Part shown: in pieces, positions 1 through 42,885 of the stretch
How positions within the stretch are numbered: position 1 is the stretch's first letter
Layout: every line of letters begins with the position of its first letter
Source: Rhodospirillaceae bacterium
Lineage (GTDB): Bacteria > Pseudomonadota > Alphaproteobacteria > Azospirillales > Azospirillaceae
Direction: 5' to 3'
Assembly (NCBI GenBank): GCA_029267445.1
Contig: JAJUIU010000029.1
Location: forward strand, 1 to 42,885
DNA length: 42,885 nt
Program-made: the position numbers and the translations under genes
The notes under the pieces: model-generated
Database searches by the model: none
Seen by the model: only the letters and a program-made list of their open reading frames with translations
What the model was told of the DNA's origin: nothing

Positions 1-1
1 C

Positions 2-268
2 AAGCGCTTCGCCGCCAAGGAGGCCTGCGCCAAGGCGCTGGGCACCGGGTTCCGGCGTGGCGTGTTCTGGCGCGACATGGGGGTGGTCAACCTGCCCGGC
101 GGGCGGCCGACCATGCGCCTGACGGGCGGGGCGCTTGACCGCTTGCGGGAGATCACGCCGCCGGGCATGGTGCCGGTCGTGCACGTCACCCTCACGGACG
201 AGATGCCCCTGGCCCAGGCCTTCGTCGTCATCTCCGCGGAACCGGCGCCGTCCGACAAGGGCCAGTGA
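2..268 (+). CDS. acpS: holo-[acyl-carrier-protein] synthase, C-terminal part
   Basis: AcpS transfers 4'-phosphopantetheine from CoA to the serine of apo-ACP in the cytoplasm, activating fatty acid synthesis. The visible part begins with [15 protein letters not shown], the family's conserved helix with the metal-binding Glu and the K-A-L-G-T-G segment, and continues through the terminal beta strands to a TGA. The 5' half, including the first catalytic Asp, lies outside the window. It is followed by lepB after 4 bp, and the acpS-lepB-rnc-era order is common in alphaproteobacteria. The identification rests on one strong motif plus context. Confidence 0.9.
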
Positions 269-272
269 TCCC

Positions 273-1076
273 ATGAGCATGGAAGACCGCGGCCTTGCCG
301 CCACCGGAGAACGACCCGCCTTGACCCAGACCGTGAAGAAGAAGGACGAGGGGGGCTGGCTGGAATCCTTCCGCACCATCGCCATCACCGTGGTGATCGC
401 ACTCGGGGTGCGTGTCTTCGCGTTCGAGCCGTTCAACATCCCCTCCGGCTCGATGATCCCCTCCCTGCTGGTCGGCGACTATCTGTTCGTTTCCAAGTAC
501 AGCTACGGCTACAGCAAGCACACCGTCGCCTTGGGCTTCGACGTCTTCGACGGCCGCGTGCTCGGCAGCATGCCGGAGCGTGGCGACGTGGCCGTCTTCA
601 AGCTGCCGCTCGACAACCGCACCGACTACATCAAGCGCATCGTCGGGCTGCCCGGCGACCGGGTGCAGGTGATCGACGGCGTCCTCCACCTGAACGGGGA
701 GCCGGTGAAGCGTGACCGGATCGAGGATCACCGCGTGGGCGAGGTGCTGGGCACGGCGGTCACCGTGCCCCAGTATGTGGAAACGCTGCCCGGCGGGCGC
801 ACCCATCGCATCATCGAGCAGTCGGGCGATCAGGGCGCGCTGGACAACACCCCGGTCTATGTCGTTCCGCCCGACCATGTCTTCGCCATGGGCGACAACC
901 GCGACAATTCCCAGGACAGCCGGGTGCTGAACTCGGTCGGCTTCATCCCGATGGAGAATCTGGTCGGCCGGGCGGAGTTCATCTTCTTCTCGCTGGAGGA
1001 GGGGACGCGCTTCTGGGAGGTCTGGGAATGGCCCAAGGCCCTGCGCGTCGGCCGCCTGTTCGACGCCGTGGAATGA
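273..1076 (+). CDS. lepB: signal peptidase I
   Basis: LepB cleaves signal peptides from exported preproteins at the outer face of the inner membrane, using a Ser/Lys dyad. Of 267 residues, 36-50 form the single membrane anchor. Box B (PSGSMIPSLL) gives nucleophile Ser60, box D (YIKRIVGLPGDR) gives general base Lys121, and box E (MGDNRDNSQDSR) is intact. The start is the ATG 4 bp after the acpS stop; ATG 279 (two codons on) is an alternative. The reading frame stays open upstream, but that part overlaps acpS and is not coding. The stop overlaps the rnc start (ATGA), indicating translational coupling. Confidence 0.95.
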   Translation: MSMEDRGLAATGERPALTQTVKKKDEGGWLESFRTIAITVVIALGVRVFAFEPFNIPSGSMIPSLLVGDYLFVSKYSYGYSKHTVALGFDVFDGRVLGSMPERGDVAVFKLPLDNRTDYIKRIVGLPGDRVQVIDGVLHLNGEPVKRDRIEDHRVGEVLGTAVTVPQYVETLPGGRTHRIIEQSGDQGALDNTPVYVVPPDHVFAMGDNRDNSQDSRVLNSVGFIPMENLVGRAEFIFFSLEEGTRFWEVWEWPKALRVGRLFDAVE

Positions 1077-1777
1077 CCGCACAGCAAGCGCCCGCCGACG
1101 ATCTGGCGCGGCTCGGCCGCGTCCTCGGCCACGTCTTCGCCGACCCCGACCTTCTCGTCCAGGCCGTCTCCCATCCCAGCCTGCTCGGCCTCGCGCGCAA
1201 CGCCGCGCGGGGCTACGAGCGGCTGGAGTTCCTGGGCGACCGGGTGCTCGGCCTCGTGGTCGCCGAATGGCTGCTGGAGCGTTTCCCGGATGAGGCGGAG
1301 GGGGCTATCGCCCGTCGCCACACGGCGCTGGTGCGGGCCGAAAGCCTCGCCCTGGTGGCGGAGGCGATCGATCTTGGCGCCCATCTGCGCCTCTCAGCCG
1401 GGGAGGGCGGGGCGGAGATGCGGCCCACGCCGAACGTGCTTGCCGACGCCTGCGAGGCCGTGATCGGCGCGCTCTACATCGATGGTGGGCTGGAGGCCGC
1501 GCGGCGGTTCATCCGCGCCCGTTGGGCCGACCTGCTGGCGGGCGACGCCGCCCCGCCGCAGGATCCGAAGACGGCACTCCAGGAATGGGCCATGGCGCGC
1601 GGTCGCGGGTTACCGGAATACACGTTGCTCGGCCGCACCGGCCCGGACCACGCCCCCGCCTTCCAGGTGAAGGTGGCGGTCGCCGGGCTGGGGGAGGCGA
1701 CGGGCGAGGGGCCGTCCAAGCGGGCGGCGGAGAAGGCGGCCGCAGCGGCGCTGCTGCCGGGGACGATGCGGGCATGA
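1073..1777 (+). CDS. rnc: ribonuclease III
   Basis: RNase III cleaves double-stranded RNA in rRNA maturation and mRNA turnover. The 234-residue protein has the catalytic signature ERLEFLGDRVL at 49-59 (Glu52, Asp56) and the second metal-binding pair Asp125/Glu128 in PNVLADACEA. A C-terminal double-stranded RNA-binding domain starts near DPKTALQEWA and ends in GPSKRAAEKAAAAALL. The usual Ser of GDSVL is Arg here, a change I believe is frequent in alphaproteobacteria. ATG 1073 overlaps the lepB stop and the gene's own stop overlaps the era start, so lepB-rnc-era should be one transcript. Confidence 0.95.
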   Translation: MTAQQAPADDLARLGRVLGHVFADPDLLVQAVSHPSLLGLARNAARGYERLEFLGDRVLGLVVAEWLLERFPDEAEGAIARRHTALVRAESLALVAEAIDLGAHLRLSAGEGGAEMRPTPNVLADACEAVIGALYIDGGLEAARRFIRARWADLLAGDAAPPQDPKTALQEWAMARGRGLPEYTLLGRTGPDHAPAFQVKVAVAGLGEATGEGPSKRAAEKAAAAALLPGTMRA

Positions 1778-2754
1778 CCGACGATACGCACGACAACGAC
1801 TTCGAAGACGCCCTCGGCGACGATCTGGAAGCGCCGGACGACCTGACCCCGCTGCCGGAGCATCCGCGCGCCGGCTTCATCGCCCTGGTGGGCGCTCCCA
1901 ACGCCGGCAAATCCACGCTGCTGAACGCGCTGGTCGGGGCCAAGGTCTCCATCGTCAGCCCGAAGGTGCAGACCACGCGCTCCCGCGTGCTGGGCATCGC
2001 CATGGCGGGCGACTCCCAGCTCCTGTTCGTGGACCTGCCGGGCATCTTCAAGCCGCGCCGCCGGCTCGACCGCGCCATGGTCGCCGCCGCCTGGCAGGGG
2101 GCGACCGATGCCGACCTCGTCATGGTGCTCTACGACGCCTCGCAGTCCCGCATCGACGAGGACACCGCCGGCATCATCGATAAGCTGAAGGAATCCGGCC
2201 GTCCCGCCATCCTGGTCCTGAACAAGATCGACCTGATCAAGCGGGACCAGCTCCTGGCCATCGCGGCGTCGTTCGACACCCACGGCATCTTCTCCCGCAC
2301 CTTCATGGTCTCGGCCCTCACCGGGGACGGCCTTGCGGACCTTACCCGCCATCTCGCCGAAACGGTGCCGGAGGGGCCCTGGCTCTATCCGCCCGACCAG
2401 CTCTCCGACATGCCGCAGCGCCTGCTGGCGGCGGAGATCACGCGGGAGAAGCTGTTCCTCCAGCTCCATCAGGAACTCCCCTACGCCGCCACCGTGGAGA
2501 CGGAGAGCTGGGAGGAGTTCGACGACGGCAGCGTGAAGATCGGGCAGGTCGTCTATGTCCAGCGCGAAAGCCAGAAGGCCATCGTCCTCGGCAAGGGTGG
2601 TGCCCGCATCAAGCAGATCAGCACCGCCGCGCGGGCCGAGATCGAGACCCTGCTGGAACAGCGCGTCCACCTGTTCCTGTTCGTGAAGGTGCGGGAGAAC
2701 TGGGTCGACGACCGCGAGCGCTACGAGCCCTGGGGTCTGGACTACAACGCCTAA
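1774..2754 (+). CDS. era: ribosome-assembly GTPase Era
   Basis: Era binds the 3' end of 16S rRNA and couples GTP hydrolysis to 30S maturation. The 326-residue protein has a P-loop GAPNAGKST (40-48), a G3 motif DLPG, a G4 motif NKID, and a C-terminal KH domain with the GKGGARIKQI loop. About 30 acidic residues precede the G domain (MTDDTHDNDFEDALGDD), longer than the E. coli N terminus. The ATG overlaps the rnc stop by 4 bp. It ends 20 bp from the convergent GGDEF-EAL gene; I see no strong terminator hairpin in that gap. Confidence 0.95.
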   Translation: MTDDTHDNDFEDALGDDLEAPDDLTPLPEHPRAGFIALVGAPNAGKSTLLNALVGAKVSIVSPKVQTTRSRVLGIAMAGDSQLLFVDLPGIFKPRRRLDRAMVAAAWQGATDADLVMVLYDASQSRIDEDTAGIIDKLKESGRPAILVLNKIDLIKRDQLLAIAASFDTHGIFSRTFMVSALTGDGLADLTRHLAETVPEGPWLYPPDQLSDMPQRLLAAEITREKLFLQLHQELPYAATVETESWEEFDDGSVKIGQVVYVQRESQKAIVLGKGGARIKQISTAARAEIETLLEQRVHLFLFVKVRENWVDDRERYEPWGLDYNA

Positions 2755-2774
2755 GGTCCTATAACGCCTGAGCC

Positions 2775-4472
2775 TCAGCGTTCCAGCAGCGCCGCCGCCG
2801 CCTCCGGCGACAGGGGCGGGGAGAAGAAGTAGCCCTGGCCGTAATGGCAGTGCAGGCCGCGCAGGAAGGCGACCTCCAGCTCGCTCTCGATGCCTTCCGC
2901 CACCACGTCCAGGTCCAGGGCTGCCGCCAGCATGGTGATGATGCGGGCGATCTCCGCCCGCCGGTCGCCGCTGCCCGTGGCCCGCACGAAGCTGCGGTCG
3001 ATCTTGAGCGTGTCCACCGGATAGCGGTGCAGATAGCTCAAGGACGAGAATCCCGTCCCGAAATCGTCCAGCGACAGCCGCACGCCCCGTTCGCGGATGG
3101 CGTGCATCAGACGGGCGCAGTGTTCCGGGTCGGAATGCAGCAGGCTTTCGGTGATCTCCAGCTTCAGCGCCGCCGGCTCCACGCCCGTGTCGGCCAGCAC
3201 CTGGTCCACCACGCGGGCCAGATCGTCCTCCTGGAGCTGGCGGCCCGACACGTTGATGCTCATGAACAGGTCGCGGCCCGTCTCCCGCCGCCACGCCGCG
3301 ACCTGGCGCGACGCTTCCGCCAGCGCCCAGCGCCCGATCCGCAGGATCAGGCCGGTCTCCTCCGCCAGTGGCACGAATTCCGACGGGGGCACCGTGCCCC
3401 GCACCGGGTGGCGCCAGCGCACCAGCGCCTCGAACCCGGCGATCCCGCCGTCCGCCAGCCGCACGATCGGCTGGTACTGCAGGTGCAGCTCGCCCCGCTC
3501 CAGCCCCGCCCGCAGGTCGGATTCGGTCCGCAGGCGCGACAGGGCGCGTTCGCGCAGCGCGTCGTCGAACACCTCGATCCGCGCCCGCCCGTGCGCCTTG
3601 GCCCGCACCATGGCGAGGCCGGCGTCGCGCAGCATGTCGGCCGGGCTGGTGTAGCCGGTGTTGGACATGGCGATACCGGCCGACGCGGTGACGGTCACGG
3701 TGCCGCCGCCCGGCATGGCGATCGGCTCGGCCACCCCGGCGGCCAGCCGCTCCGTCGCCGTGATGGCGGAGGTCGCGTCGGCGTTGCCGTCCATCAGCAC
3801 GCCGAACTGGTCCGCCGCCACGCGCGCCACCGTGTCGCCGACCCGGCGCGCCTCGTCCAGCCGCCCGGCCACGGCCCGCAGCACATGGTCGCCGGCCGCC
3901 GGCCCCATGGCGTCGTTCACGCCCGACAGCCGGTCCAGCCCGATCAGCACCACGGCGAACTGCCCGTCGTCCGGCCGCCGCCGCCGGTCCATTGCCTGAC
4001 CGACGCGGTCCAGCAGCACGGCCCGGTTCGGAAGCCCCGTCAGCCCGTCCTGGAAGGCGTCGCGCAGCGCCTGTTCCTCAAGCCGCTTGCGGGCGGTGAT
4101 GTCGGTGATCGTGCCGGAGATGCGCCGCGCCTGGCCGTCGGCCCCGGCGATCGCCGCCCCCCGCACCAGCAGCCACAGCTCCGATCCGCCGGCATGGGCC
4201 ACCCTGGCCTCGCGCTCGACCCGGTCCGAATCGCCCTGCCGCAGCAGGTCCAGTGCGGCGCGCAGGGCCGGCAGGTCGTCCTTGTGGAACCGCTCCAGCC
4301 AGGCGTCGGGGGCCACCACCGTCTCGCCACCCCGGCTTCCCAGCATCTCGCCCCAGCGGGCGGACAGGTGGACCACACCCTCCGGCACGCGCCAGTCCCA
4401 GATCGCGTCATTGGCGCCGCGCGCCGCCAGGGCATAGCGCTCGAGTTCGTCTTGGGGCGTGCGGGCGTTCAA
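2775..4472 (-). CDS. PAS-GGDEF-EAL c-di-GMP phosphodiesterase (degenerate GGDEF)
   Basis: Predicted cyclic-di-GMP turnover enzyme of 565 residues. A PAS fold (about 10-128) ends in the typical GTITDITARKRLEEQ linker. A GGDEF domain (about 138-300) follows, then an EAL domain (about 315-563). The signature at 219-223 reads AADQF instead of GGDEF, so cyclase activity is unlikely, although the product-binding I-site R210-x-x-D213 is kept. The EAL half looks active: FEAL (347-350), EITESLL, DDFGTGFSSL and AEGIES are all present. No ATG fits; the start proposed is TTG 4472, just before the PAS domain, without a clear Shine-Dalgarno. The open frame further upstream overlaps recO and has no domain character. 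Convergent with era. Confidence 0.85.
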   Translation of the reverse strand: MNARTPQDELERYALAARGANDAIWDWRVPEGVVHLSARWGEMLGSRGGETVVAPDAWLERFHKDDLPALRAALDLLRQGDSDRVEREARVAHAGGSELWLLVRGAAIAGADGQARRISGTITDITARKRLEEQALRDAFQDGLTGLPNRAVLLDRVGQAMDRRRRPDDGQFAVVLIGLDRLSGVNDAMGPAAGDHVLRAVAGRLDEARRVGDTVARVAADQFGVLMDGNADATSAITATERLAAGVAEPIAMPGGGTVTVTASAGIAMSNTGYTSPADMLRDAGLAMVRAKAHGRARIEVFDDALRERALSRLRTESDLRAGLERGELHLQYQPIVRLADGGIAGFEALVRWRHPVRGTVPPSEFVPLAEETGLILRIGRWALAEASRQVAAWRRETGRDLFMSINVSGRQLQEDDLARVVDQVLADTGVEPAALKLEITESLLHSDPEHCARLMHAIRERGVRLSLDDFGTGFSSLSYLHRYPVDTLKIDRSFVRATGSGDRRAEIARIITMLAAALDLDVVAEGIESELEVAFLRGLHCHYGQGYFFSPPLSPEAAAALLER

Positions 4473-4508
4473 GGAGGGCCGGCGGGGACGGAGGATGGAC
4501 CTGCCCGA

Positions 4509-4532
4509 TGGTATACCACCGCGGTTCCGGAA
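4509..4532. promoter_or_regulatory. two palindromes in the divergent GGDEF-EAL / recO promoter region
   Basis: The 106-bp gap between the divergent starts (TTG 4472 minus, ATG 4579 plus) holds two perfect palindromes: TGGTATACCA at 4509-4518 and TTCCGGAA at 4525-4532. The AT-rich core of the first could serve as a -10 region in either direction. A regulator-binding role is inference; no known consensus was matched. Confidence 0.3.
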
Positions 4533-4578
4533 AGATATGCCGGGTCTGCCGGACACCGTCTCTGCTATGAGGATCGGC

Positions 4579-5334
4579 ATGGACTTCACCGACGACGCCA
4601 TCCTGCTCTCGGCCCGTCCCCATGGGGAGACGGCGGCGCTCGCCGTGCTGCTGACGCGGGACCACGGCCGCCACGCCGGCCTCGTCCATGGCGGGCAGGG
4701 CAGCCGGATGCGCGCCGTGCTGGAGCCGGGCAACCGTGTGGCCGCCCACTGGCGCGCCCGGCTGGCCGAACAGCTCGGCACCTGGACGCTGGAGCTGGAA
4801 CGCGCCACCGGGGCCGGTCTGCTGGACGATCCGGTGCGACTCGCGGCCCTGTCCTCCTGCTGCGCCCTGCTGGACGCCATCCTGCCGGAGCGTGAGCCGC
4901 ATCCGGAGGTGTTCGCGGCGACGCTGGCCCTGTTCGACGCGCTGGATTCGGATGTCTGGGCGGAAATCTACGTGCGCTGGGAGGTCGGGTTGCTGGAGGT
5001 CGCCGGCTTCGGCCTCGACCTCTCCCGCTGTGCCGCCACCGGCCAGATCCCGGCGGCGAACGACCAGCTCGCCTTCGTCAGCCCGCGCACCGGCCGCGCC
5101 GTGTCGCTCTCCGCGTCCGAACCGTTCCGCGACAAGCTGCTGCCCCTGCCGCCCTTCCTGGTCGGCCGGTCGGACGGCGGGCCTGAGGAGGTATCGGCCG
5201 GTCTCGACCTTACCGGCCACTTCCTGGAACGCCATGTGTTCGCCCTGCGCCATACCGAGGTGCCGCCGGCGCGGACGCGATTCGTTGATCGCTATCGCAA
5301 GACGCACACAACATCTGGTACAAATCCGGCATGA
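4579..5334 (+). CDS. recO: DNA repair protein RecO
   Basis: RecO works with RecF and RecR to load RecA at single-stranded gaps. The 251-residue product begins [20 protein letters not shown], the OB-fold start typical of the family, and continues with [10 protein letters not shown] and an alpha-helical C-terminal domain. The four-cysteine zinc site of some RecO proteins is not visible. ATG 4579 was chosen because the family motif begins here; ATG 4567 is a possible alternative, and the frame further upstream has no RecO similarity. The stop overlaps the parC start (ATGA). Confidence 0.9.
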
Positions 5335-7589
5335 CCGACGCCGCCTTCGAGATCCTGGACAAGCAGCTCGCCGACGCCCTGGGTGAGCGCTACCTGTCCT
5401 ACGCCCTGTCCACCATCGTCTCCCGCTCGCTGCCCGACGTGCGCGATGGGCTGAAGCCGGTGCATCGGCGCCTGCTGTTCGCGATGAACCAGCTCAAGCT
5501 GGACCCCAACACCATGCCGAAGAAGTCGGCCCGCGTGGTCGGCGACGTCATCGGCAAGTTCCATCCCCATGGCGACCAGTCCGTCTACGACGCGCTGGTG
5601 CGTCTGGCGCAGGATTTCGCCGCCCGCTACCCGCTGGTGGAGGGGCAGGGCAACTTCGGCAACATCGACGGCGATAACGCCGCCGCGATGCGGTACACCG
5701 AGGCCAAGCTGACCGCGGTCGCCAAGGCCATGCTCGACGGCATCGACGAGGATGCCATCGACATGCGGCCCACATACGACGGGGAGGGGGAGGAGCCGAT
5801 CGTCCTCCCGGCCGCCTTCCCGAACCTGCTGGCGAACGGTGCGGCCGGCATCGCGGTGGGCATGGCGACCAGCATCCCGCCCCACAATGTGGGCGAACTG
5901 TGCGACGCCCTGCGCCTGATCGTGGATCGGGAGCTGCTGCCCGCCAATCCCAAGCCGGTGACGGTGGACGACCTCGTCACCCTCATCCCCGGCCCGGACT
6001 TCCCCACCGGCGGCGTGCTGGTCGAAAGCCGCGACACCGTGCGGGAGGCCTACCGGACCGGGCGCGGCTCCTTCCGCATCCGCGCGAAGTGGGCGAAGGA
6101 GCCGCTGGGCCAGGGCACCTGGCAGGTGGTGGTCACCGAGATCCCCTACCAGGTCCAGAAGTCCCGCCTGATCGAGAAGATGGCGGAGCTGCTGGCCGAG
6201 AAGAAGCTGCCGCTGCTGGAGGACGTGCGCGACGAATCGGCGGAGGACATCCGGCTGGTGCTGGTGCCCAAGAGCCGCAACGTCGACCCCGCCGTGCTGA
6301 TGGAGCAGCTGTTCCGCCACACGGACCTGGAGACGCGCTTCAGCCTCAACATGAACGTGCTGGACGGCGGCCTCGTCCCCCGCGTCATGACCCTGCACGA
6401 GGTGCTGCACGCCTTCCTGGATCACCGCCGCGACGTGCTGGAGCGCCGCTCCCGCCACCGGCTGGGCAAGATCGACCACCGGCTGGAGGTGCTCGCCGGC
6501 TATTTGATCGCCTATCTGAACCTGGACGAGGTGATCCGCATCATCCGGGAGGAGGACGAGCCCAAACAGGAGCTGATGCGGACCTTCAGCCTGACCGATG
6601 TGCAGGCCGAGGCGATCCTCAACATGCGCCTGCGCAGCCTTCGCAAGCTCGAGGAGTTCGAGCTGAGGAAGGAGCATGAGGCCCTGACCAGGGAGCGGGC
6701 GGAGCTGGCGGCCCTGCTGGAGGACCCGAAGAAGCGCTGGAAGGCCATCGGGGCCGAGATCGCCGACATGAAGAAGAAGTTCGGGCAGGCCACGGCGCTG
6801 GGTGCCCGCCGGACGGAGGTCGCCGACGCCCCGGCCGAGATCGTGGTGCCCGTGGACGCCCTGATCGAGCGCGAGCCGATCACGGTCTTCCTGTCGGAGA
6901 AGGGCTGGATCCGCGCCGTCGCCAAGCACCTGCCCCCGGCCGAGGTCGCTGAGGCCAAGTACAAGGAGGGGGACGGGGAGCGTTTCGTCCTGCATGCGGA
7001 AACGACGGACAAGCTCCTCGTCTTCGCCAGCAACGGCAAGTTCTACACGCTTTCGGCCGACAAGCTGCCGCGCGGGCGCGGCTTCGGGGAGCCTGTGCGC
7101 CTGATGGTGGACCTCGGCGACGCGGAGATCATGACCGTGCTCCGGTACCGCCCCGGTCAGAAGCTCGTTGTCGCCAGCAGCGACGGGCGCGGCTTCCAGG
7201 TCCCGGCGGACGAGGTCATCGCCCAGACCCGGGCCGGCAAGCAGGTCCTGAATGTGGGCGACGGCGTCACCGCCATGGTGGCCGTCCCGGTGGATGGCGA
7301 CGCCATCGCCGTCATCGGCAACAACCGCAAGCTCCTCGTCTTCAAGCTGGAGGAGCTGCCGGAGATGGCGCGCGGCAAGGGCGTAACTCTCCAGAAGTAC
7401 AAGGACGCCAGCCTGTCCGACCTCAAGGTCTTCACCCTGGCCGACGGCCTGTCCTGGCAGCTCGGCGGCTCGGGCGAGCGGACGCGCACCGTGACCCTGC
7501 CGGAACTGTCCGGGTGGATGCTTTCCCGCGCCAGCCAGGGCAAGCTGCCGCCCACCGGCTTCCCGAAGAACAACAAGTTCAGCGGTTGA
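5331..7589 (+). CDS. parC: DNA topoisomerase IV subunit A
   Basis: ParC is the DNA-cleaving subunit of topoisomerase IV, which decatenates daughter chromosomes. The 752-residue length matches ParC rather than GyrA, which is usually above 850. Catalytic Tyr122 lies in [12 protein letters not shown]. The quinolone-determining region reads [15 protein letters not shown], with Gln83 and Asp87 at the positions of E. coli Ser80 and Glu84. The C-terminal third (about 500-740) has the beta-propeller repeats of the family. Translation is coupled to recO by a 4-bp overlap. Confidence 0.93.
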
Positions 7590-7819
7590 CGCGCGCCGGG
7601 CCGGCCGGGGGCCTTGCGCGATGCTCCGGTTCGGGTTATAGGAATATTTGCACAGTCGCGGAGTTGTGCCCGGCTTCGATGCGCGTCTTGTCGACTGTGC
7701 GGTCCTGACGCCTGCGCCTTGAGGCTGAAACGCCGACGTGACACCGTGGTTGTTCACGCCGGGCGGCGTCCGTCCGCCCCCGGGCCTGACATGCCTTCCC
7801 ATTCCGTGATCGAGGATGC
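7590..7819. promoter_or_regulatory. leader with a perfect 9-bp inverted repeat upstream of the sensor kinase
   Basis: This 230-bp gap contains GCACAGTCG at 7650-7658 and its exact complement CGACTGTGC at 7692-7700, separated by 33 bases. Inside, CGCG sits close to each arm and could extend the pairing. An AT-rich stretch (TTATAGGAATATTT, 7636-7649) lies immediately before the first arm and is the best promoter -10 candidate. The element may be a folded 5' leader or a two-site operator for the downstream kinase; the sequence alone does not decide. No T-run follows, so a terminator is not supported. Confidence 0.4.
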
Positions 7820-9061
7820 ATGCCGCACATGAACCAGGATCGAACCCGTCCGGGACAGGAGGACGCGGAGAAGCGCATCAACGCCCTGGAGCATTGGGGT
7901 GGTGCGTTCGTCGCGGCGGTGCGGGCCACACGCATGCCGATGGTCGTCACCGATCCCGGGGTGGCCGGGAACCCGATCATCTACGCCAATCCAGCCTTCC
8001 TCGCTTTGTGCGGCTACGACATGGGGGAGATTCTCGGGCAGAACTACCTGTTCCTCGTCAATGAGGACGCTGAACCCGGGTTGGCTCTGCGGGCGCGGGC
8101 CGCCCTGGCCGCCCACGACGACCTGCAGGAGGAGATCGCGTTCCGTCGCAAGGACGGCCGGCGCATCTGGGTGGCCGCCTTCATCAGCCCGGTGCTGATC
8201 GAGGGGCGCATCGTCCAGCATTTCGCCTCCTTCCTCGATATCACCCGCCGCGTGGAACTTGAACATCAACTGAAGGACGCGAAGGCCACGCTGGAACGTC
8301 GGGTCACCCAACGCACGCGAACACTGCAGGCCACCAACGCCCGGCTCGAGGCTGAGATCGAACGGCGGTCGCGTCTGGAGCAGGTGTTGCGTGACAGTCT
8401 TCTGCAGCGGGAGGAGGATCTGCGTTACCGGGGCATCCTCGCCCGCGAGATCGACCACCGGACGAAGAACGCGCTTCAGACCGCCGCCGCGATGCTGCTC
8501 GTCCAGGCCACCCAGTCAAACGATCCTGCGGTGGCGGAGGCGTTGCGGACCGCCACTGGACGTCTGCACCGTATGGCCGAGGTGCATGCCCTGCTTTACC
8601 AGGGGCGGCAACCCGATAGCGTGGATGTCAGCGTGTATCTGCGGCGACTGGTCGAGGAACTGGGTGAGGCGCTCCAGCCTGCCAGGGGTCTCGTCCACCT
8701 CGGGTTCGATGCGGACGAACTCTTCGTCCACGCGGACATGGCGGTGGCTCTGGGCCTGTTCGTCGGCGAGGCGGTGACGAACGCCCTCAAGCACGCATTC
8801 CCCGAAGAACGCGCTGGTCGCATCGGCGTGGCGCTGCGGGCCGCTGACGATGGCCAGGTGCTTGTCGAAGTCGAAGATGACGGGGTGGGCCTGCCCATTT
8901 CCCGCCGCGAGGGTGGGATCGGGCTGCAACTGATGGAGGCCTTCGCCGACCGCCTGAATGGACAGGTGTCGGTCCGATCGGGCCAATCCGGCGGCACCCG
9001 GGTCAGCCTATGCTTCACGCGTCCGGGCACGGATCAGGATGCCGAGATGCCCGCGTCCTGA
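7820..9061 (+). CDS. LOV-like PAS sensor histidine kinase (HWE/HisKA_2 type)
   Basis: Soluble 413-residue sensor kinase. Residues about 35-145 form a PAS domain closely patterned on blue-light LOV domains (NPIIYANPAFLALCGY, then GQNYLFL at 73-79). The flavin-adduct cysteine of the LOV motif GxNCRFLQ is Tyr76, and other flavin contacts also look replaced. A coiled coil (about 145-200) leads to a HisKA_2/HWE-type box EIDHRTKNALQ with phospho-acceptor His213. The ATPase domain has EAVTNALKHAFP, DDGVGLP and GGIGLQLM. Kinases of this family often feed the alphaproteobacterial general stress response. GAGGA lies 3 bp before ATG 7820; ATG 7829 is an equal alternative. No response regulator is adjacent. 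Confidence 0.87.
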   Translation: MPHMNQDRTRPGQEDAEKRINALEHWGGAFVAAVRATRMPMVVTDPGVAGNPIIYANPAFLALCGYDMGEILGQNYLFLVNEDAEPGLALRARAALAAHDDLQEEIAFRRKDGRRIWVAAFISPVLIEGRIVQHFASFLDITRRVELEHQLKDAKATLERRVTQRTRTLQATNARLEAEIERRSRLEQVLRDSLLQREEDLRYRGILAREIDHRTKNALQTAAAMLLVQATQSNDPAVAEALRTATGRLHRMAEVHALLYQGRQPDSVDVSVYLRRLVEELGEALQPARGLVHLGFDADELFVHADMAVALGLFVGEAVTNALKHAFPEERAGRIGVALRAADDGQVLVEVEDDGVGLPISRREGGIGLQLMEAFADRLNGQVSVRSGQSGGTRVSLCFTRPGTDQDAEMPAS

Positions 9062-9070
9062 TCGGCCGCG

Positions 9071-9571
9071 TCACCGTCCCAGAAGCCCCCGCGCCGCCCG
9101 CACCGCCTCCGGCATGGCGAGTGCGGCCGAGGCGAGGGAGGCCACGGTCGCGGTCTGGCAGTAGTCGCACAGCGCCTTGTTCTCCCGCCATTCCTCGCGC
9201 CCCAGCTTCAGGGCCGTGTAGCTGTCGTAGACCGTCTTCGCCGCCAGCGCGATCGGGACCCAGGGCATCCGCTCCGCCCGGTTCCGCCCGCCGGCGCCGG
9301 CCAGCAGGGCGGTCACGGCATATGTGGCCAGCATCAGGAACCCGTCCGGAGTCCGGGCCCGCTTGTAGGCGTAGTCGGAGGCGTCGACCTTGGTCGCGTC
9401 GAACAGCCGGATCGGCAGGGAGGGCAGCCGCCTGACGATGCCCATCTGGTACAGCGCCACGATCTCGGCCGCGGCCGCACCCACGAAGGACAGGCCCACG
9501 ACCCAGCGCCGCCGCCTGAGGTCGGGATCGGTCTCCTCGCGGAGCTGATGGCTGAGCTGGCGCGGATGCAT
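9071..9571 (-). CDS. small VKOR-like membrane protein
   Basis: The 166-residue product resembles bacterial proteins annotated as vitamin K epoxide reductase family: LYQMGIVRRLP, the F-D-A-T-K-V-D-A-S segment, about four hydrophobic segments (near 24-43, 78-95, 103-118, 138-155) and a CDYC pair (Cys135, Cys138) at the mouth of the last helix. Those are the only cysteines, so the second cysteine pair of canonical VKOR is missing. A thiol-quinone redox role is inferred from the family. ATG 9571 has GGAGGA 8 bp upstream. Convergent with the kinase gene, 9 bp apart. Confidence 0.65.
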   Translation of the reverse strand: MHPRQLSHQLREETDPDLRRRRWVVGLSFVGAAAAEIVALYQMGIVRRLPSLPIRLFDATKVDASDYAYKRARTPDGFLMLATYAVTALLAGAGGRNRAERMPWVPIALAAKTVYDSYTALKLGREEWRENKALCDYCQTATVASLASAALAMPEAVRAARGLLGR

Positions 9572-9667
9572 CGGCGGTCCTCCGTTCTTTCGGTCCGCAT
9601 GCAACAGGACCCGTGCCGGAAGGTGCCGTGGGATCGCGCTGATCCCTTGCGTTCCGCACGCCGGGGT

Positions 9668-9742
9668 ACGATCTCTGGATCGTGTGTGACGTGACGGGCT
9701 GGGGACGCGATTCACGTAACACGACGTAACACGGCGTATCAC
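9668..9742. promoter_or_regulatory. operator-like repeats upstream of the TRAP permease genes
   Basis: Three nested patterns lie within 75 bp, ending 48 bp before dctQ: a 16-bp inverted repeat ACGATC-TCTG-GATCGT (9668-9683); an inverted pair ACGTGA (9689-9694) and TCACGT (9712-9717); and three tandem 10-bp units, CACGTAACAC, GACGTAACAC and GGCGTATCAC (9713-9742). A 10-bp period places each unit on the same helical face, as expected for a cooperatively bound regulator. The regulator is unknown. The rest of the 219-bp divergent gap (9572-9790) has no gene that I can see. Confidence 0.45.
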
Positions 9743-9790
9743 ACCGGGGCGGCAGACCCCGGGCGGGACCGAGGGGGAGCGGGGAGAGGC

Positions 9791-10327
9791 ATGGGGGCGC
9801 TGCGGGTCTTCGTGGCGGCCGTGGACGGGATGAACGAGGCGATCGGCAGGGCCGTCGCCTGGCTGACGCTCGGCACGGTCCTGGTCTGTTTCGCGGTGGT
9901 GGTCCTGCGCTACGGCTTCGGGATCGGCTTCATCTGGCTGCAGGAGCTGTATGTCTGGCAGCACGCCCTGGTCTTCATGCTGGGGGCGGGCTACACGCTG
10001 CTCCACAACGGCCATGTGCGGGTGGACCTCTTCTATGGCTCCGCTCCCGCCCGTCGCCGCGCTTGGATGGACATCGTCGGCACGGTCGTCTTCCTCATCC
10101 CCTGGCTGCTCGTCCTGGCGGTGGAAAGCTCCAGCTTCATCCTTAACAGCTGGGCCATCCGCGAGGGCTCGTCCCAGGCGGGCGGCCTGCCCGGCGCCTA
10201 CCTGATGAAAACGGGTGTCTGGGCCTTCTGCCTGCTGGTCGGGCTCCAGGGCCTGTCGCTGATGGCGCGCCGCGTGCTCTTCCTGGCCGGGGACGACCGC
10301 TACGCCCCCGGCGAAGCGGCGCACTGA
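9791..10327 (+). CDS. dctQ: TRAP transporter small permease (DctQ family)
   Basis: DctQ is the four-helix membrane subunit that partners the large DctM permease in sodium-coupled TRAP uptake. The 178-residue protein has hydrophobic segments near 22-42, 52-72, 92-112 and 138-160, with the family-typical WLQELYVWQHALVFMLGAGY and the HNGHVRVDLFY stretch. GGGGAGAGG lies just before the ATG. dctM follows after 13 bp, so the two are co-transcribed. The substrate is best inferred from the binding protein at 11926-13035. Confidence 0.9.
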   Translation: MGALRVFVAAVDGMNEAIGRAVAWLTLGTVLVCFAVVVLRYGFGIGFIWLQELYVWQHALVFMLGAGYTLLHNGHVRVDLFYGSAPARRRAWMDIVGTVVFLIPWLLVLAVESSSFILNSWAIREGSSQAGGLPGAYLMKTGVWAFCLLVGLQGLSLMARRVLFLAGDDRYAPGEAAH

Positions 10328-10340
10328 GGGGGGGCGGGGG

Positions 10341-11921
10341 ATGGATGCCGCACTCCTGGGCGAGATCCTCGCCATCCTGATGTTCGTCGCCACCATCGGC
10401 GTGGTGATGCTGGGCTATCCGGTCGCCTTCACCCTGGCCGGCACCGCCCTCTTCTTCGGCTGGCTCGGGCACCAGTTCGGCGTGTTCGACTACGCCCTGC
10501 TGCGCGGCCTCGCCTCGCGCTACTTCGGCACCATGATGAACGAGGTGCTGGTGGCCGTGCCGCTGTTCATCTTCATGGGCGTGATGCTGGAACGCTCCCG
10601 CATCGCGGAGCGTCTGCTCACCACGATGGGCGAACTGTTCGGCGCCCTGCGCGGTGGTCTCGGCATCTCGGTGGTGCTGGTGGGCACGCTGCTGGCGGCC
10701 AGCACGGGCATCGTCGGCGCCACCGTGGTCACCATGGGCCTGCTCAGCCTGCCCGCCATGATGCGCGCGGGCTACGACCCCCGCCTCGCCAGCGGGGTCA
10801 TCTGCGCCTCGGGCACCCTCGGCCAGATCGTGCCGCCTTCCACGGTCCTCATCTTCATGGGCGACATGCTCCAGGGGGCCAACCAGCAGGCGCAGATGGC
10901 GCTGGGCAACTTCGCGCCGGAGCCGGTCAGCGTGGGCCAGCTCTTCGCCGGCGCCCTCATCCCCGGCCTCCTGCTGTCCGGCCTCTACGTCCTTTGGGTC
11001 GTCATCAAGGCGATCGTCGATCCCAAATCCTGCCCGGCCCTGCCCATGGACGCCGAATCGCGCCGGGGCCTGCCCGGCCGGGTGCTGACGGCACTGGTGC
11101 CGCCGCTGCTGCTGATCGTCGCCGTGCTGGGCTCGATCCTTCTCGGCATCGCCTCGCCGACCGAATCCGCCAGCGTTGGCGCGGTCGGCGCCATGGTGCT
11201 CGCCGCCGCCAACCGGCGCCTGAACCTGACCGTGCTGCGGGAGGTGATGCGCTCCACCCTGACCATCAGCTCCATGGTCTTCGTCATCCTGCTCGGCGCC
11301 TCGGTGTTCAGCCTCGTTTTCCGGGGCCTGGGCGGGGAGAAGGTGGTGGAGGATGTGCTTTCCGCAATGCCGGGCGGGCAGTGGGGGGCGCTGCTGGCCG
11401 TGATGGCCCTGATGTTCGTGCTCGGGTTCTTCCTCGACACGTTCGAGATCATCTTCATCGTGGTGCCGGTGACCGCCCCGGTGCTGATCATGCTGGGGGT
11501 GGACCCGCTCTGGCTCGGCATCCTGATGGGGATCAACCTCCAGACCAGTTTCCTCACCCCGCCCTTCGGCTTCGCGCTGTTCTATCTCAGGGGCGTGGCG
11601 GGGCGGCTGGTCCGCACGGTCGACATCTACCGGGGCGCCATGCCCTTCGTCGGCATCCAGGTGCTGGCGATCGGTCTGGTCCTGGCGATGCCGTCGCTCG
11701 CCCTCTGGCTGCCGGAACGCCTGTTCGCGGCCCCGCCGGCCGTCTCGGCGCCGGCCTCGACCGCCCCGGCCCAGGGCGGCTTCAACGACCTGTTCGGCCA
11801 GCCGCCGTCGCAGCCCCCCAAGCCGCAGTCCGGCCAGGGCTTCGACAACCTGTTCGGCCAGCCGCAGCAACCCGGCGGTCAGCGGCCGGCTGAACAGAAG
11901 CCTGGAGAGCCGAAACCCTAG
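10341..11921 (+). CDS. dctM: TRAP transporter large permease (DctM) with repeat-bearing tail
   Basis: DctM is the transport subunit of the TRAP system. The first roughly 460 residues give the usual series of hydrophobic segments with MNEVLVAVPLFIFMGVMLE, ASTGIVGATVVTMGL, GTLGQIVPPSTVLI and TSFLTPPFGFALFYLRG. From residue 463 to 526 there is a Pro/Gln/Ala-rich extension unlike normal DctM ends, containing GFNDLFGQP (480-488) and GFDNLFGQP (500-508). DctM proteins are normally about 425-470 residues. The gene ends 4 bp from the convergent dctP stop. Confidence 0.92.
   Translation: MDAALLGEILAILMFVATIGVVMLGYPVAFTLAGTALFFGWLGHQFGVFDYALLRGLASRYFGTMMNEVLVAVPLFIFMGVMLERSRIAERLLTTMGELFGALRGGLGISVVLVGTLLAASTGIVGATVVTMGLLSLPAMMRAGYDPRLASGVICASGTLGQIVPPSTVLIFMGDMLQGANQQAQMALGNFAPEPVSVGQLFAGALIPGLLLSGLYVLWVVIKAIVDPKSCPALPMDAESRRGLPGRVLTALVPPLLLIVAVLGSILLGIASPTESASVGAVGAMVLAAANRRLNLTVLREVMRSTLTISSMVFVILLGASVFSLVFRGLGGEKVVEDVLSAMPGGQWGALLAVMALMFVLGFFLDTFEIIFIVVPVTAPVLIMLGVDPLWLGILMGINLQTSFLTPPFGFALFYLRGVAGRLVRTVDIYRGAMPFVGIQVLAIGLVLAMPSLALWLPERLFAAPPAVSAPASTAPAQGGFNDLFGQPPSQPPKPQSGQGFDNLFGQPQQPGGQRPAEQKPGEPKP
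11778..11864 (+). repeat. 27-bp direct repeat within the dctM 3' end
   Basis: Two copies, 11778-11804 and 11838-11864, are spaced by exactly 60 bp and differ at two bases. They encode GFNDLFGQP and GFDNLFGQP in the DctM tail. The in-frame 60-bp period suggests duplication of a 20-residue unit, with the Pro/Gln linker diverging faster than the motif. Confidence 0.8.
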
Positions 11922-11925
11922 CGGC

Positions 11926-13035
11926 TCATCGCCCCTTGATCGCGTGCGGAATGTTCAGGCCGCGCGCCTCGGCGTAGGTCTGCTCGCTCACCCGGGTCCA
12001 GGGGATCACCTCGCCCCGGAACTTCAGGTAGCTGTCGATGACCTTGCGGGTCATCGGGTCGCCCTTCTCATAGACCTCGTTCAGCACCTCGTTCGCGGCG
12101 GTGCCGAGCGCTGTCAGCAGCTCCGGCGACAGGCGGCGCAGTTGCACGCCGTGCTTCTGCACCAGCGTCATTAGCGACTGCCCGTTCAGCGCGTTGTACT
12201 CCGCCAGCATGTCGTTGTTGGCGGACTGGGCGGCCACTCGCAGGGCCGTCTGCAGGTCCTTCGGCAGCGCGTCGTACTTCGCCTTGTTCACCATCATCTG
12301 CAAGCCGGCACCCGGCTCGTGATAGCCGGGGGCGTAGTAGAAGGGTGCGACCTGGTGGAAGCCCAGCGCCAGGTCGTTCAGCGGCCCGATCCACTCCGCC
12401 GCGTCCAGGGCGCCCGACTGCAGGTTGGTGAAGATCTCGCCCCCCGGCACCGTTATCACCGTGGCGCCCAACTTCGTCAGCACGCGCCCGTTGTTGCCGG
12501 GCGTGCGGAATTTCAGGCCCTTCAGGTCGGCGGCCGAGTTGATCTCCTTGCGGAACCAGCCGAACATCTGCACGCCGGTGTTGCCTGCCAGGAACGCCTT
12601 CAGCCCGAACCCGGCGTACAGCTCGTCCCACAGCTGCTGGGCGCCGGCATGATGCACCCAGGCGTCCAGCTCGTTCGCCGTCAGCCCGAACGGGAAGGCG
12701 GTGAAGAAGGCGCAGGCCTCGGACTTGGACAGGTGGTAGTAGGCCGCGTCGTGACCCAGCTCGGCCGTGCCGTTCGCCACCGCGTCGAAGCATTGCAGCG
12801 CCGGCACCAGCTCGCCCGCCGCGAACACCTTCACGGTGATGCGCCCGTCCGTAAGCTCGCCGATGGTGCGGGCCAGCTTCTCCGCCCCGGTGCCCACGCC
12901 CGGCAGGCCCTTGGGCCAGCTTGTCACCATGCGCCATTCCTGCTTCCCGCTGGCGATTGCGGGGGCCGCGACGGTGGCGGCCGCCGTGGCGGTCAGGCCG
13001 GCGGCGCCGGCCACGATGAATGCGCGCCTTTTCAT
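11926..13035 (-). CDS. dctP: TRAP transporter solute-binding protein (DctP, TakP-like)
   Basis: Periplasmic 369-residue receptor delivering substrate to DctQM. MKRRAFIVAGAAG at the N terminus is a twin-arginine-type signal followed by an Ala-rich segment ending near PAIASG. The body has the pattern of the 2-oxoacid (TakP) / mannitol-chloroaromatic branch: SWPKGLPGVGTGAEKLA, FAAGELVPALQCFDAV, AELGHDAAYYH, GNTGVQMFGWFRKEI, DLKGLKFRTPG and ALDAAEWIGPLND. The oxoacid substrate is inference. ATG 13035 has GGAGGAG upstream; earlier in-frame codons lack signal-peptide character. It is convergent to, not in line with, dctQM, so it must have a separate promoter or read in from 14080 and beyond. Confidence 0.9.
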   Translation of the reverse strand: MKRRAFIVAGAAGLTATAAATVAAPAIASGKQEWRMVTSWPKGLPGVGTGAEKLARTIGELTDGRITVKVFAAGELVPALQCFDAVANGTAELGHDAAYYHLSKSEACAFFTAFPFGLTANELDAWVHHAGAQQLWDELYAGFGLKAFLAGNTGVQMFGWFRKEINSAADLKGLKFRTPGNNGRVLTKLGATVITVPGGEIFTNLQSGALDAAEWIGPLNDLALGFHQVAPFYYAPGYHEPGAGLQMMVNKAKYDALPKDLQTALRVAAQSANNDMLAEYNALNGQSLMTLVQKHGVQLRRLSPELLTALGTAANEVLNEVYEKGDPMTRKVIDSYLKFRGEVIPWTRVSEQTYAEARGLNIPHAIKGR

Positions 13036-13144
13036 GGGTCCTGCTCCTCCCTCCGGTGTGGGCGCCTTCTCGCGGACGCCCAATCGTGGGGGAGGCTAAG
13101 CGAGGCGGCGGTGCCGTTTCAACCGCGTCGCCGACAGGGTTTCC

Positions 13145-14080
13145 TCAACTCAGGCGATGATCGGCCGGACCGGGCGCACCGGGCCACGGCCATGTGGATG
13201 CGGGCAGGGTGGCGCTGGTTTCCGTTAGCGGCAGAAGGGCCGCCGCAATGGCGCGGACCAGCGGGTCCGGATGGTCCAGCAGCTCCGCCCGCAGCTCGGG
13301 AAGCGCGTTCCCCGCAGCCACGAACAGCTCCGCCGGCAAGGCGGTGTCCAGATCGCCGTCCGCGCGCCGCGGCAGGATCGGGCCCCGCCGGTCCATCCGG
13401 CGGAGCAGGCGGCTGTTCGTCAGCCCCATCCGCCGCTCGGAATCGGGCGTCGTCACCAGGGCGATGGGGCGCGTCCGCGGCCCGAAGCCGCGCAGGCCCT
13501 CCGCCACCCCGTCCCTTATGGTCGGCGTCCCGCCGGTTCCGGCGCCCAGCCGCCGCCACAGGTCGGCCGTCGGCCCCGGTGCCTGCACCGGCACTCCGGC
13601 CACATCCAACAGGCAGCGCGGCGGAGCGGCGCAGGCGCATCGTCCGGTCCGGTCGAGGGCGAGGGGAATCGCCCCAAGTTCAGCGCTGTCCGCCATCCTG
13701 TCCCACAGCCGCCGGCCCTGCCGCCCGGCCAGCCATCCCGCCAATTCATCCGGTCCCGGACCGAAGGGCAGACCCGCCAGGATGCCGGCCGCCGGCACAA
13801 TCGGTTCCAGGCTCTCCAGGGGAATGACCGCCGCATCGGCCGATCCGATGCGCAGCGCGGCGTGGGCGTCCTGGGCGGGCAGCATCTCCACCCGGTCCAG
13901 CCCGGTTTCGCGCGCAAATGCCGCCGCTAGGGCCGCCGCCAGGGTTGTTAGAGCCGGATCGTCCTCAGGGACCGCCAGTCTCAGCGGTCGCGCCGCCACG
14001 AGCGTTGGCGCCGCCAGGGTTGCCGCTCCGGCCGTCATCAGGCCGGCCGCCGTCAAGCCGATGAAATCCCGCCGCCGCAA
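13145..14080 (-). CDS. divergent DctP-like exported protein
   Basis: I recognise this only by comparison with the neighbouring DctP. About 311 residues start with a twin-arginine-type signal (RRRDFIG, then an Ala-rich segment). The body keeps DctP landmarks in order: LPFGPGPDELAGWL against FPFGLTANELDAWV, then GRRLWDRM against AQQLWDEL, then a TG near the middle and a final Trp-Arg-Arg-Leu-Gly. The ligand-pocket stretches (GNTGVQMFGWF, DAAEWIGP) are absent. No ATG or GTG fits; TTG 14080 directly before the Tat motif is proposed. It lies 58 bp after bpt and 109 bp before dctP. It may be a binding protein for another ligand, a regulatory receptor or a decaying copy. Confidence 0.6.
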   Translation of the reverse strand: MRRRDFIGLTAAGLMTAGAATLAAPTLVAARPLRLAVPEDDPALTTLAAALAAAFARETGLDRVEMLPAQDAHAALRIGSADAAVIPLESLEPIVPAAGILAGLPFGPGPDELAGWLAGRQGRRLWDRMADSAELGAIPLALDRTGRCACAAPPRCLLDVAGVPVQAPGPTADLWRRLGAGTGGTPTIRDGVAEGLRGFGPRTRPIALVTTPDSERRMGLTNSRLLRRMDRRGPILPRRADGDLDTALPAELFVAAGNALPELRAELLDHPDPLVRAIAAALLPLTETSATLPASTWPWPGAPGPADHRLS

Positions 14081-14138
14081 ATCCGCCCCCGACTCTGCCG
14101 CGAATAGGAACGCGCGGGCGGGGTATGCGGGTTCCGGA

Positions 14139-14888
14139 CTAGTCCGTCTGTCCCGGCAGCGGCCCCTGGACGAGGGACCAGCCATCCCGGCCGAGCATCT
14201 CCAACGGGCGGAAGCGGCCCTTGTAGGCCATCTTCCGGCTGTCACCGATCCAGTAGCCCAGATAGACGTAGCTCAGGCCGTAGAGCCGGGCGGCCTCCAC
14301 CAGTCCCAGGATCAGGAAGCTGCCCAGACTGCGGCGCGCCTCCCCGGGATCGAAGAAGCTGTAGACGGCGGAGAACCCGTCCTCCAGCCGGTCGGCCAGC
14401 ACGGCGCCGTAAAGCCGGTCGTCGGTCCCCCGCGCCTCGAACAGGTGGGTGTCGACCTGGCCCTCGTCGATCATGGCGGTGAAATCGGACACGCTCATCC
14501 GGCTCATGTCGCTGTCGACATGCCGGGCCCGCTGATAGGCGTGGAAGACGCGGTACTGCTCCTCCGTCCCGCGCGCGGGGCGCGGCACGATGCGCAGGTC
14601 CTCGTTGCGGCGGATGATCCGGCGCATGGCCCGGTCCGGCTGGTACAGCGCGACCGGGATCCGCACAGGCACGCAGGCGTTGCACCCCGGGCAGACCGGG
14701 CGGTAGACGATGTCGTGGCTGCGCCGGAACCCGGCCTTGGAAAGGCTGGAGTTCACCTCCATCGCCTGCGGCCCCGACAGGCGGGTGAACAGTTTCCGCT
14801 CCACCCGCCCGGGGATGTAGGGGCATGGCATCGGGCCCGACCGGAAGAACTGCTGGAGCGGACGGTAGGGCGATTGGATGATGCTCAT
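14139..14888 (-). CDS. bpt: aspartate/glutamate leucyl- (or arginyl-) tRNA-protein transferase
   Basis: This enzyme moves an amino acid from its tRNA onto N-terminal Asp or Glu of proteins, creating a degron for ClpS/ClpAP. The 249-residue protein has the conserved N-terminal CPYIPGR (from FFRSGPMPCPYIPGR), the second cysteine cluster CPGCNACVPVRI, and the C-terminal GNAT-like half with VYLGYWIGDSRKMAYKGRFRP. Length matches bacterial Bpt/Ate (about 240-250). Leucine versus arginine specificity cannot be read by eye. The alpha-E and ATP-grasp genes lie upstream on the same strand, 70 bp away. Confidence 0.9.
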   Translation of the reverse strand: MSIIQSPYRPLQQFFRSGPMPCPYIPGRVERKLFTRLSGPQAMEVNSSLSKAGFRRSHDIVYRPVCPGCNACVPVRIPVALYQPDRAMRRIIRRNEDLRIVPRPARGTEEQYRVFHAYQRARHVDSDMSRMSVSDFTAMIDEGQVDTHLFEARGTDDRLYGAVLADRLEDGFSAVYSFFDPGEARRSLGSFLILGLVEAARLYGLSYVYLGYWIGDSRKMAYKGRFRPLEMLGRDGWSLVQGPLPGQTD

Positions 14889-14958
14889 GCGGGGCGGCCG
14901 TCAGCGTCCGGTGCGGGGCAGGGGGCGAACGGCATCCATCGTATCCTGATCCCCGCTC

Positions 14959-15924
14959 TCAGGCCGCAGCCGTCTGGTCCAGGCCGAAATAGGCCACGGC
15001 GATGTGGCCGGAAACCTCGGCGAAACGCAGCTGCAGCCAGTCCAGATACTCATGAAGCCCCTGGGCGATGACCTGCTCGATCCCGTGGGCGTCCAGGGCG
15101 GCCTGGATCTCGTCCACGCATTCCATGGCGATGCTACCACGCCGCAGCCGGTATTTCGACTTGAGCCGCGTCAGAAGCTGGTCCACCTGCCGGGTGCAGA
15201 CGACGACCGACCGGGGGAAGCTGTCGTTGAACAGCAGGAACCCGGCGACGGACGCCGGCGTCATGCCGCGCGGGTGCACCCGCCGGAAGGCGTGGTACGC
15301 CGCGGCGGAGCGCAGCAGCGCGCTCCATTGGCTGATGTCGATGGGCGAACCCACGTCCGCCGTCGACGGCAGCAGGGTGTGGTACTTGATGTCCAGCAGG
15401 CGGGTGGTCTGGTCCGCCCGCTCCAGATACTTGCCCAGCTGATAGAAGTACCAGCCCTGGTCCCGGTAGAACGTGCCCTCGGTGATCCCGGTGTGGGTCT
15501 GGCACGCCTCCTTCAGCTTGCCGCACAGGCGCGGCAGGTTGTGCAGCGCGATGTCCGTGGGCCCCAGCGTGTGCAGCCAGTTGTGGAACACGTTCAGCTG
15601 CGTCCACATCTCCGTGCTGATCAGCGGGCGCAGCTGCCGTGCGTTCTCCCGCGCATAGCCGACGGCGGAGATGATGGAGGTCGGGTTCTGGCCGTCCAGG
15701 ATGTAGAAGTTGGTGACGTTCTCCGCCGTGGCGGACGGATAGAGTTCCTTGAACCGCGCGGTGTCCGCGTTCAGCTGGACGATGGCGGTCCAGTCCTTGG
15801 ATCCCCGCGTGTCGCGGGCGAAGGTCTCGTGGACGTCCAGGATGCGGGCGAGGTTTTCCGCCCGCTCCATGTAGCGGGCCATCCAGAAGATGCACTCGGC
15901 GTAGCGGGCGAGAAGCGCGCTCAT
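14959..15924 (-). CDS. alpha-E domain protein
   Basis: The 321-residue helical protein opens with LLARYAECIFWMARYMERAENLARIL, the hallmark of the alpha-E (DUF403) family. It also has FYRDQGWYFYQLGKYLERADQTTRLLD and FNDSFPRSVVVCTRQ. The biochemical role is not established; comparative genomics pairs this family with circularly permuted ATP-grasp ligases and predicts peptide synthesis or tagging. ATG 15924 lies 4 bp after the upstream stop, with GGTGGAG at suitable spacing; an in-frame ATG at 15939 would overlap that gene by 11 bp. Expected to be co-transcribed with, and to partner, the preceding ATP-grasp protein. Confidence 0.88.
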   Translation of the reverse strand: MSALLARYAECIFWMARYMERAENLARILDVHETFARDTRGSKDWTAIVQLNADTARFKELYPSATAENVTNFYILDGQNPTSIISAVGYARENARQLRPLISTEMWTQLNVFHNWLHTLGPTDIALHNLPRLCGKLKEACQTHTGITEGTFYRDQGWYFYQLGKYLERADQTTRLLDIKYHTLLPSTADVGSPIDISQWSALLRSAAAYHAFRRVHPRGMTPASVAGFLLFNDSFPRSVVVCTRQVDQLLTRLKSKYRLRRGSIAMECVDEIQAALDAHGIEQVIAQGLHEYLDWLQLRFAEVSGHIAVAYFGLDQTAAA

Positions 15925-15928
15925 CGTC

Positions 15929-17407
15929 TCAATCTCCACCGGGCGGGTCGGACGCCAGCACCCAGGTGTCCTTCGACCCGCCGCCCTGGCTGGAGTTCAC
16001 GATCAGGGTCCCGCGCTTCAGCGCCACCCTGCTGAGCCCGCCCGGCAGCACCCAGGTGTCCTTGGCGGTGATGGCGAAGGGGCGCAGGTCCACATGCCGG
16101 GGCTCGATCGTGCCCTCCACCAGGGTGGGGCAGACCGACAGCGGCACCATGGGCTGGCTGATGTAGTTGGCCGGGTCGGCAAGCAGCTTCTGCCGGCAGA
16201 CCTCGAGCTCCGCGGCACTCGCCCGCGGGCCGATGGTGATGCCGTATCCGCCGGCCTCGCCCACCGGCTTCACCACCAGCTTGTCCAGGTTGTCCAGCGT
16301 GTATTTCAGGCCCTCGGCCTCGCGGCAGATGTGGGTTTCCACGTTCGGGATGATCGGGTCCTGGTCCAGGTAGTATTTGATCATCCGGGGCACATAGGCG
16401 TAGACGGCCTTGTCGTCCGCCACACCCGTGCCGATCGCGTTGGCCAGCGCCACGTTGCCCTTGCGGTAGGACTCGAAGATGCCGGGCACGCCCAGCGCGC
16501 TCTCCGGATTGAAGGCCAGCGGGTCCAGGAAGTCGTCGCCGACGCGGCGGTAGATGCTGTCCACCCGCGACAGGCCGTTGGTCGTCTTCATGAAGACCTT
16601 GTCGTCGACGACGACGAGGTCGCGCCCTTCCACCAGTGGTACGCCCATCTCCCGGGCCAGGAAGATGTGTTCGAAATAGGCGGAGTTGTACGGACCGGGG
16701 GAGAGCAGGACGACCTGCGGCTCCTTCACATTGCCGGGGGCGATCTCGCACATCGCCTCCAGCAGCTTCACGCCGTAGTTCTCCACCGGCCTTATGTCCA
16801 CGTCGGACATCAGGTCCGGGAAGGCGCGCAGCATCATGTGGCGGTTCTCCACCACGTAGGACACGCCGGACGGCACCCGCCCGTTATCCTCCAGCACGCG
16901 GAACACGCCCGCGTCGTCGCGGACGAGGTCGACGCCCATGATGTGGATGTAGGTGCCGAACGGCACGTCGATCCCCACCATCTGCGGCCGGTAGTTCGGG
17001 TTGCCGAACACGAGGTCAGCCGGGACCACCCCGTCCTTGATGATCTTCTGGTCGTGGTAGACGTCCCACAGGAACAGGTTCAGGGCGGCCACGCGCTGCT
17101 GCACCCCGGCCTCAAGCTGCGCCCACTCCCTGGCGGAGATCACGCGGGGGATGACATCGAAGGGCAGGATGCGGTCGATCGCCTTGGCGTCCGAATAGAC
17201 GAGGAAGGTGATGCCCAGGTTGTAGAGCTCTCGTTCGGCGTCCTGCGCCCGGCGCCTCAGGTCGGCGAAGTCGAGGGCGGCCAGCCTGCGCCGGATCGCC
17301 TCCGTGTGGGTCGCCGGGATGTCGCGGCTTCCGAACAGCTCATCGTAGAAGCCGTTCTGATCGTAAGCGGCGAGGAGCATTCCAACGCCGCTGCCCAGAG
17401 AGTCCAC
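15929..17407 (-). CDS. circularly permuted ATP-grasp protein
   Basis: About 492 residues of the CP-ATP-grasp (DUF404/DUF407) family, predicted to form amide or peptide bonds with ATP hydrolysis; the substrate is unknown. Landmarks are LLAAYDQNGFYDELF near the start, VFRVLEDNGRVPSGVSYVVENR, LSPGPYNSAYFEH, KTTNGLSRVDSIYRR, LVVKPVGEAGGYGI (nucleotide-binding Lys and Gly loop) and VNSSQGGGSKDTWVL at the end. GTG 17407 follows GGGGGAGG by 4 bp and is preferred; ATG 17380 is the alternative. No transglutaminase or Anbu-type protease gene, frequent companions of this pair, is in the window. Confidence 0.87.
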   Translation of the reverse strand: MDSLGSGVGMLLAAYDQNGFYDELFGSRDIPATHTEAIRRRLAALDFADLRRRAQDAERELYNLGITFLVYSDAKAIDRILPFDVIPRVISAREWAQLEAGVQQRVAALNLFLWDVYHDQKIIKDGVVPADLVFGNPNYRPQMVGIDVPFGTYIHIMGVDLVRDDAGVFRVLEDNGRVPSGVSYVVENRHMMLRAFPDLMSDVDIRPVENYGVKLLEAMCEIAPGNVKEPQVVLLSPGPYNSAYFEHIFLAREMGVPLVEGRDLVVVDDKVFMKTTNGLSRVDSIYRRVGDDFLDPLAFNPESALGVPGIFESYRKGNVALANAIGTGVADDKAVYAYVPRMIKYYLDQDPIIPNVETHICREAEGLKYTLDNLDKLVVKPVGEAGGYGITIGPRASAAELEVCRQKLLADPANYISQPMVPLSVCPTLVEGTIEPRHVDLRPFAITAKDTWVLPGGLSRVALKRGTLIVNSSQGGGSKDTWVLASDPPGGD

Positions 17408-17575
17408 CAAGCCTCCCCCTTCCACGTCCACCGGCCGACCGATGCCACCGAATTCCCGGTGAATTCCGGGGTCATTTCGCGCCTGCGGAAAGTCTAGCAT
17501 GCCGATAGGGCTTGAACAGTCGATTCAAGCGCGGACTTTCACCGGACGGGGCGGACGAAAGAGTCGGAGGGAAAC

Positions 17576-18787
17576 CTAGCGCAGTTGCGCGCCCTGTCCC
17601 GGCACCGGAGAGGGGGCGGGGCCGTTGGCCGGAACCGGCGACGGGGCGGGTCCGGCGGGGACGGCGGCGGGGCCGCCGAAGGGCTGTTCGCGCAGGAGAA
17701 CGATGCTGACCCGCCGGTTGCGCGGTGAGCGCGGGTCCTCCGGGAACAGGTGGTCGCGGTCGGCGCGGCCCGTGACCTCCTCGATGCGGTTCTCGGGCAC
17801 CCCGGCCGCCATCAGGGCGCGCACGCTGGCGTTCGCGCGCTCCGTGGACAGGTCCCAGTTGGTCCGGCTGCTGCCGGCGGCGAAGGGCGTGCTGTCGGTG
17901 TGTCCGCTGACCGACAGCCGGTTGGGCAGCTTGCCCACCGCCTGCGCCACCAGGGCCATCAGCTGGGCCGTGGCGGGAAACATCTGGGCGCTGCCGCTGG
18001 GGAACATGGAATAGCCTTCCTGGTCCACCAGCTGGATGCGCAGCCCCTCGCGCGTCTGGTCGATCATCAGGCTCTGCTGCAGGGACTGGAGTTCCGGCAC
18101 CTGCTGGATGGCTTGGCGGAGCTCAGCCTCGGCGCGCTGGAACTCCCGCTGCTCCAGTTTGCGCAGCTCCTCCTCCAGCTCCTCCTGCTCCTCCGCATCC
18201 AGGCGGCCATCGCCGTCCTTGTCGGCTTCGAAGCGGCCGCCGGACGCCATGGCGAGGCGGGCGAGCGCCTGGTCGACCTGCTCCTGGGTGACCTGCTTCA
18301 GCTCCTCCTGGTCGCCGACGCCGCCGATGCGGTCGCCGTCGCCGATGCCACCCATCTTCTCCTGGTCGGAATAGCCCAGCTTTTCCTTGTCGCCGTCGGG
18401 GCGGCCGCGGGCGCTGTACTTGAAGTCGTCGACCTGCTCCTCCGCGTTCGCGGCGGCGGGCAGGCTGGGGACCGGCACGGTGAGCTGGGGCGGGGAGTTC
18501 TGGTTGATCTGGGCGCCGTCGACCGTGATGGTCCGGCCGCCCAGCACGCCACCCGCACCGCTGGCCTGCTTCGACGGGCTGGCCGGACTGAAGTAATCGG
18601 CGATGCCCATCTTCTGTTCGGAGGTGGTGACGTTCAACAGCCAGAGCAGCAGGAAGAACGCCATCATGGCCGTCACGAAATCGGCATAGGCGACCTTCCA
18701 GGCGCCGCCGTGATGGCCTTCGCCGCCCTTCTTGATCTTCTTGATGATGATGGGGGCCTGATTGCCCCCGCCGCCGCCGCCTGCCAC
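17576..18787 (-). CDS. motB: MotB-like flagellar stator protein with inserted EF-hand loop
   Basis: MotB anchors the ion-channel stator to peptidoglycan. The 403-residue protein (E. coli has 308) has GGAWKVAYADFVTAMMAFFLLLWLL at 27-51, with ion-binding Asp36, and a C-terminal OmpA-like domain (SGHTDSTPF, SSRTNWDLSTERANA, NRRVSIVLLRE). Between them is an insert of about 100 residues with a Gly/Asp-rich stretch and a canonical 12-residue EF-hand loop, DKDGDGRLDAEE (189-200), running into an acidic coiled-coil helix. A Pro-rich tail ends the protein. GTG 18787 is preferred because it gives the family-typical start MAGGGGGGNQAPIIIKKIKKG. No motA or other flagellar gene is adjacent. Confidence 0.88.
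   Translation of the reverse strand: MAGGGGGGNQAPIIIKKIKKGGEGHHGGAWKVAYADFVTAMMAFFLLLWLLNVTTSEQKMGIADYFSPASPSKQASGAGGVLGGRTITVDGAQINQNSPPQLTVPVPSLPAAANAEEQVDDFKYSARGRPDGDKEKLGYSDQEKMGGIGDGDRIGGVGDQEELKQVTQEQVDQALARLAMASGGRFEADKDGDGRLDAEEQEELEEELRKLEQREFQRAEAELRQAIQQVPELQSLQQSLMIDQTREGLRIQLVDQEGYSMFPSGSAQMFPATAQLMALVAQAVGKLPNRLSVSGHTDSTPFAAGSSRTNWDLSTERANASVRALMAAGVPENRIEEVTGRADRDHLFPEDPRSPRNRRVSIVLLREQPFGGPAAVPAGPAPSPVPANGPAPSPVPGQGAQLR
18188..18223 (-). other. EF-hand calcium-binding loop within motB
   Basis: These 36 bases encode Asp-Lys-Asp-Gly-Asp-Gly-Arg-Leu-Asp-Ala-Glu-Glu. Acidic residues occupy loop positions 1, 3, 5, 9 and 12, Gly position 6 and a hydrophobic residue position 8, which is the full canonical EF-hand pattern. 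The following residues form a strongly acidic helix. Only one loop is evident. Confidence 0.8.
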
Positions 18788-18935
18788 GGAGTTTTTCCGC
18801 CCGGTTTCGTCGCGCGGAAGTGTAGCGTTCGCGGCCCGTTCACAAAAGGGATTAATCACGGCGGTGCGGCATCTTGCGCCAGCTTCGCCGGTCGGCTAGT
18901 CCCAGGGGTCCCGTGGCCAGGAGCGAAGCGCCCCC

Positions 18936-19430
18936 GTGTCCCCCGATGCCCCGTTCGATTCCCGCGCCTTCCGCGACGCCCTCGGCTGCTTCGCCACTGG
19001 GGTCTGCGTGGCCGCGACCCGCGACCGGACCGGGGCGCCGGTGGGCGTCACCGTCAACTCCTTCACCTCGGTGTCGCTGGACCCGCCGCTGGTGCTGTTC
19101 TGCCTGGATCGGGCGGCGGAAAGCCTGCAGGCCTTCCTGGACTCGGAGTCCTTCACCGTCACCATGCTGGCGGAGGATCAGCGGGAGGTGTCGTCGAACT
19201 TCGCCCTGCGCCCCACGGCGGAGCGGTGGGACGGCGTGAGTACGGCGGCGCTCGTCTCCGGCAGCCCGGTCATCCGGGGCGGATTGGCGGCGCTGGACTG
19301 CGCCCGGCACGCCGTGCATGACGGCGGTGACCATGTGATCCTGGTCGGCCGGGTGCTGTCCATCCAAAGCCGCGCCGACGGCCGCCCGCTGCTCTACTTC
19401 AGGGGCGCCTACGGGGCCCTGGGTGGCTAA
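18936..19430 (+). CDS. flavin reductase-like FMN-binding protein
   Basis: 164 residues of the short-chain flavin reductase family (HpaC/NTA reductase component type), which reduces free FMN or FAD with NAD(P)H for a partner monooxygenase. The sequence shows FRDALGCFATGVCVAATR, then GVTVNSFTSVSLDPPLVLFCLDR and ESFTVTMLAEDQREVSSNFA, ending in PLLYFRGAYGAL. The start is GTG 18936; the Shine-Dalgarno is weak. No oxygenase partner is nearby, so the specific role is open. Its stop codon overlaps that of the convergent acylase gene. Confidence 0.87.
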   Translation: MSPDAPFDSRAFRDALGCFATGVCVAATRDRTGAPVGVTVNSFTSVSLDPPLVLFCLDRAAESLQAFLDSESFTVTMLAEDQREVSSNFALRPTAERWDGVSTAALVSGSPVIRGGLAALDCARHAVHDGGDHVILVGRVLSIQSRADGRPLLYFRGAYGALGG

Positions 19431-21808
19431 GGCCGGAAGGTTGTCACACCGCCGCCCCGCCGCATCAGCTCTTCGCGACCGCCCGTCAGCCGCACATGGG
19501 CGCCCGCTGCCCAGATTGGCGTCAACGTGTCGAACAGGTCCGACAGCGGGTCGCCGGACGGTCCGCCCAGCGCGATGAACCGGCTGTTCCCCAGATCGGC
19601 GAAGTCATAGATGGCGCGATAGACGGCCCCGTGGTTATGCGCGAACGGGGTCTCGCCGCCGCGCCCCCAGCCGCCGGCCCGGTTCACCGTGTAGAACCCG
19701 CCATCCGTCGCGAACCGGTTGGAAAACCACCAGTTCAAGACCGGTACGCGGGCAAGCAGGGCGTGCCCCGTCTCCACCTGGTGCGCCTCGCCCCAGCGCC
19801 AGTAGTAGAGATGCGGGCCGAACCGCTCCTCCAGCGTGTCCAGCGTCGTCGCCAGCGCCCGGCCGACCATGGCCTCGCAGGTCTCGACCTCCGGCGTGCC
19901 CGTGTCGTCGCACCAGATCGGCCGATTCCGGATCAGGTGCAGCAGCAGCCGGGCGTCCAGCCCGTCCTCGAACAGCGGCCCCAGCTCGTCCCGCAGGATC
20001 GCCCGTCGCAGCTCCATCATCCACCATTCCACGATCAACGGCTCCGGCCGATCAGCCCGCATCGCGCCGTTCCACACGCGGAGCTGGCCCAGCGCGTCCG
20101 CCTCCAGCGACGACGCCGGCTGCCGTTCGGTCAGCAGAGGCAGCATCTCCAGGGCGGCGAGGGACAGGATGTCGGCCAGATGCGCCTCCTGCCGCTCCAC
20201 CGTCTCCGCCTCGCCCAGCAGGTCGGCGATCCGGGCCGCGCGCCAGGGCTCGGCGAAGTCGCGGCCGATGAACTGGGGAAAGTCTGTCCCGGCCACCCGG
20301 TTGTTGGCGTTGATGACGGCACCGGACGGCGGATCGATCCGCTGCGGCAGCCCGTCGAACGGGATGAACCCCGTCCAGCGGGCCGTGCCGGTCGCCCCGT
20401 CCGCAGGCAGCGCCCCGTCGAAGCCCTCGCGCACGGGAATCCGGCCCGCCGAGACGAAGCCGATGGACCCAGCCGTGTCCGCCAGGGCGATGTTCTGGTG
20501 CGGCGCGTGATAGGCCCGCAGCGCCTCCAGCGCTTCCGTCAGGGTCCGCGCCCGGTTCAGCGCCCAGGTCGCGCCCACGTTGCTGTCCGCCACCCCCAGC
20601 GGGGCGGATGCCAGGGCGACCACCCGGCCCGCACCGGCTGCCTCCCGCGCGGCCCCGTTCACGTCGGAGATCACGGGGCCGTGCCGGGTCGCCCGCACGA
20701 CATGCTCCACCGCATCGCCGAACCGCACCCGGATCGTCTCCGTCCGCGTCTCGAAGGGACGCGGGCCGTCCTCGGTCAGGTAGCGGGCGGGATCGGCCGG
20801 ATCGACCGTCTCGACGAACAGGTCCTCCGTGTCGGAATAGGGGGTTGTGAAGCCCCAGGCCACATGGCCGTTGTGGCCCATGATCATGAACGGCACGCCC
20901 GGCGCGAAGGCGCCGGCAAGGGTCAGCTCCGGTGTGACGATCCGGGCGAGGTACCATTGGCTCGGCACCTGGATGTTCAGGTGCGGGTCGTTCACCAGGA
21001 TCGGCTTGCCGGTCGCCGTGCGGCTGCCGGAAAGGGCCCACCAGTTGCTCGCCGCCGCGTCGGGCAACAGGCCGGTCAGCGACGCCGCGAACCGTACCCA
21101 GTCCACCCCCGCCGCCAGCGTCACGGGGGAACCCGGCGGGTCCTCCGGGTACAGGTCGTTCAGCCGCTCCGGCCCCAGCCGCTCCAGCAGTGCCGCGCGC
21201 TCCAGCTCGCCCCGCCAGGACCCGCCCAGCAGCGACATCAGCTTGCCGTAGACCAGGCTGTCCGCCGCCCGCCAGGGCTCCGGCGTGTGCAGCAGCAGCT
21301 GGAACTCCACGGGCAGCGGCCCCTCCCGGTTCTCCAGCCAGGCATTCACGCCCTCCGTGTAGGCGTCCACGGCGGCGCGGGCACCCTCCGGCAGCTCGGC
21401 GTAGGACGCCTCCGCCTGGGCGTACAGGCCCAGCGTGCGCATGAACCGGTCCAGCGGCAGGGCGAAGGACCCAACGATCTCGGCGGCCCGGCCGGCGCCG
21501 ATCCGGCGCTGCGCCTCCATCTGCGCCAGCCGGTCCGCCGCGTGCAGCCATCCCAGCGCCCGGTAGGCGTCCAGTTCGTTCGCGGCGAAGATGTGTGGCA
21601 GCCCGTGCTCGTCGCGCACCACCTCCACCGGGGCGGACAGGCCCGCGACGCGCATCTCGGCTGGCGTCTCCGGCTGTGCGACGCGCAGATACAGGAACAG
21701 CAGCGCCAGCCCGACGGCGGGCAGCACCACACCGACCAGCAGCAGGCCGCCCAGCAGCCATCCGGCGATCTTCAGGAACAGGCGCATCCGGGACCCGCCA
21801 CCATCCAT
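19427..21808 (-). CDS. penicillin acylase family Ntn hydrolase
   Basis: A 793-residue protein with an N-terminal membrane segment (about 9-42), so periplasmic and membrane-tethered. The nucleophile is Ser254 in AAASNWWALSGSRTATGKP; autocleavage before it should release alpha and beta chains, and the segment before it is the expected spacer. LVNDPHL, MGHNGHVAWGFT and the Asn of NANNRVAG fit the Ntn-hydrolase active site. Family members cleave beta-lactams, N-acyl-homoserine lactones or other acyl amides; the substrate cannot be read here. ATG 21787 is an alternative start. Upstream is the aldehyde dehydrogenase gene on the same strand, 57 bp away. Confidence 0.88.
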   Translation of the reverse strand: MDGGGSRMRLFLKIAGWLLGGLLLVGVVLPAVGLALLFLYLRVAQPETPAEMRVAGLSAPVEVVRDEHGLPHIFAANELDAYRALGWLHAADRLAQMEAQRRIGAGRAAEIVGSFALPLDRFMRTLGLYAQAEASYAELPEGARAAVDAYTEGVNAWLENREGPLPVEFQLLLHTPEPWRAADSLVYGKLMSLLGGSWRGELERAALLERLGPERLNDLYPEDPPGSPVTLAAGVDWVRFAASLTGLLPDAAASNWWALSGSRTATGKPILVNDPHLNIQVPSQWYLARIVTPELTLAGAFAPGVPFMIMGHNGHVAWGFTTPYSDTEDLFVETVDPADPARYLTEDGPRPFETRTETIRVRFGDAVEHVVRATRHGPVISDVNGAAREAAGAGRVVALASAPLGVADSNVGATWALNRARTLTEALEALRAYHAPHQNIALADTAGSIGFVSAGRIPVREGFDGALPADGATGTARWTGFIPFDGLPQRIDPPSGAVINANNRVAGTDFPQFIGRDFAEPWRAARIADLLGEAETVERQEAHLADILSLAALEMLPLLTERQPASSLEADALGQLRVWNGAMRADRPEPLIVEWWMMELRRAILRDELGPLFEDGLDARLLLHLIRNRPIWCDDTGTPEVETCEAMVGRALATTLDTLEERFGPHLYYWRWGEAHQVETGHALLARVPVLNWWFSNRFATDGGFYTVNRAGGWGRGGETPFAHNHGAVYRAIYDFADLGNSRFIALGGPSGDPLSDLFDTLTPIWAAGAHVRLTGGREELMRRGGGVTTFRP

Positions 21809-21865
21809 TGCCTTGTCCGGGCCAGAGATGGTGGCGGTTCGCCGAAAGTCAGCGGGTCGGCCGCG

Positions 21866-23365
21866 TCAGGCCATGTTGATGATGGCGGACTTCTTGTGCG
21901 TGAAATGCTCCAGCATGGCCTCCAGGCTCGCCTCCTTGCCAAGACCGGACGCCTTGATGCCGCCGTAGCTGATGTTGGGCTGCACCACCATGTTCTGGTT
22001 CACCTGCACCAGCCCCGCTTCCAGCCGGTGGATGGCGTCCATGGCGATCTTCAGGTCGCGGGTCCAGATCGTGGCGGCCAGGCCGTACTCCGTGTCGTTC
22101 GCCTGGGCGATCACGTCCTCGTAGTCGGTGAACCGGATGACGCAGGTCACCGGCCCGAAAATCTCCTCCCGCGCGAGGCGGCTGTCGTTGGTCAGGCCGG
22201 TGAAGATCACGGGCTGCACGAACAGCCCCTTCGCCAGCGACGGGTCGTCGGGCAGGCGGGAGCAGACATGGGCGGTCGCACCCGAGGTCTCCCGGCCCAG
22301 GCGGATGTAATCCTGGACGCGTGTGAACTGCGCGCAGGACACGATGGCCCCGATGTCCGTCTTCTCGTCCATCGGGTCGCCCATGACCATGGCGTCCACC
22401 TTGGCCTTCAGTTTTGCGACGAAGGCGTCGTGGACGCTGTCATGCACGAAGATGCGGCTCGCCGCCGTGCAGCTCTGGCCCTGGCGGGTGAAGCGCATGC
22501 CGACCACGGCCCCGTCCACCGCCTTGTCCAGCTCCGCATCGCCCATGACGATCATCGGCGACTTGCCGCCCAGCTCCAGCGTCACCGGGATCAGCTTCTC
22601 CGCCGCCGTCTTGTAGACGATCTTCCCCGTTTCCACCGATCCGGTGAACGTGACCTTGCCCACCTTCGGATGGGCCACCAGCGGCGCGCCGCATTCCGGG
22701 CCATAGCCGGACAGCATGTTGAACAGGCCCGGAGGCAGGATCTGGCTCAGGATCTGGCAGACGCGCAGCACCGTGAACGGCGCCTCCTCGGCCGACTTCA
22801 CCACCACGGCGTTGCCCGCCACCAGGGCCGGCGCGATCTTCAGCGCCATCAGCAGCAGCGGCACGTTCCACGGGATGATGGCGCCGACCACGCCGATCGG
22901 CTCCCGGAAGGTGAAGTTCAGCGTGGTGGGCAGCAGGGGTACGGTCTCGCCCTTCAGCTCCGGCGCCAGCCCGCCGTAATAGACGAAGCTGTCGGACAGC
23001 ACCCCGGCCTCGATCCGGCTTTCGGTGCGCAGCGCCTTGCCCGTCTCCAGCGTGATCAGGCGGGCCAGCTCCTCCACATGGTCCTGCAGCACCCGGCCGC
23101 ATTCGGCCACCAGCTTACCGCGCTGGCGGGCGGGGACCCTGGCCCAGGCCTTCTGCGCCTCGGCGGCGGCCGTCACGGCCGCTTCCACGTCCGCCGCCTC
23201 GCCGAAGGCCGCCTGGCCGATCACGTCGCCCTTGGCCGGGTTCACGACGTCGAAGGTGCGGCCCGACCGGGCGGGCACCAGCCGGCCGCCGATCAACAGC
23301 TTGCCGGACAGCTCGCGGGCGAGGGCATGGGGGTCGAGGACCGGCTGCAGTCGCGCATCGGCCAT
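21866..23365 (-). CDS. NAD(P)-dependent aldehyde dehydrogenase
   Basis: The 499-residue product oxidises an aldehyde to its acid in the cytoplasm. Signature elements are IGVVGAIIPWNVPLLL, the cofactor-loop stretch VTFTGSVETGK, general base Glu in LELGGKSPMIV, and nucleophile Cys in RQGQSCTAASR. The end (PNISYGGIKASGLGKEASLEAML) resembles the betaine/phenylacetaldehyde group. ATG 23365 has GGGAGA upstream; open frame before it is leader. It is divergent from the ornithine decarboxylase gene, so a role in polyamine-derived aldehyde oxidation is conceivable but only inferred. Confidence 0.9.
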   Translation of the reverse strand: MADARLQPVLDPHALARELSGKLLIGGRLVPARSGRTFDVVNPAKGDVIGQAAFGEAADVEAAVTAAAEAQKAWARVPARQRGKLVAECGRVLQDHVEELARLITLETGKALRTESRIEAGVLSDSFVYYGGLAPELKGETVPLLPTTLNFTFREPIGVVGAIIPWNVPLLLMALKIAPALVAGNAVVVKSAEEAPFTVLRVCQILSQILPPGLFNMLSGYGPECGAPLVAHPKVGKVTFTGSVETGKIVYKTAAEKLIPVTLELGGKSPMIVMGDAELDKAVDGAVVGMRFTRQGQSCTAASRIFVHDSVHDAFVAKLKAKVDAMVMGDPMDEKTDIGAIVSCAQFTRVQDYIRLGRETSGATAHVCSRLPDDPSLAKGLFVQPVIFTGLTNDSRLAREEIFGPVTCVIRFTDYEDVIAQANDTEYGLAATIWTRDLKIAMDAIHRLEAGLVQVNQNMVVQPNISYGGIKASGLGKEASLEAMLEHFTHKKSAIINMA

Positions 23366-23673
23366 GGCGTTTCTCCCGGAATCTTGTCGTTCGGGCGGGA
23401 TGGTTCCCGCCCCTTGCGGCTGGCCTTGTAGCAAACGGCATCCGCGCGGCAAACCCCGCCAAGGGCGGGACAGATGGGCGATTCGGCATGCCGGGGCAGG
23501 GGGGGCGCGCCGCCTTAACGAAATTTCCCGTCCCCGCCCGTGCGCTTTCGAAATCGGGGGTCGGAAAAATGCTGGACCGGCCCCCGTTGCTTTTTTCCCC
23601 AGGCCCTTCCGCGCGGCGGAATCCCAGGGCATTTCTGATGTTCCAGGGCGGTCGCGGCGGGCGGAGGATGGAC
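23366..23673 (+). promoter_or_regulatory. long leader of the ornithine decarboxylase gene (possible speF-type element)
   Basis: This 308-bp divergent gap has no convincing gene. Towards the decarboxylase it holds a terminator-like hairpin (23556-23585), a T6 run (23591-23596), a second perfect hairpin TTCCGC-GCG-GCGGAA (23607-23621), and a small palindrome TTTCGAAA (23547-23554). Alphaproteobacterial ornithine decarboxylase genes are known to carry a structured leader, the speF motif, and this is the expected place for it. I cannot confirm the motif by eye. A frame in phase with the gene stays open from 23488 but lacks protein character. Confidence 0.45.
23556..23596 (+). terminator. attenuator-like hairpin plus T-run before the decarboxylase start
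   Basis: GGGGGTCGG (23556-23564) pairs with CCGGCCCCC (23577-23585), giving nine pairs including one G-T, with a 12-base loop. GTTGC and six T follow. The element lies 88 bp upstream of the start, so termination here would prevent expression, consistent with attenuation. The five bases between stem and T-run weaken it as a classical terminator. Confidence 0.5.
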
Positions 23674-24897
23674 ATGGACGGGGGTGCGGACAAACGGACG
23701 GGTGGACTGCCGGCCTTCGCCGATGCCGCCGCCATGGTCGCGGCCTTGCGGCCGGAGTCGCCGGTGTACTGCTTCCGCCCCCACATCCTGACCGCCCGCG
23801 CGAGGGAGTTCGTCGCCGCCTTTCCCGGTGACGTCCTCTACGCCGTCAAATGCAATCCCGAACCGCTGGTGCTCGATGCCCTGTGGGCGGGCGGCATCCG
23901 CCATTTCGACACCGCCTCCCTGGTGGAGATAGAGACTGTACGCGGCCGCTTCCCGGACGCCGCCTGCCACTACATGCACCCGGTCAAAAGCCGGGAATCG
24001 ATCCGCGCGGCCCGTCTCCGTCACGGCATCCGCCACTACGTCGTCGACCATGCGGATGAGCTGGACAAGCTGGTGGCGGAAACCGGCGGCGATGCTTCGA
24101 TCGTCGTCGTCGTCCGCCTCGCCACGGCGCGGGGGGCGGCCGTCTACGACCTGGGCGGCAAGTTCGGCTGCACGGTGGAGCAGGGGGCCGACCTGATGCG
24201 CCGGGCCGCCGCGCGCGGCCTGCGGGTGGGCGTGTGCTTCCATGTCGGCTCGCAGTGCATGAACCCCGGCAGCTACACGGCGGCCTTGCGGCTGGTCCGG
24301 GCCTGCATCGACCTGTCCGGCGTGGAACCGGCTGTGATCGATGTCGGCGGGGGCTTCCCGACCTCCTATGTCGGGCATGAGCCGCCGCCGCTGTCGGACT
24401 ACATGGACGCGATCCGCGCCGGCCTGAAGGTGGTCTCCCCGCCGGAAGGTTGCGCCGTCTGGTGCGAGCCGGGGCGCGGCATGGTCGCCAACGGCGCCTC
24501 CCTCGTCGTGCGGGTGGAGATGCGTCGGGACGGGCACCTGTACCTGAACGACGGCGTCTACGGCAGCCTCTGCGACCTGAAGTTCCCCGGCATCCACATG
24601 GCCATGCGGGTGATCCGTGACGGCCGCTTCCATGATCGGGAGATGGCCCCCTTCGGCCTGTTCGGCCCCACCTGCGACTGCTACGACCAGATGCCCGGCC
24701 CCTACATGCTGCCCGCCGACGTGCGGGAGGGGGACTGGATCGAGATCGGGCAGTGCGGCGCCTACACCACCGCCACCCGCACACCCTTCAATGGCTTCCT
24801 GGCTGAGCGGTTCGTGACCGTGGCCGACGCCGCCTTCCTTCCGACCCCGGCCATGGTCCCGCCGCCGCACATGGTGCCGCAGGCGCGGGCGGCCTGA
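23674..24897 (+). CDS. ornithine/lysine/diamine decarboxylase (fold III)
   Basis: PLP-dependent decarboxylase of the alanine-racemase fold, most likely making putrescine from ornithine. Of 407 residues, YAVKCNP places the PLP lysine at 59. HVGSQ, the GGGFP phosphate loop, EPGRGMV and the active-site GPTCDCYDQM are all present. GGAGG ends 6 bp before ATG 23674, whereas it directly abuts ATG 23668, so 23674 is preferred. The long leader suggests post-initiation control by polyamines. Lysine or a related substrate cannot be excluded. Confidence 0.88.
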   Translation: MDGGADKRTGGLPAFADAAAMVAALRPESPVYCFRPHILTARAREFVAAFPGDVLYAVKCNPEPLVLDALWAGGIRHFDTASLVEIETVRGRFPDAACHYMHPVKSRESIRAARLRHGIRHYVVDHADELDKLVAETGGDASIVVVVRLATARGAAVYDLGGKFGCTVEQGADLMRRAAARGLRVGVCFHVGSQCMNPGSYTAALRLVRACIDLSGVEPAVIDVGGGFPTSYVGHEPPPLSDYMDAIRAGLKVVSPPEGCAVWCEPGRGMVANGASLVVRVEMRRDGHLYLNDGVYGSLCDLKFPGIHMAMRVIRDGRFHDREMAPFGLFGPTCDCYDQMPGPYMLPADVREGDWIEIGQCGAYTTATRTPFNGFLAERFVTVADAAFLPTPAMVPPPHMVPQARAA

Positions 24898-24921
24898 GCC
24901 GTCTTTTCCGCCGCCGGACGC

Positions 24922-24937
24922 CGTGCTACTCAGCACG
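24922..24937 (+). promoter_or_regulatory. hairpin directly before the hydrolase start
   Basis: CGTGCT-ACTC-AGCACG is a perfect six-pair stem with a four-base loop, ending 2 bp before ATG 24940 and occupying the place of the ribosome-binding site. No T-run follows. It could limit translation of the hydrolase, or be chance in GC-rich DNA. Confidence 0.3.
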
Positions 24938-24939
24938 CC

Positions 24940-25806
24940 ATGGCGACCATGATCGAACGCAGCTTCAACGGCCTCTCGGCCACGGGTTTCCACCGCGTGT
25001 CCTATACCCAGTGGGACCCGTCCACCGGCGCGCCCACGCGGGCCGTCGTCTGCGTGCACGGACTGACCCGCAACGGACGCGATTTCGACCGGCTGGCGGA
25101 AGCGCTGGCCGACGCGCTGCAGGCCCGTGTGGTCTGCCCCTCCGTGGTCGGGCGCGGGACCAGCGACTGGCTCGCCAACCCCGACCTCTACGGCTATCCG
25201 CAGTATCTGGCCGACATGACCGCCCTGATCGCCCGCCTGGACGTGGAGCGGGTGGACTGGGTCGGCAGCTCCATGGGCGGGCTGATCGGCATGATGCTGG
25301 CGGCCCAGCCCAAATCGCCGATCCGCCGGCTGGTGGTGAATGACATCGGCCCCTTCGTGCCCAAGGCGGCGCTGGAGCGCATCCGCGACTATATCGGCCA
25401 CGATCCGGCGTTCCCCGACGTGCGGGCCCTGGAAGCCTATCTGCGGGAGATTTACACGGTCTGGGGCCCCATGACGGACGCCGACTGGGCCCACATGGCC
25501 CGGCACACGGCCCGTCCGCATCCGGCGGGCGGTGTGGGCCTCGCCTACGATCCCGGCATCGCCAAGGCGTTCAAGACGCAGCCCCTGACGGATGTCGACC
25601 TGTGGGCCGTCTGGAACGCCATCCGCTGCCCGGTCCTGGCCTTCCGGGGCGTGCTGTCGGACCTGATGCTGGCCGACACGGCCGACCGCATGACGCGGGA
25701 AGGCCCCCGGGCCACGCTGGTGAACGTGGAGGGGGTCGGCCACTGCCCGTCGCTGATGGATGCCGCGTCGATCGGCAGGATCCGTGACTTCTTCGCTCAG
25801 GCCTGA
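24940..25806 (+). CDS. alpha/beta-fold hydrolase
   Basis: A 288-residue cytoplasmic hydrolase. VCVHGLTRNGRDFD gives the oxyanion HG, WVGSSMGGLIG the nucleophilic serine elbow, FRGVLSDLM the acid region and VEGVGHCPSLMD the catalytic histidine. The substrate is unknown. ATG 24949 is a possible alternative start; neither has a clear Shine-Dalgarno. It follows the decarboxylase by 42 bp and overlaps the next hydrolase by about 23 bp, so the two hydrolases are probably co-translated. Confidence 0.85.
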   Translation: MATMIERSFNGLSATGFHRVSYTQWDPSTGAPTRAVVCVHGLTRNGRDFDRLAEALADALQARVVCPSVVGRGTSDWLANPDLYGYPQYLADMTALIARLDVERVDWVGSSMGGLIGMMLAAQPKSPIRRLVVNDIGPFVPKAALERIRDYIGHDPAFPDVRALEAYLREIYTVWGPMTDADWAHMARHTARPHPAGGVGLAYDPGIAKAFKTQPLTDVDLWAVWNAIRCPVLAFRGVLSDLMLADTADRMTREGPRATLVNVEGVGHCPSLMDAASIGRIRDFFAQA

Positions 25807-26770
25807 TCCGTCCTTTCCGCCCTTTAGGGAGCGCTGGCCCTGGCGGGGTCCGCATCTGCAGACCGTCCGCAACGTGCTGCGCGGACCCAAGGCCGTGCCG
25901 CCCGGCCCGCCGGAACGGATGCGCTTCCCCATGGACGATGGCAGCGGCGACGTGCTGCTGGGCGCGCTCGACCGGCCCGCCCAGGGTGTCCGTAAGCCGC
26001 TCGTCATCCTGGTGCACGGCCTGACGGGCTGTGAGACCGGCACCTACATGCTGACAACGGCGGCGGCCCTGCTGGCGCAGGGGCACCCGGTGCTGCGGCT
26101 GAACCAGCGTGGTGCCGGACCGTCCCGCCCGTTCTGCCGCCTGCGCTATCATGCGGGCCGCTCGCAGGACCTGCGCGCGGTGCTGGCGCAGCTTCCGTCC
26201 GGGCTGGTCGGCGACGGGGTGCTCATGGCCGGCTACTCGCTGGGCGGGAACGCGCTCCTGAAGCTGCTGGGGGAGGGGGACCTGCCGGTGCCCATCCTGG
26301 CGGCGGCCAGCGTCTCCGCCCCAATCGACCTTGCCTTGACATCCCGCACCTTCATGGAGCCCCGGAATCGGGTCTACCATTCCTGGCTCTTGAACCGCAT
26401 GAAGGCGGAAACCTTCGCCAGCGGCCCGCGGATCGAGGCGAAATGGGCGGACGCCGTCCGCACGGCCCGGTCGGTCTACGAATTCGACGACCGCTTCATC
26501 GGCCCCTGGAACGGCTGGTCGGGTGCGGAGGAGTACTACGCCGTCAACTCCGCCCTGCGGTTCCTGCCCCGGATCGCCGTGCCCACGCTGGTCGTCCATG
26601 CGCTGGACGACCCTTGGATACCGGGGGCGATCTACACATCCATCGACTGGTCGGCCAACCCGAACCTCACGCCTTTGCTGCCGTCGGGCGGCGGACATGT
26701 CGGCTTCCATGGGGAGGGCGGGGTCTGGCACGACCGCTGCCTCGCCGCCTTCTTTGCCGCCCACATCTGA
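25784..26770 (+). CDS. YheT-family alpha/beta hydrolase
   Basis: About 328 residues matching the YheT/embryogenesis-associated EMB8-like family: PFRERWPWRGPHLQT near the start, LVHGLTGCETGTYM, the serine elbow MAGYSLGGNALLK, and catalytic His in PSGGGHVGFHG. In-frame ATGs come only after the conserved N terminus, so GTG 25784 (GCAGGA 3 bp upstream) is preferred; it overlaps the previous gene. The role of the family is poorly known; lipid ester hydrolysis is the usual guess. Confidence 0.85.
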   Translation: MTSSLRPDPSFPPFRERWPWRGPHLQTVRNVLRGPKAVPPGPPERMRFPMDDGSGDVLLGALDRPAQGVRKPLVILVHGLTGCETGTYMLTTAAALLAQGHPVLRLNQRGAGPSRPFCRLRYHAGRSQDLRAVLAQLPSGLVGDGVLMAGYSLGGNALLKLLGEGDLPVPILAAASVSAPIDLALTSRTFMEPRNRVYHSWLLNRMKAETFASGPRIEAKWADAVRTARSVYEFDDRFIGPWNGWSGAEEYYAVNSALRFLPRIAVPTLVVHALDDPWIPGAIYTSIDWSANPNLTPLLPSGGGHVGFHGEGGVWHDRCLAAFFAAHI

Positions 26771-26851
26771 AACCCGCGCGTACGCCTCGTCACCAAGGGG
26801 CCGCCGATATAGTATCATTCCGGTCGGGGTGGCTCGGTCGGAGTGCGCATC

Positions 26852-27505
26852 ATGCGGGCCTTGATGAGGGCGGGTGTCGTGGCGGCCGGTATCGCCGCGA
26901 TGGGGCCCGTCGTCCCGGCGCTGGCCCAGACGCCGTCCTCCCCTGCCCAGACGCCAGCGCCCCCCACGACTCCGGCCAGTCCGGACCTGATGCGCTTCCT
27001 GTCGACGACGCCGATCACGCTGCTGGACTGGGGCATGCTCCGGCTGGAACGCGACCTGGAGGAGGCGGTGAAGCAACTCGGCCTCGACCGGGGGCGGGAG
27101 GGGCCGCCGAAGATCGGCACCCAGTTCCGCTTCGGCGATCGCCGGGTGCTCGCCTACGCGTCCTTCGCGGTGAAGGCGGCGAGCCGGACGGAGTCCAACT
27201 GTCGGGACATCTTCTCCATGGTGCGGGAGGCGCTGTTGTCGGCAGCACCAAAGGGCGCCACCGGTGCCGGCTGGTACCTTGCGCGCACCTTCAATTCCGA
27301 TTTCCGCCGCCTGGAGACGCAGCCCGAACCGTTTGACGAGCTGCTGCTGGACGCCGTGCTGCTTGAGATCACGCTGCGCGTCCCGCCGAATGAGGCCTTC
27401 GCTGGCGGTCCGGGCCGCGTCGCCTGCGCCGGCCGCCTGGACTCGGAGACGGCCTACATCGTGCCGCTGCCCCAGGTTCCGACCCAGCCCCGTCCGGCGG
27501 GCTGA
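26852..27505 (+). CDS. exported protein of unknown function
   Basis: Not recognised. The 217-residue product starts with a classical signal peptide (MRALMRAGVVAAGIAAMGPVVPALA, cleavage expected after ALA before QTPSS), then a Pro/Thr linker (about 24-45) and a globular domain. That domain has one internal Cys (SNCRDIF) and another near the end (RVACAGRLDSE), which could form a disulphide in the periplasm. GGAG precedes ATG 26852 by 8 bp; GTG 26843 is an alternative. It ends 3 bp from the convergent hemB stop. Base composition and codon use match its neighbours, so it looks native. Confidence 0.75.
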   Translation: MRALMRAGVVAAGIAAMGPVVPALAQTPSSPAQTPAPPTTPASPDLMRFLSTTPITLLDWGMLRLERDLEEAVKQLGLDRGREGPPKIGTQFRFGDRRVLAYASFAVKAASRTESNCRDIFSMVREALLSAAPKGATGAGWYLARTFNSDFRRLETQPEPFDELLLDAVLLEITLRVPPNEAFAGGPGRVACAGRLDSETAYIVPLPQVPTQPRPAG

Positions 27506-27508
27506 CCC

Positions 27509-28582
<1,074 letters not shown>

Positions 28583-28600
28583 CTACGCCCGGCCGCGTCA

Positions 28601-28626
28601 GCCCTCAAGAACGGCCCTCAAGACCG
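28601..28626. repeat. 13-bp tandem duplication at a gene end
   Basis: Two adjacent 13-bp units (28601-28613 and 28614-28626) share GCCCTCAAGA and differ at one base. The second unit contains the stop codon of the metallophosphoesterase gene (minus strand, 28618-28620). Because 13 is not a multiple of three, the duplication moved or created that stop. Confidence 0.6.
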
Positions 28627-29478
28627 CCCGGCAAGGCGGCGGTCCGCATCTGCAAGGCCGGTGTCCTCCGCCAGCTTGTGCCAGAAGTCGCCGCGCTTCT
28701 CCCATTCGGTGGTCAGGCTGCCCGTGAACCGCGCGCCCTCCCAGCTCCGCACATGGATCGTCAGGTGCTGTGGGGCGATGTCGATGAGGTTGTAGGCGTT
28801 GGGTTCGTCGCGCAGGCGCGTGGAGGTCGCGGTGGACGCCTGGGCCACCAGGATGGAGCGGGCGACCGTGGTGTGATGGGTCATGACGTCGCCCGAATAG
28901 GCCCGGTGCAGATGGCCCGCCAACAGCAGGTCCACGCCCGTCGATTCCAGGGCCGCCAGCGCCTGCCGGGCCCGTCCCACCAGCCGCTCCCCCGGCTTGC
29001 CCGGTGGAGGAAGGAAGGGATGGTGGGTGAACACGACCTTGAACACGTCCGCGTCCAGCCGTCCGAGGCAGGCCCGGATCCGGTCCATCTGCCGCCGGTT
29101 CACGCGGCCCTCCGCGAAATCCACGATCAGGGAGCGCGCCGTGTTCAGCCCCAGCACCGCTACCTCGCCCATGTCGCGGAACGGGTTCAGGTCGGCGCCG
29201 ATGAAGCTGCGGTAGTTCCGGAACGGGTCGCTGAACCGTGCCAGCAGGTTGTAGACCGGAATGTCGTGGTTGCCCGGAACCACCATGTAGGGACGAGCCA
29301 GCGCGTCCAGGAAGGCCTTGGCCGCCCGGAACTGGCGCGGGCGCGCCCGCTGGGTGAGATCGCCGCTGATCACGACGAGGTCCGGCGCCTCGCGCTCGAG
29401 GTCGGCGGCCAGGGCTGCGACCACCCGCGCGTCCGTGCGGCCGAAATGCAGGTCTGAGATGTGGGCGAGCCGCTTCAT
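28618..29478 (-). CDS. metallophosphoesterase
   Basis: A 286-residue calcineurin-like phosphoesterase with every metal ligand block in order: SDLHFG, SGDLTQR, PGNHDIP, FTHHPF and AGHLHRAY. This pattern fits the CpdA/class III cyclic-nucleotide phosphodiesterase group, but UDP-diacylglucosamine or lipid phosphate substrates are equally possible. ATG 29478 overlaps the stop of the upstream lipid kinase (ATGA), so the two are translationally coupled and may act on related lipids or second messengers. A long in-frame upstream extension overlaps that gene and was rejected. Confidence 0.88.
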   Translation of the reverse strand: MKRLAHISDLHFGRTDARVVAALAADLEREAPDLVVISGDLTQRARPRQFRAAKAFLDALARPYMVVPGNHDIPVYNLLARFSDPFRNYRSFIGADLNPFRDMGEVAVLGLNTARSLIVDFAEGRVNRRQMDRIRACLGRLDADVFKVVFTHHPFLPPPGKPGERLVGRARQALAALESTGVDLLLAGHLHRAYSGDVMTHHTTVARSILVAQASTATSTRLRDEPNAYNLIDIAPQHLTIHVRSWEGARFTGSLTTEWEKRGDFWHKLAEDTGLADADRRLAGRS

Positions 29479-30416
29479 CGCGCGGCGGCCCGTGCCGAAT
29501 TGGTGCCGCCCGCCTCGTCCGGCCGGGCCGGGCGCAGCACGCGCAGCGCACCGGGGCGGATCCGGTAATGCAGCGGCGTGGTCAGCCGCTGCACCTCGCC
29601 GTCGTTTGCGATGCGCAGGGTGCTCCGCCGCGAATAGACCGTGCATTCCCGCGCCAGATGCACCTCCAGCTCCGGATCCCGCAGCCACAGGCCCGTCAGG
29701 AACCCAAGACCGAGACGGATCAGCCGCGTCCGCGTCCGATGCTTGGCGACATAGATGGCGAGGGTGCCGGCCGACAGCTGGGATCGGTGCAGGATCGGCC
29801 CGAACCCCTCGTCATAGACATTGTTGGCCACGGCCAGCACGGGCGTGCGCACCCGCCGGACCCCGTCCTCCAGTTCAAGAACGACTTCCATAAGGGGCGG
29901 ATTCGCCAGGGTCTTGAAGCCCGCGACGATCATCGCCGGCCATTTGCGCAGGTTGTTGACGCCGCGCTGCCGTTCGCGCTCCTGCACCATCCGGGCGTAG
30001 AAGCCGATGACGGAGTTGTTGAGGAACGGCAAGCCGTTCACCTCCGCAACATCGATGCTGTCGACGGTCCCATCGGCCAGCGCCGCGACCGCTTCGGACA
30101 GCAGCAGCGGCAGGCCAAGGTCGCGCGCCAGCAGGTTCATGGTGCCGAGCGGCAGCACGCCCAGGATCTTCTGCGTTCCGGCCAGCACATGGACAGCCGT
30201 CGCGATGGTGCCGTCGCCGCCCCCGACGATGATGGCGTCGGCGTTCCCGTGGCTCGCCTTTTCGATGGCCGACCGGATGTCCGCGGCCGGCGCGTGGACG
30301 CAGAGGACCCGGTGACCGGCCGCTTCGAACGCCGTCTCGATCGTGGCGACATGCTCTTCCATCGGCGTGCCGAGAAGGCTGCCGGCGCTGCTGTTCAGGA
30401 CCACGTCGATGCGCAT
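29475..30416 (-). CDS. diacylglycerol/lipid kinase family protein
   Basis: The 313-residue product belongs to the DAGK-catalytic (YegS/DgkB-like) family that phosphorylates lipid alcohols at the inner membrane. It shows the nucleotide loop VGGGDGTIATAV, PLGTMNLLARDLG, the C-terminal beta-sandwich with NNSVIGFYARM and ANNVYDEGFGP, and IANDGEVQ at the end. The start is ATG 30416, giving the family start MRIDVVLNSSAGS. It is divergent from the valine-degradation genes across 172 bp (30417-30588) in which I see no gene or clear operator. Confidence 0.88.
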   Translation of the reverse strand: MRIDVVLNSSAGSLLGTPMEEHVATIETAFEAAGHRVLCVHAPAADIRSAIEKASHGNADAIIVGGGDGTIATAVHVLAGTQKILGVLPLGTMNLLARDLGLPLLLSEAVAALADGTVDSIDVAEVNGLPFLNNSVIGFYARMVQERERQRGVNNLRKWPAMIVAGFKTLANPPLMEVVLELEDGVRRVRTPVLAVANNVYDEGFGPILHRSQLSAGTLAIYVAKHRTRTRLIRLGLGFLTGLWLRDPELEVHLARECTVYSRRSTLRIANDGEVQRLTTPLHYRIRPGALRVLRPARPDEAGGTNSARAAAR

Positions 30417-30588
30417 GGGGTGGTTGGCTCCGCCGGTCCCGGGCCGCACGAGGGACTGGCGCGGAAACAGGAGGCCGTGCTCCGGGGTTCCCCGATGGCG
30501 ACCGCATGCGGCCCGGTGGGCCGGATTGACAGGGGGAGGGGCGGGTCTATGATCCGGCACCCTTCCGCCCCGAACCCGGACGCGAGGC

Positions 30589-31731
30589 ATGGATTTCGAA
30601 CTCTCCGCCGACCAGCGCGCCTTCCAGGACATGGCGCGCGGTTTCGCCGCCGAGCATCTCGCCCCGCACGCGGCGGAGTGGGACGAGCACGGCATCTTCC
30701 CCGTCGACACGCTCCGCAAGGCGGCGGAGCTCGGCTTCGCCGGCCTCTACTGCTCCGACGAGCAAGGCGGCACCGGCCTGACCCGGCTGGACGCGGCCGT
30801 GCTGTTCGAGGAGCTGTCCGCCGCCGACCCCTCGACGGCCGCCTACATCTCCATCCACAACATGGTCGCGTGGATGATCGACAGCTTCGGCGATGCGGAG
30901 CAGAAGGCCCGGTGGCTGCCGTCGATGTTCAGCATGGAGCGCCTCGGCAGCTACTGCCTGACCGAGCCCGGCAGCGGGTCGGACGCCGCGTCGCTGCGCA
31001 CGCGGGCGGAGCGCGACGGCGACCATTACGTGCTGAACGGCAGCAAGGCCTTCATCTCCGGCGCCGGGGCGACCGACCTCTATATCGTCATGTGCCGCAC
31101 CGGCGGCCCCGGACCCAAAGGCATCTCCGCCATCGTCGTGGAGAAGGACACGCCCGGCCTTTCCTTCGGCAAGAAGGAGCGGAAGATGGGCTGGAACAGC
31201 CAGCCGACGGCGCAGGTGATCCTGGAGGATTGCCGCGTGCCCGTCGCCAACCGCCTGGGTGCCGAAGGCGAGGGCTTCAAGTTCGCCATGAAGGGGCTGG
31301 ACGGCGGGCGCATCAACATCGCCGCCTGCTCCCTCGGCGGGGCCCGCGCCTGTCTGGAACAGGCCCGCGACTACATGAACAGCCGCCAGCAGTTCGGCAA
31401 ACCGCTGGCCGATTTCCAGGCGCTCCAGTTCATGCTGGCCGACATGGCGACGGAACTCGACGCCGCCCGGCTGATGGTCCACCGGGCGGCCGTGGCGCTC
31501 GACCATGGGCATCCGGAGGCGACGAACTGGTGCGCCATGGCAAAGCGGTTCGCCACGGATGTCGGTTTCAAGGTGGCGAACGAGGCGCTGCAGCTCCACG
31601 GCGGCTACGGCTACATCCGCGAGTACCCGGTGGAGCGGTTCGTCCGCGACCTGCGCGTCCACCAGATCCTGGAGGGCACGAACCAGGTCATGCGGATGAT
31701 CGTCGCCCGCCACCTGTTGAAGGGCGCCTGA
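30589..31731 (+). CDS. acyl-CoA dehydrogenase, probable isobutyryl-CoA dehydrogenase
   Basis: FAD enzyme of 380 residues that should oxidise isobutyryl-CoA to methacrylyl-CoA in valine breakdown. Signatures are [15 protein letters not shown] (FAD/substrate loop), [57 protein letters not shown] and the catalytic Glu in [10 protein letters not shown]. The assignment to isobutyryl-CoA rests on the next two genes, which do later valine steps, and on resemblance to ACAD8-type sequences; a related short-branched acyl-CoA remains possible. Confidence 0.88.
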
Positions 31732-31768
31732 CCCGCCGGGGCGCCCGCCCCCAAAGCAAGGGAAAACC

Positions 31769-32866
31769 ATGGACGCCAGCCACGCCACGAACCTTGACGC
31801 GATCTGCGAGGTGCGCGGCCCGATCGGGCTGATAACGCTCAACCGGCCCAAGGCGCTGAACGCGCTGACACTGGGCATGATCAGGACCATCGACCCGGTG
31901 CTCAAATCCTGGGCCGCCGATCCAGGCGTCAAGGCGGTGGTGATCCGGGGGGCGGGCGACCGGGCCTTCTGCGCCGGTGGCGATGTGCGCGCCGTCTACG
32001 ATGACGGGCTCGCGATGAAGCGGGGCGAGGGGGACGGCGCCCTGACCCGGGACTTCTTCCGGGAGGAGTACCGGCTCAACCGCAGGATCAAGCGCTTCCC
32101 CAAGCCTTTCATCGCCATCCTCGACGGGATCACCATGGGCGGCGGGGTCGGGCTTTCCATCCATGGCTCCCACCGGGTCACGACGGAGAAGACCCTTTTC
32201 GCCATGCCGGAAACGGCGATCGGCCTCTTTCCCGACGTCGGCGCCAGCTTCGCCCTGACGCGGATGCCGGGCGAACTCGGGACCTATCTCGCCTTGACCG
32301 GGGCGCGGCTCCAGGCGGCCGATCTCACCTATCTCGGCGTCGGCACCGGCCACATTCCGAGCGGGAAGGCGGACCGACTGGTTGAGGACCTGGTCGCGGC
32401 CGACTGGTCCGCCGGGGACCCCGGCAAGCTGGCGGACGACATCACCGCCACGCACGAGATCTCCGTGGGGGAACCAACCCTTCCCGGCCACCGGGAGGCC
32501 ATCGACCGCTGCTTCGGCCAATCCACGGTGGAAGGCATCCTCGAAGCCCTTGTCCAGGATGGCACGGAGTGGGCGGACCAGACGGCGAAGACCTTGGCCG
32601 CCATGTCGCCCACCAGTCTGAAGGTCTCCCTGGCCGAAATGCGGCGCGGCGCCCTGCTCGACTTCGACGACTGCCTCAGGACGGAGTACCGTCTCAGCCA
32701 GTCCTGCATGCGCGGCGACGATTTCTATGAGGGCATCCGCGCCGTCCTTGTCGACAAGGACCGGAACCCGAAGTGGCGACCGGCCGACCTTGCGGCGGTG
32801 TCGGACGGGGACGTGCAGGCCCATTTCGCGCCGACCGGGGTGGAGGACCTGTCCTTCGACGACTGA
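31769..32866 (+). CDS. 3-hydroxyisobutyryl-CoA hydrolase
   Basis: Crotonase-fold thioesterase of 365 residues that releases 3-hydroxyisobutyrate from its CoA ester. FCAGGDVRAVYDDG and MGGGVGLSIHGSHRV form the oxyanion hole; PETAIGLFPDVGASF carries the Glu and Asp typical of HIBCH rather than of plain enoyl-CoA hydratase. Length and the C-terminal domain (MSPTSLKVSLAEMRRG, then SQSCMRGDDFYEGIRAVLVDKDRNPKW) also fit HIBCH. AAGGGA precedes the ATG. It lies 37 bp after the dehydrogenase. Confidence 0.92.
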   Translation: MDASHATNLDAICEVRGPIGLITLNRPKALNALTLGMIRTIDPVLKSWAADPGVKAVVIRGAGDRAFCAGGDVRAVYDDGLAMKRGEGDGALTRDFFREEYRLNRRIKRFPKPFIAILDGITMGGGVGLSIHGSHRVTTEKTLFAMPETAIGLFPDVGASFALTRMPGELGTYLALTGARLQAADLTYLGVGTGHIPSGKADRLVEDLVAADWSAGDPGKLADDITATHEISVGEPTLPGHREAIDRCFGQSTVEGILEALVQDGTEWADQTAKTLAAMSPTSLKVSLAEMRRGALLDFDDCLRTEYRLSQSCMRGDDFYEGIRAVLVDKDRNPKWRPADLAAVSDGDVQAHFAPTGVEDLSFDD

Positions 32867-32937
32867 ACCGGCGCGACCGGAGCCGGCGGCGACCAAGTCC
32901 GTCCGGCGGAAGAACGACGATAACGGGAGGAAACGCC

Positions 32938-33825
32938 ATGGCGACAGTCGCCTTCATCGGACTCGGCAACATGGGCCTGCCGATGGCCCAGAACATTCTC
33001 AAGGCCGGGCACCGCGTCATCGGCTTCGACATCGGCGCGGCCAACATGGACGCCGCCCGGGCGGCCGGTTTGAAAACGGCCGCCGGGGCCGGGGACGCGG
33101 CGGCGGCTGCTGACGCGATCGTCACCATGCTGCCCGCCGGCCAGCATGTGCGACAGGTCTATCTTGGCGATGGCGGGCTGGTGGCCCGTGCCCGCCCCGG
33201 CACGCTCATGATCGACAGCTCCACCATCGATGTGGAGGCCGCGCGGGCGGTGATCGCGTCGGCCGAGGCGGTGGGCCACGCCATGCTGGACGCCCCCGTT
33301 TCCGGCGGTACTGGCGGTGCGGCGGCCGGCACGCTGACCTTCATGGTCGGCGGGGCGGAGCAGGCGTTCGAGCGGGCGCGGCCGCTGCTGGAATGCATGG
33401 GCAAGACCATCGTCCATGCCGGCGGTCCCGGCACCGGTCAGGCGGCCAAGATCTGCAACAACATGATCCTCGGCATTTCGATGATCGCGGTCAGCGAAGC
33501 CTTCGCGTTGGCCGACAAACTGGGCCTCGACCGGCAGCGGCTGTTCGACATCAGCTCCAAGTCCTCCGGCCAGTGCTGGTCGCTGACCAGCTACTGCCCG
33601 GTCCCCGGCCCGGTGCCGACATCGCCCGCCAATCGGGACTATCAGGCTGGTTTCACGGCCGAGATGATGCTGAAGGACCTGAAGCTGGCGCAACAGGCCG
33701 CCCAGGCGGTCGGCGCCTCGACACCCTTGGGTGCCGAAGCGGCCCAGCTCTACCAACTTTTCGTGGGGTCCGGGCAAGGTAAGCTGGATTTCTCGGGCAT
33801 TATACAGATGCTTAAGGGGCATTAA
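32938..33825 (+). CDS. mmsB: 3-hydroxyisobutyrate dehydrogenase
   Basis: NAD-dependent oxidation of 3-hydroxyisobutyrate to methylmalonate semialdehyde. Of 295 residues, the start has the nucleotide fold IGLGNMGLPMAQN; DAPVSGGTGGAAAGTLTFMVGG is the substrate loop; GTGQAAKICNNM carries the catalytic lysine; and SGQCWSLTSYCPVPGPVPTSPANRDYQ is distinctive of MmsB. GGGAGG lies at good spacing before the ATG. The methylmalonate-semialdehyde dehydrogenase (mmsA) and a methacrylyl-CoA hydratase are not in the window. Confidence 0.94.
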   Translation: MATVAFIGLGNMGLPMAQNILKAGHRVIGFDIGAANMDAARAAGLKTAAGAGDAAAAADAIVTMLPAGQHVRQVYLGDGGLVARARPGTLMIDSSTIDVEAARAVIASAEAVGHAMLDAPVSGGTGGAAAGTLTFMVGGAEQAFERARPLLECMGKTIVHAGGPGTGQAAKICNNMILGISMIAVSEAFALADKLGLDRQRLFDISSKSSGQCWSLTSYCPVPGPVPTSPANRDYQAGFTAEMMLKDLKLAQQAAQAVGASTPLGAEAAQLYQLFVGSGQGKLDFSGIIQMLKGH

Positions 33826-33911
33826 TGCGTTAGGGTCTGTTGCAGTCGTCAACGGAGCGGATGGCGGCCGGAAGTCTTGGCCGCCCTTCGGCTTGCAGGC
33901 GGAACGCGGAG

Positions 33912-34391
33912 ATGGCTTTGCGGCAACCCTATTACGACAGCATCCTGCTGATCGAACGCCTCCACCGGCATTTCCTGGAAGTGCTGAAGGTTGAGCTGGA
34001 CCGTCAGGGCGTGCAGGACATCAACAATGTCCAGAGCCTGATCCTCTACAACATCGGCGACGACGAATTGACCGTGGGTGAACTCACGGCGCGCGGCTAC
34101 TACCTGGGCTCGAACGTCTCCTACAATGTCAAGAAGATGCACGAGAACGGGTATCTGACGCAGGAGCGGTCGCCGCACGACCGCCGATCGGTCCGCGTGC
34201 GTCTGTCCCCCAAGGGGCTTGCGTTGCGGAACAAGGTCAGCGCGCTGTTCGAACGCCAGATCGAGCTTCTCGCCAAGGCGGGACTGGGGCCTGAGGAGCT
34301 GATGAAGGCGAACGAGATCCTGCGCAAGCTGGAGCGGTTCTGGTCGTCGTCGCTCGATTACGGCGGCTATTCCATCACGTCGGCGGCGTGA
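33912..34391 (+). CDS. ldtR: MarR-family regulator LdtR-like
   Basis: A 159-residue winged-helix DNA-binding protein. YYDSILLIERLHRHFLEVLK, INNVQSLILYNIGDDELTVGEL, TARGYYLGSNVSYNVKKMHENGYL and SPHDRRSVRVRLSPKG closely resemble LdtR, which in Rhizobiales controls an L,D-transpeptidase and osmotic-stress tolerance. ATG 33912 has AGGCGGA about 8 bp upstream; earlier codons are leader. It follows mmsB by 86 bp on the same strand, and no ldt gene is nearby, so its targets lie elsewhere or include its own cluster. Confidence 0.85.
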   Translation: MALRQPYYDSILLIERLHRHFLEVLKVELDRQGVQDINNVQSLILYNIGDDELTVGELTARGYYLGSNVSYNVKKMHENGYLTQERSPHDRRSVRVRLSPKGLALRNKVSALFERQIELLAKAGLGPEELMKANEILRKLERFWSSSLDYGGYSITSAA

Positions 34392-34404
34392 CGGCGGGCG
34401 CTCC

Positions 34405-34659
34405 ATGGCGGATCTGCGGGACGGGGACGTGCTGCTGGAGTTCCAGCGTGTCGGCAATGTCGTGCGCGTATCCGCCATCGACCCGGCCTCCAACACCGAA
34501 GTTGTGGTGCAGGGGCCGGCGGAGTATGGGGAGGCGACCTTGCGCCGAACGGCGCTCGCCAAGCTGAACTATGTGCTGCGCAAGAAAAGGGCCGCCGAGT
34601 CTGGCGGGACCGGGCCGGAGCCCCCATTGCTGCCAGGTGGGCCGGGCCTCGTGGTCTGA
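34405..34659 (+). CDS. small conserved alphaproteobacterial protein (DUF6898-like)
   Basis: Eighty-four residues with a beta-rich core: DVLLEFQRVGNVVRVSAIDPASNTEVVVQGP followed by a helix TLRRTALAKLNYVLRKKR, then a Gly/Pro tail. I recall a small alphaproteobacterial family of this pattern (DUF6898); function unknown. It lies 13 bp after ldtR and before a terminator, so it is the last gene of that transcript. Confidence 0.7.
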   Translation: MADLRDGDVLLEFQRVGNVVRVSAIDPASNTEVVVQGPAEYGEATLRRTALAKLNYVLRKKRAAESGGTGPEPPLLPGGPGLVV

Positions 34660-34688
34660 AGCGGACACGGGAAAGCCTGGAATGAGAA

Positions 34689-34716
34689 AAGGGCCGCGGG
34701 TAAGACCGCGGCCCTT
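34689..34716. terminator. bidirectional rho-independent terminator
   Basis: AAGGGCCGCGG (34689-34699) and CCGCGGCCCTT (34706-34716) form a perfect 11-bp stem with loop GTAAGA. An A-rich flank on the left (34681-34690) gives a T-rich exit for minus-strand transcription, and CTTCTTA follows for plus. It separates the convergent small gene (ends 34659) and mucR (ends 34738). Confidence 0.85.
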
Positions 34717-34737
34717 CTTACGTTCCGTGTCGCGATA

Positions 34738-35181
34738 TCAGCCGGCGCGACGGCGGGTCTGCCGTGACGAGGTACGGCCCAGGCCGATCTTCTTGGCGAA
34801 CTCTGACCGCTGGGCGGCGTAGTTCGGGGCCACCATCGGATAGTCGGGCGGCAGGCCCCATTTGACGCGATATTCGTCGGGCGTCATCCCGTAAGTGGAG
34901 CGGAGATGCCGCTTCAGCATCTTCAGCTTCTTCCCGTCCTCGAGGCAGACGATGTATTCGGGCGTGACCGACTTCTTGATCGGCACCGCCGGGCGCGGCG
35001 GTTCGCTCTGGGTCTCGCGCGTGCCCCCCTGCAGACCGGTGAGCGAGCCGTAGACCGTGTTGATGACCTCAGGGATCTGCTGGGTCGGAAGCGGATTCTT
35101 CCCCACGTAAGCGGACACGATCTCCGCCGTCATACGGAGGAGTTCGGAGGCGGGGAGGTCGTGATCCTGCTGGTCCGTCAT
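34738..35181 (-). CDS. mucR: MucR/Ros-family transcriptional regulator
   Basis: MucR proteins are alphaproteobacterial H-NS-like regulators of exopolysaccharide, motility and cell-cycle genes that bind AT-rich DNA. The 147-residue product has the N-terminal oligomerisation segment (LLRMTAEIVSAYVGKNPL) and the C-terminal domain with LKMLKRHLRSTYGMTPDEYRVKWGL and YPMVAPNYAAQRSEFAKKIGLGR. Zinc positions of Ros read Cys79, Asp82, His92, Tyr97, so only two of four ligands remain. ATG 35181 gives the usual family length; upstream in-frame starts extend it by up to 22 residues. A TTGACA at 35247-35242 could be its -35 box. Confidence 0.9.
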   Translation of the reverse strand: MTDQQDHDLPASELLRMTAEIVSAYVGKNPLPTQQIPEVINTVYGSLTGLQGGTRETQSEPPRPAVPIKKSVTPEYIVCLEDGKKLKMLKRHLRSTYGMTPDEYRVKWGLPPDYPMVAPNYAAQRSEFAKKIGLGRTSSRQTRRRAG

Positions 35182-35615
35182 TTCCAATATCCTGGTGGCC
35201 AATTCAGTCTGTCGCATTCGCTTGGCATAGGGCCATTTGAGTGTCAATCATAAAACGGAGAAACCTTGTACATGTTCACTTGCGAACTCTGATCGCGCAA
35301 GTTCATGTGCTGCGCGCCTGGATCACCTGTGCCGTTTCCAGCGGTGCGTACTGGCGAAGAATGCGCACTTTAGTGGATAACGGCCGCCGCGATCACAGTC
35401 TCCATCGACACAGCATTTGCGATCCCGGCAACCACTCGGTGCGACATTTGGTTCCTTCACTGTGCTGCAAAGATGGGTCAGCTAGCGTCGATGGTGCTGC
35501 CATGTTGGCATTGCCGCCCTGCAAGTGGTTGGTCTCGGCGTCTCTGGCACCGGGGCGCACCATCTGCTAGGGTCGCTTTCCAGTCGGACCCCCCAGGTTT
35601 GGGAATAGCGCAGGT
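35182..35615. promoter_or_regulatory. AT-rich non-coding spacer between mucR and rpiB
   Basis: This 434-bp divergent gap has no gene I can support. Its mucR-proximal part is about 42% GC (25 of 60 bases in 35221-35280), well below the rest of the window. It contains inverted repeats ACTTGCG (35278-35284) / CGCAAGT (35296-35302), extendable through CATG on the outside, and CCATCGAC (35402-35409) / GTCGATGG (35487-35494). MucR autoregulation through AT-rich sites would fit. A plus-strand frame at 35241-35570 looks non-protein-like. Confidence 0.5.
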
Positions 35616-36050
35616 ATGTCAGACAAGCCCGTCGCCCTTGCCAGCGATCATGCCGGCGTCGATCTGAAGGCCGTGCTGCGGCAAGCCATGGAGGCGGCCG
35701 GCCATACTGTCCTGGACCTCGGGACGAATGGGGCCGAGTCGGTCGACTATCCCAGATTCGCCGATGCCATGGCGGCCGCGATCCGCGACGGCCACGCCGA
35801 TCGCGGCGTGCTGATCTGTGGCACCGGCATCGGCATCAGTATCGCCGCGAACCGCCACCGCCATGTCCGGGCGGCGCTTTGCCATGACACGACGACCGCA
35901 CGGCTCGCCCGTCAGCACAACGATGCCAATGTCCTTGTCCTTGGCGCCCGCACCACGGGCGTGGAGATCGCGCGCGATTGCACCATCGCGTTCCTGACGA
36001 CCGATTTCGAGGGTGGCCGTCACGCCCGCCGGGTGGAGATGCTGGGCTGA
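35616..36050 (+). CDS. rpiB: ribose-5-phosphate isomerase B
   Basis: RpiB interconverts ribose-5-phosphate and ribulose-5-phosphate, the latter being a direct substrate of the RibB enzyme encoded downstream. The 144-residue protein shows ASDHAGVDLK, DLGTNGAESVDYPRFA and LICGTGIGISIAANR, whose Cys is the catalytic base, plus ALCHDTTTARLARQHNDANVLVLG. The length fits the family. It starts the plus-strand run, with glyA 33 bp downstream. Confidence 0.94.
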   Translation: MSDKPVALASDHAGVDLKAVLRQAMEAAGHTVLDLGTNGAESVDYPRFADAMAAAIRDGHADRGVLICGTGIGISIAANRHRHVRAALCHDTTTARLARQHNDANVLVLGARTTGVEIARDCTIAFLTTDFEGGRHARRVEMLG

Positions 36051-36083
36051 CCGCCGCCGCCGTGAAGAGTTGAGGATTCAAAG

Positions 36084-37370
36084 ATGGACATGCATACCGG
36101 TTCCCGCTTCTTCGTCGATGGCGTCGCCGACGCCGATCCGGAGCTGTTCAAGGCGCTTCAGGACGAACTCGCCCGCCAGCAGGACCAGATCGAGCTGATC
36201 GCGTCGGAGAATATCGTCTCCCGGGCCGTGCTGCAGGCCCAGGGGTCGGTGCTGACCAACAAGTACGCCGAGGGCTATCCGGGCAAACGCTACTATGGCG
36301 GCTGCGAGTTCGTGGACGTTGCGGAGCAGCTGGCGATTGACCGGGCCAAGGCCCTGTTCGGCTGCGCCTACGCCAACGTCCAGCCGCACTCGGGCGCGCA
36401 GGCGAACCAGGCTGTCTTCCTGGCCCTCCTGCAGCCGGGCGACACCTTCATCGGGATGGATCTGGCGGCCGGCGGACATCTCACGCACGGTGCGCCGGCG
36501 AATCAGTCCGGCAAGTGGTTCAAGGCGGTTACCTATGGCGTGCGCCGGGACGACCACCTGATCGACTACGACCAGGTCGAGGCGCTGGCGAAGGAGCACC
36601 GGCCGAAGATCATCATCGCAGGCGGCTCCGCTTATCCGCGCCGGATCGACTTCGCCCGCTTCCGGGCCATCGCGGACATGGTCGGCGCCTATCTCATGGT
36701 GGACATGGCCCATTACGCCGGCCTCGTCGCGGCCGGGGTCTATCCGAGCCCGTTCCCCCACGCCCACGTGGTCACCACGACGACCCACAAGACCCTGCGC
36801 GGCCCGCGTGGCGGCATGATTCTCAGCGACGATCCCGATCTGGGAAAGAAGTTCAACTCGGCGGTGTTCCCCGGCCTGCAGGGCGGGCCGCTGATGCATG
36901 TGATCGCCGCCAAGGCGGTCGCCTTCGGGGAGGCCCTGCGGCCGGACTTCAAGCGCTACGCCCAGCAGGTGGTGGACAACGCCCGCGCCCTGGCCGAGCG
37001 GCTGATCGCGGGCGGTCTGGACATCGTTTCGGGCGGCACCGACAGCCACATCGTGCTGGTGGACCTACGACCGAAGAAACTGACCGGCAAAGCCGCCGAG
37101 GCCAGCCTCGAGCATGCCGGCATGACCTGCAACAAGAACGGCGTCCCGTTCGATCCGGAGAAGCCCTTCGTCACCTCCGGCGTGCGCCTGGGCAGCCCGG
37201 CGGCAACGACGCGGGGCTTCGGCAGGGCTGAATTTGTCCAGGTGGGGGACATGATCGTCGAGGTGCTGGACGCCCTCGCGAAAAGCAATGGCGATAACGG
37301 CGCCGCCGAGGCGCGGGTGCGGGAGCGCGTGCGCGAGCTTTGCCGTCGCTTCCCGATCTACCCCGCCTGA
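36084..37370 (+). CDS. glyA: serine hydroxymethyltransferase
   Basis: PLP enzyme that converts serine and tetrahydrofolate into glycine and methylene-tetrahydrofolate. The 428-residue protein carries the PLP lysine Lys236 in [24 protein letters not shown] near the start, [21 protein letters not shown], and [17 protein letters not shown] near the end. A GAGGA-type site precedes the ATG. The rpiB-glyA-nrdR order links one-carbon and nucleotide metabolism. Confidence 0.96.
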
Positions 37371-37409
37371 TCAGACGCCGGAGAGGGGCGATCGGGGGAG
37401 AGGACAGAC

Positions 37410-37874
37410 ATGCGCTGCCCGTTCTGTGGGAACGACGATACACAGGTCAAGGATTCACGGCCGACGGAAGACAACTCCGCCATCCGGCGGCGTCGGTTCT
37501 GCCCCGCCTGCGGGGCCCGGTTCACCACATTTGAGCGGGTTCAGCTCCGGGAGCTCACCGTCATCAAGAGCGGCGGCCAGCGGGAACCGTTCGACCGGGA
37601 AAAGCTGTTGCGGTCCATGCGGATCGCGCTGCGCAAGCGTCCGGTCGACGCCGACCGGATCGATCGGGTGGTGAACTCCATCGTGCGGCAGCTCGAATCC
37701 TCCGGCGAGACGGAAATCCCGTCCAAGCAGATCGGGGAGATGATCATGCTGCACCTCGCGACCATGGATACCGTGGCCTATGTCCGCTATGCCTCGGTCT
37801 ACAAGGATTTCCGCGAGGTCGCCGACTTTAACCAGTTCGTCGAGACGCTGAAGACCGACGCCGAGGCGGACTGA
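37410..37874 (+). CDS. nrdR: ribonucleotide reductase repressor NrdR
   Basis: NrdR senses ATP/dATP and represses ribonucleotide reductase genes. The 154-residue protein begins with a zinc ribbon, [17 protein letters not shown] and [14 protein letters not shown] (Cys3, Cys6 and a second CxxC), followed by an ATP-cone with [17 protein letters not shown] and [24 protein letters not shown]. It lies 39 bp after glyA and 3 bp before ribD, the usual alphaproteobacterial arrangement. I see no NrdR box in front of genes here. Confidence 0.96.
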
Positions 37875-37877
37875 CCC

Positions 37878-39020
37878 GTGCCGGCCGCCGCTGCACAGAG
37901 GGAGGCCGGCCGGTTCTCCGAGGCCGACCGCACCCACATGGCGGCGGCTTTGGCGCTGGCGGCGCGCGGCCTGGGAGAGGTCTGGCCCAACCCGTCCGTC
38001 GGCTGCGTGATCGTGAGCGACGGGCGCGTGGTCGGGCGTGGACGAACCGGCAAGGGCGGCCGCCCCCATGGGGAGACGGAGGCGCTGCGGCAGGCGGGGG
38101 AGGCCGCCCGCGACGCCACCGCATACATCACGCTGGAGCCGTGCAACCATCACGGCAAGACCCCGCCCTGCACCGAGGCCCTGATGGCCGCAGGCATCGC
38201 CCGCGCCGTCATCGCCTGCGAGGATCCGGACCCCCGGGTTCTGGGAACCGGCATCGCCCGGCTGCGACAGGCCGGGATCGCGGTCGATGTCGGGCTGTCC
38301 GCCGAGGCCGCCCGTGGCCTCAATGAGGGTTTCTTCCACCGCATCCTCGACCGGCGGCCGATGGTCACCCTGAAACTCGCCACCACGCTGGACGGCCGTA
38401 TCGCCACCAAGTCGGGGGAGAGCCGGTGGATCACCGGAGAGGTCGCCCGCTCATGGGCGCATGGGCTTCGGGCCGGGCATGACGCCATCATGGTGGGGAT
38501 CGGAACCGCGCTCGCCGACGATCCGGAACTGACCTGCCGTCTTCCGGGACTGGAGGGGCGGTCGCCGGTGCGGATCGTCGTCGACAGCCGGTTGCGACTG
38601 CCCATGACGAGCCGGCTGGTGCGGTCGGCGGGCCAGGTCCCGACCTGGATCGCCACGCTCAAGGGCGGCTGTCCGGGAGACCGGTGCCGCGCCTTCGCCG
38701 ACTGCGGCGTGGAGCTGATCGAGGTGGAGCCGGGCGCCATGGGCGAACTCCCGGTCCGGTCGTTGCTGGAGGCCCTGGCGCAACGCGGGCTGACCCGCAT
38801 TCTGGTGGAGGGCGGGGCGCATCTGGCCGCCTCCCTGTTCCAGGCGCGTCTGGTCGACCGGCTGGAGTGGTTCCGGGCGGGCCGGGTGCTCGGTGGCGAC
38901 GCCCTGCCGGCGGCCGTCGGATTCGGGCAGGACCTGCTCGCCGGGAGCCCGCTGTTCGAGCGTGTGGCGATCCGGCAGGCCGGCGAGGACGTGCTGGAGA
39001 GCTATCGCCGCGCCGCGTGA
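37878..39020 (+). CDS. ribD: bifunctional pyrimidine deaminase/reductase RibD
   Basis: RibD carries out the second and third steps of riboflavin synthesis. Of 380 residues, the deaminase half (about 15-150) has zinc ligands His64, Cys89 and Cys98 and proton carrier Glu66 in RPHGETEAL and TLEPCNHHGKTPPC. The reductase half starts near RPMVTLKLATTLDGRIAT and includes ILVEGGAHLAASLF. GTG 37878, 3 bp after the nrdR stop, is the start; Met21 is too close to the domain to be preferred. Confidence 0.94.
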   Translation: MPAAAAQREAGRFSEADRTHMAAALALAARGLGEVWPNPSVGCVIVSDGRVVGRGRTGKGGRPHGETEALRQAGEAARDATAYITLEPCNHHGKTPPCTEALMAAGIARAVIACEDPDPRVLGTGIARLRQAGIAVDVGLSAEAARGLNEGFFHRILDRRPMVTLKLATTLDGRIATKSGESRWITGEVARSWAHGLRAGHDAIMVGIGTALADDPELTCRLPGLEGRSPVRIVVDSRLRLPMTSRLVRSAGQVPTWIATLKGGCPGDRCRAFADCGVELIEVEPGAMGELPVRSLLEALAQRGLTRILVEGGAHLAASLFQARLVDRLEWFRAGRVLGGDALPAAVGFGQDLLAGSPLFERVAIRQAGEDVLESYRRAA

Positions 39021-39087
39021 CCGATGCGCGCGGGCCGCGCACCGTTCCCACTCGTCAGATCGGGCACGCCGCCTTACGTTACGGGCC

Positions 39088-39693
39088 ATGTTCACGGGAA
39101 TCATCACGGATGTCGGCCGGGTATCCGCGTTGGAAAGGCGCGGCGACACGCGTCTCACCATCGCCACGGCCTTCGACATGGACACGGTGGCACTTGGCGC
39201 CTCCATCGCCTGCAACGGCGTCTGCCTGACCGTCGTCGAGAAGGGGCAGGGCCGCTTCGCCATCGACGCCTCGGCCGAAACGCTGGCCAGGACCACGCTC
39301 GGCACCTGGGGCGAGGGGACGCCCGTCAACCTGGAGCGCTCCCTTCGCCTGGGCGACGAGCTTGGCGGTCATCTGGTTTACGGCCATGTCGACGGCGTGG
39401 GCGAGATCCTGTCGGTCAGGCCGGAGGGGGACAGCACCCGCTGGACCTTCCGGGCGCCCGGCGAGCTGGCCCGGTTCATCGCGCCCAAGGGGTCGATCGC
39501 CATCGAAGGCGTCTCCCTCACGGTGAACGAGGTCGACGGCGCCGTGTTCGGCGTCAACATCATCCCCCATACCCGCGCGCATACGACCTTCGGGACGCTG
39601 AAGGCCGGTGACCGCGTCAATCTCGAGGTGGACATGCTCGCCCGCTACGTCGCGCGGCTGGTCGCCACTGGAAGCCTGGAAGCGCTGACATGA
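39088..39693 (+). CDS. ribE: riboflavin synthase, alpha subunit
   Basis: RibE dismutates two 6,7-dimethyl-8-ribityllumazine molecules to riboflavin. The 201-residue protein has two lumazine-binding repeats, the first opening MFTGIITDVGRV and containing ACNGVCLTV, the second with GHLVYGHVDGVGEI and AIEGVSLTVNEVDG. The open frame upstream of ATG 39088 overlaps ribD and was discarded. The stop overlaps the next start by 4 bp. Confidence 0.95.
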   Translation: MFTGIITDVGRVSALERRGDTRLTIATAFDMDTVALGASIACNGVCLTVVEKGQGRFAIDASAETLARTTLGTWGEGTPVNLERSLRLGDELGGHLVYGHVDGVGEILSVRPEGDSTRWTFRAPGELARFIAPKGSIAIEGVSLTVNEVDGAVFGVNIIPHTRAHTTFGTLKAGDRVNLEVDMLARYVARLVATGSLEALT

Positions 39694-40856
39694 CGGCCCT
39701 GGACGATTCCCGCCTGCCGCCCGAGGACCGGCCCATGCTGGCCACGCCCGAGGAGCTGATCGAGGAGGCTAGGGCCGGCCGGATGTTCATCCTGGTCGAC
39801 GACGAGGACCGGGAGAACGAGGGCGACCTCGTGATTCCGGCCCAGATGGCCACACCCGAGGCCGTGAACTTCATGGCCAAGTACGGGCGCGGGCTGATCT
39901 GCCTCGCCATGGACCGGCAGCGGATCGAGCGGCTGAACCTGCCGCTGATGGCGCAGCAGAATGGCACGCGTCACCAGACCGCCTTCACCGTCTCGATCGA
40001 GGCCCGAGAGGGTGTGACCACCGGCATCTCCGCCGCCGATCGGGCACGGACCATCCAGGTGGCGATCGATCCCGCGTCGACGGCCGCCGACATCGTGACC
40101 CCGGGCCATGTTTTCCCGCTTCTGGCGCGGGATGGCGGCGTGCTGGTGCGGGCCGGGCACACCGAGGCCGCGGTCGATTTCGCGCGGCTGGCGGGTCTCA
40201 ACCCGGCGGGCGTGATCTGCGAGATCATGAACGACGACGGCACCATGGCCCGCCTGCCGGACCTGGTCCAGTTCGCCCAGCTGCATGGGCTCAAGATCGG
40301 CACGATCGCCGACCTGATCGCATATCGCCGCCGGACCGAGACCCTGATCGAACGTGCCTACCGGACGGTGCTCGACAGCCATCACGGCGGGCGCTTCCAG
40401 ATGCATGTCTATCGCAACCGCATCAGCGGGGCCGAGCACATCGCCCTGGTGAAGGGGGAGGTTTCCTCGGGCGGTCCCGTGCTCGTGCGCATGCACGCCC
40501 TCGATATCGTCCACGACCTGCTGGGCGACGCCCGGCGCGGGCAGGGCGGTGAGCTTTCCACGGCCATGCGGATGGTGGCGGAGGAGGGGCGCGGCGTGGT
40601 CGTGCTGCTGCGCGACGCCCAGCCCTTCAGCCTGTCCGACCGGCTGCGCGCCCGTGACGGCGGCGGACAGGGCGGTACGGGGGAACTGCGCGACTATGGC
40701 GTGGGCGCCCAGATACTGCACGATCTCGGCGTGCGGGAGATGACCCTCCTGTCGAACACGCGCAAGACGGTCATCGGCCTGGAGGGCTATGGCTTGACCA
40801 TTATCGGCCAGCGGTCCATACCCACGCCGCCCGCGCGCGACGACGCGGAAAGCTGA
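39690..40856 (+). CDS. ribB: 3,4-dihydroxy-2-butanone-4-phosphate synthase with degenerate cyclohydrolase II domain (RibBX)
   Basis: The first roughly 215 residues form an active DHBP synthase: [57 protein letters not shown] and [11 protein letters not shown]. The remaining half has the GTP cyclohydrolase II fold pattern ([14 protein letters not shown], then [17 protein letters not shown] and GYGLTIIGQ), but the zinc motif with three cysteines is replaced by [13 protein letters not shown]. It should therefore not open GTP. Such RibBX proteins are known from alphaproteobacteria. Translation is coupled to ribE; ribH follows after 10 bp. Confidence 0.93.
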
Positions 40857-40866
40857 GAGGGACGCC

Positions 40867-41331
40867 ATGGCCGACGCGCCGCACATCATGCTGGTGGAGG
40901 CCCGGTTCTACGAGGACATCGCGGACGAACTCGCCCGCGGCGCCATCGCGGAGCTGGAGAAGGCGGGCGCGACCTACGAGCGTTTCACAGTACCGGGCGC
41001 CTTCGAGATCCCGGCCGCGATCCAGTTCGCCATCCGCTCCATGGACTTCTATTCCGGCCGGCGCCGTTTCGACGGTTATGTCGCCCTCGGCTGTGTGATC
41101 CGGGGCGAGACGACCCACTACGACTATGTCTGCGTTGAGAGCGCACGCGGCCTGCAGGACCTCGCCCTGCGCCACACGCTCGCCATCGGCTACGGCATCA
41201 TCACCGTGGAGAACCGCGAGCAGGCCTGGGCCCGGGCGTCGGTCGCGCAGAAGAACAAGGGGGGCGGGGCCGCCCGCGCCTGCCTGGACATGATCGAGCT
41301 GAAGCGCCAGTTCCGCCTCGGATCCCGCTGA
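40867..41331 (+). CDS. ribH: 6,7-dimethyl-8-ribityllumazine synthase
   Basis: RibH condenses the RibB product with the RibD-pathway pyrimidine. The 154-residue protein shows LVEARFYEDIADELARGA, FTVPGAFEIPAAIQFA, GCVIRGETTHYDYVCVESARG, whose His is the catalytic base, and ITVENREQAWARA. The length and the late KRQFRLG end fit the icosahedral or pentameric family. It sits between ribB and nusB, a classical order. Confidence 0.95.
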   Translation: MADAPHIMLVEARFYEDIADELARGAIAELEKAGATYERFTVPGAFEIPAAIQFAIRSMDFYSGRRRFDGYVALGCVIRGETTHYDYVCVESARGLQDLALRHTLAIGYGIITVENREQAWARASVAQKNKGGGAARACLDMIELKRQFRLGSR

Positions 41332-41350
41332 CCGGAAGGGCCCGCCCACG

Positions 41351-41890
41351 ATGCCTCCCCGCAAGAAGACGGGACCGGCCCCCGAACCGGCGGAGCCGCC
41401 GAAGATCAAGCCGACCGGCTCCGCCAAGGCCCGGCGCAGCGCCGCCCGGCTCGCCGCCGTCCAGGCGCTCTATCAGATGGACCTAGCCGGCACGCCCAGC
41501 GAGACGGTGATCGGCGAGTTCGTCCGTCATCGTTTCGGCCAGGACATCGATGGCGACGCATATGTCACCGCCGAGCCGCAGCTGTTCGCGGACATCGTGC
41601 GCGGGGTGACGGCGCGGCGGGACGAGATCGACGGCATCCTGTCCCAGGCGTTGCAGGGGCAATGGTCCTTCGACCGGATCGAGCTGATCCTGCGCGCCAT
41701 CTTGCGCGCCGGGACGTGGGAGCTGCTGGCGAACACGGCCGTCGCACCGCATATCGTCATCAATGACAGCATCGACGTGGCCCACGCGTTCTTCGCGGGG
41801 CGCGAGCCGGGCATGGTGAACGGCGTCCTCGACAAATTGGCGCGGTCGCTCCGGCCGGGTGAGATGCAGGCGCGCGGTCCGGCCCCGTGA
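41351..41890 (+). CDS. nusB: transcription antitermination factor NusB
   Basis: NusB with NusE binds boxA RNA for rRNA antitermination. The 179-residue all-helical protein has ARRSAARLAAVQALYQMDLA, QLFADIVRGVTARRDEID, ELILRAILRAGTWELL and VINDSIDVAHAFFAGREPGMVNGVLDKLAR. A basic, Pro-rich N-terminal extension of about 28 residues and a short tail exceed the E. coli protein. It overlaps thiL by 4 bp. Confidence 0.95.
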   Translation: MPPRKKTGPAPEPAEPPKIKPTGSAKARRSAARLAAVQALYQMDLAGTPSETVIGEFVRHRFGQDIDGDAYVTAEPQLFADIVRGVTARRDEIDGILSQALQGQWSFDRIELILRAILRAGTWELLANTAVAPHIVINDSIDVAHAFFAGREPGMVNGVLDKLARSLRPGEMQARGPAP

Positions 41891-42885
41891 CCGGCGATCC
41901 GTCCGTCACGTCTTCCACGGGCACGCCTTCGACGGACGGCGGGGAATTCGACCGCATCCGGCGCCATCTGCGGCCTTTGGCCGATGGATGCCCCGGTGCG
42001 CGCCGGCTTCTGGACGATGCGGCGACGGTCGATGTTCCGGCCGGGCATCAGCTTGTGGTCACCACCGACGCCATGGTCGCCGGCGTGCATTTCTTGCCCG
42101 GCGACTCGCCGGCCGACATCGCGTGGAAGCTGCTCGCGGTGAACCTGTCCGACCTTGCCGCCAAGGGGGCGGAACCGCTCGCCTACAGCCTGGTCACGGC
42201 ACTGCCCGCCGACCTGCCGGAGGACTGGCTCGCCGCCTTCGCGGCAGGGCTGGGCGAGGGGCAGCGTCGATGGGGCATCCACCTGCTCGGCGGCGATTCC
42301 GTCACGACACCCGGGCCCGTGTCGCTGACGCTGAGCGCGCTGGGCCTGGTGCCTTCGGGCGGCATGATCACGCGGGCCGGGGCGCGTCCAGGGGATGCCG
42401 TCATGGTGAGCGGCACGATCGGAGACGCGGCTCTGGGCCTGCGGATCGTCCTGGGGGAGGACATCGGCCTCGATGACGTGCGCTCGGCCGGTCTGGTGGC
42501 GCGCCTGCGCCGACCGGAGCCGAGGCTTTCGCTGGGGCGCATCCTCAGGGGCTGTGCGACGGCGGCGGTGGACGTGTCGGACGGGCTGGTCGCCGACCTT
42601 GGCCACATCGCGACGGCAAGTGACCTGTCGATCGACATCGATCTGCGCCGCGTGCCGCTGTCCGAGGCTTCCCGTGCCGCCCTCGACAACGACTCAGGCT
42701 TGCTGGAGACGCTGCTCACAGGGGGTGATGATTACGAAGTGGCCTTCACGGTGCCGGCAACGCTTGTCTCCGATGTCACGGAGCGCGCCGCCGCCACCGG
42801 AGTGGAGGTCACGCGCATCGGGACCGTCTCGGCGGGGCCGCCCGTTGTGACCGTCCGGGGACCCGACGGCGCGGCCGTTCGCCTG
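41887..42885 (+). CDS. thiL: thiamine-monophosphate kinase, N-terminal 333 residues
   Basis: ThiL phosphorylates thiamine phosphate to thiamine diphosphate. The frame starts at GTG 41887, overlapping the nusB stop, and stays open to the window edge. Visible are GEFDRIRRHLRPL, the metal/nucleotide stretch LLDDAATVDV, TTDAMVAGVHFLPGD, KLLAVNLSDLAAKGAEP, LLGGDSVTTPGP, VMVSGTIGDAALGL, AVDVSDGLVADLGHI and TGGDDYEVAFTVP. The family's usual GDDAA reads LDDAA, which does not affect the Asp pair. Only the last few residues are missing. Confidence 0.93.
   Translation, partial: MTGDPSVTSSTGTPSTDGGEFDRIRRHLRPLADGCPGARRLLDDAATVDVPAGHQLVVTTDAMVAGVHFLPGDSPADIAWKLLAVNLSDLAAKGAEPLAYSLVTALPADLPEDWLAAFAAGLGEGQRRWGIHLLGGDSVTTPGPVSLTLSALGLVPSGGMITRAGARPGDAVMVSGTIGDAALGLRIVLGEDIGLDDVRSAGLVARLRRPEPRLSLGRILRGCATAAVDVSDGLVADLGHIATASDLSIDIDLRRVPLSEASRAALDNDSGLLETLLTGGDDYEVAFTVPATLVSDVTERAAATGVEVTRIGTVSAGPPVVTVRGPDGAAVRL

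Follow-up and report, generated by a model that had tools for sequence, protein, structure and literature searches.

In the model of Salmonella MotB set out in PMC9093738, helix alpha1 of the periplasmic domain rearranges from a compact to an extended state, thereby withdrawing the plug and making peptidoglycan binding accessible; the L119P substitution is reported there to disorder alpha1, with the MotB fragment then binding peptidoglycan, and the trigger of the alpha1 rearrangement is stated to be unknown. For Bacillus subtilis MotS, PMC11853200 has Na+ driving a coil-helix transition just before alpha1, and the terms EF-hand, calcium, Ca2+, and divalent do not occur in its main text. Here we describe a MotB with a putative calcium-binding loop directly in front of alpha1, the conservation of which suggests that calcium helps set the motor state in the species that carry it.

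The window, that is, the whole stretch of 42,885 nucleotides that was analyzed (contig JAJUIU010000029.1 of assembly GCA_029267445.1, from a Rhodospirillaceae bacterium), holds the motB gene whose features are collected in Table 1; an in-frame GTG at 18859 is an alternative start that would give a product of 427 aa. Pfam searches with the 403-aa product returned MotB_plug (E 7.4e-19) and OmpA (E 3.3e-13), and the channel Asp was invariant in a 20-row alignment of loop-bearing MotBs (A3), in agreement with a first-pass annotation of this DNA that had seen an otherwise normal MotB with Asp36 and an OmpA domain. Plug, OmpA domain, and channel Asp occur in one chain together with the periplasmic fold of a known MotB: the best Foldseek match of the structural model was the periplasmic domain of Salmonella MotB (2zvy_A; E 2.0e-17; TM score on the target, 0.83). 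Judged by sequence and model, the protein is a MotB stator subunit of a type widespread in Alphaproteobacteria. None of the best 25 of the 34 matched NCBIfam models was reached at its own cutoff, the best MotB model being NF006548 (259.6 versus 277). The neighboring genes scanned were nonflagellar (circularly permuted ATP-grasp, Alpha-E, arginyl-transferase, flavin reductase, penicillin amidase, and aldehyde dehydrogenase), and a scan for promoters and terminators around motB found none. The additional stretch of some 100 residues to which the annotation had drawn attention did not prove special, because linkers of 112 to 140 aa were present in all 17 loop-free rows L015 to L031; the long linker was therefore rejected as a novelty.

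Table 1. Features of the motB gene and its predicted product, with positions counted from the first nucleotide of the window
Feature	Position	Strand	Remarks
motB	17576..18787	-	GTG start 18787, stop 17576-17578; product 403 aa
Transmembrane helix and plug, residues 16-68	18584..18742	-	Pfam MotB_plug; model helices 29-53 and 56-66
Asp36 codon	18680-18682	-	Within WKVAYADF
Long variable linker, residues 67-188	18224..18589	-	Mostly low confidence in the model; low conservation
Putative EF-hand-type calcium loop, residues 189-200, DKDGDGRLDAEE	18188..18223	-	Same loop type in Desertibaculum and in 19 further genomes of the family
Helix alpha1 of the periplasmic domain, predicted to serve as exit helix of the loop, residues 198-229	18101..18196	-	AlphaFold2 model; best structural match 2zvy
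OmpA-like peptidoglycan-binding domain, residues 261-357	17717..18007	-	Pfam OmpA

The loop carries Asp at positions 1, 3, 5, and 9, Gly at position 6, Leu at position 8, and Glu at position 12, and the reading of these residues as a fit to the EF-hand at every ligand position held. This is the full set that defines an EF-hand loop (ligands 1, 3, 5, 9, and 12, Gly6, and a hydrophobic residue at 8), the ligand definition having been checked against the available part of a paper on Dx[DN]xDG and EF-hand loops (PMC3123361). At the level of profiles, the outcome was mixed: all 20 loop-bearing MotBs of A3 matched EF-hand_1 at an E value of 1 or lower, but the match of the window MotB itself was weak (12.9 bits, E 0.085, versus a curated cutoff of 25.4). 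When proteins were scanned singly, 1 of 11 loop-bearing proteins, including the window MotB, lay above that cutoff, namely, the orthologue L007 (26.1 versus 25.4), and the nine other loop-bearing MotBs scanned did not reach it. A sequence search of the PDB with the window MotB brought up parvalbumins at E values of 0.24 to 0.86. EF-hands are usually, but not obligatorily, paired within a chain; such pairing was not found here, since each of the 19 distinct loop-bearing MotB stretches had one strict loop. Elsewhere in the same genome, contigs C169, C127, C64, and C50 hold several frames with at least two EF-hand_5 matches each, and this species therefore probably uses EF-hands in other proteins as well.

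A chance match to the motif in an acidic, glycine-rich linker was also weighed, in favor of which D, E, G, and K are abundant in these linkers. Each linker in a set of 129 distinct MotBs with a recognizable linker of at least 20 aa (others were dropped) was shuffled 4,000 times; 0.0075 loops were expected, versus 21 strict-pattern linkers seen, which, being related, do not count as 21 independent events. The linker of the window MotB itself gave a strict loop in 0 of 4,000 shuffles. Together with the conservation of the ligands and two origins at one place (see below), these results make a chance origin so improbable that we regard it as ruled out.

In an AlphaFold2 model built from a 49-sequence alignment, a helix at residues 168 to 183 is followed by the loop and by a long helix from residue 198 to residue 229 that corresponds to alpha1, and a model of a 77-residue fragment had the same layout. 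Block means of pLDDT were 88 to 98 for residues 201 to 360 and 56 and 68 over the loop; pLDDT was below 50 over most of residues 67 to 158 of the linker. Since the long helix starts at residue 198, which is loop position 10, the loop would have its exit helix from position 10, as in EF-hands, and that helix is predicted to continue as alpha1. The acidic helix that had been reported to follow the loop is predicted, by the AlphaFold2 model and the fold match, to be alpha1 itself. The possible entering helix at residues 168 to 183 of the window MotB is set off from the loop by an SGGRF stretch, and by eye no obvious entering helix was present in the Nitrospirillum and Desertibaculum sequences. 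A fold search with the EF fragment gave no significant match (best E, 3.9), chains of calmodulin complexes being among the few hits at E values of 3.9 or more. Because the entering helix is weak, no fold match was significant, and Pfam scores mostly lie below the cutoff, we call the element an EF-hand-type loop with a predicted exit helix. In A3, the window MotB stands apart from all 19 other rows by three additional residues that separate the loop from alpha1 and that would turn its loop on the helix.

In a search of the order, 79 of 82 genomes matched a loop-plus-alpha1 profile (A1) at an E value of 1e-8 or lower, and the loop was read in 20 of the 82 (the genome of the window, 7 genomes of g2, 1 of g3, 10 of g12, and 1 of g13); genome G045 of g12 had no A1 match and one weak whole-protein match (E 5.9e-8). 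The carriers are the genome of the window, Nitrospirillum, Niveispirillum/Aerophototrophica, and two further genera, and most genera of the order are without the loop. Further genera of this family are entirely without it, a call that rests on 34 loop-free family loci read, with the remaining genomes of g11, perhaps Azospirillum proper, judged by a best match that starts at profile position 26 or later; genome G002 may be Rhodospirillum (Rhodocista) centenum. Named carriers at loci L116 to L128 are Aerophototrophica crusticola, alpha proteobacterium AAP38, Niveispirillum irakense, N. lacus and SYP-B3756, Azospirillum sp. strains RU38E and B4, a pond metagenome-assembled genome labeled Azospirillum, Nitrospirillum viridazoti, N. 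amazonense, and N. iridis; these overlap with the family genomes counted above, the g12 stretches being identical to L116 to L122. The loop was also carried by Desertibaculum subflavum (L145). In the NCBI taxonomy, Niveispirillum and Nitrospirillum are placed in Azospirillaceae, Aerophototrophica in Rhodospirillaceae, and Desertibaculum in Sneathiellaceae. The class was sampled with 385 genomes, of which 192 matched, with the best loci among those listed and 39 fetched stretches being read, and the phylum with 398 genomes, of which 130 matched, with 28 loci assessed by pattern count only; further gains of the loop beyond these samples may have been missed. Five alphaproteobacterial MotBs (L138, L149, L168, L172, and L198) have partial, ligand-poor look-alikes before alpha1, e.g., DKAADGNVDEAA and DKPDDGTIDESA, which are not EF loops and are perhaps decayed or forerunner loops. 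In the Nitrospirillum MotBs (L036 to L042 and L123 to L128), EGERLNLVD stands in place of the widely conserved MotB strand EGLRIQLVD.

Across the 21 loops (20 family genomes and Desertibaculum), positions 1, 5, 6, and 12 were invariant, position 3 was N in 19 and D in 2, position 8 was V, L, or I, and position 9 was D in 20 and S in 1, and positions 2, 4, 7, and 11 varied. The conservation of the loop acids among relatives, on which the first-pass annotation had staked its reading, was thus found inside the clade. The codons of the ligands vary synonymously (D1, GAC in 16 and GAT in 5; E12, GAG in 15 and GAA in 6). In ten representatives, columns D1, D5, and G6 had an identity of 1.0, versus a mean of 0.51 for the linker upstream, taken over the 71 columns filled in at least 6 of the ten rows. 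Conserved ligands amid drifting neighbors are the pattern that selection on the ligands would leave, and this comparison supports a real EF-hand-type loop with conserved ligands. We also considered the possibility that no metal is bound and that the segment serves simply as a charged linker or as an acidic N-cap (G-x-hydrophobic-D-E) for the helix. Some loop-free relatives do have G-x-hydrophobic-[DS]-E-x-x-L before alpha1 (GSLSEEEL in L160 and GKLDEEEL in L159), and the ligand-poor look-alikes of L138 and L198 point the same way; a cap, however, needs none of D1, D3, D5, and E12, which are nevertheless kept in 21 of 21 loops (as N or D at position 3). Moreover, all fetched sequence held 211 distinct A1-matching stretches, one of which (L291/L293) belongs to a different EF-hand protein; among the remaining 210, 19 had the strict loop and 191 did not, and a loosened loop pattern fitted just 1 of these 191. 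A metal-free role is accordingly very unlikely in our estimation.

In a quick tree of 135 rows, the 20 family rows with the loop formed one clade (SH-aLRT, 98), and, given the starred branches, the trait must have changed twice; in a more careful tree of 50 rows, the 13 family loop rows again formed one clade (99/96.8). Forcing Desertibaculum into the family loop clade of the 50-row tree was rejected (lnL difference, 76.9; p-AU, 2.5e-120), the 50 rows having been chosen by hand and the tested grouping picked after the quick tree. A shared origin of the Desertibaculum and family loops was ruled out on this test, which was run on a tree built without the linker and is still compatible with an exchange of the linker alone. 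L190, the sister of Desertibaculum, aligns through alpha1 and is without the loop. Because the family loops form one clade, the joint grouping is rejected, and L190 is loop-free, the loop appears to have arisen at least two times, each time directly before alpha1. Subject to the linker-free tree, then, the Desertibaculum loop is in the same place and, by its sequence placement, of separate origin.

The absence of a neighboring motA had been taken as support for a specialized or auxiliary stator. A MotA frame of 297 aa lies on a different contig (C140) of the genome of the window, and fetched loci were scanned with this MotA. In the family, 23 loop-bearing loci with longer flanks (L007 to L014, L033, L035, and L116 to L128) had no motA beside them, and neither had 9 such loci with a flank of only about 0.3 kb (L036 to L044). 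Among loop-free loci, it was missing in 15 of 17 (L015 to L031; present in 2) and in all 34 of Caulobacteraceae type and was present beside 23 of 32 other named loci, and the loop-bearing motB of Desertibaculum has an adjoining motA. The loop and an unlinked motA go together inside the family clade and are uncoupled outside it. A tie between the loop and the missing motA is ruled out by the loop-free loci without motA and by Desertibaculum with it, and the missing motA does not support an auxiliary stator. The same genome holds on C16 (L002, L078, and L084) a second, linked MotA-MotB-like pair, with a 289-aa MotA frame and an OmpA-type partner, which by sequence suggests a second stator set, and either set could be the main stator; on C78 (L003 and L006), two short MotB-like frames of 253 and 227 aa adjoin each other.

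The loop lies where alpha1 begins, at the point held to decide activation, and it is plausible that Ca2+ acts there on activation or on peptidoglycan binding. We propose that periplasmic Ca2+ would bind the loop and would thereby fold and cap the first turns of alpha1, that the capped start would stiffen the link between the plug and the OmpA domain, and that Ca2+ occupancy would shift the balance between a compact, inactive stator and an extended, anchored one, because alpha1 must rearrange for unplugging and for reaching the cell wall. Such a bias of MotB between the two states is, in our judgment, about evenly poised between holding and failing. Nearly as likely as a sensor is a purely structural clip, in which Ca2+ is always bound and stabilizes the start of alpha1 or the dimer but senses nothing; taken by itself it is a serious possibility, short of an even one. 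Structure stabilization is common for such sites, and the motif can bind Ca2+ without a canonical entering helix, according to the available part of PMC3123361; the loop, moreover, has no clear entering helix and no partner within its chain. Against a clip, the loop sits at the presumed conformational switch and outside the rigid core, and sister lineages manage without it. It is also conceivable, but improbable, that Ca2+ sets the ease with which the joint between linker and alpha1 unfolds under torque, which would make the loop a mechanical element of load-dependent stator remodeling and not of activation. The loop does lie within the chain between the membrane helix and the cell wall anchor, and B. 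subtilis MotPS is described as load dependent in the accessible portion of PMC5380961, but by sequence this mechanical role looks the same as Ca2+-dependent activation.

To return to a calcium-biased stator, MotB is a dimer in other species, so that each stator unit would carry two loops at one level, which might be paired. A stronger proposal, which we consider rather doubtful, is that the two EF loops of the dimer form a small, paired calcium lobe at the base of alpha1, through which external Ca2+ directly sets the extension, unplugging, and anchoring of the stator, a sensor within the motor itself that would have evolved at least two times in Alphaproteobacteria. If calcium does bias the stator state, adding or chelating Ca2+ would provide a reversible handle on the alpha1 activation step in a natural MotB, and in Niveispirillum, Nitrospirillum, and their relatives periplasmic calcium would act on motility directly, bypassing gene regulation.

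Neither an EF-hand MotB nor any other EF-hand stator was described in the open-access literature searched, where EF-hand and MotB co-occurred only in the reference list of one paper, in line with what the annotation had surmised; for EF-hand with PomB, stator, or flagellum, the word EF-hand was absent among the best 10 of 98 matches listed. Since L007 lies above the PF00036 cutoff, databases may already record the domain, though without remark. Zorya ZorB, which was among the fold hits, was rejected as a calcium parallel, Ca2+ occurring once in PMC11890865 and there in a nuclease assay only. Paenibacillus TCA20 MotA1/MotB1 is alike in being a stator once linked to Ca2+; according to PMC11940548 and PMC8076557, however, the proposal there was that Ca2+ is the coupling ion, and H+ is indicated by later work; the word EF-hand is absent from the two TCA20 papers searched. 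The proton-type MotB of Salmonella and Escherichia coli (2zvy, 2zov, and 5y40) is alike in its plug, linker, alpha1, and OmpA-like domain but has no known EF-type loop, the sequence matches starting at window MotB residues 197 to 208, past most of the loop. With EF-hand and Dx[DN]xDG loops (PF00036 and PF13202), the MotB loop shares the 12-residue length, all ligands, Gly6, the hydrophobic residue at 8, and Glu at 12 at the start of the exit helix; it differs from them in having a single loop per chain, a weak or absent entering helix, and the setting of a motor subunit. B. subtilis MotS, which is Na+ driven (9ljk, 9ljl, and 9ljm), is alike in having a cation-responsive segment directly before alpha1 (PMC11853200) and differs in that the cation is Na+, with D70 and E75 across the dimer; by analogy, the Ca2+ loop could do for the start of alpha1 what has been proposed for Na+ in MotS.
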